Source of the DNA: Cupriavidus basilensis OR16
Lineage (GTDB): Bacteria; Pseudomonadota; Gammaproteobacteria; Burkholderiales; Burkholderiaceae
Assembly (NCBI RefSeq): GCF_000243095.1
Contig: NZ_AHJE01000057.1
Span: forward strand, 24,449 to 88,448
Reading direction: 5' to 3'
Length of the DNA: 64,000 nucleotides
Positions 1-64,000 of the stretch are shown one piece after another; position 1 is the first letter of the stretch, and each line of letters begins with the position of its first letter. The translations under genes and the position numbers were made by a program. The notes under the pieces were generated by a model. The model did no database searches. It was not told the origin of the DNA and saw only the letters and a list, made by a program, of their open reading frames with translations.

Positions 1-108
1 CCCGTCGGGCGCGGCCTTGGCGACCACTTCCGCGCCGATCATGCCGCTGGCGCCCCGTCGGGCGCGGCCTTGGCGACCACTTCCGCGCCGATCATGCCGC
101 TGGCGCCC
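1..108. repeat. 53-bp tandem duplication at the window edge
   Basis: A 55-base segment beginning at base 1 recurs beginning at base 54, giving two tandem copies with a period of 53. The DNA is coding sequence of the minus-strand receptor gene. Since 53 is not a multiple of three, the second copy breaks the reading frame of that gene. Its place at the very edge makes a contig-end artefact as likely as a real duplication. Confidence 0.9.
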
Positions 109-395
109 GGCTTGTTGTCGATCACGACCGTCTGGCCGAGCGTGTCGCCCATCTTGACGCCGACCACGCGCGCCAGCAGGTCGGTGGGACCGCCCGGCGG
201 GTAAGGCAGCACCATGCGGATGGGGCGTTGCGGGAAATCATCGGCGGCACGGGCGGGAGAAGCGCCGAAGGCGGCGATGGTGGCGACGGCAGCCGTGGCC
301 AGGCTCGCCAGCAAGACCAGATGGCGTGCGTTATGGCGATGCTTGGTGCGGTGTGTACCGTGTTGCGTGTTCAGGACCCTGAATCGGAATGGCAT
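1..395 (-). CDS. Bug-family tripartite tricarboxylate receptor, 5' part only
   Basis: This is the N-terminal part of a periplasmic solute-binding protein of the tripartite tricarboxylate transporter (Bug) family. The start at 395 follows a good AAGGAGA ribosome site. A long basic N-terminus leads into a hydrophobic signal segment at about residues 26-44 with an ARA-A cleavage site. After it come the family marks: FPQRPIRMVLPYPPGG, then the region with DNKPGASG and KAAPDG. The gene leaves the window at base 1, and the 53-bp duplication there disrupts the frame. It overlaps the end of the upstream oxidoreductase gene by 25 bases, so it is the third gene of an operon with that gene and the CoA-transferase. 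The ligand is unknown, probably a carboxylate. Confidence 0.8.
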
Positions 396-1405
396 GACTT
401 TGTCTCCTTGATTTTTATCGCGACTTTGCCGATGACCTGCCGGGCTTCCAGGGCGCCCAGCGCCTCGGCCAGCCCGCTCATCGGGTACACCTTCGACACC
501 GTCGGTCGAATCTTGCCCTCGCTGGCCCAGGCGCACAGCGTGCGCATGACGGCCTGCAGCGCAGGTGCATGCTGTGCCCGCTCGTTGGCGGGGGTCCAGC
601 CGATATAGCGGCCGACAAAAAATCCATGCAGCGTCAGGTTCTTCACCAGCAGCAGGTTCAGCGGCGCTTGCGGGATGCGGCCGCTGGCAAAGCCGATGCT
701 GAGAATCCGCGCATTGGCAGCGGCCGCGCGCAGCGCCTGGTCGAACAGGTCGCCGCCTACCGGATCTACCACCACGTCGGCGCCATGCCCGCCGGTTACG
801 CGCTTGACGGCGGCGGCCAGGTCTTCCGGGGCCAGCGCATGCTGAGCGCCGCGGAGCAGGGCCTGCGCGCGTTTCGATTCGGTGCTGGCGCAGGCGATCA
901 CCTGCGCGCCCAACTGGTGGGCGATTTCCACCGCGGCCAGGCCCACGCCGGCGCCGGCGCCGAGCACCAGCACCGTTTCGCCCGGCTGCACGGCGCCGCG
1001 CCACACCAGGCCGCAGTAAGCGGTGCCGTAGGAGAGCGGGACCGGCAGGGCTTGCAGTGCGTCAAGCGTATCGGGTATGGGGTAGACCGTGTACTCCGGC
1101 AGCGTGACTTCATCGGCAAAGCAGCCCCAGTCGGCAATGGCCACCACGCGGTCGCCGGGGCGCAAGCGCGTGACGGCCGCGCCGCAAGCCACTACCCGGC
1201 CGACCGCCTCGGTGCCGGGCACGAACGGCAACGGCGGCTTGGTCTGGTAGCGTCCCGCGACCATCAGGCCGGTGGCGTGGCTCACACTTGCATATTCCAC
1301 GGCAAGCGTGACCGCGTGCGGATCCGCAAGCGCCGGCCGCGGGATGCTCGCCAGGCGGACGTCTTGTGCTTTGCCGAAGTGCTCGCAGAGCAGGGCGCGC
1401 ATCAT
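371..1405 (-). CDS. Zinc-independent MDR / quinone oxidoreductase family protein
   Basis: A medium-chain dehydrogenase/reductase of 344 residues, the usual length for NADPH:quinone-oxidoreductase-like enzymes. The N-terminal GroES-like part holds GTEAVGRVV and the DRVV strand. The nucleotide-binding half holds the glycine-rich LGAGAGVG near residue 150, followed by a GADVVVDPVGG element. The cysteine and histidine set of zinc alcohol dehydrogenases is not obvious. The protein opens with two Met codons (1405 and 1402); its start overlaps the stop of the CoA-transferase gene, and its own end overlaps the Bug receptor start, so the three are probably translationally coupled. The substrate is unknown; the neighbours suggest an enoyl- or acyl-CoA-linked reduction. 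Confidence 0.85.
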   Translation of the reverse strand: MMRALLCEHFGKAQDVRLASIPRPALADPHAVTLAVEYASVSHATGLMVAGRYQTKPPLPFVPGTEAVGRVVACGAAVTRLRPGDRVVAIADWGCFADEVTLPEYTVYPIPDTLDALQALPVPLSYGTAYCGLVWRGAVQPGETVLVLGAGAGVGLAAVEIAHQLGAQVIACASTESKRAQALLRGAQHALAPEDLAAAVKRVTGGHGADVVVDPVGGDLFDQALRAAAANARILSIGFASGRIPQAPLNLLLVKNLTLHGFFVGRYIGWTPANERAQHAPALQAVMRTLCAWASEGKIRPTVSKVYPMSGLAEALGALEARQVIGKVAIKIKETKSCHSDSGS

Positions 1406-2670
1406 GCTGTGGCTCCCGCCGTGTTTTGGCCAGCCAACGGGCTAGCCTGCCTGACAACGCCGCACTCCAGCAATCGGGCGAGCTTGTCAGGCGTTATGCC
1501 ACATTCGCGCAGCACGGCTTCGGTGTGTTCGCCGACACGCGGCGCTGCGCTCGGCGCGCGCCGCATGCCCTTGGCCGGGATGCCGGCAAACGGCAAGGTA
1601 CCCAGGCCAGCCTGCGCTACCGTCTGGAACGTCTCCTGCTGCGCGGCTTGCGGGTGGTCGAGCACTTGCCGGTAGTCGCGCACCGGCGCATGGAGGATAT
1701 CGTGCGCCTGAAGGACGCGCAGCCAGTGCCCCGTGCTCTTGCCGGCAAGCACCGCAGCCACGGCGTCCTGCAGCCACGCCGCGTGCGCCATGCGGCTGGC
1801 ATTGTCGGCAAAGCGCGCATCGTCCGCCCACGCCGGGCGATCCAGCGCCACGCACAGCCTGCCGAACTGCGCGTTGTTCAGCGCCAGCAAGGTGAGGCTG
1901 CCGTCGCTGGTGGCAAACACGCCATTCGGCGCGCTCACCGGCCCGGCAGCCACGGCGCCCTGGATGGCGTACTCGAGGATATTGTTGGCCTGCAGCGCTA
2001 CGCAGGCGTCGAACAGGTTCAGCTCGACATGTGCGCCGAGGCCGCGGCGAAAGCGCCTGCACAAGGCGGCGGCGCAGGCCTGCGCTGCATACAGGCCGGT
2101 GGCCGCGTCCGCCAGCAGCATGCCGATGCGGCGCGGCGTGCCGTCGGCCATGCGGTTGGTGTGCATGAGGCCGCTGTCGGCCTGCATCACCGAGTCCGAA
2201 GCCGGATAGTCGGCATAGGGGCCGTGCGCGCCGTAGCCGCTGATCGACACATAGACCAGCGCCGGGTTGCGCGCGCACAGCGCGGCATAGCCCACGCCGA
2301 GCCGCTCGGCAACCTGCGGCCGGAAGTTCTGCACCACGATATCCGCCTGCAGCGCGAGGTCGAACAGCAGCGCCTTGCCGGCGTCGGTGGCCGCATCGAT
2401 GCAGACGCCGCGCTTGCCGGCGTTGTACGCGATCGACAGCGCGCTATGCTCCCCGCGCACCACGCCCACATGCCTGCCCCAGTCGCCCGCCGGCGGATCG
2501 ACCTTGATGACCTCGGCGCCTTGTTGCCAGAGGATATGCGCACAATACGGGCCCGCAATGCCCTGGCTGATATCCAGGATGCGCAGGCCAGAGAAGGGCA
2601 GCTCGTCGACCGCTTCGGAAGATGAGGCGGTATGTGAAGCTAGGGCGGATTGCAGGTCGGTCTGGGACAT
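1402..2670 (-). CDS. Class III (CaiB/BaiF) CoA-transferase
   Basis: A 422-residue protein of the family III CoA-transferases, which move CoA between acyl groups through an enzyme-bound Asp anhydride. The family opening GLRILDISQGIAGPY is seen at about residues 28-42, followed by the QQGAEVIKVDPP element and the NFRP motif. A central YADYPASDSVMQA stretch should carry the catalytic Asp region. The length is normal. It heads a minus-strand operon with the MDR dehydrogenase (4-base overlap) and the Bug receptor and faces a LysR gene across 100 bases. Together they look like uptake and CoA activation of a carboxylic acid. The actual acid cannot be told from the sequence. Confidence 0.88.
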   Translation of the reverse strand: MSQTDLQSALASHTASSSEAVDELPFSGLRILDISQGIAGPYCAHILWQQGAEVIKVDPPAGDWGRHVGVVRGEHSALSIAYNAGKRGVCIDAATDAGKALLFDLALQADIVVQNFRPQVAERLGVGYAALCARNPALVYVSISGYGAHGPYADYPASDSVMQADSGLMHTNRMADGTPRRIGMLLADAATGLYAAQACAAALCRRFRRGLGAHVELNLFDACVALQANNILEYAIQGAVAAGPVSAPNGVFATSDGSLTLLALNNAQFGRLCVALDRPAWADDARFADNASRMAHAAWLQDAVAAVLAGKSTGHWLRVLQAHDILHAPVRDYRQVLDHPQAAQQETFQTVAQAGLGTLPFAGIPAKGMRRAPSAAPRVGEHTEAVLRECGITPDKLARLLECGVVRQASPLAGQNTAGATA

Positions 2671-2770
2671 CGGCAGGGATCCGGGAGTCGTAAGGTGGTG
2701 TCGGATGGCTTATGCTAGGGCGTACTCCTGGCCGTGACAATCCGCCGGCCTGTGCCACCCGTGTTGACTC

Positions 2771-3718
2771 ATGATTGACAATAATCCCAGCTTCGACCTG
2801 AACCTGATCCGGCTGTTCGTCACGCTGGTGGAGTCCAGAACGCTCACGGCCGCCGCCGCGCGCGGCGGCATGACCCGCTCCAATGTCTCGCGCCGTCTCA
2901 AGGCGCTTGAGCAGCATATGGGCGCGCAATTGATGCGGCGCACTACCCGCCATGTGGAGCTGACCGAGGCCGGGCGGCTGCTGTATGCGCACGGCGTTCG
3001 CATGCTCGATGAGCTGCAGGCGGCGGGCACCTCTATCGACAGCCTTGGCCAGACCGTGCGCGGCGACGTGCGGATCCGCCTGCCCACCGGACTCGGGCAT
3101 CTCTACCTGGCGCAGGTATTACTGGAGTTTGCCCGGCAATACCCGGCCATCTCCCTGCGCGTGCTGATCAACGACTATATCGGCGACCTGATTTCCGCCG
3201 AGGTGGATGTGGCGCTGAAGATCACCTCCCTGCCGCCGGAGGACCACGTGGCGCGCAGGATTTGCGGGGTAGGCTGGTGCCTGTGCGCAGCGCCGGCCTT
3301 CCTGGCCGAGCATGGGCCAGTGAGCCGCGCCGAGGATCTTGGCCATTGCGACCTGATTGCGCCGGCATCGCTCGGGCGGCGCTTCGATCTCAAGCTGAGA
3401 CTGGCCGGCACGCCGCTGATCCTGCGGGTCGCCCCGCGCATCCAGTCCGGCGATTATCCCTTCCTGTTCGAGTCGATGATGGCTGGACTTGGCGTTGCTC
3501 TGTTGCCGCGCTATGCGGTGTGGCAACAGATCGGCCGCGGCGAAGTGGTGGAGGTGTTGCCCGAATACGAACCCGAAGGCGTGGGCGACAGCATTTACAT
3601 GCTGACGGCGCCGAACCGGTTTCCCACGCTGGCCACCCGCACCCTGATGGATTTCATCCGGGCGCGGCTGGAGAGCCAGGCGGGCAACTGGATTGGGCGT
3701 GGAGCTGGCGGGGAATGA
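2771..3718 (+). CDS. LysR-family transcriptional regulator
   Basis: A complete 315-residue LysR regulator. The N-terminal winged helix-turn-helix covers about residues 8-68, with the typical LTAAAARGGMTRSNVSRRLK recognition region and the RTTRHVELTEAG wing. The C-terminal part is a two-lobed periplasmic-binding-like effector domain. It is divergent from the CoA-transferase operon, with 100 bases between the starts, the classical arrangement for a LysR protein controlling its neighbour. The effector is unknown but is likely the acid handled by that operon. A stem-loop with a short T run lies just past the stop. Confidence 0.92.
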   Translation: MIDNNPSFDLNLIRLFVTLVESRTLTAAAARGGMTRSNVSRRLKALEQHMGAQLMRRTTRHVELTEAGRLLYAHGVRMLDELQAAGTSIDSLGQTVRGDVRIRLPTGLGHLYLAQVLLEFARQYPAISLRVLINDYIGDLISAEVDVALKITSLPPEDHVARRICGVGWCLCAAPAFLAEHGPVSRAEDLGHCDLIAPASLGRRFDLKLRLAGTPLILRVAPRIQSGDYPFLFESMMAGLGVALLPRYAVWQQIGRGEVVEVLPEYEPEGVGDSIYMLTAPNRFPTLATRTLMDFIRARLESQAGNWIGRGAGGE

Positions 3719-3734
3719 GCGCGAGGAGCCTGGC

Positions 3735-3765
3735 GCGCCTATTGTAAAAACAGGCGCCACTTTTT
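3735..3765 (+). terminator. Probable Rho-independent terminator of the LysR gene
   Basis: A six-base stem (GCGCCT at 3735-3740 with AGGCGC at 3752-3757) closes an 11-base loop, and five T bases follow at 3761-3765. The short stem makes it of moderate strength. Confidence 0.55.
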
Positions 3766-3919
3766 AGTGACTCTGGTTTCGTGGAGCACTCGAACTGATT
3801 TGCCTGGAAATACCCTGGGCAACCAGCTGTGGCGGCTGACCGTTGGATGCTGAAGCGGATATTCGAAATACCGCCCTCCCAGGCGGCTCGCCTCGAGCAG
3901 GCGCGACTAGCCGCGCCCC

Positions 3920-4834
3920 TTACTGCGGGCCCAGCTTCTTGATCAGCGCGTCCAGCATCGCCAGCTCCTGCTCGTCCAGATCCGTCAGCGGCGCGCGGAC
4001 CGGGCCGGCGTCGTGCCCGACCAGCTTGGCCCCGGCCTTGACGATGCTCACCGCGTAGCCTGCGCGGCGGTTGCGGATGTCCAGGTAGGGCAGGAAGAAC
4101 TCGTCGATCAGGCGGTTGGTGGTGGCGTGGTCGTCGGCGGCAATCGCGCGGTAGAAGTCCATCGCCGTCTTGGGGATGAAGTTGAACACGGCCGACGAGT
4201 ACACGGGCACGCCCAGCGCCTTGTAGGCCGCGGCATAGACTTCCGCGGTGGGCAGGCCGCCCAAGTAGGAAAGGCGGTCGCCCAGCTTACGGCGGATGCG
4301 GACCATGCCTTCGATCTCGCCCACGCCATCCTTGAAGCCGATCAGGTTCGGGCAGCGATCGGCCAGGCGTTCCAGCATGTCCGCGTTGATGCGGGAATTG
4401 CCGCGGTTGTACACGATCACGCCGATATGGACCGACTTGCAGACTTCTTCAATATGGTTGGCAATGCCGTCCTGGCAGGCTTCGGTCAGGTAGTGCGGCA
4501 GCAGCAGGATGCCCTTGGCACCCAGACGCTGGGCTTCCTTGGCGTAGGCGATGGCCATACGGGTTGGGCCGCCTGCGCCGGCGAGGATGGGCACCTTGCC
4601 GGCGCAGGTTTCCACCGCGGTGCGGATGACGTTGGCGTAGTCGTCCGGCGTCAGCGAGAAGAACTCGCCGGTGCCACCGGCGGCGAACAGGGCGGTGGCG
4701 CCGTAGGGGGCCAGCCATTCCAGGCGCTCTACATAGGTCTCGGGGCGGAAGTTGCCTTGCGCGTCGAAGTCGGTCACGGGGAAGGAAAGCAGGCCTTCCG
4801 AGACGATCTGCTTGAGTTCTTGTGGTGTGGTCAT
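3920..4834 (-). CDS. kdgD: 5-dehydro-4-deoxyglucarate dehydratase (decarboxylating)
   Basis: An enzyme of the dihydrodipicolinate synthase / N-acetylneuraminate lyase superfamily, 304 residues, very like KdgD. KdgD turns 5-dehydro-4-deoxyglucarate, the shared product of glucarate and galactarate dehydration, into 2,5-dioxopentanoate with loss of water and CO2. The TIM-barrel marks are visible: GGTGEF near residue 53, YNRGN with Tyr142, and the Schiff-base lysine in GFKDG at about residue 168. The start at 4834 (MTTPQEL) was chosen by family length; earlier in-frame Met codons would add unrelated sequence. It is divergent from an MFS transporter and a galactarate dehydratase gene, which fits hexarate catabolism. 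Confidence 0.93.
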
Positions 4835-4913
4835 GGGGGCTGGTCCTGATACCCGCAAGGGCAGGGTTGGTTCACGGGGTCTTGTGCTGGATTCTGATTG
4901 GCACAATTTCGAT

Positions 4914-4949
4914 ATACGTCATCGTACAACTAGGAATTTGAATGCGCAA
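4914..4949 (-). promoter_or_regulatory. Candidate operator and promoter for kdgD
   Basis: On the minus strand the motif TACGATGACGTAT occupies 4926-4914, 79 bases upstream of the kdgD start. The plus strand shows it within an imperfect inverted repeat, TATACG-TCAT-CGTACA at 4913-4928. A possible -35 TTGCGC (4949-4944) lies 17 bases from TACGAT, which could serve as the -10, so a bound protein would block the promoter. A near-identical motif lies before the transporter gene. Confidence 0.45.
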
Positions 4950-5205
4950 GTGTTTTTGCCCGGATGGAGGCCGTGACCCCGGCGGTGCTCGCATGGCACT
5001 TTGCCCGAAGGCGGCGGCGGTCATCTGAGACAGCCCCGGCGAGCCGTTGAGAGGGTGGAGCAGAATCTTCCCAAAGCACGGTGAAAGCTGGCTGAAAGCT
5101 TCTTGTATCCCTTTTTTTTTGGCACAGGACGCGGGAGGCGGTCACGGCTCGGCGGGCTAGAACGGTCTCGCGGAGGTGTTGCACCCAAACTCGGGTAAAC
5201 ACTTA

Positions 5206-5235
5206 ATGTTGTCGATCAACGCCGGTGCCTATAAT
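5206..5235 (+). promoter_or_regulatory. Likely sigma-70 promoter of the MFS transporter gene
   Basis: A perfect TATAAT lies at 5230-5235. Upstream, TTGTCG at 5209-5214 (15-base spacer) or ATGTTG at 5206-5211 (18-base spacer) could act as the -35. The predicted transcription start would fall on the adjoining operator-like motif. Confidence 0.5.
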
Positions 5236-5243
5236 TCGAGTCA

Positions 5244-5256
5244 TACGATGACATAT
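5244..5256 (+). promoter_or_regulatory. Candidate operator for the MFS transporter gene
   Basis: TACGATGACATAT differs by one base from the motif upstream of kdgD and points toward its own gene in the same way. It ends 84 bases before the transporter start and begins eight bases past the TATAAT box, a position suited to repression. The cognate regulator is not evident in this window. Confidence 0.45.
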
Positions 5257-5340
5257 CACGTAGCCGACCAAGCACGCGAGAAGGACGCCAGCCGCAAGCC
5301 GGTCTCCGGATCTCTCAGCCGGCTCCGTGCAGGAGACCCC

Positions 5341-6696
5341 ATGAATCTCAGCAATTCAATCAGTGTGGCCGGCGCGGCCACCCGTCGCAGCAATGTCCGT
5401 TACTGGATCCTGCTGATGATCTTCGTGGTGACGACGGTGAACTACGCCGACCGCGCCACGCTTTCCATCACCGGCCCCGCGATGCGCGCGGAGTTCGGCT
5501 TCGATGCCGTGCAGATGGGCTTTATCTTCTCGGCCTTCAGCTGGGCCTATGTGATGGCGCAGATCCCGGGCGGCTGGCTGCTCGACCGGTTTGGCGCCCG
5601 CCGCATCTACGCCTGCAGTATTTTCCTGTGGTCGCTCTTTACGCTGCTGCAGGGTTTTATCGGCGTGTTCGCCACGGTTGGCGCGGCGGTGACCACGTTG
5701 TTCGTGCTGCGATTTGCCGTGGGCCTGGCCGAGTCGCCGGCGTTCCCGGCCAATGCCAAGGTCGTGGCCAGCTGGTTTCCCACGGCCGAGCGCGGCACGG
5801 CTTCGGCCATCTTCAACTCGGCGCAGTATTTTGCCGCGGTGCTCTTTACGCCCTTGATGGCGTGGCTGACCCACGCGCTGGGCTGGCACCACGTCTATAT
5901 GTGGATGGGTGCGCTGGGCATGGTGCTGGCCGGTCTCTGGCTCAAGGTGGTGCGCAGCCCGGCGACGCATCCGGGCGTGAACCGCGCGGAACTTGACTAC
6001 ATCAAGCAGGGCGGCGGGCTGATCGAGATGAGCGGTGACGCTGGCAAGAAGGAGAAGGAAGCGCCCGGCACGCGCTGGTTCTACGTGCGCCAGTTGCTCT
6101 CCAACCGGATGTTGCTGGGCGTGTACCTGGGCCAGTATTGCATCAACGTGCTGACGTACTTCTTCCTGACGTGGTTTCCCGTGTACCTGGTGCAGGCCCG
6201 CGGCATGTCGATCCTGAAAGCCGGCTTCGTGGCTTCGCTGCCAGCGATCTGCGGCTTCCTGGGTGGCGTGCTGGGCGGCGTGATCTCCGATGGGTTCCTG
6301 CGCCGCGGCTATTCGCTGACGGTGGCCCGCAAGGTGCCGATCGTCGCCGGCATGCTGCTGTCGGTCAGCATGATTGCCTGCAATTATGTGGATAGCGAAT
6401 GGCTGGTGGTGGGCTTCATGGCGCTGGCGTTCTTCGGCAAGGGGATCGGCGCGCTGGGCTGGGCGGTGGTGGCGGATACGGCACCGAAGGAAGTGATCGG
6501 CCTGGCCGGCAGCATCTTTAACATGTTCGGAAACATCGCGGGCATCGTCACGCCGATCGTGATCGGCTATATCCTTGGCACCACCGGTTCCTTCAACGGC
6601 GCGCTGGTCTTCGTCGGCGCCAACGCGCTGGTGACCGTGATCAGCTACCTGGTGATCGTCAAGGAAATCAAGCGCGTCGAGCTCAAGCATCCCTGA
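5341..6696 (+). CDS. MFS transporter, glucarate/galactarate (ACS) family
   Basis: A 451-residue major facilitator of the anion:cation symporter family, which carries glucarate and galactarate (GudP/GarP type) across the inner membrane. About twelve hydrophobic segments are visible. The family opening VNYADRATLS follows the first membrane segment, and the loop GWLLDRFGARR matches the MFS signature between helices 2 and 3. The start at 5341 has AGGAGA seven bases upstream; upstream in-frame Met codons would add a polar stretch that is not conserved. The galactarate dehydratase gene follows after 69 bases, and kdgD is divergent, so transport and catabolism of hexarates are co-located. Confidence 0.9.
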   Translation: MNLSNSISVAGAATRRSNVRYWILLMIFVVTTVNYADRATLSITGPAMRAEFGFDAVQMGFIFSAFSWAYVMAQIPGGWLLDRFGARRIYACSIFLWSLFTLLQGFIGVFATVGAAVTTLFVLRFAVGLAESPAFPANAKVVASWFPTAERGTASAIFNSAQYFAAVLFTPLMAWLTHALGWHHVYMWMGALGMVLAGLWLKVVRSPATHPGVNRAELDYIKQGGGLIEMSGDAGKKEKEAPGTRWFYVRQLLSNRMLLGVYLGQYCINVLTYFFLTWFPVYLVQARGMSILKAGFVASLPAICGFLGGVLGGVISDGFLRRGYSLTVARKVPIVAGMLLSVSMIACNYVDSEWLVVGFMALAFFGKGIGALGWAVVADTAPKEVIGLAGSIFNMFGNIAGIVTPIVIGYILGTTGSFNGALVFVGANALVTVISYLVIVKEIKRVELKHP

Positions 6697-6765
6697 ATTC
6701 AGTGGCGCCGGCTGCGCGGGCGCAGCCCCGGCGCAGCGGCCAAGCGTTTCGCAAGGAAAAAAGAC

Positions 6766-8224
6766 ATGTCGGTGATCGATATCAAAGTAGAGCAGCCAGG
6801 CGGTTCGCAGCCGGCTGCGCAGGTGCAGGGCACTCCGCTGTACATTCGCATCCACGAACTGGATAACGTGGCCATCGTCGCCAACGATGGCGGCCTGCCG
6901 GAAGGCACGGTGTTTCCCTGCGGCCTGACCCTGCGCGAGCGGGTGCCCCAGGGCCACAAGGTGGCGCTGGCCGACCTGGCGGCCGGCGATGCCGTGGTGC
7001 GCTACAACGTGGTGATCGGCTATGCGCTGCGCGACCTGCCCAAGGGCAGCTGGGTCAATGAGCGCGTGATCGAGATGCCGGTGGCGCCCGGGCTGGACAA
7101 CCTGCCGATCGGCACGCGCGTGGCGGACCCGCTGCCGCCGCTGGATGGCTATACCTTCGAGGGCTTCCGCAATCCGGACGGCTCGGTCGGCAGCCGCAAC
7201 ATCCTTGCCATCACCACCACCGTGCAGTGCGTGTCGGGCGTGGTGGAGCACGCGGTGCGGCGCATCAAGGCCGAGCTGCTGCCACGGTATCCCAATGTGG
7301 ATGACGTGGTGGGGCTGGAGCATACCTATGGCTGCGGCGTGGCCATCGATGCGCCGGACGCCATCGTGCCGATCCGCACCCTGCGCAATATCGCGCTGAA
7401 CCCGAATTTTGGCGGCACCGCGATGATGGTGAGCCTGGGTTGCGAGAAGCTCCAGCCAGAGCGCCTGCTGCCGGCCGGCAGCTTGCCCGGCGGCCTGGAT
7501 GTGGGCGTGGTGTGCCTGCAGGACGACGAGCTTTTCGGGCGTGACCGCCAATCCCGCCGTGGGGTTTGCCACCGACCTGCTGGTGCGCGCCGGCGCCACC
7601 GTAATGTTCTCCGAAGTCACTGAAGTGCGCGACGGCATCGACCAGCTCACCGCGCGCGCCGCCACGCCGGAAGTGGCGCAGGCCATGATCCGCGAGATGG
7701 ATTGGTACGACCGCTACCTGGAAAAGGGCCGGGTCGACCGCAGCGCCAATACCACGCCCGGCAACAAGAAGGGCGGGCTGTCCAATATCGTCGAGAAGGC
7801 CATGGGCTCGATCGTCAAGTCCGGCAGCACAGCCATTACCGGCGTGCTCTCCCCGGGCGAGAAGCTCAAGCAAAAGGGCCTGATCTATGCAGCCACGCCC
7901 GCCAGCGACTTTATCTGCGGGACCCTGCAGCTGGCCGCCGGCATGAACCTGCACGTATTCACCACCGGCCGCGGCACGCCGTATGGCCTGGCCGAAGTAC
8001 CCGTGATCAAGGTGGCAACGCGCAGTGATCTGGCCCGCCGCTGGCACGACCTGATGGACGTGAATGCCGGGCGCATCGCCACTGGCGAGGCCACCATCGA
8101 GGATGTGGGCTGGGAGTTGTTCCGCTTGATGCTGGACGTGGCAAGCGGGCGCAAGAAGACCTGGGCCGAGCACCATAAGCTGCACAATGCGCTGGCGCTG
8201 TTCAACCCGGCGCCGGTGACCTGA
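6766..8224 (+). pseudogene. garD: Galactarate dehydratase (UxaA/GarD family), internal deletion and frameshift
   Basis: The enzyme dehydrates galactarate to 5-dehydro-4-deoxyglucarate, the substrate of KdgD. The first frame gives an N-terminal SAF-like domain and the region with [15 protein letters not shown] and HTYGCG. The reading then breaks near 7525-7532. It resumes in another frame at [12 protein letters not shown] and continues to a normal C-terminus at 8224. Full-length family members have about 40-50 residues here, including the GGSD element, so the break is a deletion of roughly 130-150 bases rather than a single lost base. As written the gene cannot make the enzyme. Intact flanks and many like lesions nearby suggest a sequence or assembly fault. 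Confidence 0.85.
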
Positions 8225-8490
8225 GTGTCTTGCGTGGCCTGCGCCCCTCGGAATCGTTGCCGGCGGCCGGGACCAGAGTCACGGCCGCTTTACATTCCCG
8301 CCGGACCCACCTTAAATGAGGAGGGATCCGGCCCCTCCCGGCCACCACACCTTCCGCCTTTCTCTCCCTCGGTTCGCCATGCCATCCTTCTTCCCGACAT
8401 GACGCTGGAGACGGAGAGATGCCGTTCTTCGTGGCGCGTAGCCGGCGGGACGGCCGAACCCGTATCCGGGATTCCGTCGCGAGGTGCATC

Positions 8491-9656
8491 ATGGCCGATT
8501 TGTCGAGTGAGCTGGTCAATGGGTTGAAGTCGAAACTGAGAGGCCAGGTGCTGCAACCTGGCGAGGCGGGCTATGAGGAGGCGCGGCAAGTCTGGAACGC
8601 CATGATCGACCGCCGTCCCGCGCTGATCGTCAAGAGCGCCGGCACGGCCGATGTCATCGATACCATCGTGTTCGCGCGGGACAACGGCATGCTGCTGTCC
8701 GTGCGCGCTGGCGGCCATAATATCGGCGGCCTGGCTCTTTGCGATGGTGGCGTCACGCTGGACCTGTCAGGCATGAAATCGGTGCGGATCGACCCCACCG
8801 CGCTGCGCGCCTACGTGGAGCCCGGCGCCACGCTGGGCGATTTCGACCACGAGGCGCAGGCCTTCGGCCTTGCTACGCCGCTCGGCATCAACTCCACCAC
8901 CGGTGTGGCCGGACTCACCTTGGGCGGCGGCTTCGGCTGGATCAGCCGCAAGTACGGCACCACCGTGGATAAGACCGTTTCGACGCCATGCCCGATGAGC
9001 TGACCGTATGGGCCGTGCTGCGGCTCGCGCCGCCGCTGCCGTTCCTGTCGCCCGAGACCCATGGCAAGCCCGTCGTGGCGCTGGCCATCTGCTATATCGG
9101 GCCGCCAGCGAACGGGCCGCAACTGGTCGAGCCATTGCGTCATTTCGGCACGCCGTATGGCGAGCATGTCGGGCCCATGCCGTTTGCGGCCTGGCAGCAG
9201 GCGTTCGATCCCTTGCTCACGCCCGGTGCGCGCAACTACTGGAAGTCGCACAACTTCGCCGGACTCGACGATGGCCTGCTCACGCTGTTGACGGACTACG
9301 TCAACAAGCTGCCCTCGCCGCACACCGAGATCTTTATCGGCGCCATGGGCGGGCAAACCAACCGGGTCGCGGTGGACGCCGCTGCGTATCCCAATCGCGA
9401 TAGCAACTATGTGATGAACGTGCACGGACGCTGGACCGAGCCGGCCGACGACGACGCCTGCATCGCCTGGTCGCGCGAGGTCTTCCAGGCTGCGGCACCC
9501 TACGCGCTCGGCTCGGTTTACGTGAATTTCCTGACACAGGAAGAGGGCGATCGCGTCGGCGCCGCGTACGGGCCGAACTACGCGAGGCTGGTCGAGGTCA
9601 AGCGGCGCTACGATCCCGACAACCTGTTCCGCCACAACCAGAACATCAAGCCCTGA
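8491..9656 (+). pseudogene. FAD-linked oxidase (BBE-like), internal deletion
   Basis: The N-terminal part is a PCMH-type FAD-binding domain: SVRAGGHNIGG near residue 70 is the flavin loop, and GINSTTGVAGLTLGGGFGW follows. The frame then stops soon after a GTTVDKTV stretch at about 8975-8985. Past it, another frame carries PDELTVWAVLRLAPPLP and ends with the typical C-terminal berberine-bridge domain (RYDPDNLFRHNQNI). In family members some 70 residues lie between the two pieces. The gene is therefore missing about 200-220 bases and shifted. The substrate is unknown; such flavoenzymes oxidise sugars, alcohols or aromatic compounds. The start was set at the Met beginning MADLSSE. Confidence 0.8.
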
Positions 9657-9671
9657 GCGCGCCTTTGCAGC

Positions 9672-10193
9672 CTATGCCGCCGGCCCCGTGCCGACGGCAT
9701 GGGTAACGTCGATCTTCGTGCCGCCGGCGAGCGTCTGGTACACCACGCAATAGCGCTCGGTCAGCCGCAACAGCGTTTCGACCTGATCGGCCCGCGCGTC
9801 CGTATCCAGTTCAAACCGCACCCGGATCGCGTGGAAGCCCACGGCGGCGTCCTTGCTAACGCCAAGCGTGCCGCGAAAATCGAGGTCGCCTTCCACCAGC
9901 ACGCGCGCGCCGCGCAGTGCAATGTCCAGCGCTGTCGCTACGGCGTTCAGCGTGACCCCGGCGCAGGCAGCCAGGGCCTCCAGCAGCATGTCGCCGGAGC
10001 AGGCGCTCAGGCCGGTGCCGCCGGTGGCGGGATGCAGGCCGGCTTCGACCAGCGCCTTGCCGGTTTCGAGGCTGCAGGTGATTCCTTCACCGAGACGGCT
10101 GGAAGCCCGCAACGTGATCGATGCGGTTTCCGGGTGTTCCCGATACTTTTCCTTGAGCGGGGCCTGGAGGGTGCGGAGCTGGTCGGCGTTCAT
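9672..10193 (-). CDS. OsmC-family protein
   Basis: A 173-residue OsmC/Ohr-fold protein. The two cysteines typical of thiol peroxidases of this family are present: one in the ACAGVTLNA helix near residue 77 and one in RYCVVYQTL near residue 148. Members reduce organic hydroperoxides or act on small thiols, but some OsmC proteins lack that role. It is convergent with the broken flavin oxidase gene (15 bases apart) and has no clear operon partner. The ribosome site is weak. Confidence 0.82.
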   Translation of the reverse strand: MNADQLRTLQAPLKEKYREHPETASITLRASSRLGEGITCSLETGKALVEAGLHPATGGTGLSACSGDMLLEALAACAGVTLNAVATALDIALRGARVLVEGDLDFRGTLGVSKDAAVGFHAIRVRFELDTDARADQVETLLRLTERYCVVYQTLAGGTKIDVTHAVGTGPAA

Positions 10194-10374
10194 GGGAGTG
10201 CTCTCGACGCTAGGTGTTGGTCGTGACCGGTGGCGGTCCTGGCAGTGTAATCCTCAACGCTTCCGGGGATTTGCCATGGCGCCTGAACGGCTGGCTGCAA
10301 GGCCGCCGCAGGTTCTCCAGAAGCATGGTTCGGTCGCGTTTGCCTGATCGCCGGTTTCAGGACAACCAAGCGAT

Positions 10375-11301
10375 TCAGATCAACCGCGCCCCCGGCCAGG
10401 CCCCCGACATCACAATATTGCGCACCGACTGCCTGACTGTCTGCATGATGTCCCACAATTCAGGCACTGGCGTGCGGTTACGCGCGGTGGCGAGCGCCAC
10501 TTGCCGCGTCACTACCGGCTCCACCAGCCGGGCTGAATGCAGCCGGCCTTGCGCCACGCGATCCGCCACGGCGGCAAATGGCAGCAGGGTAGCGCCGCAG
10601 CCGTCTTCCACCAAGCGCATCGATACGGTGTTCGACGCATCGCACTCCAGCGCGAGCTGCAGGCTGGCGCCCGCCCTGGCCGCGAGCGATTCGGCCAGGA
10701 CCCGCAGGCCATGCCCGGTACTGGGCAGTATCAGCGGCACTTCGCCAAGGCGGCGTACCGGAAAGGTCGGGCCGAGGTGGCTCCAGGATGTGGGCGTGAC
10801 CAGCGTCAGGTCTTCTTCCAGCAGGATGTCGACCTTCAGCGCCCCTTGTTGCTCGGGCAGGTAGAGCAGGGCGACGTCAATCTCGCCCGCGGCCAGCCAG
10901 GCCAGCACGGGGCTCGCCAGCCCTTCGACAAAGCGCACCTTGGTCGCGGGAAAGCGCTGTTTGAGCGCGGTGCCGATGCTGGCAAACGCGGTGTTGGCGA
11001 TGGTGGGCTGTGCCGCGATCACCAACTGCGCGGGGCCCTGCGCCGACGATGCGCGGATGGCTTCGCGCGCTTCGGCCAGCGTGGCCGCTACCTGGCGGGC
11101 GTAGACGATGAGGGTCTGGCCGGCCTCGGTCAGCACCACGCCGCGCCCGCTGCGGTGGAACAGGCGGGTGTCCAGCGCGGCTTCGAGCCGGGCGATCTGC
11201 CGGCTTACGGTCGACTGGTCCGCGCCCATCTCGAGCGCGGCGCGCGAGATGCTCTGCGTGTTGGCGACGCAGACGAAGCAGGCCAGATCCTCGGAGTTCA
11301 T
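10375..11301 (-). CDS. LysR-family transcriptional regulator
   Basis: A 308-residue LysR regulator with its helix-turn-helix in the first 65 residues (ISRAALEMGADQSTVSRQI) and a co-inducer-binding domain after about residue 90. It lies eight bases downstream of the aldolase gene on the same strand, so it is probably the last gene of the receptor, dehydrogenase, isomerase, aldolase operon, an unusual place for a LysR gene, which more often faces its target. It may control that operon through the 279-base region between 14716 and 14996. Confidence 0.9.
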   Translation of the reverse strand: MNSEDLACFVCVANTQSISRAALEMGADQSTVSRQIARLEAALDTRLFHRSGRGVVLTEAGQTLIVYARQVAATLAEAREAIRASSAQGPAQLVIAAQPTIANTAFASIGTALKQRFPATKVRFVEGLASPVLAWLAAGEIDVALLYLPEQQGALKVDILLEEDLTLVTPTSWSHLGPTFPVRRLGEVPLILPSTGHGLRVLAESLAARAGASLQLALECDASNTVSMRLVEDGCGATLLPFAAVADRVAQGRLHSARLVEPVVTRQVALATARNRTPVPELWDIMQTVRQSVRNIVMSGAWPGARLI

Positions 11302-11309
11302 CGCGACGC

Positions 11310-12101
11310 TCAGCCGGCGAAGCGATCGCGCAGTGCCTGCGTCGCGGTACGGAAGAGATTCTGGTCCAGGCCCACCGCCACGAAGCTCGCGCCCATGTCC
11401 AGGTAGCGGCGCGCGTCGGCTTCCACCGGCGTCAGCGTGCCCACGGCCTTGCCGGCGCGCTTGGCGGCCTCGAAGATGCGCGCCACTTGCACCTGCACTT
11501 CGGGATGGTTGGGGTTGCCGAGGTGGCCGCAGGCGGCCGCCAGGTCATTCGGGCCGATAAAGATGCCGTCCACGCCATCCACCGCGCAGATCTCGTCGGC
11601 CGCATCCACGCCTTTCTGGCTCTCGATCTGCACCAGCACGCAGATATTGTCGTTGATCTGGCTGAAGTACTCCGGCACCGTGCCGTAGCGGTTGCTGCGC
11701 TGGACCATCGACACGCCGCGCACGCCAGCGGGCGGGTAGCGGGTGGCGCTCACCGCGCGCTCGGCCTGCTCGGCGCTCTCCACGAAGGGAATCAGGAAAT
11801 TATAGAAACCGATATCCAGCAGGCGCTTCATCAGCACCGGATCGTTGACGGGAGGGCGCACTACCGGCGCGCTCGCGCTGCCTTGCAGCGCCATCAGTTG
11901 CGGGATGAAGGTCAGCACATCGTTGGGCGAATGCTCGCCATCGAGCAGCAGCCAGTCGAAGCCGGCCAGGCCGAGGATCTCGGTGGTGGTGGCGTTGCCG
12001 AGCGAGCACCAGCACCCGATCGCGCGCTTGCGCGCCAGCACGTCGGCACGAAAGCGGTTGGGCAGGGGCGAGGGCAAGCTCGAATTCGGGAGGGTGGACA
12101 T
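11310..12101 (-). CDS. HpcH/HpaI aldolase, 2-dehydro-3-deoxyglucarate aldolase-like
   Basis: A class II (metal-dependent) aldolase of 263 residues that closely resembles GarL. GarL cleaves 5-dehydro-4-deoxyglucarate or 2-dehydro-3-deoxyglucarate to pyruvate and tartronate semialdehyde. Visible marks are DGEHSPND with the catalytic His at about residue 57, [10 protein letters not shown], the metal-ligand Glu in VQIESQKG, and [14 protein letters not shown]. The start at 12101 was chosen because upstream sequence is unrelated; GGAAC sits 11 bases before it. Neighbours are a CHMI-like isomerase, an Ldh-family dehydrogenase and a Bug receptor. The true substrate may differ from that of GarL. Confidence 0.85.
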
Positions 12102-12219
12102 CACGATGGTGTTCCTGTTTTCAGTCTGGGAGGCGAATGCCTCAGCCGATGATGCCGGTCTGCCAGGGCGGCGTGGTCCTTCATGCCGCCGTTGACAGGC
12201 TGCTTGCTTGCCTGGCGGG

Positions 12220-12594
12220 TCAGTGCGAGCCGCTGACGATCTGCTTGGTGAAGCTGGCGCGCTCCATCTGGACCACCTCCACGCTGACCTGCACGCTGTC
12301 TTCCGAGTTGGCTGGGCGCACCGCGTCGGCAATGATCTCGCAGATCGCTTGACTCAGTGCCTGGCGCACGGCCAGGTCGCGGCCGTCCAGGATGTGCAGG
12401 CGCGCATGGACGAAGGCGCGCTCGCGCGCCTCGGTGCCCTGGCGGTAGGAGGTCAGCGTGATGCAGCGTGACTTGATGTCCGGCTCGCCGAACTGGCCTG
12501 AGGCCAGCAGCGCGGCATTGGCTTCGTCCAGCAGTTCTTCCTGCGAGCAGGTCAGCCGGGTGTTTTCGGTGATTTCAATGATGAGGTGCGGCAT
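12220..12594 (-). CDS. CHMI/tautomerase-superfamily protein (HpaF-like)
   Basis: A 124-residue protein of the 5-carboxymethyl-2-hydroxymuconate isomerase family. After Met removal it starts with Pro, the catalytic base of the tautomerase superfamily, in [10 protein letters not shown]. The rest fits the CHMI fold ([12 protein letters not shown] in the C-terminal helix). In homoprotocatechuate catabolism this enzyme works next to HpaI-type aldolases, and an HpcH/HpaI aldolase gene lies just downstream here. No other homoprotocatechuate gene is seen, so the isomerase probably serves another keto-enol substrate. Confidence 0.8.
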
Positions 12595-12639
12595 GGTGGC
12601 TAGGCCTGAAAGTTACGGTTGGTTGCCGGGGCGGGCGGA

Positions 12640-13540
12640 CTAGTCCACCGCCAGCCGCGATAGCGGGCCGGGCGATTTGCCTCGGGCCGCGTGCACGCGC
12701 GCGGCGGCATCGTCGAGCTGGGCCAGCGTGCCGCTGTCCACCGGCATGAACTCGGCGCGGGCACGGCGCCACGCGCGCTCAGGCTCGCCGGGCAGCAGGA
12801 TGGCATCGGTGCCGGGCTGCAGGTGCGACGAGCGCAGCCAGTCGACGAAGGCCTGCACTTCATGGCCAAAGGTGGTGCTGCTGCCCAGGCGTTCCGGATC
12901 GAACACGATGGCCAGCATGTTGTTCCAGACCGCGTGCGGGCACCGTCACGCCCTTGTTGTTGGCCACGCGCACCTTGCCCAGCGCGATCGCGCTGGTGGC
13001 GAAATCCATCACCAGCGGCTCGCCGCCGGCCACCGGCACGCCGATGGTGAACGGGTTGGTGCCATAGCGCGCCTCATAGCCGCCATGCGGGGCCACGATC
13101 GGCTTGGATAGCACATTGACGAAGTGGATGGAGATCATGCCGGCAGCGGTAGCTTGCTCGGCCCAATGGCCAACCCGGCCAAGATGGTGCGAGCTGCGTA
13201 GCCCCAGCACGCATACGCCGTGCGCGCGCGCGCGCTCGATGGCCAGGCCCATGGCTTCCTCGGTCACCGCCTGGCCCATGCCGCGGTTGCCATCCAGGCT
13301 GAGGATGCCGCCAGCCTCGTGCACCACGCTCACGCGCTGGTTCAGTTGAAGCTGCTCGCCTTGCCAGGACATCACATACTTCGGGATCATGCCGACCCCG
13401 TGCGAGTCGTGGCCTGACAGGTTGGCGCCGACCAGGTGGTCGGCGGTCAGGCGGGCCTCGCGGGTATCGGAGCCGGCGGCGAGCCAGAGATCGACCACCC
13501 ATTGATGGAGGGCGGGAGTCGGGATGCGGTGTTCACTCAT
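12640..13540 (-). pseudogene. Ldh-family (malate/L-lactate-type) dehydrogenase, internal deletion
   Basis: An NAD(P)-dependent oxidoreductase of the Ldh2/malate dehydrogenase family, which handles 2-hydroxy acids. The N-terminal frame starts at 13540 (MSEHRIPT) and shows GHDSHGVGMIP and the catalytic-region SSHHLGRVGHW, then GTNPFTIGVP. At about 12925-12945 the frame breaks, and the C-terminal part resumes with NNMLAIVFDPERLG. Full-length proteins have some 60-70 residues there, including the HKGYGL region, so a block of roughly 200 bases is missing. The gene sits between the Bug receptor and the CHMI-like gene. Confidence 0.82.
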
Positions 13541-13663
13541 GGGCTTGGGCGTTGAAAGAGGAGGGGAGATCGGTGGGGAAATCGGTAGAACAAGGCGGCC
13601 CCCATGATAAGCCGCCGGGCCCGGCTTGGGTACCCGGCAAGCCATGCGAGCCATGCGCCGGCG

Positions 13664-14716
13664 TCATTCCGCCCGGATGTTCGCGCTCTTGATGAGTTGC
13701 GCCCACTTGGCCACTTCGCTCTTCTGGAACGCGGCCAGTTCGGCCGGGCCCGCGCCGGAAGGCTCGATCCCGAGCGAGGCCAGCCGAGCGCGCATGTCCG
13801 GCTCCTGGATGATCTTGCCGATGTCCGTGGCAAGGCGGTTGACGATGGGCGCGGGGGTGCCGGCGGGGGCGAACACGGCTTGCCAGGAAACGATCTCGTA
13901 GCCTTGCAGCTTCGGGCCGCCGGCCTCGGCGATCGTGGCGACGTCAGGCAGTTCGCGCGAGCGCTTGGCGGCGGTGGTGGCCAGCGCCCGGAACTTGCCG
14001 GACTGGATCATCGGCATGGCGGCCACGCTGTTCTCGAACAAGACATCGACCTGGTTGCCCAGCAAGGCCTGCACGGCCGGGCTGCTGCCCTTGAACGGCA
14101 CGTGGAGCAGCTTGACGCCGGCCATGCTGGAGAACAGCTCGCCGGCCAGATGCTGCGAGGTGCCGTTACCAGCCGAGCCGAAGGAGACCGCGCCGGGCTT
14201 GGCCTTGGCGGCGGCGATCACGTCTTGCACGTTCTTCCACGGGCTGTTGGCGTTGACCACCAGCAGGTTGGGCAGCGTGCCGATCAGGGCCACGGGCTGA
14301 AAGCTCTTGATCGGGTCGTACGGCATCTTCGGGTACAGGCTCACATTGATCGAGTGCGAGCTGATGGTGCCGCCGACCAGGGTGTAACCATCCGGCGCGG
14401 CCTTGGCCACGTAGTCGGAGCCGATATTGCCGCCTGCGCCGGCACGGTTTTCCACCACCACCGGCTGGCCGATCATCTGCGACAGGCGCTGGCCGATCAG
14501 GCGGCCGAGCACGTCGGTGGTGCCGCCCGCGGCAAAGGGAACCACATAGCTGATCGGCTTGGCCGGCCAGGCGTCCTGTGCATGGGCCGGGGCGCCAACG
14601 GTCGACAGGGCGCAGGCAAGCAGGCCTAAGGCGAGGCGGCAACGGGAAAGCGGATGGGACCGGCGGGACCGATGGGCTGGCTGGCTGGCCCGGAGGGGCC
14701 GCAGGTGCAGAAGCAT
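13664..14716 (-). CDS. Bug-family tripartite tricarboxylate receptor
   Basis: A complete periplasmic receptor of 350 residues. A basic N-terminus leads to a signal peptide with hydrophobic core at about residues 27-40 and an AHA-Q cleavage site near residue 47. The mature chain has the family opening WPAKPISYVVPFAAGGTTD, VVVENRAGAGG, KAAPDGYTL and HVPFKGSSPA. Such receptors bind carboxylates and either feed a TctAB permease or act in sensing; no permease genes are seen here. It starts a minus-strand operon with an Ldh-family gene, a CHMI-like isomerase, an HpaI-type aldolase and a LysR. A GGAGA site precedes the start. Confidence 0.92.
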   Translation of the reverse strand: MLLHLRPLRASQPAHRSRRSHPLSRCRLALGLLACALSTVGAPAHAQDAWPAKPISYVVPFAAGGTTDVLGRLIGQRLSQMIGQPVVVENRAGAGGNIGSDYVAKAAPDGYTLVGGTISSHSINVSLYPKMPYDPIKSFQPVALIGTLPNLLVVNANSPWKNVQDVIAAAKAKPGAVSFGSAGNGTSQHLAGELFSSMAGVKLLHVPFKGSSPAVQALLGNQVDVLFENSVAAMPMIQSGKFRALATTAAKRSRELPDVATIAEAGGPKLQGYEIVSWQAVFAPAGTPAPIVNRLATDIGKIIQEPDMRARLASLGIEPSGAGPAELAAFQKSEVAKWAQLIKSANIRAE

Positions 14717-14865
14717 GTCTTGGTCTCCATGGTATTTTTGTCTTGGCTATCGTCCTTTGCGCTGCGTTGCACGGCCGCTATGATCTGGCAAGCGGCACAT
14801 GTGGCAGGGCGGGATCGCCTGGCAACAATCTACACGCGTGCTGCAGCAGTAGCCTTGCGTTTCAT

Positions 14866-14889
14866 GCATAACAGAAATGCGCCTTATGC
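14866..14889. promoter_or_regulatory. Candidate operator in the divergent Bug/ThDP control region
   Basis: GCATAA at 14866-14871 and its exact inverse TTATGC at 14884-14889 are separated by 12 bases. This lies in the 279-base gap between the Bug receptor start (14716, minus) and the ThDP enzyme start (14996, plus). The symmetry suits a dimeric regulator such as a LysR protein; no functional evidence exists. Confidence 0.3.
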
Positions 14890-14995
14890 CAAGCGCTCAA
14901 AGCATTCGCGACATAACAATCGCTACATTCCCGGGCCTTCCGGATCCCCGTGAGCCGGCCCCGGCCTGATCGCACCGCACCATTGCTTCCCTGCC

Positions 14996-16708
14996 ATGAC
15001 CAGCCAATCCGTTGCAGCTACCGTGTCTTCCTCCTCCTCTTCTTCAACCACCGCCAAGCCGGCGGCCCGCTCCGGCGGCCGGGTCCTGGTGGATGCGCTG
15101 CGCATCCATGGCGCCGAGCGCATCTTCTGCGTGCCCGGTGAGAGCTTCCTGGATGTCCTTGACGCACTGCACGATCAACCCGCCATCGACCTGATCGTCT
15201 GCAAGCACGAAGGCGCGGCGGCCAATATGGCTGAGGCCGATGGCAAGCTCACCGGCCGGCCGGGCATCTGCTTTGTCACGCGCGGGCCGGGTGCTACCCA
15301 CGCCAGCATCGGCGTGCATATCGCGGCGCAGGATTCCACGCCGATGCTGCTCTTCGTTGGGCAGATCGCCCGCGGCCACAAGGGCAGGGAGGCCTTCCAG
15401 GAGGTTGACTACGGCGCCATGTTCGGCTCCATCGCCAAGTGGGTGGTGGAGATCGAGGATCCGGCTCGTATCCCCGAGCTGGTGGCGCGCGCGTTCCAGT
15501 GCGCGACGTCGGGCCGGCCGGGCCCGGTGGTGATTTCCCTGCCGGAAGACGTGCTGGACGGCCTGTGCGAGGTGGCCGATACCGGCCGCTATCGCCCGGT
15601 GGCGGCGGCACCGGGCGCGGCTGATGCCGATGCACTCGCGACCGCGCTGGCCGGGGCCGAGCGCCCGCTGGTGATTGCCGGCGGCGCCAACTGGAGCGCG
15701 CGCGCCGCGGCCGATTTTGCGGCCTTCGTGCAGCGCTGGAACCTGCCGGTGGCCTGCGCCTTCCGCCGCCAGGACGTGTTCGACAACCGTGACCCGCACT
15801 ACGTCGGGCACCTCAGCCTGGGCGTGAACCCGGCGCTGGCCGAGCGCGTGCGCACGGCCGACGTGATCCTGGCCTTCGGCACGCGGCTGGGCGATATCGT
15901 GACCGACGGCTATACCTTGCTGGAGGCCCCGCAGCCGCGCCAGCGCCTGTTCCACCTGCATGCCGACAGCGCCGAGCTGGGCCGCGTCTACCAGCCCGAG
16001 CTGGCCATCCACGCGGGCATCGAACCCGGCGCTGCCATGCTGGCCGCGCTCACGCCGCCGGCGGCGGCGCGCTGGGGCAATTGGACCAGCGCCGCGCGCG
16101 CCGCGCATGGCGCCTTCGTGGCCCCGGCCAAGCCGCACCCGCAGCTCACCGGCGTGGACATGGGTGCCGTGATCGCGCACCTGGACCGCGTCCTGCCCGA
16201 CGATGCGGTGCTGACCAATGGCGCTGGCAACTACACGGTCTGGCTGCATCGCTACTATGCCTATCGGCAGCCGCGCACCGAGCTGGCCCCCACCTGCGGC
16301 GCCATGGGCTACGGCCTGCCCGCGGCGGTCGCCGCCAAGCTGCGCGACCCGCAGCGCACGGTGGTGTGCTTTGCCGGCGACGGCTGCTTCCTGATGTACC
16401 CGCAAGAAGTGGCCACGGCCGCGCAGTACGGCGCCAACCTGATCGTGGTGGTGGTCAACAACGGCATGTACGGCACCATCCGCATGCATCAGGAAAAGCG
16501 CTATCCCGGACGCGTCAGCGGCACGGATATCCCGAGCCCGGATTTCGTGGCGATGGCGCAATCGTGCGGAGCCTGGGCCGAGCGCGTGACGCGCACGGAA
16601 GACTTCGCCGCGGCCTTTGCGCGTGCCCAGGCCGCGGGCAAGCCCGCCGTGCTGGAACTGGTCACGGACCCGCGCCAGATCACCCCGGCGATGCGGATCG
16701 CGGACTAA
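14996..16708 (+). CDS. Thiamine-diphosphate enzyme, acetolactate-synthase-like
   Basis: A 570-residue enzyme of the ThDP decarboxylase/carboligase family with the three expected domains. The N-terminal pyrimidine-binding domain has the activating Glu in CKHEGAAANM (about residue 71). A central FAD/NAD-like domain follows, and the C-terminal pyrophosphate domain has GDGCF near residue 461 and NNGMYG near 487, the metal-ThDP motif. The first 25 residues are rich in Ser and Thr and poorly conserved, so the start could lie slightly downstream. It opens an operon with a GlcD-like oxidase, a Bug receptor and an Ldh-family dehydrogenase. It probably acts on a 2-oxo acid made by those dehydrogenases; it need not be an acetolactate synthase. 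Confidence 0.85.
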   Translation: MTSQSVAATVSSSSSSSTTAKPAARSGGRVLVDALRIHGAERIFCVPGESFLDVLDALHDQPAIDLIVCKHEGAAANMAEADGKLTGRPGICFVTRGPGATHASIGVHIAAQDSTPMLLFVGQIARGHKGREAFQEVDYGAMFGSIAKWVVEIEDPARIPELVARAFQCATSGRPGPVVISLPEDVLDGLCEVADTGRYRPVAAAPGAADADALATALAGAERPLVIAGGANWSARAAADFAAFVQRWNLPVACAFRRQDVFDNRDPHYVGHLSLGVNPALAERVRTADVILAFGTRLGDIVTDGYTLLEAPQPRQRLFHLHADSAELGRVYQPELAIHAGIEPGAAMLAALTPPAAARWGNWTSAARAAHGAFVAPAKPHPQLTGVDMGAVIAHLDRVLPDDAVLTNGAGNYTVWLHRYYAYRQPRTELAPTCGAMGYGLPAAVAAKLRDPQRTVVCFAGDGCFLMYPQEVATAAQYGANLIVVVVNNGMYGTIRMHQEKRYPGRVSGTDIPSPDFVAMAQSCGAWAERVTRTEDFAAAFARAQAAGKPAVLELVTDPRQITPAMRIAD

Positions 16709-16769
16709 AGGAAAAAGCAAAAAAACAAAAAACGAAAAACGAAAAACAAAAAACAAAAAACAAAAATAC
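16709..16769 (+). repeat. A-rich heptanucleotide repeat between two genes
   Basis: The spacer after the ThDP gene is made almost only of A, C and G with long A runs, very unlike the surrounding GC-rich DNA. Five exact-length units of the form RAAAAAC lie in tandem at 16727-16761. A proper ribosome site (AGGAGA at 16774-16779) for the next gene follows. Repeat-number change would alter spacing but not a reading frame. Confidence 0.85.
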
Positions 16770-16786
16770 AAGACAGGAGACACCAC

Positions 16787-18211
16787 ATGACCGATGCCAC
16801 GCTGGCCGGCTTGCGCAGCCAGTTTGCCGGCCGCTTGCTGACCACCGCCGAGGACACGGCGCCGTTTCTCACCGACTGGCGCCGCAGCCGCACCGGCCGC
16901 GCCCTGGCGGTGGCGCAGCCCGATAGCACTGCCGACGTGGCGGCCATCGTGCGCTGGTGCGCAGCGCACCAGGTGCCGCTGGTGCCGCAGGGTGGCAATA
17001 CCGGCATGGTCGGCGGCGCCATCCCCGACGACGGCGGCCGCGCGCTGGTGCTTTCCACGGCGCGGCTGAACCGCATCCGCGAGATCGATCCGCTCAACAA
17101 TACGTTGACCGCCGAGGCGGGCTGCATCCTGGCCGCCGTCCAGCAGGCGGCGCAGGATGCCGGGCGCCTGTACCCGCTGTCGCTCGGCGCTGAGGGCAGT
17201 TGCACCATCGGCGGCAATCTCGCCAGCAACGCGGGCGGCGTGCAGGTGCTGCGCTACGGCAATACGCGCGAGCTGTGCCTGGGGCTGGAAGTGGTGACGC
17301 CCGACGGCGAGTTATGGGACGGCCTGCGCGGCCTGCGCAAGGACAACACCGGCTACGACCTCAAGCAGCTCTTCATCGGTGCGGAGGGCACGCTGGGCGT
17401 GATCACCGCCGCCACCCTCAAGTTGTTCCCGCGCCCGGCAGCGCGCATGACAGCGCTGGCGGCCGTGAGCGATCCGCAGGCGGCGTTGCGCCTGCTGGAA
17501 CTGGCCCAGCGCCGGCTGGCCGCCACGCTGACGGCGTTCGAGCTGATGAGCGACGTGTGCGTGGCGCTGGTGGCGCGCCATTTCCCGGATTGCCGCACGC
17601 CCTTCGAACAGGCGCATCCGTGGTATGTGCTGCTGGAGAGCAGCGATCCGCATGGCGAGGCGCGCGCCACGCAGGCCTTCGGGGAGCTGATGGAAGAGGC
17701 CTTCGAGGCCGGCATCGTGGCCGACGCCGCCATTGCCGCATCGCTGGCGCAGTCCGACGGCCTGTGGCGGATCCGCCATCACCTGCCGGATGCCCAGTCG
17801 CTGGAGGGCGACAACCTCAAGCACGACATCTCGGTGCCGATCTCCGCGATTGCCGAGTTCATCGCGCACACCGGCGCCGCCATCGTGGCCGCCAACCCGG
17901 GCGCACGGGTGATTGCATTTGGCCACTTGGGTGACGGCAACCTGCACTACAACGTCAGCGCGCCATACGGCGTTGCGCAACCGGACTTTGTGCGGGCCAA
18001 CGGCGCGGCCATCGGCGCGCTGGTGTACGAGGCCGTGCACCGCGTGCGCGGCTCGATCTCGGCCGAACATGGCATCGGCCAGCTCAAGGTCGAAAAAAAC
18101 GCGCACTACAAATCCGCCGTGGAAATGGCGCTAATGCAAAAGATCAAGCAGGCGCTGGACCCGCGCGGGCTGATGAACCCGGGCCGGCTGCTGCCGGGCG
18201 CATCGCGCTGA
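16787..18211 (+). CDS. FAD-binding oxidoreductase, GlcD/D-2-hydroxy-acid dehydrogenase type
   Basis: A 474-residue flavoprotein of the D-lactate / D-2-hydroxyglutarate / GlcD group. The PCMH FAD-binding domain shows VPQGGNTGMVGGA near residue 68 and GAEGSCTIGGNLASNAGG, then RKDNTGYDLKQLFIGAEGT. The C-terminal FAD-oxidase domain has FGHLGDGNLHYN and the ISAEHGIGQLK active-site region, ending with the family tail LMNPGRLLP. It is complete and has AGGAGA before the start. It should oxidise a D-2-hydroxy acid to the 2-oxo acid, which the upstream ThDP enzyme could then decarboxylate or ligate. Confidence 0.88.
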   Translation: MTDATLAGLRSQFAGRLLTTAEDTAPFLTDWRRSRTGRALAVAQPDSTADVAAIVRWCAAHQVPLVPQGGNTGMVGGAIPDDGGRALVLSTARLNRIREIDPLNNTLTAEAGCILAAVQQAAQDAGRLYPLSLGAEGSCTIGGNLASNAGGVQVLRYGNTRELCLGLEVVTPDGELWDGLRGLRKDNTGYDLKQLFIGAEGTLGVITAATLKLFPRPAARMTALAAVSDPQAALRLLELAQRRLAATLTAFELMSDVCVALVARHFPDCRTPFEQAHPWYVLLESSDPHGEARATQAFGELMEEAFEAGIVADAAIAASLAQSDGLWRIRHHLPDAQSLEGDNLKHDISVPISAIAEFIAHTGAAIVAANPGARVIAFGHLGDGNLHYNVSAPYGVAQPDFVRANGAAIGALVYEAVHRVRGSISAEHGIGQLKVEKNAHYKSAVEMALMQKIKQALDPRGLMNPGRLLPGASR

Positions 18212-18253
18212 GTACACCGCGCGCACCACGACAAGAACCACAGAGGAGACACC

Positions 18254-18795
18254 ATGCACCAAGGCTATCAGCCGTCGCGCCGCACGCTGCCCGCGGTCCT
18301 GGCCGCCATCGCCGCATACGTGGCGTTGCCGGCGCGGTCATGACCGGCACCCAGATGGTGCATGTGCCTTACAAGGGCAGCGCGCTGGCGGTGACGGACC
18401 TGATGGGCGGCCAGGTGCAGATCATGTTCGATAACGCGCCGACCTCGCTGCCCTTCGTCAAGTCCGGCAAGCTCACGGCGCTCGCGGTGACCGGCACCCA
18501 GCGCATGAGCGCGCTGCCCAATGTGCCGACGATGGAAGAGGCGGGCCTGCCGGGCTTTGTGACCGGCTCCTGGTTCGGCCTGTTCGCGCCCGCCGGCACG
18601 CCGCGCGAGATCGTGGCGAAGGTGAGCGACGCGGTGATGGCGGCCATGCGCAGGCCCGAGTTCCGCGAGCAGCTGGTCAACGCCGGCGCAGAGCACGGCC
18701 CCAAGCCCGCCGCCGAGTTTCAGAGCTTTGCGCTGGCCGAGAAGGTGCGCTGGGAAAAGGTCGTCAAAGCTGCCGGCGTTTCGGTCAACGAGTAA
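18254..18795 (+). pseudogene. Bug-family receptor with the middle missing
   Basis: A start at 18254 (GAGGAGAC upstream) begins a signal peptide that reads for only about 29 residues before a stop near 18342. From there another frame gives the C-terminal half of a Bug receptor: HVPYKGSALAVTDLMGG, PTMEEAGLPGF and APAGTPREIVAK, to a stop at 18795. Receptors of this family have about 320 residues; roughly 140-150 from the middle, including PYPPGG and KAAPDG marks, are absent. The loss spans signal peptide to mid-domain, so no working receptor is possible. It follows the FAD oxidoreductase and precedes the Ldh-family gene, the same order as the Bug-Ldh pair of the divergent operon. Confidence 0.85.
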
Positions 18796-18837
18796 AACCC
18801 TGGGCGCGCCATGCGCGCCGGATCTGACGGAGCCCCT

Positions 18838-19885
18838 ATGCAAAGCCAACCCCCAGCCACCGTGCGCCACGGCGCCGCCGCGCTGCGCACCATGGCGCAG
18901 GCCATGTTCGAGCGAGTGGGCATGCCCGCCGACCGGGCCGCCGACGTGGCGGACATCCTGGTCGAAGGCGACCTGATGGGTCACGATACGCACGGCCTGC
19001 AACTGCTGCCCATCTACCTGGCCGAAATCGAGAGCGGCAGCATGGCAGTCAAGGAAGACTACGAGGTGCTGGCCAACCGCGCTGCCGTGGCCACCTGGGA
19101 CGGCAAGCGCCTGCCGGGGCCGTGGCTGACGCTGCGCGCCATGGAAAGCGCGATGGCGCGGGCGCGCGACTACGGCACCGGCACGGTCACCATCCGGCGC
19201 GCGCACCATATCGCGTGCCTGGCGGCCTACCTGGAGCGGGCCACGCGGGCGGGTTTTGTCATGCTGCTGTACTCGTCGGCGCCAGCGGCCAGTACCGTGG
19301 CACCGTTCGGCGGCACCCGCCCGGTGTTTTCGCCCAGCCCGATGGCGGCGGGCTTTCCCACGCCACAGGGGCCGGTGCTGATCGATGTCTCGACCTCCAT
19401 CACCACGGTTGGGCTGACCACGCGGCTGTACAAGGAAGGCAAGCGCCTGCCGCATCAGTGGCTGATCGACGAGAACGGCAACGCCAGCGACGACCCTGCC
19501 GTCATGTTCCCGCCGCACGCGGGCTCGATCCTGCCGCTGGGCGGGCTCGATGCCGGCCACAAGGGCTATGCGCTATCGCTGATGGTGGAGGCGCTGACCG
19601 CCGGCCGGCAAGCGCTGGGGCAATACCGTGTTCCTGCAGATACTGGATCCATCTGCCTTTGCCGGCGAAGAAGCCTTTGCCGGGCAAATGGGCTGGATCG
19701 CGCGGGCCTGCACGGACAATCCGCCTCGGCCGGGCGTGGATCGCGTGCGCCTGCCAGGGCAGGGCGCGCTGGAACGCAAGGCGCGCCAGCTGCGCGATGG
19801 CGTGGCCCTGAACCCCGCCATCCTGCCGCAGCTCCAGCCCTGGCTGGACAAATTCGGCATGGCCGCGCCAGCGCCGCTGGCTTGA
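18838..19885 (+). pseudogene. Ldh-family dehydrogenase, frame broken near the C-terminus
   Basis: A second Ldh2/malate-dehydrogenase-type gene. From 18838 (GGAG five bases upstream) the frame covers most of the fold: GHDTHGLQLLP, the RRAHHIACL active-site region, PFGGTRPVFSPSP, and DAGHKGYALSLMVEALTAG. It then breaks near 19606-19620; the remaining C-terminus (NTVFLQILDPSAFAG onward) lies in another frame up to 19885. A short stretch of about 12-15 residues between the two parts also seems missing. It ends a four-gene operon with ThDP enzyme, FAD oxidase and Bug receptor. Confidence 0.82.
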
Positions 19886-19910
19886 GGCCAGGCCTGGCGC
19901 CGAGGCGCGA

Positions 19911-20444
19911 TCAGTCTTGCCAGAAGCCCACGTGCGCCTGCGCCGCCTCGTCCTCCAGCGCGGGGCCCAGCACGGCAACGCTGTGCTGCCCGCGCGCGAA
20001 CACCTCCCGGCAGGGCAGCGAAAAGGTGGGGTTCTCGGGATGCGCGCCGGTCAGCGTCAGCAAGCGGTGCTCGGACAGCGCATACACCACCCGGCCGATG
20101 TTGCACCAGTAGATGGCGCCGGCGCACATGCAGCAGGGCTCCGCGCTGGTGTAGAGCGTGGCGCGTGCGAGCGCCTGCGGCGACAGCTTGCGGGCAGCAT
20201 CGGCCGCGGCGGCCAGTTCGGCGTGCTGGGTGGGGTCGCCCTCGGGCGGCATCGAGTTGTTGCCGGCGCTGGCGATGACGTTGCCATCGGCGTCCGCGAC
20301 CAGCGCGGCAAAGGGATGCCGCCCGCGCGCGCGGGACTCCGCCGATAGGCGAATGGCCTCGCGCAGCAGGCGCAGGTCCTGTTGGCTCAGCGCCGTCGCG
20401 GCGGTGTCCGTAGCAGTGGCGTCGGCGGCGATCAATGTGGTCAT
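19911..20444 (-). CDS. Nucleoside deaminase (CDA-fold zinc enzyme)
   Basis: A 177-residue protein of the cytidine/deoxycytidylate deaminase superfamily. The zinc site is complete: His74-Ala-Glu76 and the PCxxC set with Cys104 and Cys107. The layout (HAE followed by PCCMCAGAIYWCNI) is like guanine deaminase and TadA-type enzymes; the C-terminal VGFWQD tail suggests the guanine deaminase/nucleoside deaminase side. It lies convergent with the second Ldh gene and 111 bases past the IclR gene on the same strand. The base acted on cannot be fixed from sequence alone. Confidence 0.85.
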   Translation of the reverse strand: MTTLIAADATATDTAATALSQQDLRLLREAIRLSAESRARGRHPFAALVADADGNVIASAGNNSMPPEGDPTQHAELAAAADAARKLSPQALARATLYTSAEPCCMCAGAIYWCNIGRVVYALSEHRLLTLTGAHPENPTFSLPCREVFARGQHSVAVLGPALEDEAAQAHVGFWQD

Positions 20445-20555
20445 GGTCCGGTCCCGGTGGGTTCGTGGCGTGCGTGGAGCGAATCATGACATGCCAGCCG
20501 CAGGCCCTGGCCACGGCGCCACCATCTGGCCGCTGGTGCGCTGGTGCGCTGGTGC

Positions 20556-21362
20556 CTAGCGATCCTGCGCGCGCAGCGCCGCTTCGATGCCGCGAATGCT
20601 CTCGACCAGTTGCGGGCGCACCGTCTCAAGCAGTAGCGCGGCCGGCACGATGGCGGTGGGTCCACTGCACGACAATGTCATCGGCGGCAGCGCGGGGCCG
20701 GGCCGGAACGCGGCGGCGATCGAGTTGATGTCCGGCAACCATTCGCCAAACGATGTGGTGCAGCCCTGGCGCTCGACTTCCGCGCGGCTGCGTTCCACAA
20801 TGGCCTGCGCACTGGCAGCGTCCGTCCCTTCCTGCTGCCGGAAGGCCGCCAGTGCTTGCCGTTGCTCCACGGCCGGCAACGCTTCCAGGTAGGCACGCCC
20901 CGCGGCCGAGGTGAGCCCGGAAATGCGTGTGCCAACCGCCACCCGCAACGTCAGGTAAGACTCCGACTGGCAGTTCTCAAAGATCAGCATCTGCGCCCGG
21001 TCGCGCACGATCAGCGATGTCACGCCCTGGGACAGGTCGGCCAGCTCCTGCATGAACGGCCGCACCACCGCCAGCACATCCACGCCACGCTGCGCCGCCG
21101 GCGCGAGGGCCAGCGCCGAGCTCCCCAGCTGGTACTTGGCCTGCTCCGGGTCCAGCCGCAGGTAGCCCAGCTCCGTCAGCGTATGCGTGAGGCGCGATAC
21201 CGTGGACTTGGGCAAGCCGCAGCGCTGCGCCAGCTCCGCGTTGCCCAGCCGTGTCTCGAAGCTGCGGAAACTCGCCAGCACGTCGAGGCCCCGCGCCAAT
21301 GCAGTCACGAAATGCCGGTCTTCCTTATGCTGCGGGTTGTCTTCGGTCTGCGGGTCGGACAT
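20556..21362 (-). CDS. IclR-family transcriptional regulator
   Basis: A 268-residue IclR regulator. The N-terminal winged helix (about residues 18-80) has LAQRCGLPKSTVSRLTHTL, and the C-terminal GAF-like effector domain follows, with GRAYLEALP in the expected place. It lies 38 bases downstream of the acyl-CoA synthetase gene on the same strand. A perfect 35-base palindrome of the sort IclR proteins bind sits upstream of that synthetase, so this protein probably controls the pair, and itself, in response to the acid or its CoA ester. Confidence 0.9.
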   Translation of the reverse strand: MSDPQTEDNPQHKEDRHFVTALARGLDVLASFRSFETRLGNAELAQRCGLPKSTVSRLTHTLTELGYLRLDPEQAKYQLGSSALALAPAAQRGVDVLAVVRPFMQELADLSQGVTSLIVRDRAQMLIFENCQSESYLTLRVAVGTRISGLTSAAGRAYLEALPAVEQRQALAAFRQQEGTDAASAQAIVERSRAEVERQGCTTSFGEWLPDINSIAAAFRPGPALPPMTLSCSGPTAIVPAALLLETVRPQLVESIRGIEAALRAQDR

Positions 21363-21400
21363 GGGTGGCCTCGGCGGCTTGGGGGGACTTACCGGCGGCC

Positions 21401-22957
21401 TCAGCCTGCGCTGGCCAGCAGCTCACGCAATTTGGCCTTGAGGATCTTGCCGGACGGTGCGGCCGGCAGGTGGGCCACGATCCTGACCTCGGCCGGGATC
21501 TTGTAGGGCGACAACTGCTCTCGCAGGAACGCGCGCAACGCGGCCTGGTCCAGCGTCATGCCCTCGCGCACTTCCACAAAGGCGATGACTTCCTCGTTGC
21601 CTTCCACCGCGCGGCCCACCACCGCCGACTGCAGCACCGCCGGGTAGGCGTTGATCGATTGCTCGACTTCCTCCGGATACACGTTGAAGCCAGAGTGGAT
21701 GATGATTTCCTTTGAGCGCCCCACGATGGAAACCGCGCCGTCGGCGTCGATGCGGGCCAGGTCGCCGGTGTGCAGCCAGCCGTCGCCATCGATCACCTGC
21801 GCGGTCAGGTCGGCTCGGCGGTAGTAGCCCTTCATCACGTTGGGGCCACGCACCAGCAGCTCGCCGCTGCCATCGGGCAGGGGCTCGCCCAGGCGGATCT
21901 CCACGTCAGGCACCACCGGGCCCACCGAGCAATCCGTGCGCGGCGACTCCACCCGGGTCTGGCAGACCGTGGGCGAGGTTTCGGTCATGCCATAGCCGTT
22001 ATGCAGGATGATCCCGAAGCTGGCTTCGAAGGCGGCCTTGAGCGAGGCAGTGAGCGGTGCGCCGCCCGATTGCGCCATGCGCAGCGCGGGAGCCCGCAGG
22101 GGCGTGGCCTGCGCACGGCTCCACTCGATCAGCTTGGCGTACATGGCGGGCACGCCGTGCAGCACGGTAAGTTGCTCCGCGACCAGCGCGTGCGCCAGCT
22201 TCTCAGGGCGGAAACGCGGTTCGTAGAACACCGTGGCGCCGTTCGAGAGCGGGCCCACCAGCAGCACGGACAGGCCGTAGACGTGCGAGATCGGCAGCAC
22301 GCCATAGACGCGGTCGCCCGGCTGCACGCGCGCCTGCAGGCGGTTGGAGCGGCCGATGAACATCAGGTTGGCGTGCGTCAGCATCACGGCCTTGGCGGCG
22401 CCGGTGGTGCCGGTGGTGTAGATCAGCGCGGCAACCTGGTCGCGCGCCGCTGCGTCGACCGGCTCGGCCACCGCGGCTTCATTGAGCGTGCCCAGCAGCA
22501 GCTTGCCCACATGCGGCCACTCGGCCGGTTGCGCGGCGCGCGCCAGGCCATGCTCGCGCGCTTCGGGATGGGCGTTGTCAAGGTACAACGCGATGCGCGC
22601 GCCCGAGTGCTCGATGATGTTGTCGATCTCGCGGGCGGACAGGCGGGCGTTGACCGGCACGGCCCACGCATCCAGCGCGCTCAGCGCCAGGATCAGCACG
22701 GCACAGCCCACGCTGTTCTCGGTCACCAGCACCACGCGATCGCCACCGCGCACGCCTGCGCCAGCCAGCGCGCGGGCGGTCTGCGCAATGGCGCCGTCCA
22801 GCTCGCCGTAGCGCAGGGACCGCTCGGCATCCATCAGGGCCACGCGCTCGGGGTGGCTTTGGACCCAGGGGCCGATGGTCTGGTGCAGACGGGAAAAAGA
22901 CGTGGCGGGCCAAGTGGCGGGGGCGGCAGCCGCCGCGGGCGTGGGGGTGCTACTCAT
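21401..22957 (-). CDS. AMP-forming acyl-CoA synthetase
   Basis: An adenylate-forming CoA ligase of 518 residues. The P-loop-like A3 motif YTTGTTGAAK lies near residue 175, the A5 motif NGYGMTETSP in the middle, and the A7/A8 region HTGDLARID and GRSKEIIIHSGFNVYPEEVE toward the end. The C-terminal lysine motif is APSGKILKAKLRE. The start at 22957 (ATG) follows TGGAGA; a GTG one codon earlier is possible. It shares a likely operon with the downstream IclR gene. The acid substrate is unknown, possibly medium chain or aromatic. Confidence 0.88.
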   Translation of the reverse strand: MSSTPTPAAAAAPATWPATSFSRLHQTIGPWVQSHPERVALMDAERSLRYGELDGAIAQTARALAGAGVRGGDRVVLVTENSVGCAVLILALSALDAWAVPVNARLSAREIDNIIEHSGARIALYLDNAHPEAREHGLARAAQPAEWPHVGKLLLGTLNEAAVAEPVDAAARDQVAALIYTTGTTGAAKAVMLTHANLMFIGRSNRLQARVQPGDRVYGVLPISHVYGLSVLLVGPLSNGATVFYEPRFRPEKLAHALVAEQLTVLHGVPAMYAKLIEWSRAQATPLRAPALRMAQSGGAPLTASLKAAFEASFGIILHNGYGMTETSPTVCQTRVESPRTDCSVGPVVPDVEIRLGEPLPDGSGELLVRGPNVMKGYYRRADLTAQVIDGDGWLHTGDLARIDADGAVSIVGRSKEIIIHSGFNVYPEEVEQSINAYPAVLQSAVVGRAVEGNEEVIAFVEVREGMTLDQAALRAFLREQLSPYKIPAEVRIVAHLPAAPSGKILKAKLRELLASAG

Positions 22958-23049
22958 CACGGTCTCCAGATAAGGCGTCCGGCGTGGGCCGCCGGATTTT
23001 TCGATGGGGCAATAGTCCCACCGATCGCCTTACGCGTCAACTGCACCGT

Positions 23050-23084
23050 GGAACCAATGTTCTGCAATGCAGAACATTGGTTCC
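23050..23084. promoter_or_regulatory. Perfect 35-base palindrome, probable IclR operator
   Basis: Two 17-base arms are exact inverses around one central A; the core reads TTCTGCAATGCAGAA. The site lies 93 bases upstream of the acyl-CoA synthetase start and abuts the stop of the chemoreceptor gene. No T run follows in either direction, so a terminator is less likely. IclR-family dimers bind such palindromes, and an IclR gene is the second gene of this operon. Confidence 0.65.
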
Positions 23085-23085
23085 C

Positions 23086-24723
23086 TCAGAAGCGGAACCG
23101 CGCGACCCCCGCAGACAGGCCTGCCGCTTGCTGATCGAGGCTGGCCGCCTGTGCCGTGACGGCATCGACCAGCTCGGCGTTCTGCCGGCTGGTCTGGTCG
23201 AGCTGGGCCACCGCTTCGCCCACCGAGCGGATGCCGCGCGCCTGCTCATCGGCCACGCCGCACAGCCGCTCGGCCAGTTGGTGGCTTTGGCCCACCGCTT
23301 GTTCGATGCCGCGCATGGCGCTGACCACTTGCCCGCTCAGGCGCGCCCCGCGGGCGATCTCCGCGCTGGCCTGGCCGATGGTGGTGCGAATCTCGCGGGC
23401 GGAGTTGGCGCTGCGCTGTGCCAGCCCGCGCACCTCCTGCGCCACCACGGCGAAGCCGCGCCCGGCCTCGCCCGCGCGGGCCGCTTCCACGGCAGCGTTG
23501 AGCGCCAGGATATTGGTCTGGAAGGCAATGCTCTCGATCACCTCGACCATTTCCGCAATATTGCGCGAGTGCTGGTTCACGGTGTCCATGGCGCCGCTCA
23601 TCTCGTTCACCACGGCCATGCCTGCGTCGGTGGCTTCGCGCGCCTGGCGTGCCATCTCGCTGGATTCGGTGGCCTGGGCATGCGCTTGCCCGACCAGCGC
23701 GGTGAGGCTGGCGACGCTGTCGGCGGCGGCCGCCAAAGCGGTCGCCTGCAGCGCCGTGCGGCGCGACAGGTCCTGGTTGCCGCTGGCGATGCCGTCGCTG
23801 GCCGCGGCGATCTCGGCGGCGGAGAGCTGGATGCCTTCCAGCACACCGGCGAGCTGGTCGCGCATGCGCGCCAGCAGGCTCATCAGGCTGTGATCGTCGC
23901 CGGGGTGCACGCGCACTGCTTGCTGCAGGTCACCCGAGGCGATGCGGCTTGCCACCTTGGCCGCATCCGCCGGCTCCCCGCCCAACTCCGAGAGCAGCAG
24001 GCGCGAGGCGAACCACGCCAGCGCCGCCGCTGCCGCAAGGCTCGCCACCAGCATGCCGACCATCACGGCCTGGGCGCGCAACTGGCTTGTCGTCACCGTG
24101 GCGACCGTATCGGCGGCCTGCTGTTCCTGCTGCTTGCGCGCGACCTCGACCTGGTCGGCCAGCTTCTGCAATTGCTCGCCAAGAAAATGGCCGTCGACCG
24201 AAACGGAGCTGTCGAATTGCAACGCGTCCAGAGGCTGCTTGCGCAGCAGCGTGACATAGTCGCGCAGCATCGCCGCGGCGCTGTCGCGTTCGGCCTGCAG
24301 CGCCTTTGCCTGTGCGGGCACGGCCGTGCGCACGGTGGCAAGGGCCTGGTCGAGGCGCGCGAGGGCGCCATCGATGTCCGCCGTTGCGCTGTCGCGCTCG
24401 GTGCCGCTGGTGGCCATGGTCAGCGCCAGTTGGGCGCGGCCCAACTGCGCCAGTGCCGATTGCGCGCGCTCCGCGGCGATGGCGCCCTGCATGTCGCGTT
24501 GATAGAGCGTATCGGTCATCTGCTTGACCGATACCAGGCTGTAGATGCCTGTCAGCCCCACCACGGCGCCGAACACATAGACCAGCGCAAATGCCGCGCA
24601 CATGCGCGCACTGAGCGGAAGCCGGCCCAGCCAGGCGGGCATGCGCCGGCCGGCGCGGCGTGGGAGGCGAAGGTGGATGGCTTGCAACACGGTTGAGACT
24701 CCGATGGACCACGCGGTCCACAT
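23086..24723 (-). CDS. Methyl-accepting chemotaxis protein
   Basis: A chemoreceptor of about 545 residues. A hydrophobic segment ([20 protein letters not shown]) is followed by a roughly 140-residue periplasmic helical domain of the four-helix-bundle type, a second membrane segment ([20 protein letters not shown]), a HAMP linker and the signalling domain. The highly conserved hairpin tip [16 protein letters not shown] is present, as is GRGFAVVAQ. There is no C-terminal CheR-binding pentapeptide. The start at 24723 is a choice; a Met about 27 codons later is also possible. It stands alone, without che genes, beside an EAL protein. Confidence 0.9.
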
Positions 24724-24984
24724 GCTGACCCTGGGGTACCGCCATCGGGCGCGCCGGTTTGTAGCACTGGCGTCGCATCGGATGACGGCATGGTGATGTA
24801 ATGGTTGGCATACTGGCTGCAACCTGTGACGCATGGATGACATCCCGGCATTGCGCAGGGGTAATCGGCTTTGTCATCGTCGTGACACATCCTTGACATG
24901 AAATAGAGGGCGAGTCACATTGGCTCACCAGCTTCTCGCGCCTGGCGCCGCGCCTTCCTACGTCACGTCACGTTTACTCCGCCC

Positions 24985-25803
24985 ATGCAGATTGCCTCCC
25001 CCCTGGCTGGCGCACCCGTGCCGCGGCTACGCTTGCCGCCGCTCCACGCCGTCTTCCAGCCGATTGTGGTGTTTGGCACCGGCGAGGTGCTGGGCTACGA
25101 GGCGCTGGTCCGGGGGCCTGCCAGCTCGCCGCTTGCCATGCCGGACGCCTTGTTCCGCCTGGCCCGCAACGAGGCCGAGACCATCGAGCTGGAGCTGCAG
25201 GCGGCGCGCACCGGGCTGTCCACGTGCCTGGCCAACGGCTTGCACGGCAAGCTGTTCCTCAACTTCAGCGCCATGGCGCTGCGCTACCTGCTGGCCGACG
25301 GGGGAAGCGCCATGCGTGCCCTGGTGGCGAACAGCATCGCGCCGGATCGCGTGGTCATCGAAGTCACCGAGCAGACACCTATCGAGGACGCGGAGCGCTT
25401 CGGGCAGGCCATGGCCGTGTTGCACGAACTGGGCATGCAGTATGCGCTGGACGATTTCGGTACCGGCCATGCCAATCTCGACCGGCTGGTCCACCTCGCG
25501 CCGCACTACACCAAGCTGGACAAGTCGCTGGTGCGCGGCATCGGCACCTGCTCGCGCCGGCTCGAGGTCGTGCGCACGGTGCTGGCGCTGGTCAAGGCGC
25601 TGGGCGGTGCGGTGATCGCCGAAGGTATCGAGGATGCCGATGAACTGGCGATGTTGCACGATCTCGGCGTGGCCTTCGGGCAGGGATACTATCTCGGGCG
25701 GCCGGCGCCGCGTCCAGCGCTCAGCCAGTGCTGGGCGAGCTTGGCCGAGGCAGCCGCGCGGCGGTCTCATCCAGGCGATAGCCCTGGCCATACACAACCG
25801 TGA
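24985..25803 (+). CDS. EAL-domain cyclic-di-GMP phosphodiesterase
   Basis: A stand-alone EAL domain of 272 residues with no sensory or GGDEF part. The signature YEALVRG, the metal-site Asn in LFLNFS, the Glu in VIEVTEQ, the pair in LDDFGTG, the Lys in KLDKSLVRG and the Glu in IAEGIED are all present, so it is probably an active phosphodiesterase that lowers cyclic di-GMP. The first 20 residues are Pro-rich and variable. Its last 83 bases overlap, tail to tail, the end of the response-regulator gene on the other strand. Confidence 0.88.
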   Translation: MQIASPLAGAPVPRLRLPPLHAVFQPIVVFGTGEVLGYEALVRGPASSPLAMPDALFRLARNEAETIELELQAARTGLSTCLANGLHGKLFLNFSAMALRYLLADGGSAMRALVANSIAPDRVVIEVTEQTPIEDAERFGQAMAVLHELGMQYALDDFGTGHANLDRLVHLAPHYTKLDKSLVRGIGTCSRRLEVVRTVLALVKALGGAVIAEGIEDADELAMLHDLGVAFGQGYYLGRPAPRPALSQCWASLAEAAARRSHPGDSPGHTQP

Positions 25804-26446
25804 TCACCAGGCCATTGCGGGGATGCAACTCCAGCGCCCTGCGCAGGCGCGAGACCAGGCTCGCCAGCGCGCGGGACAGCGGTGGCAGCGAATAGCCCCA
25901 GATCGTGCGTTCGATATGGGCGTGGGACAAGACGCGCCCGACGCTGGCAAACAGCAACGATGCCAGATCGAACTCCCTGGGGGTCAGCGCGAGCCGGCGC
26001 CCCTGGAACACAACCTCGCGCGACAGGCAATCCAGTGAGTAAGGCCCGACTGTGATGTCGGGGTTCAACGCTTGCCAGCGCGTGGCGGTGCGGCGCTGCA
26101 GCGCGTGCAGCCGGGCTATCAGTTCGCGCGCGCGCAGCGGGCGGGTCATGTAGTCGTCGGCGCCCGCCTGCAGGGTATTGACGACCGAATCTTCGTCGCG
26201 CCGGTCGGAAACCACCATGACCGGCACCTCGCTGCGCCAGGCGCCGCGCACCGCGCGCACGGCTTCCACGGCGGGCATGTCGGCAAGCTCGTGGTCGATC
26301 AGCAGGACGTCGTAGCCGGCCTGGTCAATGCCACGGAAGAGCTCCCCGCTTGCGTGGTAGGTGTGGCAATGCACGCCGGCACGCGAGAGGGCGTCTGCAA
26401 TGGTCTTGGCCTGGAGCGACATATCCGCTAGCAGTGCAATCTTCAT
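25721..26446 (-). CDS. OmpR-type response regulator with an atypical receiver
   Basis: A 241-residue two-domain protein. The N-terminal receiver keeps the likely phospho-acceptor Asp in DVLLIDHEL and the Ser in MVVSDRR, but the usual acidic pair near the N-terminus is reduced to one Asp (ALLAD) and the invariant Lys is replaced by Arg (DDYMTRPL). The C-terminal winged helix is normal: LTPREFDLASLLFASVGRVLSH and GYRLDE at the end. The start at 26446 begins the receiver directly; longer forms would add unrelated residues. No sensor kinase is adjacent. It may be only weakly phosphorylated or controlled otherwise. Confidence 0.87.
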   Translation of the reverse strand: MKIALLADMSLQAKTIADALSRAGVHCHTYHASGELFRGIDQAGYDVLLIDHELADMPAVEAVRAVRGAWRSEVPVMVVSDRRDEDSVVNTLQAGADDYMTRPLRARELIARLHALQRRTATRWQALNPDITVGPYSLDCLSREVVFQGRRLALTPREFDLASLLFASVGRVLSHAHIERTIWGYSLPPLSRALASLVSRLRRALELHPRNGLVITVVYGQGYRLDETAARLPRPSSPSTG

Positions 26447-26657
26447 AGGAATTGTCCAACTGGCATTAGTGCGGTTCGGAGGCCAGCGTGGCATCGGCCT
26501 GCCAGCCCGCAAGGCGACTAGGACAGGATAGTCCGCGGCGTGAGGGATATCAGTCGGAGCAATCTGCAAGGGCGGGCCGAGGATTCCCAAAACAAGCGAG
26601 GGGGCAATCAACGCGGCGAGAGATATCGCACCGGGCCACAGTCGATTGTTGCGGTGC

Positions 26658-26714
26658 GTATACACAATTTGTCCACGATTGCCGGATCGTGTTATCCACA
26701 GCTTGTGTGGATAA
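26658..26714. promoter_or_regulatory. Cluster of DnaA boxes
   Basis: Two perfect boxes, TTATCCACA (26692-26700) and inverted TGTGGATAA (26706-26714), face each other across five bases. Two weaker ones precede them: GTATACACA (26658-26666, 8 of 9 against TTATACACA) and TTGTCCACG (26669-26677, 7 of 9). Such spacing suggests a DnaA-binding site: a regulated promoter, a titration site, or a relic origin. No dnaA, dnaN, parAB or rep gene is nearby. Confidence 0.65.
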
Positions 26715-26837
26715 CCGGGCTTGACGCGCCGCGCTTGGCCAATGGTGGCGGTTATGTATCGGTCTGCCTAAATTTTGAACAGAATCGCTGGCGATGCCTC
26801 GCCAGCAATGGCAGACAGTGGCAGATTCAGCGCGGCG

Positions 26838-26873
26838 GCCTGCGCAGCAGCAATCGCCTGCGCAGCAGCAATC
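26838..26873. repeat. 18-base tandem duplication
   Basis: The unit GCCTGCGCAGCAGCAATC occurs twice without interruption, between the DnaA boxes and the end of the adenylating-enzyme gene. No function is evident. Confidence 0.85.
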
Positions 26874-26933
26874 GCGGCGCAACCAAGGCAACCGGCCGCG
26901 AGGGGCGAGGGGCGAGGGCAAAACTGACGGGTA

Positions 26934-28247
26934 TCAAGGCGAAGAACGACAGGTAAATTGCGTGGCTTCGCGCAGCCGCACGATGCGGCGGCGCTTGGTG
27001 GTGAAATCCGCGGGCGGCGCGGCATCGCTCTGCCATTCGAGGTCCGCCACGGCCACGCCAAGCCCGTCCAGCACCGTTTCCAGCCGGGCGCGGCAGGCCA
27101 TGCGCACCGCGCTGCCGCCTTCGGCATACAGGCTGAGCGTGCGGCCGCCGGTCTGGCGCAGCCGGTAGTCGGCGGCGAGCGGCAGGGCCTGCGCGAAGGC
27201 GCGCGATAGGACGTCGGCAAAGACATGGACTGGCTCGCCGCGCCGTCCCGGCAGCACCAGCATGTCGTCGCAGCGGCCTTCGATGCGGGCCAGCGCCAAC
27301 GCCGGGCTCCCGCACGGGCATGCATCCGTGCGCCGCACCAGCACGTCGTCCAGCCGGTAGCGCACGACGGGCTGGGTGGTGCGGGTGAAGTCAGTCACGA
27401 TGGGCACGAAGCGCTCGTGGTCCTGGTCCAGCCATTCCGGCTCGATGTGGACGAACTCCTCATTCAGGTGCAGCGTGCCGTGCGCGCACGTGACGCCGAG
27501 AAATCCCTCGGTGGCCTGGTAGACCTCGCCAGGCTCGCCGAATACGTTCGCCAGCAAGGCGCGGTCCTGCGCGTCCAGCACTTCGGCGACCGAGACGACC
27601 CGCGCCGGGCGCAGCGCCGTGCGGCCCGCCTGCCGGGCCAGCGCGAGGCTGCGCAGCACCTGCGCGGGCGCCACGACGATGGTGGGCGCGTAGCGCTCCA
27701 GCCGCGCCAGATGCGCCTCGAACGGCGTGAACAGATCAAAGAACGCGAACGAGAGCCAAGGGTTGCGCACTGCCGTGTAGAGGTTGCTGTTGGCGCGCAG
27801 GAACAGCGCCACGCGCTCCCCCGCGAGCAGCCCGCGCGGCACCAATCTGGCCAGCAGCGTGCCGGCCCATTGCGCCTGCTCCCGGCGGCTCACCACAAAT
27901 GCGCCGCGCCCGCCCGAGGTGCCCGAGGACAGCCCCACGCTAAAGCCCTGCAACGTCGGGCTGAAATCCCGCGAAGCCTCGGCCTGCCGGGCACAGGCAA
28001 GGACATCGTCAAGGCGCAGCCCGGCCGTGTTGATACGGTCGAAATTGGCCATCATCACCGCCTTGTCCATGCGCGGCCAGTCTTGCGTCGGCTGTGCCAG
28101 CAACGGGGCGAAGTACGGGCTGCGCGCCAGCACGCGTTGGCGGAAGCGGGCCATCTGGCGGGCCTGGTGCGCCTCCAGTTCGGCGCGGCTGGCAAAGCGC
28201 AGCCTGCGCGCGCGCCAGTAGGCGCCGAGCATGCGTGGCAGTTGCAT
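26934..28247 (-). CDS. PaaK/CapK-like adenylate-forming enzyme (F390-synthetase-related)
   Basis: A 437-residue enzyme related to phenylacetate-CoA ligase and coenzyme F390 synthetase. The nucleotide-binding loop LSSGTSGGRGAF is at about residues 103-114; VYQATEGFLG follows in the middle, and the adenylate-binding YRLDDVLV near residue 315. A CPCGSP element just after resembles the zinc-binding site of this group. It should activate a carboxylic acid as acyl-AMP, then pass it to a thiol or cyclise it. It is the last gene of a tightly coupled operon with a ketoacyl synthase III, an SDR and an MBL-fold hydrolase; its ATG overlaps the previous stop by one base. The role is analogous to OleC by inference only. 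Confidence 0.82.
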   Translation of the reverse strand: MQLPRMLGAYWRARRLRFASRAELEAHQARQMARFRQRVLARSPYFAPLLAQPTQDWPRMDKAVMMANFDRINTAGLRLDDVLACARQAEASRDFSPTLQGFSVGLSSGTSGGRGAFVVSRREQAQWAGTLLARLVPRGLLAGERVALFLRANSNLYTAVRNPWLSFAFFDLFTPFEAHLARLERYAPTIVVAPAQVLRSLALARQAGRTALRPARVVSVAEVLDAQDRALLANVFGEPGEVYQATEGFLGVTCAHGTLHLNEEFVHIEPEWLDQDHERFVPIVTDFTRTTQPVVRYRLDDVLVRRTDACPCGSPALALARIEGRCDDMLVLPGRRGEPVHVFADVLSRAFAQALPLAADYRLRQTGGRTLSLYAEGGSAVRMACRARLETVLDGLGVAVADLEWQSDAAPPADFTTKRRRIVRLREATQFTCRSSP

Positions 28248-29053
28248 CAGAGCGCTCCCTCGTGGGTCAGGCGAATCTTCACCTGGCCATTGCGATGCAA
28301 GGCGTGCAGTTGCCTGAGCGTGGCATGGTAGGTGCGGGGGTCTTCCATGATCAGGTTGGCGATGGAAGACGGACCGATCAGCTCGCGGTAGCTGGTGGGC
28401 GACCATGCCGCGTCGGACGCCAGCAGTACCCAGCCATCCGGCGTTTGCACGAAGGCGCCCAGGTGGCCGGCGGCGTGGCCCGGCAACGCCACCAGGAAGA
28501 CTTCTCCGTCGCTGTCCGGCAAGGCGTAGCCTTCATGGAACGGCGTGAGCGCGATGGGCAGCGGCCGGCGCGCAAAGGCTTCGATAAAGCCCACGCGCTG
28601 CTCGAAATCCGCCGGCATCAGCCCCGGCACGAAGCCCCGGCGCAGCGCGCCAATGCCACGGAGCGACCGCGTGGCTTGCCACCCGGCCCCGGCGCAGTAA
28701 AAGCGTGTGCCGGGAAAATCGCGCAGCCCCGCGATATGGTCTCCGTGGAAATGCGACAGGATCACGCCGGCGAGGTCGCGCGCGCCAATGCCTGCCGCGC
28801 GCAGCTGGCTCGCCGCCGCCTCGCCGCTGTCGAAATGCACCGGCGTGACCATGCGGTACAGCGCGAACAGCCCGCTGCGCGTGTGGTCGAGGAAGTGCGT
28901 GGCATAACCGGTATCCCACAGCCAGCGCTTGCCGCCGGCTGCGATCAGGTAAGCACGCGCCGGGAAGCGGCAGACCGACAGCCCCGCGCCCTTGAGCGCC
29001 ATGCAGGCGCGGTGCGTGCAGAAGCCCGCCTCAAAGGTGGTGATGCTGGCCAT
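28247..29053 (-). CDS. MBL-fold metallo-hydrolase
   Basis: A 268-residue metallo-beta-lactamase-fold hydrolase. The metal motif HFHGDHIAGL is complete, with further His ligands likely in LPGHAAGH and the last strand. Family members hydrolyse lactones, thioesters and phosphoesters. Its start lies 23 bases inside the end of the SDR gene, and its stop overlaps the next start, so it is translated with its neighbours. In an olefin/beta-lactone-like pathway it could open a lactone or release a thioester. The substrate is unknown. Confidence 0.86.
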   Translation of the reverse strand: MASITTFEAGFCTHRACMALKGAGLSVCRFPARAYLIAAGGKRWLWDTGYATHFLDHTRSGLFALYRMVTPVHFDSGEAAASQLRAAGIGARDLAGVILSHFHGDHIAGLRDFPGTRFYCAGAGWQATRSLRGIGALRRGFVPGLMPADFEQRVGFIEAFARRPLPIALTPFHEGYALPDSDGEVFLVALPGHAAGHLGAFVQTPDGWVLLASDAAWSPTSYRELIGPSSIANLIMEDPRTYHATLRQLHALHRNGQVKIRLTHEGAL

Positions 29054-30047
29054 GGTCTCGCATCCATTGCGCCGTCAGGCGGATTCCTTCATCCATCGTA
29101 TAGGCGGGCCGATAGCCCAGCGCCGCGATGGCCTGCGTGTTGTCGAGTGTCATATCGTAGTGCAGCACGCCCATGGCGTAGCGCGTGAAGGCGGGCTCGC
29201 GCCGGCTCAGGGCCGACCAGGTTTCCATGCCGCGCGCCACGGCGTCGGCCAGCGCATAGGGCAGGCGGCGCAGCTGCGGCGGCTGGCCCAGCTCGTCGCC
29301 AAGCAGTTGCCCGAGCACCTGGCACAGCCGGCGCGGTTCGTGGTTGGTGATGTTGCAGGCGTGGCCGGAAGTCACCCGGGCACTCGTGCTGGCGAGCTGC
29401 ATGGCATGGACCACGTTGGGGGTAAAGGTCAGGTCCATCAGCACCTCGCCGGCGCGCGGCAGCGGCAGCTTGCCGCGGCGTTGCGCCATCAGCGCCAGCA
29501 CGCGCGGCATCAGCACGCGGTCATGCGGGCCGAACAAGGCGCGTGGGCGCAGCATGACGAAGGTGGTGGCGGCCTGGCTGCCCGAGCGCTGCCGTATCGC
29601 CGCTTCGGCCAGCGCCTTGGTGTGGGCGTAGTGGTTGGCGTAGCGCCGCGGCCGGTAGCTCTCGGTGATGTCGAGATGGTGCTGATAGTCGAAGTAAAGC
29701 GACGGCGTGGAGACGTGCACGAAGCGCGCCACGCCAGCCGCGATCGCCGCGTCGGCGAGCCGCTCGGTGGCGTTCACGTTGGCCGCATGGAAGTCGGCGC
29801 GCGCGCCCCACGGCGACGATAGCGCGGCGCAGTGCCAGACCGTGTCCACGCCCTGTAGCAGTGAGCGCGCCTGCGCGGCGTCGAGCGTGGCCAGGTCAGC
29901 CGGCACGAAGTTCGCACCAAGCGCGCGCAGCGCCTCGCCTTGCGCGGCGTTGCGGCCGGTGGCGCGCACGGGCAGGCCATGCTGCAACAAGTACTCGATG
30001 GCATTGCGGCCGAGGCCGCCGGTTGCGCCGGTCACCAGCGTGATCAC
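29031..30047 (-). CDS. NAD(P)-dependent epimerase/dehydratase-type SDR (OleD-like)
   Basis: An extended short-chain dehydrogenase of 338 residues. The cofactor loop VTGATGGLGRN is at the N-terminus and the catalytic YxxxK is seen in NHYAHTKALAE, with the Ser in HVSTPSLYF upstream. It belongs to the 3-beta-hydroxysteroid-dehydrogenase-like group that includes OleD, which reduces 2-alkyl-3-oxo acids. The start is a GTG at 30047 that overlaps the stop of the ketoacyl synthase gene by four bases. Given its neighbour, a beta-keto acid reduction is the most likely reaction. Confidence 0.86.
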   Translation of the reverse strand: MITLVTGATGGLGRNAIEYLLQHGLPVRATGRNAAQGEALRALGANFVPADLATLDAAQARSLLQGVDTVWHCAALSSPWGARADFHAANVNATERLADAAIAAGVARFVHVSTPSLYFDYQHHLDITESYRPRRYANHYAHTKALAEAAIRQRSGSQAATTFVMLRPRALFGPHDRVLMPRVLALMAQRRGKLPLPRAGEVLMDLTFTPNVVHAMQLASTSARVTSGHACNITNHEPRRLCQVLGQLLGDELGQPPQLRRLPYALADAVARGMETWSALSRREPAFTRYAMGVLHYDMTLDNTQAIAALGYRPAYTMDEGIRLTAQWMRDHGQHHHL

Positions 30048-31024
30048 AATCGCAGCACCATGGCGCCAAGGGTGAGGCCGGCGGCGGTGCCCAGCAGCAG
30101 CGCGCGCGAGCCGGCGCTGGCCCTGCCGCTGAGCATGGCTTCGTGCAAGGCGGTGGGCAGGGATGCGGCCACCTGGTTGCCGTGCGAGCGGTAGATATCC
30201 ACCACGGATGCCGCTGGCACACCCAGGCGGCGCCCGATGTGCTGCATGGCGAGATGGCTGGCCTGGTGCGGCACCACCACATCGATCTCGTCCAGGCGCA
30301 GCTTGCCCGCGCCGAGCAAGCCGGCCAGGAAGGCGTCCATCACTGTGGAGGCCATCTTGAAGACGCGCTTGCCTTCCATATGGAACAGGAAGTCGGACTC
30401 GCGCGCACCCATGCGCGGGCTAGTGCGGGTGCCACCGGCGCGGATCTCGCAGAAGGCCTTGCCCGCGGGATAGGTCTCCATGCGGTACGCTTCGATACCG
30501 GTGCTGCCGTCGCCACGCTCCACCACCGCCGCGGCGGCGCCGTCGCCAAAGATGAGAGAGGCCTCCGGCTGGCTCCAGTCCAGCCCGCGAGAGGCCAGGT
30601 CGGACGCGACCACCGCGATGCGGCGATAGGTGCCGCTGTGCAGCAGGCTGGCCGCCACCTGCAAGGCGGCCAGGAAGCTCAGGCAACTGGCATTGACGTC
30701 GAAGGCCGGTGTGCCGGCGGGGATGCCGGCGGCCTCGAGCAGCCGGGCACCGGTGCAGGGCAGGGCTTGCTCCTGCACGCCGGCGGCGGAAATCACCAGG
30801 CCGATCGAATCCGGGGCGATGCCGCCGCGTGTCATGGCCTGGCGCAGCGCGGCGGCGGCCAGCGCGGATTGCGTGTCGCCCGGGCCAGCATGGTAGCGGT
30901 GGTCGATGCCGGAGGTTTTCCTGACGTAACCGGCGGCCTTGCCGAGCAGCGTGTCCAGCTCGGCGGAGGTGACCTGCCGGGCAGGTAGTGCTTTGCCTGT
31001 GGCCAGGATTCGTAATGGCAGCAT
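30044..31024 (-). CDS. 3-oxoacyl-ACP synthase III family protein (OleA/FabH-like)
   Basis: A 326-residue thiolase-fold condensing enzyme. The Cys-His-Asn triad is complete: Cys114 in NASCLSF, His253 in VPHQASH, Asn283 in HGNQVAAS. The start at 31024 was set by the fold; an in-frame upstream Met would add 28 unrelated residues. It is the first gene of a four-gene operon with an SDR, an MBL hydrolase and an adenylating enzyme, and there are no other fatty-acid synthesis genes around. This points to a dedicated product, such as a Claisen condensation of two acyl chains, rather than housekeeping FabH. Confidence 0.88.
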   Translation of the reverse strand: MLPLRILATGKALPARQVTSAELDTLLGKAAGYVRKTSGIDHRYHAGPGDTQSALAAAALRQAMTRGGIAPDSIGLVISAAGVQEQALPCTGARLLEAAGIPAGTPAFDVNASCLSFLAALQVAASLLHSGTYRRIAVVASDLASRGLDWSQPEASLIFGDGAAAAVVERGDGSTGIEAYRMETYPAGKAFCEIRAGGTRTSPRMGARESDFLFHMEGKRVFKMASTVMDAFLAGLLGAGKLRLDEIDVVVPHQASHLAMQHIGRRLGVPAASVVDIYRSHGNQVAASLPTALHEAMLSGRASAGSRALLLGTAAGLTLGAMVLRL

Positions 31025-31165
31025 GTCTATGGTTTGGTCTCCCGACGGCGTAAGCAAAGCGGCGGGATGAGATTGTTCCTTAAGGTGCGGTGCGGTGAGG
31101 TGGGTCAAGAAGGAGAGCGCGTATTGTAATGATTTGGGCGGCAGGGTGGCCTGATCGCTTGCGCC

Positions 31166-33043
31166 TCAGATGGAAACGCGGCGGCCAATCTCCACCACTT
31201 GGTCGCTTGGCAGCCGGAACAGATCGGTAACGTGCATGCCGTTCTTCACCATCAAGGCGAACAGCTTGCCTTGCCATCGCGGCATCCGGCTGTCACTCTC
31301 GCGCAGCACGATCGTCTCCAGCCCCATGTAGTAGGTGATGGCGCCCAGGTCCAGCGCGCAGGGCAGCACCTGGGGCTGCAGCAGCAGCTTGGGAATGTCG
31401 GGCCGCTCCATGAAGCCGTAGCGGGCATTCAGGCGCCAGACGTCCGGCATCAGTTCCGTTAGCGTCAAGCGCTCGGCATCCTTGATCCACGGCACTGTCT
31501 GCGTCACGACGCTCAAGGCCAGGATCTTCTGCTGCAGGGCGTGGTTGCGCTTGACATGCCACAGCATGACTGGTGGCGTGCCATCCAGCGTTCGTGTCAG
31601 GAACACCCCGGCCCCGGGCACGCGCGGAATGTTCTTTGCCTGCACCTCGCCCAGGAACGCTTCGATCGGCATGACGTCTTCGTTGATGGCCGCCGAAATC
31701 GCGGCCGTGCCCCGATGCCAGATCAGCATGACGCCATAGACAACCGCGGCCAGCATCAACGGGATGTACCCGCCATCCAGCATCTTGGCGAGATTGGCCA
31801 CGAAGAACCCGCTGTCGATGATCAGGAAGACGCCGGACACGGCCGCGCTGGCCCACAGATTCCAGCCCCAGATATCGCGCATGGCGATAAACAGCAGCAC
31901 GGACGTCATCAACATGGTGAGGGAAACGGCGATGCCATACGCGGAAGCCAACTGATCCGACGATTTGAAGAACAGCGCCAGGCTGACGGTCACAAGCATC
32001 AACAGCCAGTTGACCGTGCCGACGTAAATCTGCCCATAGCCTTGCTCGGAGGTCTGCCTGATCTGCAGGTGCGGCAGCCATCCCAGCAGGATCGCCTGAC
32101 GCGTCATGGAGAAGGCGCCGGTAATGATGGACTGGCTGGCGATCACCGTCGCCACGGCGGCCAGGATGACCAAGGGCACCAGCAGCGGCGGCGGGCAGAG
32201 GAGGTAAAAGATATTGTGCGTTGAATCGACCCCGGACAACACCAGTGCCGCCTGTCCGGCATAGTTGAGCAGCAGGCTGGGGAACACGATGGCGGACCAG
32301 GCGAGGCGGATCGGGCGCGGCCCGAAATGCCCCATGTCGGCATACAGCGCCTCGGCGCCGGTCACGCAGAGGAAAATGAGGAAGCTGGTATAGCCATTGG
32401 AGAACAGGAACGCCAGGCCGTAGAGCGGGTTGAGCGCAATCAGGATCGACGGGTGCAGCAGGATGCCGCGGATGCCGAGCACGGCTATGCACAGAAACCA
32501 TAACGCCATGACCGGGCCGAAGGCCCTGCCGATGCGGGACGTTCCCATTGGCTGGATGGCAAACAGCGCAACCAGGATCGCCACCGTGGCCGGCAAAATA
32601 AAGGATTTGGCCTCGGGAAAGACAATATTCAATCCCTCCAGCGCTGAGAGCACGGAAATGGCGGGCGTGATGGCGCCGTCGCCATAGATCAGCGCTGCCC
32701 CGAACAGGCCGGCAGCCACCACCAGGGGGCGCTTTCTCTTCTTGATCCCCAACAACGACATCAAGGCAAGAATGCCGCCCTCGCCGTTGTTGTCGATGCG
32801 CATGGCGAAGGACACATACTTCACCGTTGTGACGATGATCAATGTCCAGATCAGCAGGCTCAAAAGGCCCAGGATAACCGGCGCCGAAGGCTTGCCGCCC
32901 GAGAGCGCAAGCACGGTCTTCAGGGTATAGAGCGGGCTGGTGCCGATATCGCCGAATACCACGCCCAGTGCGGACAGCCCCATGACGGCCAGGCCGGGAC
33001 GGGTTTTAGCGGGCGTATCGATCAGCGCGGAGGCTTGCGGCAT
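31166..33043 (-). CDS. kup: Low-affinity potassium transporter Kup
   Basis: A 625-residue Kup/HAK/KT potassium uptake permease, the same length as the enterobacterial protein. About twelve membrane segments fill the first 450 residues; the first has the family mark GDIGTSPLYTLK, and NNGEGG and LIYGDGAITPA follow. The C-terminal soluble domain covers the last 170 residues. The start at 33043 has GGAGAG six bases upstream; a Met 17 codons earlier is less likely. It is convergent with nothing and is 141 bases from the ketoacyl synthase operon, so it is probably a separate unit. Confidence 0.95.
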   Translation of the reverse strand: MPQASALIDTPAKTRPGLAVMGLSALGVVFGDIGTSPLYTLKTVLALSGGKPSAPVILGLLSLLIWTLIIVTTVKYVSFAMRIDNNGEGGILALMSLLGIKKRKRPLVVAAGLFGAALIYGDGAITPAISVLSALEGLNIVFPEAKSFILPATVAILVALFAIQPMGTSRIGRAFGPVMALWFLCIAVLGIRGILLHPSILIALNPLYGLAFLFSNGYTSFLIFLCVTGAEALYADMGHFGPRPIRLAWSAIVFPSLLLNYAGQAALVLSGVDSTHNIFYLLCPPPLLVPLVILAAVATVIASQSIITGAFSMTRQAILLGWLPHLQIRQTSEQGYGQIYVGTVNWLLMLVTVSLALFFKSSDQLASAYGIAVSLTMLMTSVLLFIAMRDIWGWNLWASAAVSGVFLIIDSGFFVANLAKMLDGGYIPLMLAAVVYGVMLIWHRGTAAISAAINEDVMPIEAFLGEVQAKNIPRVPGAGVFLTRTLDGTPPVMLWHVKRNHALQQKILALSVVTQTVPWIKDAERLTLTELMPDVWRLNARYGFMERPDIPKLLLQPQVLPCALDLGAITYYMGLETIVLRESDSRMPRWQGKLFALMVKNGMHVTDLFRLPSDQVVEIGRRVSI

Positions 33044-33289
33044 GACTATCTCTCCAGTCAACCCATTGAAGAACGTTCCGAGAATTCGGGACAAAAATCA
33101 TGGCTGATAAGCCATAGCCTGATGATGATCTTGAGGAAAAACCTGCAATCCCATCCGGAAGATGCGGACCAGGCCGAGCGTGAGGCGTTGGCCGGGGCGG
33201 GTGGCCCGGCAACCGTCGCCGCAGGATACCGGGCGCACCGGATGCGGGTCGGGTAGCCGGCTGGCCGGCCACCCTGGCCGGCAACGCGG

Positions 33290-34315
33290 TCAGGGTGCCG
33301 AAACCGGACGGCCGGTCAGCGGATAGTTCGGATCGTTGTAGCCATGCGTGGAGGCATGTCCGGGGCGCACCAGCTGGTCGACCAAGGCTTCCTCCGCGGC
33401 GGAGATGGCCACGCCAACCGCGCCAAAGTAATCCTCGAATTGTGCCAGCGTGCGCGGCCCGGCAATCACCGAGCTGACGATCGGGTTGGCCAGCACCCAG
33501 GCGGTAGCGAACTGACCCAGCTTGAGGCCGCGTGCATCGGCATGCGCCTTCAGTGCCTGGGCAATCACCAGCGACTCCTCGCGGAACTCGGTTTCCATCA
33601 TGCGGCGGTCGGCGCGGCCCGCGCGTGAGTCTTGCGGGGGCTGCTGGCCGGGCAGGTACTTGCCGGTGAGCACGCCGCGCGCAATCGGGCTGTAGGGCAC
33701 GACGCCAAGGCCGAAGTGCTGGCAGGCCGGCAGGATTTCCACCTCGGGCATGCGGTTGAGCAGGTTGTAGTACGGCTGGCAAACCACCGGGCGCGGCGCG
33801 CCGAGCTGGTCGCACAGGCGTGCGACCTCGGCAATGCGCCAGCCGCGGAAGTTGGACAAGGCCCAGTAGCGGACCTTGCCGGCCCGGATCAGGTCGCCCA
33901 TGGCGCGCACGGCCTCTTCGAGGTTTTCGCCGGGGTAGTCCCGGTGCAGGTAGAGGATATCGAGATAATCAGTGCCCAGGCGGCGCAGGCTTTCCTCGGC
34001 TTCGCGCAGGATCCAGACGCGCGAGTAGTGCGAGTGGTTGGGCGCAGCCTGCATCGGATTACCGAGCTTGCTGGCCAGGATCCAGTCGTGGCGATCGGCG
34101 GCGAGCAGCTTGCCCACCATGCGCTCGGAGCCGCCTTTGCTATACACATCCGCGGTGTCGATGAAATTGACACCATGCGCGCGGGCGCTGTCGACGATGC
34201 GTCCGGCCTCCGTTTCATCGGTCTGGTCGGCGAACATCATGGTGCCGAGGCACAGGGCCGATACCTTGAGGTTGCTGGCGCCCAAGCGCCGGTATTTCAT
34301 CTCGAACTCTGACAT
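33290..34315 (-). CDS. Aldo/keto reductase
   Basis: A 341-residue NADPH-dependent aldo/keto reductase. The catalytic tetrad is visible: Asp in FIDTADVYSKGGSE with the Tyr of the same motif, the Lys in ILASKLG, and the His in YLHRDYPGE. The cofactor-binding VIAGPRTLAQFED region lies near the C-terminus. The start at 34315 follows AAGGAAGA. It is monocistronic, facing the damaged cardiolipin synthase gene. The substrate is not predictable. Confidence 0.9.
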   Translation of the reverse strand: MSEFEMKYRRLGASNLKVSALCLGTMMFADQTDETEAGRIVDSARAHGVNFIDTADVYSKGGSERMVGKLLAADRHDWILASKLGNPMQAAPNHSHYSRVWILREAEESLRRLGTDYLDILYLHRDYPGENLEEAVRAMGDLIRAGKVRYWALSNFRGWRIAEVARLCDQLGAPRPVVCQPYYNLLNRMPEVEILPACQHFGLGVVPYSPIARGVLTGKYLPGQQPPQDSRAGRADRRMMETEFREESLVIAQALKAHADARGLKLGQFATAWVLANPIVSSVIAGPRTLAQFEDYFGAVGVAISAAEEALVDQLVRPGHASTHGYNDPNYPLTGRPVSAP

Positions 34316-34506
34316 TGCGGTCTTCCTTGATGTGGTGGGCCGGGACGTCTGGATACATCCCCGGGGCGAAAGCACGAAAGCTTAACGCCAGTGGCGAAAT
34401 CGTGCCGGAAAACGCGCGGCGAACGGGCCTGGGACCGCCGCCGCGGCCAGGCTATGCCAGAATGCTGGCATTGTGATGCCGCGCCGCCAGGCGTAACCTA
34501 ACGCTC

Positions 34507-35618
34507 ATGCTCAGCCCCTCCCTCATCGCGGCGATCGTGCTGGTGTTCCATGTGCTTGGCGTCATTGCGGCCTTGCACGCGGTCATGACGGTGCGTACCG
34601 CGCCCGGCGCCATTGCGTGGGCCGGCTCGCTGGTGATGATGCCGTACTTCACGCTGGTTCCTTACCTGATCCTGGGCAGCAGCAATTTTGCCGGCTACGT
34701 GAACGCCCGCCGGTTCAATAACGACCGGCTGCGCGAGGTCACGCACGGCATGGACCCCGGCCCGGCTTACCGGCACGCCTTGCCTGGCCAACAATGCGGT
34801 GCGGCTGCTGATCAATGGCGAGGCCACCTTCGAAGCCATCTTTGCCGCCATTGCCGGCGCGCAACAGGTGGTGATCGTGCAGTTTTTCATTGTTCATGAC
34901 GATGCGCTGGGCCAGCGCCTGCAGCGCCTGCTGTGCGAACGCGCTGCCGCGGGCGTGAAGGTGTATTTCCTCTACGACAGCATCGGCTCGCATGCGTTGC
35001 CAGGCCGGTACGTCAAGGTGCTGGCAGCCGCCGGGGTGCAGGCGCGCGCCTTTGCCACGCGGCGCGGCTTTGTCAATCGCTTCCAGCTCAACTTTCGCAA
35101 CCACCGCAAGCTGGTGGTGGTGGATGGCGAGTGCGCGTTCACGGGCGGTCACAACGTCGGCAACGAGTACCTCGGGCAAACGCCACCGCTGGCCCTGGCG
35201 CGACACGCATATCGAGATCCGCGGCAGCGCCGTGCTCGGGGTGGACGTACGCATCCTGTTGCCGGCCCGCCCCGACCATCTCGTGGTGTTCGCCGCCTCC
35301 ACGCTGTATGCCTACCAGGCGGTCTGCGCGGGGGTGAAGATCTATCGCTACCAGCCGGGCTTCCTGCACCAGAAGGTCATCCTGATCGACGACGAGGCCG
35401 CGGCGGTGGGCAGCGCGAATCTCGACAACCGCTCGTTCCGGCTCAACTTCGAGCTGATGGTGATGACCGCCGACCGTGCTTTTGCCGCAAGCGTGACACG
35501 CATGCTGGAGGCGGACTTCGCGCAGGCCTGCCAGATCGAGCGCAGCGAATACACCAGCGCGCCGACCCTGCGCCGCGTGGCGATGCACGTGGCCAAGCTG
35601 TTTGCGCCGATCCTCTAG
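34507..35618 (+). pseudogene. cls: Cardiolipin synthase (two HKD phospholipase-D domains), multiply broken
   Basis: The enzyme joins two phosphatidylglycerols into cardiolipin at the inner membrane. Two N-terminal membrane segments read in frame from 34507. The frame shifts near 34760-34790 and then gives the first HKD motif, HRKLVVVDG, with [10 protein letters not shown] further shift lies near 35180-35190. After IRGSAV the chain jumps to VDVRILLP, skipping about 110 residues usually present between the two halves. The second motif, HQKVILIDD with GSANLDNRS, and the C-terminus are intact. Three separate lesions in one gene with otherwise perfect motifs suggest sequence or assembly faults. 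Confidence 0.85.
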
Positions 35619-35639
35619 CCGCGGCCATGCGCCCCGTGC

Positions 35640-36110
35640 CTATAGATCCGCCTGCGCCGCCTGCCAGGAGGTGCCGGTTGGCCAGTCGCGGCGCATGATG
35701 ATGTAGGTAAAGGACGTGGACCAGCCGATCAGGATCAGGCCCACCAGCGGCTCGATGCTGGCAAGCAGGCGCGTGGCGCCGATCGGTGCGATGTCGCCCA
35801 GGCTTTGCGTGGTGAAGGTCTCAAGCGCGAAGTAGAGATAGACGATCGGCGTGATGGGATGGGCGCTGGCGAGGCCGCCCAGGCCCAGCGTATGGCCCGC
35901 CATCCAATAGCCGAGGGCGAACACCATCGCTTCAAGGCAATGGGCCAGGATGATGCAGACGATCAGCACGCCAACGTTGACGCGTCCGCTCCAGCGGCGC
36001 GGATTCATGCCTGACAGCAGGCGCAGGGCTTCATAGTGGATGGCGACCACGGTCACGGTGAGGATGCTGGCGCAGGCCAGGGCCAGCAGGTCGTGGACGG
36101 TGAGGTTCAT
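35640..36110 (-). CDS. Small two-pore-helix ion-channel-like membrane protein
   Basis: A 156-residue membrane protein with four hydrophobic stretches. The C-terminal half matches the two-TM potassium-channel (Ion_trans_2) pattern: a pore helix in [11 protein letters not shown], then SLGD where a filter such as TVGYGD would stand, then a final long hydrophobic helix ([20 protein letters not shown]). The filter is degenerate, so selectivity for potassium is doubtful. It faces the cardiolipin synthase gene tail to tail with 21 bases between them. Confidence 0.7.
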
Positions 36111-36375
36111 TAGGCATTCCTTGTCGGGCCGGGATCGCCTCGGTTGGACGCGGCACGCGATAGTGACCGCGCTTGCCGCCCGGATGTTCCCCGGGGCATG
36201 GGCGCGCAGGTCACAGACTCTTTGGAATGTAACGGGGAATCACACGCAGCACCTGCCCGGACGCGCTTTAGCCAAGGCGGCCGGCGAACTCGATCCGGCT
36301 GTGGCGTATCTGCAGCTGTACAGCAAGCTGGGGGACCGACGCGCCAGCAGCGCCCGGCCTGCGCGGGAGCCAGGC

Positions 36376-36645
36376 TTAGTCGAACTCGACGTAGAGTTCG
36401 CCGCGCGGCCCGTCAAAGCCGACGCGCGGCACCTTGCCATGCTCGCGGCTGGAGCGCGCCAGGGCGCGGAGCTCAGCCTGCCGGGCGGGCTCGCGCAGGC
36501 TGCGGCGGGCCTTGGTGCTGATCTCGACGGGCCCGCATTGCGGGTTGTCGCAGGCATAGAGCACCCATTGCCCATAGCTGCCTTGACGGGTGCGGGCGGC
36601 GGCCTGGGAGCCGCAGAGCGGGCAGGATTCTTGTTTTTCCTTCAT
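36376..36645 (-). CDS. Small zinc-ribbon protein of unknown function
   Basis: A predicted protein of 89 residues. Four Cys in two pairs, CPLCGS and CDNPQCG about 23 residues apart, form a probable zinc ribbon in the first 35 residues. The remainder is basic and helical with a short acidic tail. The ATG at 36645 was preferred to a TTG three codons upstream. It lies 337 bases from the divergent nitrile hydratase genes. No function can be assigned. Confidence 0.6.
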   Translation of the reverse strand: MKEKQESCPLCGSQAAARTRQGSYGQWVLYACDNPQCGPVEISTKARRSLREPARQAELRALARSSREHGKVPRVGFDGPRGELYVEFD

Positions 36646-36982
36646 CGCCGTCAATGGTCGTCAATGGTCGTAAAGGGGGAGGGTGACCGATGCAGGCGCC
36701 ATGCTGCCTCGCTGGTGACAACGCCCAGCAAAAAACGCATCTTGCGCTGCCACGCAGCGGGCCGGCCAAGGCCCTGCCAGACTTTGCATACAAGTCTGCG
36801 CAGTTCGCCGCCATGGTGCTGCCCCTCTTTCGAGGGGATCGTTTTTCCCGGGAGCGGCGGGCGAGCGCGCCATGGGGCGTGCCGGGCCGGCCGGATTGCC
36901 AGGCGCCGCGGGCGCGGCCATACTGAGCGCTTAGCCGTGTCCGCGCCAGAGCGATCCCGGAACGATCTCCCCCTAAACACCG
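36646..36982. other. Control region upstream of the nitrile hydratase genes
   Basis: No gene was recognised here. The stretch has a direct repeat of GTCAATGGTC near 36650-36670 and the inverted repeat listed separately. It presumably holds the nitrile hydratase promoter; no clear -10/-35 pair was found. Confidence 0.55.
36778..36798. promoter_or_regulatory. Candidate operator upstream of nitrile hydratase
   Basis: CAGACTT and AAGTCTG are exact inverses across seven bases, 184 bases before the alpha-subunit start. The symmetry suggests a dimeric regulator, but none is encoded next to it. Confidence 0.3.
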
Positions 36983-37675
36983 ATGCGCCAAGACTCTCCC
37001 GACTCGCCAGCCAGGCCTCCGCATGACCATGACCATGACCATGATCACGACCATGATCACGGCGGCAGCACGCTATCCGAGATGGACCTGCGCGTGCGCG
37101 CGCTGGAATCCCTGCTGGTGGAGAAGGGCTATGTCGACCCGGCCGCGCTGGATCTCCTGATCGAGACCTACGAGCAGCACATCGGCCCGCGCAACGGCGC
37201 GCGCGTGGTGGCCAAGGCCTGGGCCGATCCGGCCTACAAGGCGTGGCTGCTGGCGGACGCCACCGCGGCCATCGCCTCGCTCGGCTTCACCGGGCGCCAG
37301 GGCGAGCACATGATCGTGCTGGAGAACACGCCTGCGACCCACAACATGGTGGTGTGCACCCTGTGCTCCTGCTATCCCTGGCCAGTGCTGGGACTGCCGC
37401 CGGTCTGGTACAAGTCCGCGCCTTACCGCGCCCGGGCGGTGATCGACCCGCGCGGCGTGCTGCGCGATTTCGGTTTTACGCTGCCGCAGGCGGTGCAGAT
37501 CCAGGTGTGGGACTCCACCGCCGAGCTGCGCTACCTGGTGCTGCCCATGCGCCCGGCCGGGACCGAAGGCTGGAGCGAGCAAGCGCTGGCGGAACTGGTG
37601 ACCCGTGACGCAATGATCGGCACGGGGTTGCTGCCAGATGTGACCGTGCCGGCAACGGCAGGGGAGCCGCAATGA
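36983..37675 (+). CDS. nthA: Nitrile hydratase alpha subunit, cobalt type
   Basis: The metal-bearing subunit of nitrile hydratase, which hydrates nitriles to amides in the cytoplasm. It has 230 residues. The metal-claw motif CTLCSC spans Cys125, Cys128, Ser129 and Cys130; Thr after the first Cys is typical of the cobalt rather than the iron enzymes. The N-terminus is odd: residues 14-26 are alternating His and Asp, seven His in all, encoded by a six-base repeat. This could bind metal ions. The stop overlaps the beta-subunit start by four bases. Together with beta and accessory genes it makes a standard three-gene operon. Confidence 0.95.
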
Positions 37676-38343
37676 ACGGTGGCCAGGACCTCGGCGGCAT
37701 GCACGGTTTCGGCCCGGTTAGCCCGGAAGCCGATGAGCCCGTGTTCCACGCCGGCTGGGAGCGCCGCATGCTCGCGCTGACGCTCGCCATGGGCGCGGTC
37801 GGCAAGTGGAATATCGACACCATGCGCGCGGCCCGTGAAAGCCTGCCGCCGGCGCAGTACCTTGGCAGCAGCTACTACCAGATCTGGTTCGAAGGCCTCA
37901 AGGCCATGCTGGTCAAGACCGGTCTGGCTAGCGCGGAAGAAATCGCAAGCGGGGCATCCACCACGCCGCCACTGCCCCTCGCGCGCATCCTCAGCGCGGA
38001 GCAGGTCGGCCCAGCCTTGGCGCGCGGCACACCCAGCGCCCGGCCGGCCTCCGGGCAAGCCGGTTTCCACGTGGGCGACCTGGTACGCACCCGCCAGATG
38101 CATCCCGCCGGCCACACCCGGCTACCGCGCTATTGCCGTGGCCGCCAAGGCGAGATCGTGGCCGTGCATGGCGCCCATGTGTTCCCGGATGCCAGCGCGG
38201 CCGGCGCCGGCGACCAGCCGCAGTGGCTCTACACCGTGCGTTTTGCCGCCACCGAGTTGTGGGGGGCCGACACCACGGCGGCCTCGGTCTGCGCGGATTG
38301 CTGGGAGTCTTACCTTGATCCGGCGGAGCTGGCCCATGGTTGA
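37672..38343 (+). CDS. nthB: Nitrile hydratase beta subunit
   Basis: The second structural subunit of nitrile hydratase, 223 residues. The family opening [14 protein letters not shown] is present, followed by the helical region with YYQIWFEGL. The C-terminal SH3-like barrel carries [10 protein letters not shown] and the tail with ADCWESYL. It pairs with the alpha subunit to form the substrate cavity and helps hold the oxidised claw cysteines. It is coupled to the alpha gene by a four-base overlap and to the accessory gene by an eight-base overlap. Confidence 0.95.
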
Positions 38344-38722
38344 TGCGGCGTCAACTTTACCTTCGCCGGCAAGCCTGCAGGCCATGCGGGCCGCGCTGCC
38401 GGCGCTGCCTTGCGACAGCACCGGCCCGGTGTTCCGTGAGCCCTGGGAAGCACAGGCCTTTGCGCTGGCGCTCGCCCTGCATGAGCGCGGCGCCTTTACC
38501 TGGGCGGAATGGGCGGCCAGTCTGTCCCAGGTCATCCGCGAAGCCCAGGCGGGCGGGGATCCCGACAACGGCGAGCATTACTACCGTTTCTGGCTGAGCG
38601 CGCTGGAGCGGCTCGCCGCCGCCAAGGGCCTGGTCGACGGCGCCGCGCTGCAGGACCGGCGCAACGCGTGGGACGCGGCGGCCCGGCGCACGCCGCACGG
38701 CCAGCCGATCGAGCTTGACTGA
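38336..38722 (+). CDS. Nitrile hydratase accessory protein (activator-type)
   Basis: A 128-residue protein of the nitrile hydratase accessory family, which is distantly like the N-terminal part of the beta subunit. The marks PVFREPWEAQAFALALAL, FTWAEWAASLS and GEHYYRFWLSALERL are visible. In cobalt enzymes such small proteins carry the metal-loaded alpha subunit and exchange it into the holoenzyme. It starts at an ATG eight bases before the beta stop ends. No separate cobalt transporter or amidase gene is present nearby, so amides may be processed by enzymes encoded elsewhere. Confidence 0.88.
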   Translation: MVDAASTLPSPASLQAMRAALPALPCDSTGPVFREPWEAQAFALALALHERGAFTWAEWAASLSQVIREAQAGGDPDNGEHYYRFWLSALERLAAAKGLVDGAALQDRRNAWDAAARRTPHGQPIELD

Positions 38723-38893
38723 GGTGCCAAGGGGTAGATTTAACGTGACTTCCAGGCCAAAGACATGCCGCCGGCGGGCGTCCGGCCATTTGCCCGCCAG
38801 CGATCCGGCCCCGCTCGTGCTACCGTAGCGGACTAGACGCTATCAAGCGCCCCGATGCCGAGCCGCCAAGGCCGGCGCCAAACTCCGACTGAC

Positions 38894-39490
38894 ATGAACG
38901 ACACAGAGATCCAGCTGATCGGTTCGGCCCGCTTGCCGACCCGTTTTGGCGAATTTACCGCCCACGCCTTCAAGGGTGCCGTTTCGGGCATTGAACACCT
39001 TGCGCTGAGCGTCGGCGACATCACTGGCGAGGCCGTGCTGACCCGCCTGCACTCCGAATGCCTGACCGGCGACGTGTTCGGCTCGTGCCGTTGCGACTGT
39101 GGCGAACAGCTCGACCTGGCGATGAAGAAGATCGCCGAGGAAGGCCGCGGCATCCTGTTGTACCTGCGCGGGCAGGAAGGGCGCGGGATTGGCCTGGGCC
39201 ACAAGATCCGCGCCTATGCGCTGCAGGACGGCGGGCTCGACACGGTCGACGCCAACCTGGCGCTGGGCCAGGAGATTGACAGCCGCAACTACGCCTTTGC
39301 CGCCGACCTGCTGCATCAGTGGGGCGTCAAGTCGATCCGGCTGATGAGCAACAATCCAAAGAAGAAGCAGGCGCTGGAAGCCGCAGGCATCACGGTGGTC
39401 GAGCAGATGCGCCACATTGTCCCGTCCAACGTCGAGAACGAAAAATACCTGGAGACCAAGCGCGAGCGGATGGGGCACCTGCTGGATTGA
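38894..39490 (+). CDS. ribA: GTP cyclohydrolase II
   Basis: The first enzyme of riboflavin synthesis, opening GTP to a diaminopyrimidine with release of formate and diphosphate. It has 198 residues, a single-domain RibA of normal length and not fused to RibB. The zinc site is complete: Cys56 in HSECLTGD, with Cys67 and Cys69 in [10 protein letters not shown]. The catalytic [10 protein letters not shown] follows, and LMSNNPKK near the C-terminus is present. The start at 38894 (MNDTEIQ) was chosen over a Met 13 codons upstream. A strong stem-loop lies 29 bases after the stop. Confidence 0.95.
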
Positions 39491-39518
39491 AGCGCCGGGC
39501 GGCAAGCCAGGTGTCATG

Positions 39519-39548
39519 GCCCGGCATGGCGCTGGCGCCATGCCGGGC
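39519..39548 (+). terminator. Perfect stem-loop after ribA
   Basis: Thirteen-base arms (39519-39531 and 39536-39548) are exact inverses with a CTGG loop. No T run follows, so it may act as an RNA 3'-end stabiliser or a Rho-assisted terminator rather than a classical intrinsic one. Confidence 0.6.
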
Positions 39549-39662
39549 TGGAGGGTGCAAAAGCACGATCCGAGCTACTGAAAGCGCACAAATTGGGCAA
39601 TGCACATAGCCTTGTCCGGCTACACTTTCGGATCGACGCTCTCCTTTAGGCCGCCTTCCAAC

Positions 39663-41021
39663 ATGCTTGCCACGATTCGACGCAGATGCGGTGACAGCTT
39701 GGTGCGCCTGCGCCGCCTGCTGGCCAGGGAAGTACATCTCGATATCCGCCAGCCCGCGCAGATAAAGCGTATTCATTTGCTGGGATTGCTCGCCTTCGTC
39801 GGCTATCCGCTGTTTTACGTTGTCTGGAAGTATCTCTTTCCGCAACCGTACGAGAGCCTGACGCTGCGGCTGCTCGCCATGGTGATGTTCGCCCCGCTAA
39901 TTCTTACCGGCGACCTGCGCGATCGCAAATGGCTGCCGGCCTATTTCTTTGTCACGCTGACCTACGGGCTATCGTTCCTGTTCGTCTACTTGTATCTGAT
40001 GAATCACGGCAACCTGGTGTGGTCCCAGTCGCTGGTGATTGCCGTGGTCATCCTGTTCAATTTCAGCGGTTGGCTAGCGGGCGCCGCTTCGCTCGCACTG
40101 GGAACGGCCGGGGCCTGGCTGGTCTACCGCTGGATGACTCCGCCGGCTGAGATTCTTACGGTCGACTGGCTGATGGAGCTACCGATCATCGGCTTCACGA
40201 TCTGTACCGTCGCCGTGCTCAAGATCGACCAGCGCATCCTGATCCAGGAAAAACTCGACGGCATGGCGATCGCGCTGGGCACCGTTGCCCATGAGTTGCG
40301 CACGCCGATTCGCAGCATCGGCTCGACCGCGCGGGGCATGGCGCGTTACCTGCCCGGCTTGATTCGCTTCTATCAAGAAAACGAGACCCCGGCGAACACG
40401 CTGAACCTGCCGGCGGGACATTTCGGGCTGCTCAAGGACGCTTTGCCGCGTATCCAGCTTGAGGTTGACCGCATGAACCATGGCATCGACGTCCTGCTTG
40501 TGAACGCGCGGGTGGGTGCAATGCAGGAACCAAGCGAGGAGTTTCTCCTGGGCAACGCCATCAGCGAGGCCTTGGCGCGCTACCCCTTTGAAGCGGGGCA
40601 GCGCGAGAGCGTTCATGTCGATCTGGACGAGGATTTCATGGTGCGCGCGGACCAAAAACTCCTGGTCATGGTGCTGTTCAACCTCATCAAGAATGCGCTG
40701 CATGCCATGGCCCGGGCAGGTCATGGCGAAATCCGGCTGCGCACCGAGCGCGGCGCTCGCCGAAACCGGCTGATCTTCCGCGACACCGGCAGCGGCATTC
40801 CCGCGCGCGAGCTGTCATCGATCTTCAAGCGCTTTCATACTTACCCCCGCAACGAAGGCACGGGCATCGGCCTGGCCTTCTGCAAAGACACGCTGGAAGC
40901 ATGGAGTGGCCGCGTGCATTGCCACTCCGTCGAGCATGAGTACACGGAGTTCGTACTGGAGTTTCCTCCCGTCGCTGCGCCAGCCACGCCGGCCAGGGAG
41001 AGTGCCGGCGCGGCTGGCTAG
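39663..41021 (+). CDS. Membrane sensor histidine kinase, CqsS/LqsS-like
   Basis: A 452-residue kinase. Roughly six membrane segments lie between residues 36 and 185 with very short loops and no periplasmic domain, as in sensors of hydrophobic autoinducers. The H-box GTVAHELRTPIRS has its His at residue 210. The ATPase part has the N-box LFNLIKNALHAM, the G1 box FRDTGSGIP and GTGIGLAFCKD. There is no receiver domain, so it resembles LqsS/JqsS rather than the hybrid CqsS. Its gene ends 18 bases from the end of a CqsA/LqsA-like autoinducer synthase gene. No LqsR-type regulator is next to it. The start could be an ATG 21 codons earlier. Confidence 0.85.
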   Translation: MLATIRRRCGDSLVRLRRLLAREVHLDIRQPAQIKRIHLLGLLAFVGYPLFYVVWKYLFPQPYESLTLRLLAMVMFAPLILTGDLRDRKWLPAYFFVTLTYGLSFLFVYLYLMNHGNLVWSQSLVIAVVILFNFSGWLAGAASLALGTAGAWLVYRWMTPPAEILTVDWLMELPIIGFTICTVAVLKIDQRILIQEKLDGMAIALGTVAHELRTPIRSIGSTARGMARYLPGLIRFYQENETPANTLNLPAGHFGLLKDALPRIQLEVDRMNHGIDVLLVNARVGAMQEPSEEFLLGNAISEALARYPFEAGQRESVHVDLDEDFMVRADQKLLVMVLFNLIKNALHAMARAGHGEIRLRTERGARRNRLIFRDTGSGIPARELSSIFKRFHTYPRNEGTGIGLAFCKDTLEAWSGRVHCHSVEHEYTEFVLEFPPVAAPATPARESAGAAG

Positions 41022-41039
41022 GCGGCTTGCTTGCCGGGA

Positions 41040-42365
41040 TCAGGCGGCGCCGAACGCCGTTTCCAGCGCTTCGTGAGGCACTAGCGTTGAGGCCTGCCTG
41101 TCTGCGACCAGCCTGGCGCGAGGCGCATTTCGCAGCCGCTGGGTGGAGCGCCAGCTAGCCAGGCCGATCTCATCGCGGATCTCGGCGCAGACCTGGATCA
41201 GACGATCGATTTCCACGGCGGTCAGGCATGCGTTCATGGTCAGCCGCATCAGAGCCCGGTCACGCGCAGTGGCCGGCGCGCAGAACACGGCACCAAAGAT
41301 GCCGCGCGCCTGCAAGGCATTGCGCAACGCTAGCGTTTGCTGCTCCGTACCGGACTCCAGCGAGATGATCTGCTCCGATCCTGCCGACACGTTGTAGCCT
41401 AGGCCGGCAAGCGCACTGCGCACCTCGCCTGAGACCGCGTGCAACCGCGCCCGGCGATCATCGGCCGCGACAATAAAATCGGCGGCCGCATCGAACCACG
41501 CCAGTTCATGGTGCAACAGCCCCGAGCTGAAAATGGCGGGGCGCGACTCCATGGCGAAATAACCCTTGAACGAGGACGGGCAGGTGATCAATCCGGCCCG
41601 GCCACCAAAGGCTTTGGCGAGGCTGGCAGTCTGGAAATGGACCCGGCGCGACAGCCCGAGTTGCGCCACGAGCCCCGCGCCAGCGGGGCCGTGAGTGCCC
41701 AGGGAGTGAGACTCGTCGACCACCAGCACGCTCCCGGTGCGCTCTGCCACGTCCACGAAATCGGCCAGTGGGCACAGGCTACCATTGGTGCTATATACGG
41801 CATCCACCACGATGATGCCCGGGCCATCCTTGCGGATCTGGCGCTCGGCATGCTCAGCGTCGTTGTGGATGAAGGGAATGGCGCGGGCATGCGCGGCGTG
41901 CGCGCCTTCCCACAATGACATATGGGCCAGCATGTCCAGGTAGACAGGCGTGCGCTCATTGGCGATGCTCTGCAGCAAGCCCACGTTGGCAGCCCAGCCA
42001 GACTGGCACAGCAAGCTGTCCTCGGCGCCGGTGAACGCCGCCAGCTTGTGCTCGAGGCGGCTGGTGGGATTGTTACCGTGCAGGAAAATCGCCGACATCA
42101 GCAACTCGCTCTCCGGCCGGGACATCGCCGTGCTCTGGGCCGTGACCAGCGCCTGCTCGCCAAGCAGGCAAAGATAGTCGTTGCTGGAAAAATGCACCGC
42201 ATCGGGTCCGGGTTGCCGTCCGTGCAGCAAATGGCTGCCGCCCCAACGTTTCTGTACCCGTTCTACCTCGTGCTCCGCTACCCGCGTGGTGACAAAGTCT
42301 GGCCATGCCGCTGCCGCTCTCGACACGTTGGCAGTTTGCAGACAGGCCTGATTGGTATTGCTCAT
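41040..42365 (-). CDS. cqsA: Alpha-hydroxyketone autoinducer synthase (CqsA/LqsA-like)
   Basis: A PLP enzyme of the alpha-oxoamine synthase family, 441 residues. CqsA/LqsA condense an amino-acid-derived unit with an acyl-CoA to make signals such as CAI-1 and LAI-1. Seen here are HFSSNDYLCL near residue 58, HGNNPTSRLEHKL near 96, QSGWAANVGLLQS near 121, VVDESHSLGTHG with Asp217 and His220, and the PLP lysine in ASLAKAFGG (Lys251). HGNNPTSRLEH is closer to CqsA than to BioF or KBL, and no biotin genes are near. The start at 42365 follows AAGGGGAAAG. A 30-residue C-terminal extension is unusual. It faces a membrane sensor kinase, supporting a signalling role. Confidence 0.85.
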   Translation of the reverse strand: MSNTNQACLQTANVSRAAAAWPDFVTTRVAEHEVERVQKRWGGSHLLHGRQPGPDAVHFSSNDYLCLLGEQALVTAQSTAMSRPESELLMSAIFLHGNNPTSRLEHKLAAFTGAEDSLLCQSGWAANVGLLQSIANERTPVYLDMLAHMSLWEGAHAAHARAIPFIHNDAEHAERQIRKDGPGIIVVDAVYSTNGSLCPLADFVDVAERTGSVLVVDESHSLGTHGPAGAGLVAQLGLSRRVHFQTASLAKAFGGRAGLITCPSSFKGYFAMESRPAIFSSGLLHHELAWFDAAADFIVAADDRRARLHAVSGEVRSALAGLGYNVSAGSEQIISLESGTEQQTLALRNALQARGIFGAVFCAPATARDRALMRLTMNACLTAVEIDRLIQVCAEIRDEIGLASWRSTQRLRNAPRARLVADRQASTLVPHEALETAFGAA

Positions 42366-42592
42366 TGCTTTCCCCTTGGAAGTACTCCGACGAAAGAACC
42401 GGCCGCAAGACGGCCGGCGATGATCGTGGCAACGCAGGCGCCACCCGTGCCCCGTGTTTGTAGCTTTGCCTGTCATGTACGGTCCGGGGCTAGCGTGGCT
42501 GCCTGCAGCGTGTTGCGTCGACAGGCTATTCTGCCGTGCGCCGGAGAATTCTCCCTGTTCACTCGCGTACAGCTTGCGCGGCGATATCTGGC

Positions 42593-43444
42593 CTACATCT
42601 GCGCGAGGACCTCGGCGGGCGCGTTGGCGGGAAGCATTCCAACGGCTCGCGCAATCACGGCAGCGGCCGGATGAACCTTGTCCAGCTGCAGATATTCAGT
42701 AGGGGCGTGGCCCAGCACGCGGCGGAACATGGTCGAGAAAGCCGCCGGGCTCTCATAGCCGTAATCCAGGGCAATGCGGGTGACCGCGTCGCCAGCGGCC
42801 AGCCGTGACAGGGCCAGGACGACGCAGGCGCGCTGGCGCCATGCCGCGAACGCCATGCCGGTCTGCTCACGGAAAAAGCGGCTGAAGGTCCGGATGCTCA
42901 TATGCAGCGCCAGTGCCCAGCGCTGCGGCGAATCATGCGTGTCGGGCCGCTGCAGGAATGCGTGGCAAAGCGCTGCGAGCCGCGCATCGCGCGGCAGCGG
43001 AATATGCAAGGGTAGCGCCGTCATGCGGGCAACCTCATGCAGCAGCAGGGTCACCAGCGCGCCGTCCCGGCCTTGTGGATCGTAGTGCGCCGGCATCTCC
43101 ACGGCGCCAATCAGCAATTGCCGCATCAAGGCGGATACCCCCATCACCTGACAGGCGTCGCCCGGCCCGGGCATAGCGCCGGGCTCGATATACAGGCTAC
43201 GCGTGCTGACGCCCAGCATGGTCACTTCATGCTCTATCCCCGGCGGAATCCAGACCGCGCGCTGCGGCGGAACGATCCAGTTACCGTCGCGCGTAACCAC
43301 GTGCATCACACCCGTGACGCCATAGAGCAGTTGCGCGCGGCGATGGGCGTGGCGCGGCAACAGGTAGCCCTTCGGGTAGTCGGTGCCGATCGCGACCACG
43401 GGCCTGGGCACGTGGTCGTAGTCGTCGATGCGGGCGTTGAGCAT
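42593..43444 (-). CDS. AraC-family transcriptional regulator
   Basis: A regulator of 283 residues with an N-terminal cupin-like sensing domain (HAHRRAQLLYG) and a C-terminal double helix-turn-helix at about residues 180-280. There SIRTFSRFFREQTG and GYESPAAFSTMFRRVLGHAPTEYL are typical. The start at 43444 (MLNARIDD) is a choice; a Met 30 codons earlier exists. It is divergent from a TSUP permease gene, which it may control, and lies upstream of the autoinducer synthase on the same strand, 227 bases away. Confidence 0.88.
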   Translation of the reverse strand: MLNARIDDYDHVPRPVVAIGTDYPKGYLLPRHAHRRAQLLYGVTGVMHVVTRDGNWIVPPQRAVWIPPGIEHEVTMLGVSTRSLYIEPGAMPGPGDACQVMGVSALMRQLLIGAVEMPAHYDPQGRDGALVTLLLHEVARMTALPLHIPLPRDARLAALCHAFLQRPDTHDSPQRWALALHMSIRTFSRFFREQTGMAFAAWRQRACVVLALSRLAAGDAVTRIALDYGYESPAAFSTMFRRVLGHAPTEYLQLDKVHPAAAVIARAVGMLPANAPAEVLAQM

Positions 43445-43593
43445 GGAGGGTACGGGCGGCGGAAGGGATGGGCGGCCGCATGGCTGGTTGGCCGAAATAC
43501 AAATATTATTGACCAATCTTCGAAAGTTGGCCATGCCAACCGCACGTATCGTGAGTGGACCTGGAACCCCCTGGAACCCATTCCTCCTTAGCG

Positions 43594-44403
43594 ATGCTTT
43601 TTCTTCTCTTTATCCTGTTCGGCTGCCTGACTGGCGTGACCACCGTGCTGTTTGGCTTTGGTGGCGGGTTTGTGGTGGTGCCTTTGCTGTACCGCGCACT
43701 GAGCGCCGCCGACGCGCACGCGCCGGGACAGTCCGCCATGCACATCGCCATCGCCACCTCGACGGCAGCAATGATCCTGAGTGCCTCGCTCGCCACGCGC
43801 AAGCACCGCCTGGCGGGCAACATCCTGTGGCCGTATCTGTGGCCGCTGGGGGGATTCATCGGGTTGGGCGCCGTCATGGGGGCCGGCGCCACCATGCTGG
43901 CGAGCAGTGACGTGGTGCGCCTTGTCTTCGTGGCCTACCTGGGCGTCACGCTGCTGGATTGCCTGGCGCGCCGCGGATTCCTCGCGCGTTCCGGGGCGGG
44001 TTCGCCCCAGCGGCTCGGCCAGGCGCAGACGGTGGCGGGCGGCCTGGCGATCGGCCTGGTCGCCACGTTCCTTGGCGTGGGTGGCAGCGTCATGACCGTG
44101 CCCCTGCTGCGCCGCCGTGGCCTGAGCATGGCGCAAGCCACGGCGATGGCGAACCCCTTGAGCCTGCCGGTCGCCGTCCCGGGCACCCTGGCCTACGTGG
44201 CCATGGCTTGGTACCAGCCGGTGGCGCTGGGCAGCGGTTTTCTGGGGTACATCGACCTTGCCGCGCTCGGGTTGCTAGCGCTCGGCTCGCTGGCAGGCAT
44301 CCACCTCGCCGCCCCGCTGGCCGGGCGCATCCCCGACCGGGTGCATGCGCGTGTCTATCTCGGCCTGCTGGCCCTGGTGATGGTCAGCATGATGTTCAAG
44401 TAA
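43594..44403 (+). CDS. TSUP (TauE/SafE) family membrane permease
   Basis: A 269-residue permease of the sulfite exporter TauE/SafE family with about eight hydrophobic helices in two homologous halves. The family glycine-rich repeats GFGGGFVVVPLLY and LGVGGSVMTVPLL begin each half. Such proteins move sulfur-containing or other small organic anions, usually outward. The start at 43594 lacks a clear ribosome site. It faces the AraC gene, so induction by that regulator is plausible. Confidence 0.9.
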   Translation: MLFLLFILFGCLTGVTTVLFGFGGGFVVVPLLYRALSAADAHAPGQSAMHIAIATSTAAMILSASLATRKHRLAGNILWPYLWPLGGFIGLGAVMGAGATMLASSDVVRLVFVAYLGVTLLDCLARRGFLARSGAGSPQRLGQAQTVAGGLAIGLVATFLGVGGSVMTVPLLRRRGLSMAQATAMANPLSLPVAVPGTLAYVAMAWYQPVALGSGFLGYIDLAALGLLALGSLAGIHLAAPLAGRIPDRVHARVYLGLLALVMVSMMFK

Positions 44404-44524
44404 GCGCAACCCGGAACCGCTGAACACGCGATAAGGCGTTGACACGGCTGGCAAGAATATCTCCGGACTGAACGCGACCTGCGCGACCGCAATCGCCCAG
44501 CACGAACTGCCGCCGCGGCCGGAT

Positions 44525-44551
44525 AGGGGCAGGAGGGGCAGGAGGGGCAGG
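44525..44551. repeat. Three 9-base tandem repeats
   Basis: AGGGGCAGG occurs three times in a row in the gap before a small gene. No function is evident; it is the kind of short repeat that may vary in copy number. Confidence 0.85.
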
Positions 44552-44614
44552 TTTGGCATCCCGCCCAAAAGCCTTCTAAGATCAAGGCACATTCACTCGT
44601 CCAGGAACATGGCC

Positions 44615-44803
44615 ATGACCAATGTGAGCAAGCCCGCAGCGCCAAAGCCCCCCGGGACGCCCGCGCCATCCAAAACCAGGCCTTCGGCGGGCAGCAAGGA
44701 CGATCACGTGGAAGACGAACTCGACGAAGCCTTGAAGGAGACCTTTCCAGCGAGCGACCCGATTTCGGTGGATCACGGGCGGGGCACGCGCCCTGCGAAG
44801 TAG
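44615..44803 (+). CDS. Small Pro/Ser-rich protein with acidic C-terminal motif
   Basis: A 62-residue protein of unknown function. The first half is rich in Pro, Lys and Ser; the second has a well-formed acidic helix, EDELDEALKETFPASDPISV, a motif seen in short conserved proteins of proteobacteria. The ATG at 44615 has AGGAA at a proper seven-base distance; the ATG two codons earlier is too close to the ribosome site. It is convergent with another unknown gene. Confidence 0.7.
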   Translation: MTNVSKPAAPKPPGTPAPSKTRPSAGSKDDHVEDELDEALKETFPASDPISVDHGRGTRPAK

Positions 44804-44824
44804 ACAGGGCGCCTAGCCGGTTTT

Positions 44825-45244
44825 CTAGACCAGTTGCCGCAACTGCGCGACGACATTCATCAGTTGCCCGTGCGCCACGATCACGCCGGATTCGTCCTGC
44901 AGCGCTTGCTGGTAGCGGTCGCGGAACGCCGGATCGCTGTCGGGCCCAAACAGTTTTTCGGTGGCAGCCGCCACCGCCTTGCAGGTTTCATCGTGATGCT
45001 CGGGCGCGTCCAGCTCTTCGTCGATCTCGATGATCAGGCGCGAGAGTGGGTCCAGCCACCGGAAATAGGTCTCCTCGGTCACAACCTGCACGAACAGCCC
45101 GGCCGGGATCGGGCCATGCAGGCGTTCGTACTCCGTGCGATTCAGCGCGATCACTTCCTTGTGCACCTTCAAGAGTGCGGCCCGCAGGGCGCGCAGCCCG
45201 CTGCGGCGATCCTCCTGCTTGGCCAGGAATTGCTCGTGTGGCAT
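44825..45244 (-). CDS. Conserved hypothetical protein
   Basis: A soluble, mostly helical protein of 139 residues with no recognised domain. It starts with a charged helix (FLAKQEDRRSGLRAL) and contains RWLDPLSRLIIEIDEELDAP, then a second helical half. No signal peptide or membrane segment is seen. Two ATG codons lie six bases apart; AAGGAGA directly abuts the first, so the second (45244) has the right spacing and was chosen. It is convergent with the small acidic protein gene. Confidence 0.7.
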   Translation of the reverse strand: MPHEQFLAKQEDRRSGLRALRAALLKVHKEVIALNRTEYERLHGPIPAGLFVQVVTEETYFRWLDPLSRLIIEIDEELDAPEHHDETCKAVAAATEKLFGPDSDPAFRDRYQQALQDESGVIVAHGQLMNVVAQLRQLV

Positions 45245-45452
45245 AGCCATTCTCCTTTTCTTGTTGGCTCAATGGGCCGTTGCGGCCCGTTTGTCAGTAT
45301 AGGCAGGGGGGCGCGCTCGGCGGCGCTAGCGTGGCTTGGCAACAACCCATAGGGTTAGCGCTGGCTTGTCTTGCGGGGCAGCTTGTCCAGCAGCGCCTGC
45401 CGTTTGCCCCAGATCCTGGCAACCCCAACGCCCCAGGGCGATCCCCGCGCTG

Positions 45453-46538
45453 TCACGACTCGGCATCCGCATCCAGCACGCCGATCAGGTCGGCCGCCAC
45501 GGAGCGCCGCGCATCGGCCGCCCGGAAATACCGTACCAGCGTGGCCACGCTGGTGTGCCCGGTCATGGCCATGGTTTCAGCCAGCGGAACCTGGCGCGAA
45601 GCTGCCTCGGTCACGAACCCCGAGCGCAGCGAGTGCGCCGAGAAATCTCCCTCCAGCCCAGCCTCCTCGCAGCGCTGCATGACGATCTTGCGCACGGCGG
45701 CGGCGGACAGTGCCTCGCCTACATGACCACCACGACGGATGCGCCGGAAGATGGCGCCATCGCCTATCCCTGCCGCCTTCAGCCAGGCCTCCAGCGCCGC
45801 GCCCGCCGCGCCGATGACCGGCTTGGCGTTGTCCGGCAGGTCGGCGCCGGCCTGATTGGTCTTGGACCAGCCGAGTTGATAGACAAACTCCCCCGGACCC
45901 AAGCCCCGCAAGGTGGCTAACGTGGCGCCTGCCACTTCCGAGCGCCGCCGGCCGCCACTGGACCAGGCGAACAGCAGCAGCGCGCGGTCGCGCAGGCCGA
46001 TCAGCGAGTCGTCACAGGTTGCCAGCAAGCGGGAAAACGGCTCACGCGTCAGCGCTGCCTTGCGCGCCGGGCGCTCGCCGCGCTTGGCATAGGCCCGGCG
46101 CGTGCGGGCCACCAGTTCACGAACGGCCGGGTCCGCGCAGGGGTTATCCAGGGTTTCCAGCCGGTGCGCCTTGGCAATGACGGCCAGCCGGTGCATCAGC
46201 GTGGCTAATGCCGGTGGGCCAATGCGCGCCTTGAGGCCACGGGCGACCAGTGCCGCGTCGATGGCAGGCGGCATTTCGTTGACCGGGCCCTGGGGCGTGG
46301 TCCGTGTGGCGTGGTCTACGACGAACTGGATGATGACCGACGGCAGCAAAGGGAGGGCGATCGGCTGGCCGTAACGCAGGGCGAACCAGCCCGCCCAATA
46401 CCGAAGCGCGGAACGATAGCTGGCCACCGTGTTGGCGGATTCGCCTTCGCGGTACAGCGCTTCGGCGGCCTGGCGGCCAAGCGGATCGAGTTCGGACGGG
46501 CAGAGCGGCGCGGGAAAATCGGCATGAACGGGCTTCAG
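45453..46538 (-). CDS. Tyrosine recombinase / site-specific integrase
   Basis: A phage-type integrase of about 360 residues. An N-terminal core-binding part (ESANTVASYRSALRYWAGWF) is followed by the catalytic domain: the first Arg in GGRRRSEVAG, the His-x-x-Arg in HSLRSGF, and the nucleophile Tyr in VRYFRA with TGHTSVA before it. It is complete at the C-terminus. The start is uncertain: no ATG is in frame near the N-terminus, and the position given is a CTG; an ATG at 46575 lies in another frame, so a small indel near 46540 is possible. It is divergent from a KfrA-like gene. This pair may mark an inserted element. Confidence 0.85.
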   Translation of the reverse strand: MKPVHADFPAPLCPSELDPLGRQAAEALYREGESANTVASYRSALRYWAGWFALRYGQPIALPLLPSVIIQFVVDHATRTTPQGPVNEMPPAIDAALVARGLKARIGPPALATLMHRLAVIAKAHRLETLDNPCADPAVRELVARTRRAYAKRGERPARKAALTREPFSRLLATCDDSLIGLRDRALLLFAWSSGGRRRSEVAGATLATLRGLGPGEFVYQLGWSKTNQAGADLPDNAKPVIGAAGAALEAWLKAAGIGDGAIFRRIRRGGHVGEALSAAAVRKIVMQRCEEAGLEGDFSAHSLRSGFVTEAASRQVPLAETMAMTGHTSVATLVRYFRAADARRSVAADLIGVLDADAES

Positions 46539-46634
46539 GCTGGTACAACATGACCAGATAAAGCGCGATAACCATTCATTATCGTGCCTTATTGATGGGC
46601 GGCAAGCAAAGCCGCCCAAAAACTTGCCCGGACC

Positions 46635-47313
46635 ATGCAAAACGCCACTCTTCCCGCCGCACGCTCCCGTTCCATTACCCAGCAAGACGTCTGGCAAGCT
46701 GCCGATGCCTTGCTGCTGGCCGGCCAGCGTCCAACCATCGAACGGATCCGCCTGCACCTGGGGCGCGGCTCGCCCAATACCGTCAGCCCGTACCTGGATG
46801 CCTGGTTTGCCGGGCTGGGCGCGCGTTTGCAGGATCCGCAGGCGTTTGCGGCACCAGCCAGCCTGCCCGAGCCGGTGAACCAGGCCGCGCGGTACTATAG
46901 ACGCGCTGCGGCGCGATACCGCTAGCCAGCGTGCCGCGTGGGACAAGGAGCGGGAAACCATGGCGGATCGCTTTGGCGCCAACGAGCGGCGCATGGCGCT
47001 CGAACTGGACGCGGCGCGGGTGGCGCTGCGGGAAGGGCAGCGCCAGATGGATGCAGAGCGCAAGGCGGCCCAGCAAAGACTGGCGGATGTGGCCGAGGCC
47101 GCGGGGCGGCAGGCCGAGGAACTGGCAACGGTGGGGAATGCCGTGGCGGTGCTGAACGAGCGGGTCCGGCAGCAGGACGGCTTGCTGGCCGAGTACCGTC
47201 AGCTCCTGGAGAGCCGCGGCGAGCCGGAGCCGGATATGCTGCGGGCCGTGCGCCCGCCGGTGCGCAAGGCCCGCCCGATCCGGCCGGCGCGGCCACCACG
47301 TTTCAAGGTCTAG
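46635..47313 (+). pseudogene. KfrA-like DNA-binding protein, frameshifted
   Basis: The N-terminal 85 residues match the KfrA_N domain of plasmid regulators: ITQQDVWQAADALLLAGQRPTIERI and GSPNTVSPYLDAW. At about 46897-46899 one base is gained or lost; the frame then continues as DALRRDTASQRAAWDKER and a long alanine-rich coiled coil to the stop at 47313. Repaired, it would be about 225 residues with helix-turn-helix plus coiled coil, as KfrA has. In plasmids KfrA is a repressor and nucleoid-like filament protein; chromosomal copies often lie beside integrases, as here. Confidence 0.78.
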
Positions 47314-47328
47314 GGCGAATGTTTCCTG

Positions 47329-47344
47329 ATGCTAGATCTAGCAT
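47329..47344. promoter_or_regulatory. Perfect 16-base palindrome in an AT-rich stretch
   Basis: ATGCTAGATCTAGCAT reads the same on both strands. It lies 15 bases after the KfrA-like gene in a 208-base stretch that is clearly richer in A and T than its surroundings. It could be an operator for KfrA or part of an attachment site for the integrase. Confidence 0.45.
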
Positions 47345-47521
47345 TGCGATTCGGCTGCAACCACATGATTTTATTGAAATTTCTACAGCAGATCCCAATC
47401 CGAAATAACCAATAATTCGCATCAGGTTACATCCATAACCCATTGATTTTCATTACTTAGTGGTGCCGTCAGCCGTTCCTGCGAATACGCTGGAAAGAAT
47501 GGCGGGCCGCGCCGCCTTTAC

Positions 47522-49090
47522 TTAGTTCAGGCGCAGCAGATGCTTCTGGATTTTCCCGCTCGTGGTCTTCGGCAGCGCATCCACGAAGTGATATCGGCGC
47601 GGCCGCTTGTAGGCGGCCAGCCGGTCGCCGTGCACCAGGAAGCCATCAAGCAGCGCCGTGCTGGCTTGCGCCCCCGGCCTGGCCACCACATAAGCGCAGA
47701 CCAGTTGCCCCCAGGTGGCATCCGCCTCGCCAATGACAGCCACTTCCAGCACGGCAGGATGCTCGATCAGCGCGTCCTCGACCTCGCGCGGGTACACGTT
47801 CTCGGCACCCGAATTGATCATGTAGTCGATGCGGTCGCGCACCCACAGGTAGCCGTTCTCGTCCAGGCTGCCGAGGTCGCCGGTGTGGTACCAGCCGTGG
47901 GCCAGGGCGCGCGCGTTGGCGTCCGGGCGGTTCAGGTACCCGGCCATCATGCACGGGCCGCGCACCAGGATCTCGCCGACTTCCCCGGGTGCGCAAGGCT
48001 GGGCCGGATCGGTCGGGGAGCCGTCCTCGCGCGGCACCGCCACGACCAGGTCGTGATTGAGCGAGGGCAGGCCGGCCGAGCCAGCGTGGCTGAGCTGCTC
48101 GTGCGGATACAGCACGGACATGCAGGGCCCCATCTCGGTGGTGCCGTACACCTGTACCAGCCCGGCGCCAACCACACGGTCCCACTCGCGGATCAGGTGC
48201 GGCGCCATCGATGCGCCGCCGTACTCCACCAGCCGCAGCGACGAGACATCGCGCGTGTGGGCGTCCGGGTGGTTGAGCATCATGCCGACCATGGTCGGCG
48301 CGGCGAAGAAGTGCGTGACCTTCTCGGCCTCGACCAGCTGCCATGCCTCGCCGGCATCGAAGCGCCGCTGCAGCACCTGCGTGGCGCCCAGCTGCAGGCG
48401 TGGCAGGAAGCTGGTATGCAGCTCCGCCGTATGGTTCAGCGGTGCAATCGACAAGCCAACGTCCTCGCGCGACAGCATCATGGCCTGATGCATCATCGCG
48501 TTGTGCGCGAGCTTGCTGCGGTGCGTGTGCAGCACGCCCTTGGGGCGGCCGGTGGTGCCGCTGGTGTACATCAGGATGCAGGGATCGTTTTCGTCCACGG
48601 CGACGGCGGGCGCGTCGTGCGGCTGCCCCGCGGCCAGCGTGGCCAGGTGATGCGTGGCAAAGGCCGGTGCCGGCCCGGGGTCGGCATAGATCCAGCGCGT
48701 TGTGCCAGGGGCCAGCTCGGCAGCTTTTTCCGCCACGGCGGCGCCTTCCTGCTCGAACAGCAGGACGCTGGCCTTGCCGTCCTCCAGGATGAAGGCCAGT
48801 TCCTGCGCGGCCAGCCGGTAGTTGACGGGATTGAAGATCGCGCCCACCCGGGCCGCCGCCAGCATGCTGAAGACAAAGGCTGGCGTGTTGTAGAGAAAGG
48901 CCGCGACCACATCGCCATGGCCCACGCCGATCGCCAGCAGCGCGTGGGCGTGGCGGTTAACCTCCGCGTCCAGTTCGGCGTAAGTCCAGGCGCGGCGGCC
49001 GGCGCCCGTGCCGGCGACCAGCGCGGTCTTGCGCGGCAGGTAGCGCGCGGGCCAGGAAAGGGTGTCGCCCAGCGTAAGGACGTGAATCAA
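47522..49090 (-). CDS. AMP-forming acyl-CoA synthetase
   Basis: A CoA ligase of 522 residues. The A3 motif MYTSGTTGRPKG is near residue 180, A5 QVYGTTEMGP further on, then HTGDLGSLDENGY, and the RIDYMINSGAENVYPREVE element. The C-terminal Lys is in TTSGKIQKHL. The start is a TTG at 49090 with GGAG nine bases upstream; no ATG suits the family N-terminus. It is divergent from the AtuA-like gene across 267 bases and likely serves the same catabolic cluster by activating the acid substrate. Confidence 0.87.
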   Translation of the reverse strand: MIHVLTLGDTLSWPARYLPRKTALVAGTGAGRRAWTYAELDAEVNRHAHALLAIGVGHGDVVAAFLYNTPAFVFSMLAAARVGAIFNPVNYRLAAQELAFILEDGKASVLLFEQEGAAVAEKAAELAPGTTRWIYADPGPAPAFATHHLATLAAGQPHDAPAVAVDENDPCILMYTSGTTGRPKGVLHTHRSKLAHNAMMHQAMMLSREDVGLSIAPLNHTAELHTSFLPRLQLGATQVLQRRFDAGEAWQLVEAEKVTHFFAAPTMVGMMLNHPDAHTRDVSSLRLVEYGGASMAPHLIREWDRVVGAGLVQVYGTTEMGPCMSVLYPHEQLSHAGSAGLPSLNHDLVVAVPREDGSPTDPAQPCAPGEVGEILVRGPCMMAGYLNRPDANARALAHGWYHTGDLGSLDENGYLWVRDRIDYMINSGAENVYPREVEDALIEHPAVLEVAVIGEADATWGQLVCAYVVARPGAQASTALLDGFLVHGDRLAAYKRPRRYHFVDALPKTTSGKIQKHLLRLN

Positions 49091-49357
49091 GGCAGTGCTC
49101 CAACAGCGGGGATGGGGGCGCCGGCAGGCAAGGCAGGCCGACGAAAGCGGATGAATATAAAGTCGGCGCCGCTTTTTGGGAAATAACGATTTGCACTTTG
49201 CATATAGGGATACGCCGGGGTGCGCCACCCGGCGCCAAAGCCAATTGACGCAAGACGCCGCGCCGGCGGCTCGCTATCGTGCCAGCAAGGCCCGGCGAGC
49301 CATGACTCGCCGATGACAACGGCAATCGATGACTGAGGCAAAAGAGGAAGCGCGTCC

Positions 49358-51190
49358 ATGAACAAGCAAAATCGGCAGGGCAAGGAGAGCGTGCGGATCG
49401 GCGGCGCGTCTGGTTTCTGGGGCGATAGCGCGATCGGCCCGGTCCAACTGGTGGAGAAGGGCGACATCGACTACCTGGTGTTCGACTATCTTGCCGAGCT
49501 CACCATGTCGCTGCTTGCGGCGGCACGCTTGAAGAACCCTGAGGCCGGCTACGCGCTGGATTTCGTCACCGGGGCCCTGCGCTCGGTGCTCAAGCCAGCC
49601 ATGGAGCAGGGCATCCGTATCGTCAGCAATGCCGGCGGCGTGAATCCGCGGGCCTGCGCGGCGGCGGTGCGCAAGCTGGCCGAGGAGCTCGGCTTGACGG
49701 TGCGGGTGGCGGTGGTCGATGGCGACGACCTGCTGGCGCAGCTGGACGCGCTGCGCGAGGCCGGCACGCGCGACATGCAAAGCGGCGCTGCGATGCCGGC
49801 CCGCATCCTGACGGCCAATGCCTATCTTGGCGCCGTGCCGGTCCGGGCCGCGCTGGATGCCGGCGCGGATATCGTGATCACCGGGCGCTGCGTGGACAGC
49901 GCGGTGACGCTGGGCGTGCTGATGCACGAGTTCGGCTGGAGCCCGACCGACTACGATCTGCTGTCCGCGGGCAGCCTGGCTGGGCACATCATCGAGTGCG
50001 GCTGCCAGGCCACCGGCGGCCTGCATACCGACTGGGAGCAGGTACCGGACTGGGCCAATATCGGCTACCCAGTGGTGAGCTGCCGGGCGGATGGCACTTT
50101 CCTGGTCGGCAAGCCGCCCGGCACCGGCGGGCTGGTCAGCCCCGCCACTGTCGGCGAGCAGATGCTGTACGAGATAGGCGATCCCGCTGCCTACCTGCTG
50201 CCCGACGTGATCTGCGATTTCACCGGCGTAACGCTGCGCCAGGCCGGGCCTGACCTGGTGGAAGTGCAGGGTGCCAGGGGCCGCCCGCCTACGCCTGGCT
50301 ACAAGGTCTCGGCCACCTATGCCGACGGCTACCGCTGCTCGGCGCAACTGACCATCGTGGGCTTCGATGCCGTGCGCAAGGCGCGCCGCAGCGGCGAGGC
50401 CTTCCTGGCGCGCACCCGCGGCATGCTGGCAAAGGCCGGGCTGCCGGATTTCACCGAGACCCGGCTGGACGTGCTCGGCACCGCCGCGTCGTTTGGCCCG
50501 CATGTGCCGCAGCCATCCTTGTTCGAGGCGGTGATGTGGCTGGCGGTGACGCATCCGGACAAGCGCGCGCTGGAGTTGTTCGCGCGCGAGATCGCGCCCG
50601 CCGGCACGTCCTGGTCACCCGGCACGACCGGTGTTGGAGGCCGGCCATCGGTGAGCATGGCCATCAAGCAGTTTCCCTTCCTGGTGCCGAAAACGCTGGT
50701 TCAGCCCGCCGTGTGGCTTGACGAACAGCCGGTGCCGCTGCCGGCGACCTTCGTCTGCGGGACTGACGCGCAAACCAGCCCGGCGCCGGCGGCCGGGCGA
50801 GCCAGCCGATCGACGCCATCGGCCACCATCCAGCCTGGCAAGGACTGGATCGACGTGCCACTGATCCGGCTGGCGTACGGCCGTAGTGGCGACAAGGGCG
50901 ATTTCTCCAACATCGGCATCATCGCGCGCGACGCCGCCTACCTGCCGCTGATCGAAGCGCAGCTTACCGGCGCCGCGGTGGCCGGGTTCCTTGCGCACAA
51001 TGTAAAGGGCAAGGTGACGCGCTACTTCCTGCCCGGCATCGGCGCCTTCAACTTCCTTTGCGAGCAGGCGCTCGGCGGCGGCGGCATGGCGTCGCTGCGC
51101 AACGATCCGCTGGGCAAGGGGATGGCGCAGGTCCTGCTGGCCATGCCGGTGCGGGTGCCGCCAGCGCTGGCGCAGGCACTGGGCGCTTGA
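49358..51190 (+). CDS. AtuA-family protein (DUF1446, acyclic terpene utilization)
   Basis: A 610-residue protein of the AtuA family. The N-terminal DUF1446 domain covers about residues 12-460, with GGASGFWGDS, a VSNAGGVNPRAC region, GRCVDSAVTLGVL and HTDWEQVPDW. The C-terminal 100 residues form the second family domain with YGRSGDKGDFSNIGI. AtuA is needed for growth of Pseudomonas on citronellol and geraniol, but its biochemical step is not settled. Here it lies by itself before a regulator gene and near carboxylase, dehydrogenase and hydratase genes of the same catabolic type. Confidence 0.9.
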   Translation: MNKQNRQGKESVRIGGASGFWGDSAIGPVQLVEKGDIDYLVFDYLAELTMSLLAAARLKNPEAGYALDFVTGALRSVLKPAMEQGIRIVSNAGGVNPRACAAAVRKLAEELGLTVRVAVVDGDDLLAQLDALREAGTRDMQSGAAMPARILTANAYLGAVPVRAALDAGADIVITGRCVDSAVTLGVLMHEFGWSPTDYDLLSAGSLAGHIIECGCQATGGLHTDWEQVPDWANIGYPVVSCRADGTFLVGKPPGTGGLVSPATVGEQMLYEIGDPAAYLLPDVICDFTGVTLRQAGPDLVEVQGARGRPPTPGYKVSATYADGYRCSAQLTIVGFDAVRKARRSGEAFLARTRGMLAKAGLPDFTETRLDVLGTAASFGPHVPQPSLFEAVMWLAVTHPDKRALELFAREIAPAGTSWSPGTTGVGGRPSVSMAIKQFPFLVPKTLVQPAVWLDEQPVPLPATFVCGTDAQTSPAPAAGRASRSTPSATIQPGKDWIDVPLIRLAYGRSGDKGDFSNIGIIARDAAYLPLIEAQLTGAAVAGFLAHNVKGKVTRYFLPGIGAFNFLCEQALGGGGMASLRNDPLGKGMAQVLLAMPVRVPPALAQALGA

Positions 51191-51381
51191 GCGCGACCGG
51201 CGCGCAGCGGCCGCGCGGGCATCGGGATAAACCCCCATCCGGCGGCTGCTCGGCCGCCTTCGCTGGCATGATGATGGAGGCGCGCAAAGCCGCAGGGCGG
51301 CTGCCCGCGCCTTCTTGCCGAACCATGCGCCAGCCGTCCGCCACATCGGCCACGCGCGGCGCCGCGAACAGTGAGACCCAG

Positions 51382-52221
51382 ATGCTGCCAGTTTTGCCAT
51401 GCACACCGGATGCCATGGGCCAGCCGGGCGTGCGCCCGAGCGGAAGCTTCATGTGGATCGACCCCGACCGCGTGCTCTACGTTGGGCTGCTAGGCGCGCC
51501 ATCGGTGCGCTCCATCGGCGCCATCCTGCTCTATGTGGCCCTAGATGCTCCGTTTCGCCTGAGCGTGGCGGATGGCGAGTGGGAAACCGCCGAGATCGCC
51601 GTCGTGCCGCCCTACGTGCCGCACCGCATCACTTCCGACAGCCGCAGCTTGTGCGGCTTCCTGATCGAGCCCGAGACCGTCGATCTGTCCCGCTTGCCCC
51701 TGCTGTTGCGCGGGCCGGGCGGCGCGCTGGCGGCGCCACGGATGGCCCAGCATGCACGCGACCTGATCGCCCAGTTGCGCGGCATGCGGCGCCCCGAACT
51801 GGAGGCCGGCCTGCTCGATACGCTGTTGCTGGGTGAACCACTGGTGCCGCGCGCGCTCGATCCGCGCATTGATGCGGCGGTACGCCAGATCAAGGGCGAT
51901 CCGGGCAGCCGCAGCGCCGCCACCGACCATGCGCGCGACGCCAACTTGTCGTTTTCGCGCTTCCTGCACCTGTTCAAGGAAGAGGTTGGCACGCCGTTTC
52001 GCACCTTCCGCACCTGGAAGCGCGCCCGCAGCTTGCTGCACTACGTCACCCAGGAGGCCAACCTGGCCGAGGTCGCGCTGGATACCGGCTATCCCGACTC
52101 CACGCATTTCAGCCACTCCATCCGCCGCGTGTACGGGCTCAAGCCGCGCGACATCTTCGCCGGTTCGCGCAAGCTTGCGCTGCATGGCCTGCCACCGATG
52201 ACGGCCTACCGCCCAGCCTAG
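51382..52221 (+). CDS. AraC-family transcriptional regulator
   Basis: A regulator of about 279 residues. The N-terminal part begins with FMWIDPDRVLYVGLLGAP and forms a cupin-like domain; the C-terminal helix-turn-helix pair (about residues 185-265) has NLSFSRFLHLFKEEVG and YPDSTHFSHSIRRVYGLKP. The start is uncertain: ATG codons at 51268 and 51328 are also in frame, but the protein is only recognisable from about 51450. It lies between the AtuA-like gene and the carboxylase genes and is a good candidate for their activator. Confidence 0.84.
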   Translation: MLPVLPCTPDAMGQPGVRPSGSFMWIDPDRVLYVGLLGAPSVRSIGAILLYVALDAPFRLSVADGEWETAEIAVVPPYVPHRITSDSRSLCGFLIEPETVDLSRLPLLLRGPGGALAAPRMAQHARDLIAQLRGMRRPELEAGLLDTLLLGEPLVPRALDPRIDAAVRQIKGDPGSRSAATDHARDANLSFSRFLHLFKEEVGTPFRTFRTWKRARSLLHYVTQEANLAEVALDTGYPDSTHFSHSIRRVYGLKPRDIFAGSRKLALHGLPPMTAYRPA

Positions 52222-52329
52222 CCGGCCGTGCGGCAACCACTTTGCACAAGACCAGCGGCGTGCCGCGCGCCAGAATCAAGGCCATCTACCTTTCCCAAGC
52301 CTGCCGCCAACGGCAGCCGGACATCTCCC

Positions 52330-53151
52330 ATGAAAGCAACCTGCCAGGACCTGCTGGCCGAATACCGCGAGCTGGCCGCGCTCGCCGCCACGCTCACCCC
52401 GGCGCAATGGCGCGAGCCAAGCGCTTTCCATGACTGGAGCGCCTGGGACGAGATCGCCCACCTGTGCTATTTCGACCAAACCGCGCTGCAGGCCGCCACC
52501 GACCCGCAAGCCTTCCTGCGCGGCGCGCAGACACTCAACACGCTGATGGCGGGCGGCGGCCATATCAGCGCGGTGGCGCGTGAAACCTACGGCCACTTGG
52601 ACGGCCCCGGCTTGCTGGCGTACTGGCTGCCGCTGTACGAGAGGCTGGTGCAGACGCTGGCCGCGCTCGACCCCAAGGCCCGCCTGCCCTGGTACGGGCC
52701 GCCCATGAGCGCCCGCAGCTTTGCCACCGCGCGGCTGATGGAGACCTGGGCCCATGGCCAGGACGTCTGGGATACGGTAGGCCGCGCCCGCGCGCCCACG
52801 GCCCGCCTCAAGCACATCGCCCATATTGGCGCCACCACCTACGGCTGGACCTTCGTCAATCGCGGCGAGCCGGTGCCGGGGCCCGCGCCATATATCGTGC
52901 TGAGCGCGCCCGATGGCAGCAAGTGGACCTGGAACGAACCGCAGGCGGACAACCATGTGCGCGGCAGCGCGGAGGACTTCTGCCTGCTGGTCACGCAGCG
53001 CCGCCACCTGGACGATACCCGCCTGGCCTACAGTGCCGGCCCGGCCCGGCAATGGCTGGCGCAAGCCCAGTGCTTCGCCGGGCCGCCCGCCACCGGGCCG
53101 GCCGCAGGCACGCGCGTGTTGGACGGATCGCGCTCGGCGCCGGCCGCGTGA
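52330..53151 (+). CDS. TIGR03084/maleylpyruvate-isomerase-like metal-binding protein
   Basis: A 273-residue protein of the DinB/MDMPI fold (TIGR03084-like). The N-terminal helical bundle has WDEIAHLCYFDQTAL, and ETWAHGQDVWDTV gives a metal-binding His; together they suit a mononuclear metal site. A C-terminal small domain follows. Family members near AtuA-type or acyl-CoA genes have no proven role. The ORF ends with GTGA shared with the next gene, so the two are translationally coupled. Confidence 0.78.
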   Translation: MKATCQDLLAEYRELAALAATLTPAQWREPSAFHDWSAWDEIAHLCYFDQTALQAATDPQAFLRGAQTLNTLMAGGGHISAVARETYGHLDGPGLLAYWLPLYERLVQTLAALDPKARLPWYGPPMSARSFATARLMETWAHGQDVWDTVGRARAPTARLKHIAHIGATTYGWTFVNRGEPVPGPAPYIVLSAPDGSKWTWNEPQADNHVRGSAEDFCLLVTQRRHLDDTRLAYSAGPARQWLAQAQCFAGPPATGPAAGTRVLDGSRSAPAA

Positions 53152-54051
53152 GCGGCACCGAAGCCGCCATGCGGGTCGCGGCCGGCGAGCCGCTGGCCCG
53201 GACGCAGGCCGCCGGGATCGACGAAGTGCTGCGAAGGCTCAGCGCCGATGCCGGCGAAACCTGCCTCTCCGAGCACGTCTTCGCCAACCTGTACCTGTTC
53301 CGGCACGCCCATGCCTACCGCTATGCCGGCGGGGATTTTCCGTGCATCAGCGGCGTGACTTACGATGGCGCGCGCCACGCGCTGCCGCTGTTTGCGCTGG
53401 AAACCGCGCCGCTTGACGCGCTTCAGGCGCTGCTGCGCGAGCATGCTTGCTTCTACCCGCTTTCCATGGCCCAGGTCGCGCGGCTCGACCCCGCCATCTT
53501 CACCTGGACGGCATTGCGCGCCGACGCCGACTACCTCTATCCCGCAGCCAACTTCACGGCCTACCGCGGCACCACGCTGGCCAAGAAGCGCAACCTGATG
53601 AAGCAGTTGCTGGCCACGCATGCCGTCACCGCGCGCGCCTACCACCCGGGGCTGGCCGACCAGGCCCTGGCCGTGCACGAAGGCTGGATGCAAGCCAAGC
53701 ACAAGGCGCACGGCGAGGCCGACGACACACCCTGCGGCGAGGCCCTGCAACACGCCGAGCGGCTGGGCCTTGGAAGGCTTCCTGTACGAGGTAGCGGGGC
53801 AGCCCGTGGGTTTCGTGCTGGCGCAGGAGATCCGCCCGGCGGTCTTCGCCATGCGCTTCGCCAAGGGCCTGGCGGCCTACAAGGGCATCTACCAGTACAT
53901 GTTCCACCACTTCTGCGCGGCGTTCCCACGCCCGGTGGCGTGGCTGAATTTCGAACAGGACATGGGCCTGGACAACTTCCGGCAGACCAAGCTTTCCTAT
54001 GCGCCGAGTGCGTTGTTGCCAAAGTTCAGGGTGCGCCTGCGGGTGGATTAG
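53148..54051 (+). pseudogene. DUF2156-domain protein, single-base frameshift
   Basis: A protein of about 300 residues with the GNAT-like DUF2156 fold, known from the C-terminal domain of lysyl-phosphatidylglycerol synthase. It starts at a GTG overlapping the previous stop by four bases. The first frame contains SEHVFANLYLFRHAHAYRY, then YPAANFTAYRGTTLAKKRNLMKQ. Near 53770 an extra T in GGCCTTGG shifts the frame; the second frame continues with EGFLYEVAGQPVGFVL and FPRPVAWLNFEQDMGL to 54051. Removing one base restores one protein, so this is likely a sequencing indel. Function is unknown; it is probably an acyl- or aminoacyl-transferase. Confidence 0.78.
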
Positions 54052-54172
54052 GCACTTCCGGTGTCTGTCTTGCAAAGGCTGAATCCAGCACAGCCAGTTC
54101 TCGCAAGACCCTGCCGCTGCCCACCCCTACCATGGCTTCACACCGGCGCACCGCCCCGAACAGTGAACCCAA

Positions 54173-55571
54173 ATGGCAAATATCGAATCCAGACTCTCCG
54201 CCGGCAGTGAAGCATTCCAGGCTAACCGCACCGGCATGCTGGCCCTGCTGGAGCGTATCCGCGCCTTCGAGCAGCGCGCCGCCAGTACGTCCGCCGCCTC
54301 GCGCGAGCGTTTCGAGAAGCGCGGGCAGTTGCTGCCGCGCGACCGGCTGGCGTTGCTGAAACAAGCTGCCATACGTGCAACTGGTCGAGAGCGCCGGTGC
54401 CAACCTGATGACCTACAAGGTCGAGGATTTCGTGCGGGGCGGCAACCTGTTCCGCAACCTGGCGCGCCTGTCGGCGGCCGGGCTGCCGGTGGTGACGGTC
54501 ACGCATGGCTCGTCGACCGCCGGCGGGGCTTACCAGACCGGGCTGTCGGACTACATCATCATGGTGCGGGGCCGTTCGCGCGCCTTCCTGGCCGGCCCGC
54601 CGCTGTTGATGGCGGCCACCGGCGAAGTGGCCACCGAGGAGGAACTGGGCGGGGCCGTGATGCATACCGCCGTCTCCGGCCTGGGCGACTACCTGGCCGA
54701 GGACGACCGCGATGCGCTGCGCATCGCCCGCGAGATCCTGGGCAAGATCGACTGGAACCGCGAGCAGCCCGCCGCCACGCCGCGCAGCTACAAGCCGCCG
54801 CGCTACGACGCCGAGGAGCTGCTCGGCGTCATGCCGATGGACCATAAGCGGCCGGTCGACATGAAGGAGGTGATCGCGCGCATTGCCGACGATTCCGACT
54901 TCCTGGAGTTCGGCGAGAACTACGGCGGCGCCACCGTGTGCGGCCATATCAAGATTGAAGGCTGGCCGCTGGGCATCATCACCAACAACGGCCCGATCGA
55001 TCCGGCCGGCGCGACCAAGGCCACGCACTTTATCCAGGCCTGCTGCCAGTCGCGCACGCCCATCCTCTACCTGAACAACACCACCGGCTTCATGGTGGGC
55101 CGCAGCTATGAGGAAGCCGGCATCATCAAGCACGGCTCCAAGATGATCCAGGCCGTCAGCAATGCCACCGTGCCGCAGATCACGATCTATTGCGGCGCGT
55201 CGTTCGGCGCCGGGAACTACGGCATGTGCGGGCGCGGTTTTCATCCGCGCTTCTGTTTCTCCTGGCCCAACGCCAAGACCGCCGTGATGGGCGGCGAGCA
55301 GGCGGCACGCACCATGGCCATCGTGACCGAGGCCGCCATGAAGCGCAAAGGCGGGGAGGCCGATGCCGGCCAGCTGGAAACGCTTCAAAAAGGCATCGTC
55401 GAGCGTTTCGACCGCCAGATGAGCGTATTTGTCACCAGCGCCCACGTGCTGGATGACGGCGTGATCGACCCGCGCAATACGCGCGCGGTGCTGGCCAATG
55501 TGCTGGCGATCTGCCGCGATGGCGACGCCAGGGCGCCGCAAGCCATGCAATTCGGGGTGGCGCGGCCCTGA
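54173..55571 (+). pseudogene. Acyl-CoA carboxylase beta (carboxyltransferase) subunit, internal deletion
   Basis: A biotin-dependent carboxyltransferase of the MCCase/geranyl-CoA carboxylase beta type. The N-terminus (RFEKRGQLLPRDRLALL) reads from 54173. At about 54360 it jumps to the KLPYVQLVESAGANL region in a different frame, skipping about 85-90 residues of the acyl-CoA-binding half. The rest is intact: VTHGSSTAGGAY, TTGFMVGRSYEEAG, KHGSKMIQAVSNATVP and ASFGAGNYGM. With the biotin carboxylase gene downstream it would carboxylate a 3-methyl-branched enoyl-CoA. As written it is nonfunctional, but the complete neighbours suggest the gap is artificial. Confidence 0.85.
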
Positions 55572-55630
55572 CGGCCACCGACGCACCCTGAACAATAGAA
55601 CGATGGAACGATAGAACGGAGACCTGCCAC

Positions 55631-56785
55631 ATGCTGTTGACACCCGAACACGAGGCGCTGCGCGCCACCATCAAGCGCTTTATCGCCGAGCAGATCAATC
55701 CGCATGTCGACGCCTGGGAGGAGGCCGAGATCTTCCCGGCGCATGAGGTCTTCCGCAAGATGGGCGATCTAGGCCTGCTGGGCCTGTCCAAGCCGGAAGA
55801 AGACGGCGGCATGGGCCTCGATTACTCCTACAGCGCGGTGCTGGCGGAAACGCTGTCCGACATCAACTGCGGCGGCGTGCCCATGGCCATCGGCGTGCAG
55901 ACCGACATGGCCACCCCGGCCCTGGCCCACCACGGCAGCGAGGCGCTGCGCCGCGAATTCCTGGCGCCCGCGATCCGCGGCGAGTACGTGGCCTGCCTGG
56001 GCGTCTCGGAGGTAGGCAGCGGCTCCGATGTGGCCTCGATCAAGACCACGGCGCGGCGCGACGGCGACGACTACATCATCAACGGCGGCAAGATGTGGAC
56101 CACCAACGGCACCCAGGCCGATTTCTGCTGCGTGCTGGCCAATACGTCGGACGGAGCGCCGCACCGCAACAAGACGCTGATCGTGGTGCCCATGAAGACC
56201 CGCGGCGTTTCGGTGGCCAAGAAGATCCGCAAGATCGGCATGGACTCGTCCGATACCGCGCAGCTGTACTTCGACGACGTGCGGGTGCCGCAGCGCTACC
56301 GCATCGGCGAGGAAGGCATGGGCTTCACCTACCAGATGGAACAGTTCCAGGTGGAGCGCCTGTGGGGCGCGCTCAGTTCCGCCAGCCGATGCGCCAAGGC
56401 GATCGATCTCACCATCGAGTACACGCGCGAGCGCAAGGCGTTTGGCCGCTCCATCCTGGATAACCAGTGGGTGCACTACACCTTGGCTGAGCTGCAGACC
56501 GAAGTGGAAGCGCTGCACGCGCTGTGCTGGCGCGCCGTGGAGATGATGGTGCGTGGCGAGGATGCCACCCGCCTGGCCACCATGGCCAAGCTCAAGGCCG
56601 GCCGGCTGTCGCGCGAGGTGGCCGATCGCTGCCTGCAGTTCTGGGGCGGCATGGGCTACGTGCTGGAGAGCCCGATCTCGCGCATTTTCCGGGACGGGCG
56701 GCTCACCTCCATCGGCGGCGGCGCCGACGAGGTCATGATGCAGATCCTGTGCAAGTTCATGGGCACCTTCCCCCAGTCGAAGTAA
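55631..56785 (+). CDS. Acyl-CoA dehydrogenase
   Basis: A complete FAD acyl-CoA dehydrogenase of 384 residues. The mid-domain has LGVSEVGSGSDVASIKTTA and GGKMWTTNGTQADF, and the C-terminal helical domain has RKAFGRSILDNQWV and FWGGMGYVLESPISRIFRD. In the carboxylase cluster it would make the 2,3-double bond before carboxylation, the place of citronellyl-CoA or isovaleryl-CoA dehydrogenase. The start at 55631 has GGAG upstream. It lies 59 bases after the carboxyltransferase gene and 39 before the biotin carboxylase gene, in one operon. Confidence 0.92.
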   Translation: MLLTPEHEALRATIKRFIAEQINPHVDAWEEAEIFPAHEVFRKMGDLGLLGLSKPEEDGGMGLDYSYSAVLAETLSDINCGGVPMAIGVQTDMATPALAHHGSEALRREFLAPAIRGEYVACLGVSEVGSGSDVASIKTTARRDGDDYIINGGKMWTTNGTQADFCCVLANTSDGAPHRNKTLIVVPMKTRGVSVAKKIRKIGMDSSDTAQLYFDDVRVPQRYRIGEEGMGFTYQMEQFQVERLWGALSSASRCAKAIDLTIEYTRERKAFGRSILDNQWVHYTLAELQTEVEALHALCWRAVEMMVRGEDATRLATMAKLKAGRLSREVADRCLQFWGGMGYVLESPISRIFRDGRLTSIGGGADEVMMQILCKFMGTFPQSK

Positions 56786-56824
56786 GCATTCAAAGCTAAA
56801 GACCAGAGAGCAGACCAGGCCACC

Positions 56825-58825
56825 ATGAAGCAGCCCACGCCATTTCACAAGATCCTGATCGCCAACCGGGGCGAAATCGCCTTGCGCGTCATGCGCAGCG
56901 CCACCGCGCTGGGCTACCGCACGGTGGCGGTCTACTCCAGCGCCGACGCCGGTGCGCGCCATGTCCAGGAGGCCGGCCAGGCGGTGTATATCGGCGAGGC
57001 GCCGCCGGCGCAGTCCTACCTGCGCATCGACGCCATCATCGAGGCAGCGCGGCGGTGCGGCGCCGATGCCGTGCATCCCGGCTACGGCTTCCTGGCGGAG
57101 AATCCCGCCTTTGCCCGCGCCTGCCGCGAGGCGGGACTGGTCTTTATCGGCCCGTCGGCCGAGTCCATCGTGGCGATGGGCAACAAGGCCGGCGCCAAGC
57201 GGCTGATGATGGCCGCGGACGTGCCGTGCATCCCGGGCTACCAGGGCGAAGACCAGGACGAGGCGCGCCTGTGCGCCGAGGCCGAGCGCATCGGCTTTCC
57301 GGTCATGATCAAGGCCACCGCGGGAGGGGGCGGGCGCGGCATGCGGCTGGTGCCGGACGCGCGGGCCTTTCCCGAGCTGCTGCGCAGCGCGCGCTCGGAG
57401 GCGCAGGGCGCTTTTGGCGATCCCGAGGTGATCCTGGAACGGGCCGTGGTGGAGCCGCGCCATATCGAGATCCAGATCCTGGCCGACCGTGATGGCAACG
57501 CCATCCACCTGGGCGAGCGCGACTGCTCGGTGCAGCGGCGCCACCAAAAGCTGATCGAAGAGGCGCCGTCCCCCGCGGTGAGCCCCGAGCTACGGGCCCG
57601 CATGGGCGCCACCGCCGTGGCCGCCGTCAAGGCGATTGGCTATGAAGGTGCCGGCACACTGGAATTCCTGCTCGACCGCGACGGCAACTACTACTTCATG
57701 GAGATGAATACGCGACTGCAGGTGGAGCATCCCGTGACCGAGGCCATCACCGGCCTGGACCTGGTGGCGCTGCAACTGCGGATTGCCGCGGGCGAGCCGT
57801 TGCCGCTCAAGCAGGAAGACATACGTTTTTCCGGCCACGCCATCGAAGTGCGGCTGTGCGCCGAGGACGCCGACCAAGGCTTTATGCCGCAAAGCGGCGA
57901 GATTGCGCTGTGGCAGGCCCCGTCCGCCTTGCGCGTAGAGCATGCGCTGGGCAGCGGCGCCGCGATCCCGCCTTATTACGACTCCATGATCGCCAAGCTG
58001 GTCAGCTACGGCGGGACGCGCGACGAAGCGCGGCGCAAGCTGTCCCGAGGCCTGGAAGACCTGGTGGCGCTTGGCGTGACCACCAACCAGGTGTTCCTTG
58101 GCCGCTGCCTCGCCCATCCCGCCTTTGCCGCGGGGGATGCCACCACCGCCTTCATCGGCCAGCACCAGGACGCGCTGCTGCAACCCGATGCGGCACTGCG
58201 CCAGCGCGCTGCCGCGCTGGCGGCGCTGCTCCTGTATGAAACCTCGCCGGAGCGCGGCCCGGGCACGCCAGCCGCGAGCCTGGCCCCCACGCTGCCAATC
58301 GGCTTGCGCTACCGGGTCGACGGTGCGGAGCATCAGGCCAGCCTGGCATTCGGCGGCGGCAATCGCTTCGAGGTCACCATGGGCGAGTCGCGCTTTGCCT
58401 TCGAAACCCTCGCGCTGACCGAGCATTGGCTGCGTTTCCATTGCGATGGCCTGGTCGAAAGCGCCACCTTCCATCGCGATGCCACTACGCTGCTGCTGCA
58501 CTACCAGGGCACGCCGCTACGCATCGAGGACCACACGCGGGCGGCAGCCGCACGAGCTGGCGAGGCCGCCGGCGATGGCAAGCTGCGCGCCTCCATGAAC
58601 GGGCGGGTGGTCAACGTGATGGTGGCCGCGGGCGACCAGGTCGAGGCAGGCCAGCCCATGGTGACGCTGGAAGCCATGAAGATGGAGCACATCCACGTGG
58701 CCCCGGCCGCCGGCAGGGTCGGCGCCATCCATGTGCAGGTTGGCGACCAGGCCGCCGCCATGCGCGTGATCGCGGAGATCGAGTTCGAGGTGCCGCTGGC
58801 AGAACCGGTAAAGGCTGCCGCCTGA
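56825..58825 (+). CDS. Acyl-CoA carboxylase alpha subunit (biotin carboxylase plus BCCP)
   Basis: A 666-residue biotin carboxylase with its own biotin carrier, as in MCCase and geranyl-CoA carboxylase alpha subunits. The N-terminal ILIANRGEIALRVMRSA, the ATP-grasp glycine loop AGGGGRGMRLV, the catalytic ERDCSVQRRHQK, and the EMNTRLQVEHPVTE are all present in the first 450 residues. The C-terminal domain carries LEAMKMEH, the Lys being the biotin site. Complete. With the beta gene upstream it forms the carboxylase that adds CO2 to the gamma carbon of a branched enoyl-CoA. Confidence 0.94.
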   Translation: MKQPTPFHKILIANRGEIALRVMRSATALGYRTVAVYSSADAGARHVQEAGQAVYIGEAPPAQSYLRIDAIIEAARRCGADAVHPGYGFLAENPAFARACREAGLVFIGPSAESIVAMGNKAGAKRLMMAADVPCIPGYQGEDQDEARLCAEAERIGFPVMIKATAGGGGRGMRLVPDARAFPELLRSARSEAQGAFGDPEVILERAVVEPRHIEIQILADRDGNAIHLGERDCSVQRRHQKLIEEAPSPAVSPELRARMGATAVAAVKAIGYEGAGTLEFLLDRDGNYYFMEMNTRLQVEHPVTEAITGLDLVALQLRIAAGEPLPLKQEDIRFSGHAIEVRLCAEDADQGFMPQSGEIALWQAPSALRVEHALGSGAAIPPYYDSMIAKLVSYGGTRDEARRKLSRGLEDLVALGVTTNQVFLGRCLAHPAFAAGDATTAFIGQHQDALLQPDAALRQRAAALAALLLYETSPERGPGTPAASLAPTLPIGLRYRVDGAEHQASLAFGGGNRFEVTMGESRFAFETLALTEHWLRFHCDGLVESATFHRDATTLLLHYQGTPLRIEDHTRAAAARAGEAAGDGKLRASMNGRVVNVMVAAGDQVEAGQPMVTLEAMKMEHIHVAPAAGRVGAIHVQVGDQAAAMRVIAEIEFEVPLAEPVKAAA

Positions 58826-58892
58826 GCCTGTCGCGCCGTCATCCGTCAGACCATTTCCCAACACACGGGCATAGCCCATCCAGCGGAGCACC

Positions 58893-59678
58893 ATGAGCGA
58901 ATCGGAAACCCCAGCCGTCCTCCACGAAAAACGCGGCGCCGCGTTCTGGATCACCATCAACCGGCCGGACAAGCGCAACGCCATCAACAAGGAAGTGGTA
59001 GCCGGCATCCGTGCGGGCTACCGCGCCGCGCATGCTGACCCGGCCATTCGCGCCATCGTGCTGACCGGCGCCGGCGACAAGGCATTCTGCGCCGGTGGCG
59101 ACCTGCAGCCGGGCAAGGGCTTTGCCTTCGACCTGTCGCAGCCCAATGTGGACTACGCGGACATGCTGCGCGAGTCCCAGCAAGCCACGCTGCCAAGCAT
59201 CGCGCGGATCAACGGCACCTGCATGGCCGGCGGCATGGGCCTGCTGTGCATGACCGATATGGCTGTCGCCGCCGACAGTGCCTTGTTTGGCCTGCCGGAG
59301 GTCAAGGTAGGCGTATTCCCGATGCAGGTGCTGAGCCTGCTGCAGACGCTGGCGCCGCCCCGGCTGGTGCGCGAGTGGTGCATCAGCGGCGAGCCGTTTT
59401 CCGCCACCGAGGCCAAGGCCGCCGGCCTGGTCAACCACCTGGCAGCGCCGGGGGAGCTGGACGCGCGCACCGAATGGCTGGTCGCCCGCGTGGCCGACAA
59501 GTCGCCCACCGCGATCCGGCGCGGCAAGTACGCCATGCAAGCCATGGCGTCGATGAGCTTTACCGAAGGCATCGCCTATACCGAAAGCCAGATCGCGCTG
59601 CTGGTGATGACCGAAGACGCGCGCGAAGGCCTGGCCGCCTTCAACGAGAAGCGCACGCCGGTCTGGACCGGCAGGTGA
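58893..59678 (+). CDS. Enoyl-CoA hydratase/isomerase family protein
   Basis: A crotonase-fold protein of 261 residues. The oxyanion-hole region CAGGDLQPG is at about residue 67, and GTCMAGGMGLLCMTD at about residue 110. The second half has LPEVKVGVFPMQV. In the atu and liu pathways this position is taken by isohexenylglutaconyl- or methylglutaconyl-CoA hydratase. The GCGGAGC ribosome site precedes the ATG. It is in the middle of the operon, 67 bases from the biotin carboxylase gene. Confidence 0.9.
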   Translation: MSESETPAVLHEKRGAAFWITINRPDKRNAINKEVVAGIRAGYRAAHADPAIRAIVLTGAGDKAFCAGGDLQPGKGFAFDLSQPNVDYADMLRESQQATLPSIARINGTCMAGGMGLLCMTDMAVAADSALFGLPEVKVGVFPMQVLSLLQTLAPPRLVREWCISGEPFSATEAKAAGLVNHLAAPGELDARTEWLVARVADKSPTAIRRGKYAMQAMASMSFTEGIAYTESQIALLVMTEDAREGLAAFNEKRTPVWTGR

Positions 59679-59751
59679 ACAACCGGCGAGGCGCGCGCCG
59701 GGCAGGGCGCGCCGGCGGTGTCTGCAACGTCTGAGCGAAGGGGAGCTGCCT

Positions 59752-61320
59752 ATGCACAATGTATCGTCGACCACATCGTCCACCCAACCGGCCAGCGACA
59801 GCGCCGCCCTCCTGGCGCTCGGCATGGCGCAATGGCTGGGCCGACGCGCCGCGCGCAGCCCCCGCAGCCCGGCGCTGACATGCGCGGGGCAGACCTGGAC
59901 CTATGCCGAACTGGTGGCCGACGCCGCGAAGATGGCCGCCGTGCTGGCCGCGGGCGGCGTCGGACGCGGCCAGCGCGTGGGCTACCTGGGCCTGAACGAC
60001 CCGCTGTTCCTGGTGACGCAGTTCGCCTGCGGCTGGCTGGGCGCCATCTTCGTGCCGCTCAACTTCCGGCTCACCGGGCCGGAGCTGGCCTTTATCGTCA
60101 ACGATGCGGGCGTGCATACGCTGTTCGCCGATGAGGACTATGCCGGCCTGATCGATGAAGCGCGCCCGGCGCTGGAATGCCAGCGCTACCTGCGGCGCAA
60201 CGATGCGCCGGGCTGGGAAGGCCTGATGTCGCGGATGGCGCAAGCCAATGCCGCGCCGCCGGTGCCCACCCATCCGGATGAAGTGGCCGCGATCATGTAC
60301 ACCTCGGGCACCACCGGACACCCCAAGGGCGCCATGCTCACGCATGGCAACTTCTGGGCCAACAACCTGAACGTGATGACGCTGAGCGACCTCGCCAGCA
60401 CCGATGTCGCGCTCAACTTCGCGCCCCTGTTCCATGTCGGCGGCATGTGCTGCGTGAGCTTGCCCATCCTCATGGCGGGCGGCCATCTCGTACTGCAGCG
60501 CAGCTTCGACGCCGCAGCCGTCATGCAGGCAGTGGCCAAACACCGCGTGACGGTCAGCTTCGCGGTGCCCGCCATGCTGCTGTTCGTCAGCCAGCACCCG
60601 GATTTCGCGCGGGCGGACCTGTCGAGCCTGCGGACCATTTCGGTCGGCGGCGCCCCCATGCCCGAGCCGCTGCTGCGCCTGTTCGCGGGGCGCGGCATCC
60701 CGGTCAACCAAGGCTACGGCCTGACCGAGACCGCCGCCGCGACGACCTTCCTCGCCCCGGAGCGCGCGCGCGACAAGCTCGGCTCCTGCGGCACGCCGGC
60801 CATGATGACCGAGGTCTGCATCCGCGGCTTCGATGGCAAGCCGCTGACCGAGCCGCAAGCACGCGGAGAAATCTGCGCGCGCGGCGGCAACATCATGAAA
60901 GGCTACTGGAACCGCCCGGACGCCACGGCTGGCGCCTTCTACGAGGGCGGCTGGTTCCGCACGGGCGACGTCGGCTACGCCGATGAAGAAGGCTTCTACT
61001 ACATCTGCGACCGCCTCAAGGACATGGTCATCACCGGCGGCGAAAACGTCTACCCGGCCGAGGTCGAAAGCGTGCTGTACGAGCACCCCGCCATCGCCGA
61101 GGTCGCCGTGATCGGCGCACCCGACGCGCGCTGGGGCGAGCACGTGGTGGCGGTGGTGGCACTCAAGCCGGGCGCCAGCCTGACGCTGGAAGCGCTGCAG
61201 GCGTTTGCGGAACCGCGGCTGGCGCGGTACAAGTTGCCGCGGGCGTTACGGGTGGTGGCGGCGTTGCCGCGGAATCCTACGGGGAAGGTGTTGAAGGTTA
61301 GGTTGAGGGAGATGGGGTAG
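59752..61320 (+). CDS. AMP-forming acyl-CoA synthetase (second ligase of the cluster)
   Basis: A 522-residue CoA ligase. The A3 motif MYTSGTTGHPKG is near residue 183, QGYGLTETAAAT further on, then FRTGDVGYADEEGFYY and KDMVITGGENVYPAEVE; the C-terminal Lys lies in PTGKVLKVRL. AAGGGGAG precedes the start. It ends the operon that starts with the carboxyltransferase. Its last dozen codons are odd: they have no C on the coding strand and include two AGG codons, unlike the rest of the gene. A 104-base inverted repeat follows. Confidence 0.9.
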   Translation: MHNVSSTTSSTQPASDSAALLALGMAQWLGRRAARSPRSPALTCAGQTWTYAELVADAAKMAAVLAAGGVGRGQRVGYLGLNDPLFLVTQFACGWLGAIFVPLNFRLTGPELAFIVNDAGVHTLFADEDYAGLIDEARPALECQRYLRRNDAPGWEGLMSRMAQANAAPPVPTHPDEVAAIMYTSGTTGHPKGAMLTHGNFWANNLNVMTLSDLASTDVALNFAPLFHVGGMCCVSLPILMAGGHLVLQRSFDAAAVMQAVAKHRVTVSFAVPAMLLFVSQHPDFARADLSSLRTISVGGAPMPEPLLRLFAGRGIPVNQGYGLTETAAATTFLAPERARDKLGSCGTPAMMTEVCIRGFDGKPLTEPQARGEICARGGNIMKGYWNRPDATAGAFYEGGWFRTGDVGYADEEGFYYICDRLKDMVITGGENVYPAEVESVLYEHPAIAEVAVIGAPDARWGEHVVAVVALKPGASLTLEALQAFAEPRLARYKLPRALRVVAALPRNPTGKVLKVRLREMG

Positions 61321-61337
61321 GGGCGCTGTTTCTCGCG

Positions 61338-61441
61338 GTTTCTTTTTGCGGCGATGGTTATTGGACCCAAGAGCGTACGACATCCCCGCAGGGGGATGTC
61401 GTACGCTCTTGGGCCCAATAACCAACGCCGTACAAAGAAAC
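61338..61441. repeat. 104-base inverted repeat (50-base arms)
   Basis: The arms at 61338-61387 and 61392-61441 match as inverses at 46 of 50 positions; the inner 32 bases differ at only one. A four-base GCAG loop lies between. There is no T run in either direction past the arms, so it is not a classical terminator. It could be a MITE-like or REP-like element, a cruciform site, or a processed RNA hairpin. Confidence 0.92.
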
Positions 61442-61494
61442 AAGCGACCACCCCCGCAGGCCAATGACCGCATAAAAAAGAAGAGGAGCAACCA

Positions 61495-62105
61495 ATGGCA
61501 GGACCCACCATCGACTTCTGGCAAGCCCGCTTCGAATCCGGGCAGACCCCCTGGGAACGCGAAGCCGCCAGCCCCCAACTGCAAGCCTGGCTAGCACAAG
61601 GCGCCATCCAGGCAGGCGAGCGCGTGCTCGTGCCCGGCTGCGGCGGTGGCTGGGAAGTAGCCGCACTGGCCGCGCATGGCGCGCAAGTCAGCGGCATCGA
61701 CTACGCGCCCGGGCGCTTGCCCGCACGCTCGCCCGACTCGAACAGGCGCAACTGCTGGCGGACCTGGAGGAGGCGGACGTGCTGCAATGGCAGCCCGCGG
61801 CACCCGTGGACGCCGTCTATGAGCAGACCTGCCTGTGCGCGCTGCATCCCGACCACTGGACCCGTTATGCCGCCCAGCTCCATGCCTGGCTGCGTCCCGG
61901 AGGGCGCCTGTTCGCCTTGTTCATGCAGATGCGCCGCGACAGTGCCGGCCAGGGCATGGTGGAGGGGCCGCCGTATCACTGCGACATCAACGCCATGCGC
62001 GCGCTGTTCCCTGCCCGGTTGTGGGATTGGCCCAAGCCGCCCTTCGGCGCCGTGACGCATCCCAGTGGCGCGTTCGAGCTTGCCGTGATGCTGGTGCGCC
62101 GCTGA
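61495..62105 (+). pseudogene. TPMT-like SAM methyltransferase, frameshifted
   Basis: A class I SAM-dependent methyltransferase of the thiopurine-methyltransferase type, about 200 residues when repaired. The opening PTIDFWQARFESGQTPWER is typical, then SAM motif I in VLVPGCGGGWEV and DYAPG. Just after, near 61713, a base seems lost; the next frame has LEEADVLQWQP, VYEQTCLCALHPDHW and EGPPYHCDINAMRALFP to the stop at 62105. GAGGAG precedes the start. Its 5' part is C-rich and T-poor. It follows the inverted repeat and may not belong to the catabolic operon. Confidence 0.8.
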
Positions 62106-62196
62106 TCCGCCTAGCCGCGATCGCCGGCACCCATGGGTAATCCCCGATCCATTTACAGCCAGTCCACACAAGAGCCACCCCGGTAGTTTTGTTACG

Positions 62197-63003
62197 GTGG
62201 CATCTGTGGCAACACGGCGACGCGCACCGGTGAACTTTGCCCAGGGCGAGTTCATGATGCTGGGCGCCTTCGCCGGCGTGGTGCTGACCATGCTCGGGTT
62301 GCCACTGATCCTGGCGGTGCCGTTGACGGTGGCGGGCATGGCCGGCTTCGGCATGCTGGTCGAGCGCCTGGCGATTCGCCCCATCCTGGGCCAGCCGCAG
62401 TTCACCGTGGTGATGCTGACCATCGGCATGGGCTACGTGATGCGCGGCCTGATCACCATGGTGCCGGGCATCGGCGCCGGCACGCATACCTTGCCGGTGC
62501 CTTACCAGGGCATGGTTTGGCGTACCGGCGGCCTGGTGCTGAGCGTGGAGCAGGTGGCGGTCATCGGCGCCACCGCCGCGCTTTGCGTGGTGCTTTACCT
62601 GGTGTTCCGCTACAGCCGCATCGGCGTGGCCATGCAGGCCAGTTCGCAGAATCAGCTTGCCGCCTATTACATGGGCATCCCGGTGCGACGGCTCAACGGG
62701 CTGGTGTGGGGCCTGTCAGCATCGGTCGCCGCGATCGCCGGCCTGCTGCTGGCGCCCATCACCTTTGTCCACGCCAGCATGGGCATGCTCGGCCTCAAGG
62801 CCTTCCCCGCGGCGGTGGTGGGCGGCTTTGGCAGCCTGCCGGGCGCGATCGTGGGCGGGCTGGTGATCGGGGTGGTGGAGTCGCTGGCGGGCTTCTACCT
62901 GCCTGAGGGCTTCAAGGACGTCGCGGCCTATGTCGTGGTGCTGATCATGCTGGTGGTCAAGCCGAATGGCCTGTTCGGCGAGAACCTGCGTAAAAAGGTG
63001 TAG
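62197..63003 (+). pseudogene. Branched-chain amino acid ABC permease LivH type, 5' end missing
   Basis: An inner-membrane permease of the LivH family. From about base 62222 the sequence matches from the VNFAQGEFMMLGAF region to the C-terminus, with hydrophobic helices and the loop YSRIGVAMQASSQN. The first 40 or so residues, including the first membrane helix, are missing: upstream in-frame codons (VASVATRRR) are unrelated, and the given start is only the in-frame GTG. The junction at about 62222 suggests another deletion. LivM starts eight bases after the stop, so both belonged to one transporter operon whose ATPase and binding-protein genes lie outside. Confidence 0.82.
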
Positions 63004-63010
63004 AGACGCG

Positions 63011-64000
63011 ATGCGATTCCTCTTCAAGACCGACTATCGCCAGGACCTGCGCCTGGCCAGGCACCCTGGCCATGTGTTCTGGTACGGCCTGCTGCTGGCT
63101 TGCCTGCTGATCGCGCCGGGCTGGGCCAGCAGCTACTGGATCGCGCAACTTGGTTTTGTCCTGATCTACGCCATCGCGGGCCTGGGCCTGATGGTACTGT
63201 CCGGCTACACGGGGCTGCTGTCGATCGGCCACGCGGCCTTCCTTGGCGTGGGCGCCTATACGCAGGCGTGGCTAACCAGCCATGGCGTGCCATTCGTGCC
63301 GGCCTTGCTAGCGGCGGCAGCGCTCTCGGCGCTGGCGGGCGTGGTGGTGGGGCTGCCAGCGTTGCGCGTCAAGGGCGTCTACCTGGCCATCGCGACGCTG
63401 GCCTTCGGCCTGATCGTGGAGGAAGTGCTGGCGCGCTGGGAAAGCGTGACCGGCGGCAACGCCGGCCTGCCGGTGGCCGCGCCGCAACTGTGGGGCTATG
63501 TGCTGGATGGGCCGGTGGCCTTCTACTACCTGTCGCTCGCGGTTTGCCTGCTGGCCACGCTGGCGGTGCTCAACCTGCTGCGCAGCGCCACTGGGCGGGC
63601 CTTCATCGCCATCCGGGACTCGGAGATCTCGGCGCAGAGCATGGGGATCCACCTGGCGCGCTACAAGACCTTGTCGTTTGCGTTGTCCGCCGCGCTGGTT
63701 GGCATCGCGGGGGCACTTTATGCCCACAAGCTGCGCTATCTCTCGCCCGAGCAGTTTGGCATCGCCCAGTCCATCGATCTGTTGCTGCTGGTTGTGGTGG
63801 GCGGGCTGGGTTCGGTGCATGGTGCCTTTCTTGGCGCGATCTTCCTGATCGTCATGCCGCAGATGATCGTGCTGGCGAAGGATTTCCTGCCGCCTGCCAT
63901 CGCGCAGGCCAGCGGCCTGCAGGCGCTGGTGTACGGGCTGGTGCTGATGGCGTTCGTGCTGTTCGAGCCAATGGGGCTGTACGGGCGCTGGTGCAAGATC
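63011..64000 (+). CDS. Branched-chain amino acid ABC permease LivM type, 3' end outside window
   Basis: The second permease of a branched-chain amino-acid or related ABC importer. About nine hydrophobic helices are seen in the 330 codons present. Family marks are SGYTGLLSIGHAAFLGVGAY, TLAFGLIVEEVLARW, and the ATPase-coupling loop with IRDSEISAQSMGI. VVVGGLGSVHGAFLGA follows near the end. The reading frame runs open to the window edge. Such transporters near acyl-CoA genes often carry carboxylates or aromatic acids rather than amino acids. Confidence 0.93.
   Translation, partial: MRFLFKTDYRQDLRLARHPGHVFWYGLLLACLLIAPGWASSYWIAQLGFVLIYAIAGLGLMVLSGYTGLLSIGHAAFLGVGAYTQAWLTSHGVPFVPALLAAAALSALAGVVVGLPALRVKGVYLAIATLAFGLIVEEVLARWESVTGGNAGLPVAAPQLWGYVLDGPVAFYYLSLAVCLLATLAVLNLLRSATGRAFIAIRDSEISAQSMGIHLARYKTLSFALSAALVGIAGALYAHKLRYLSPEQFGIAQSIDLLLLVVVGGLGSVHGAFLGAIFLIVMPQMIVLAKDFLPPAIAQASGLQALVYGLVLMAFVLFEPMGLYGRWCKI

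Follow-up and report, generated by a model that had tools for sequence, protein, structure and literature searches.

Several quorum-sensing systems based on alpha-hydroxyketones (AHKs) have been described that resemble the locus examined here. In the Vibrio CqsA/CqsS system (PMC3285556, PMC3376566), the receptor CqsS is a hybrid kinase whose receiver feeds LuxU/LuxO. The LqsA/LqsS/LqsR system of Legionella pneumophila (PMC3376566) combines an AHK synthase with a receiver-less kinase, and its regulator is encoded inside the cluster. In Janthinobacterium sp. HH01 (JqsA/JqsS/JqsR; PMC3566124, PMC5080296), a betaproteobacterial AHK synthase adjoins a kinase and JqsR is adjacent as well; a deletion in this system alters violacein and is complemented by cqsA and by lqsA. 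Within Cupriavidus, phcX/lqsR and lqsA/lqsS are described in PMC10653808 as uncoupled, with phcX/lqsR near the phc genes; C. basilensis is not named in the available part of that account.

We analyzed a window of 64,000 nucleotides from Cupriavidus basilensis OR16 (G000:C360:24449-88448; draft genome of 8.5 Mb in 416 contigs, with 5.1% contamination). A kinase gene and a synthase gene in this window (Table 1) very probably serve to produce and detect a small ketone, a signal with which bacteria count one another. The kind of system is already known; here it forms a distinct branch, with its likely regulator elsewhere in the genome. The preliminary description of this DNA had proposed an AHK pair with a new output path, and of this the identities of synthase and kinase stood while the new path did not. 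Both genes are present at the positions and on the strands it gave, with stop codons 18 bases apart, and the starts of both are conserved in the two relatives examined (L010 and L011). The pair is more than a chance arrangement, since both genes recur in five further Cupriavidus genomes at 79–86% identity. In what follows, S, A, and R denote the kinase, the synthase, and the LqsR-type regulator.

Table 1. Features of the candidate AHK signaling locus and its immediate neighbors in the window.
Feature	Coordinates	Strand	Remarks
GTP cyclohydrolase II (ribA)	38855..39490	+	directly upstream of the kinase gene
LqsS/CqsS-type sensor histidine kinase	39663..41021	+	452 aa; without receiver; predicted phospho-acceptor H210
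Gap between convergent stop codons	41022..41039		18 bases
AHK-type autoinducer synthase (LqsA/CqsA family)	41040..42365	-	441 aa; PLP Lys251
AraC-family regulator	42593..43534	-	upstream of the synthase gene, same strand

The pair shares with the Vibrio system the catalytic and receptor residues and, as seen in the six Vibrio-like loci fetched, the convergent gene order; unlike CqsS, its kinase carries no receiver. The genome resembles that of L. pneumophila in encoding a receiver-less kinase, an AHK synthase, and an LqsR-family regulator, and that of Janthinobacterium sp. HH01 in its betaproteobacterial AHK synthase adjoining a kinase. In contrast to both, no regulator of this family lies next to the pair, as the preliminary description had observed. 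In the Cupriavidus lqsA/lqsS arrangement of PMC10653808, the regulator is likewise not beside the pair, with one LqsR-family member elsewhere near phc genes, but the genes of the window are convergent, belong to a separate lineage, and occupy another chromosomal site. The window therefore holds no complete lqsA-lqsR-lqsS cluster and represents an Lqs system in the wide sense, with the regulator located in the genome. Among the titles and opening parts of abstracts listed, we found no publication naming this convergent type of pair.

As judged from its sequence, the enzyme is an AHK synthase of CqsA's family rather than a BioF or KBL enzyme. It scores 568.3 bits on NF005526, the model of AHK-type quorum-sensing autoinducer synthases (cut-off 428), compared with 227 bits on the BioF model (cut-off 426) and 177 on the KBL model (cut-off 460). 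Among solved structures, V. cholerae CqsA is its best PDB match at 347 bits, followed by KBL at 123. The identity to CqsA is 44% (374 columns). The HGNNPTSRLEH motif named in the preliminary description is present, Lys251 aligns with CqsA Lys236, and biotin genes are indeed missing among the surrounding genes scanned or translated. At seven of the nine acyl-pocket positions listed in PMC3285556, synthase and CqsA are identical; the two exceptions are CqsA V32 (Leu47 in the synthase) and F257 (Met272). Position 257 is variable among AHK synthases, being Ala in three of five window-type rows and Val in the usual Cupriavidus rows.

A phylogeny of 38 synthase rows, compiled without LqsA or JqsA, gives the same placement. 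It unites 32 AHK rows, V. cholerae CqsA included, in one branch (99/97), with the KBL and BioF rows outside. L239, a long-branched enzyme from the same genome that belongs to no certain family and stays below the cut-offs of the models it matches, branches beside the AHK branch. The rows include two long ones (L239 and L242) and five, CqsA among them, of unusual letter make-up. This tree was derived from a preliminary set of 49 rows by removing 15 and adding four of BioF/KBL type; in that 49-row tree, which was unfinished, had long branches, and included a poorly suited outgroup, the base of the AHK group was not resolved. There is next to no chance that the synthase is instead a housekeeping enzyme of the BioF or KBL type. 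It does share a superfamily with these enzymes, at 24–26% identity to six BioF/KBL-type rows, but it scores far under both cut-offs, branches outside both groups, and belongs to a genome that already has one BioF (contig C406, 432.6 bits, cut-off 426.45) and one KBL (contig C361, 617 bits, cut-off 460), each on a contig other than that of the pair. We rejected the BioF/KBL identity on these grounds, and the CqsA/LqsA-like assignment of the preliminary description is thereby upheld.

The kinase is, from its conserved residues, a receiver-less receptor of the CqsS/LqsS type that retains the residues for AHK recognition. HATPase_c matches above and HisKA below the Pfam cut-off, the H210 box is present, and a Pfam scan gave no hit to Response_reg up to an E-value of 0.1. 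Hydropathy indicates about six membrane segments (roughly residues 36–59, 64–86, 91–113, 115–137, 138–154, and 167–190), and the AlphaFold model (mean pLDDT 70.6) has five long helices over the membrane stretch, one of which, of 41 residues, possibly represents two. Six segments are therefore likely, though not certain. The likeness to LqsS/JqsS that had been claimed thus holds for the missing receiver, with about six segments by hydropathy and five long helices, one possibly two, in the model.

Four CqsS positions (W104, S107, F162, and H194) are given in PMC3376566, the first three for AHK recognition. They are invariant in 35 of 35 aligned kinases and correspond to W120, S123, F178, and H210 in the window; the 35 were taken from 127 full-length reading frames collected at the loci, and because loci overlap, many of these frames represent the same gene. 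The position of CqsS C170, which sets tail length in Vibrio CqsS and is Phe in V. harveyi (PMC3285556), is Leu in the six window-type kinases (L186 in the window), Ile in eight other Cupriavidus kinases, and Phe in six Vibrio-like ones, so that the kinase of the window departs from the Cys or Phe of CqsS. A by-eye comparison of synthase position 257 with receptor position 170 across the lineages gave no clean pattern. In the kinase tree, the window type (100/100) is separate from the eight other Cupriavidus kinases (100/99).

Across 60 Cupriavidus genomes, the synthase occurs in 38, a full-length kinase in the same 38, and neither in the remaining 22. This strict co-occurrence, together with the retention of the AHK-recognition residues in the kinase, argues against the possibility that the enzyme makes a non-signal metabolite and the kinase senses something else. 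Family relatives in Pseudomonas, Streptomyces, and Nocardia that have no full-length LqsS-type kinase alongside are compatible with such a role, which we nevertheless consider very unlikely for this pair.

The window-type pair is found in six of the 60 genomes (G000, the genome of the window, and G021, G023, G061, G062, and G075). In the five others, the two genes are side by side in four; in G062 they sit at the ends of two contigs, and their adjacency there is unproven. Cupriavidus basilensis GW210010_S58, C. basilensis KF708, and 'Burkholderiaceae bacterium 16', whose synthases are 82–86% identical to that of the window, are counted within these five. G023 carries, in addition, a synthase that belongs to another lineage, and the 18 kb around it contain no kinase match. 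In the synthase tree, which covered 12 of the 39 synthases of the genus, Cupriavidus falls into three lineages: besides the window type there are the usual type (100/100) and one found in G001 and G023 (100/99). Window-type synthases cluster most closely with solitary Pseudomonas synthases (100/99), which lack any match to S or R up to about 8 kb away. Between the window type and the usual Cupriavidus pair, identity is 61–65% in the search and 59–62% over the alignment for the synthase, and 39–43% for the kinase.

The pair belongs to a block flanked by a phospholipase-D-like gene (Pfam name) and a gene for a 141-aa protein that is present in 59 of 60 Cupriavidus genomes. The 141-aa gene accompanies all six window-type pairs, and a RibA gene precedes the kinase in all six; nitrile hydratase genes accompany five (not found in G021), and the AraC and TauE genes four (not found in G021 and G075). 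The G062 neighborhood was read over two contigs. Among these six genomes, the phospholipase gene was seen in G000 and G062 only, within the stretches fetched. In five of six comparison genomes lacking the window type, matches to the phospholipase and the 141-aa gene lie 1.7–3.7 kb apart; the phospholipase gene was not found in the sixth, and the genes of the block have no match in any of the six comparison stretches. With no match to the genes of the block in these stretches and the flanks close together in five of them, the block with the pair has the appearance of a lineage-specific insertion into a constant site. None of the window's neighbors was seen beside usual-type pairs in the four surroundings examined. 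The RibA gene is part of this local block, and its tie to the pair is putative.

Another member of the block, the AraC gene, could in principle provide the output of the pair or its ligand sensor and so create a new one-component path. It is, as the preliminary description had pointed out, the nearest regulator. It shares the strand of the synthase gene, from whose start it lies 227 bases upstream, and it recurs beside four of the six pairs. That it was not found next to the pairs of G021 and G075 suggests that it is probably not an essential part of the system, and it has no receiver match for taking a phosphate. We disfavor it as the output because it was not found beside those two pairs, and we give this path only a very slim chance.

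The order of the genes may be informative about their history. In nine relatives S and R are adjacent, and in seven of these (G051, G058, G240, G123, G400, G102, and G441) S is followed by R and faces a convergent A; the exceptions are G236, which is co-directional, and G042, which is divergent. Six Vibrio-like loci that were fetched are convergent as well and contain no R match. In view of both sets of loci, the facing pair of the window may reflect the original arrangement after loss of R from the space separating the two genes, and the usual Cupriavidus order, with synthase then kinase on one strand, may be the rearranged one. The JAI-1 promoter motif TTGAN6/7TCAA (as given in PMC5080296) has a single occurrence in the window, where 0.61 would be expected, and is present at least once in 43 of 100 shuffled sequences; a count this near expectation lends no support to a local regulon.

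We searched for the regulator with a profile built from two LqsR-like proteins that adjoin kinases. G000 contains a sole LqsR-family match (C397:106077-107057, 414.8 bits), on a contig other than that of the pair. Strong matches are present in 59 of 60 Cupriavidus genomes, including all 54 of good quality; the genome without one is G062, a contaminated draft of 730 contigs. The DYSMP aspartate motif is intact in all 37 regulators aligned from among the 59 of the genus. A methyltransferase and a kinase are encoded about 13 kb from the C397 regulator, together with a receiver-HisKA protein and a fragment of an ATPase; this set resembles phcBSR(Q), a naming made with the help of PMC10653808. In G001, an S-A pair of another lineage (C3:159678-162359) comes after the phc-like genes (C3:154333-159235). 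The regulator (C3:138026-139072) shares this contig, at a distance of about 20 kb from S, so that pair, phc-like genes, and R all fall within about 24 kb. With an LqsR-family regulator on another contig and the uncoupling in Cupriavidus already in print (PMC10653808), a new output path, which the preliminary description had expected, is not supported.

With moderate confidence, we propose that the pair both produces and detects an AHK and would signal through LqsR/PhcX, the last step being one that we infer from gene content and protein sequence. The family membership of both proteins, the strict co-occurrence of their genes in the genus, and the presence and conservation of the regulator are directly supported. 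From a fatty acyl-CoA and a substrate derived from an amino acid, the synthase would form an AHK or its amino precursor by condensation on PLP, as expected from its family. The signal would accumulate with cell density and bind the membrane domain of the adjacent kinase, and binding would shift the balance of kinase and phosphatase activities at H210. Phosphate would then reach the one LqsR-family regulator that the genome encodes, the PhcX orthologue on the other contig.

It is also conceivable, though we think it unlikely, that the same signal and receptor act through a different response regulator, PhcX having been given over to the Phc network. Of the 37 genomes with both pair and regulator, 36 have them on separate contigs, G001 being the exception, and the retention of the regulator in all 22 genomes without the pair indicates that it has work independent of the pair. 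Rewiring of PhcX has been proposed for Ralstonia in PMC10653808, which also cites work in C. taiwanensis where both systems were functional and few Lqs effects were seen. Over the first DHp helix, identity to R-linked kinases is slightly lower for the window type (0.451) than for other Cupriavidus kinases (0.480). Apart from the published work, these observations were counted against the LqsR/PhcX path, together with the JAI-1 null result and the solitary state of the closest synthases, those of Pseudomonas.

Counted in favor of the LqsR/PhcX path, and against a different regulator, were the adjacency of S and R in nine relatives, which connects the two protein families, the linkage seen in G001, and the HisKA region. 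Over that whole region, the window type has not diverged from the R-linked kinases, its mean identity to nine of them being 0.315, compared with 0.272 for seven other Cupriavidus kinases. That G000 has only one LqsR-family match also weighs against another regulator. The identity figures for the HisKA region and the first helix neither prove nor exclude a link to R.

These results add a separate AHK-signaling branch in Cupriavidus, a genus in which the regulator is nearly universal and the signal-sensor pair comes and goes. A more speculative reading, which we consider possible but doubtful, is that LqsR/PhcX is one core regulator, also tied to the phc circuit, into which Cupriavidus plugs exchangeable synthase-sensor cassettes, that of the C. 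basilensis group, with its different receptor and synthase pocket residues, being a possible private AHK dialect that the regulator common to the genus would read. If true, two chemically different quorum signals would converge on one regulator. The comparison makes testable whether AHKs act via LqsR/PhcX, and whether different AHK dialects may be read by one regulator within one genus.

The ribA gene directly upstream of the kinase of the window's kinase–synthase pair keeps that position in all six genomes carrying the window-type pair, and it is the sole match above the RibA cut-off in its own genome. The nitrile hydratase alpha subunit encoded farther upstream opens with a His-Asp repeat that may be a metal-binding tail. 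The phospholipase-D-like gene looks frame-broken in the draft, because the Pfam matches of its two halves fall in different, overlapping frames. Matches to the phage-integrase-family gene also lie beside the conserved 141-aa flanking gene in several congeners.

Locations of the genes discussed (window, 64,000-nt stretch; L numbers, comparison stretches in their own coordinates)
Feature	Location	Strand	Remark
ribA	window 38855-39490	+	RibA family match over cut-off
Nitrile hydratase alpha subunit	window 36983-37675
Phospholipase-D-like gene	window 34799-35698
Phage-integrase-family gene	window 45453-47063		Pfam, 51.2 bits
Divergent kinase and regulator, G023 contig C2	L100 4010-7754
Second synthase, G023 contig C2	L101 8387-9610
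Kinases with LqsS-like core, different sensor part	L105 11605-13095; L106 8267-9721; others
Synthase-family genes, Pseudomonas lini/fluorescens	L112 7959-9185; L113 7998-9176; L115 7890-9188		solitary
Synthase relatives, actinomycetes	L138, L150, L152, L153, L155, L157, L161; L158, L162-L167, L169
S-A pair of another lineage beside phc-like genes, G001 contig C3	L285 2334-10360
LqsR/PhcX gene, G001 contig C3	L284 1527-2573

Genome G023, which has the window-type pair, also contains a divergent kinase and regulator weakly similar to LqsS and LqsR; a Pfam integrase gene adjoins them, and no synthase match was found beside them. The second synthase of this genome belongs to a different Cupriavidus lineage, and the DNA around it gave no kinase match. 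An LqsR-like fragment is present in G061 too. Kinases that join an LqsS-like catalytic core (33-38%) to a different sensor part occur in many Cupriavidus genomes, with or without the pair; the window's own genome gave no match to them at E up to 1e-25.

Synthase relatives also occur in Pseudomonas and in actinomycetes. Both Pseudomonas synthases scored against NF005526, the AHK-type autoinducer synthase model, exceeded its cut-off, and a search within ~8 kb of the Pseudomonas genes found neither kinase nor LqsR matches. These genes would be solitary AHK synthases. The actinomycete relatives are 44-52% identical to the window synthase, and no full-length LqsS-type kinase was matched within the stretches searched; one Streptomyces protein passes the NF005526 cut-off (465 bits) and one Nocardia protein falls below it (353 bits).

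In G001, a kinase–synthase pair of another lineage directly adjoins phc-like genes, and the LqsR/PhcX gene lies ~20 kb from that pair on the same contig. One neighborhood of this genome is home to both Lqs and Phc genes.
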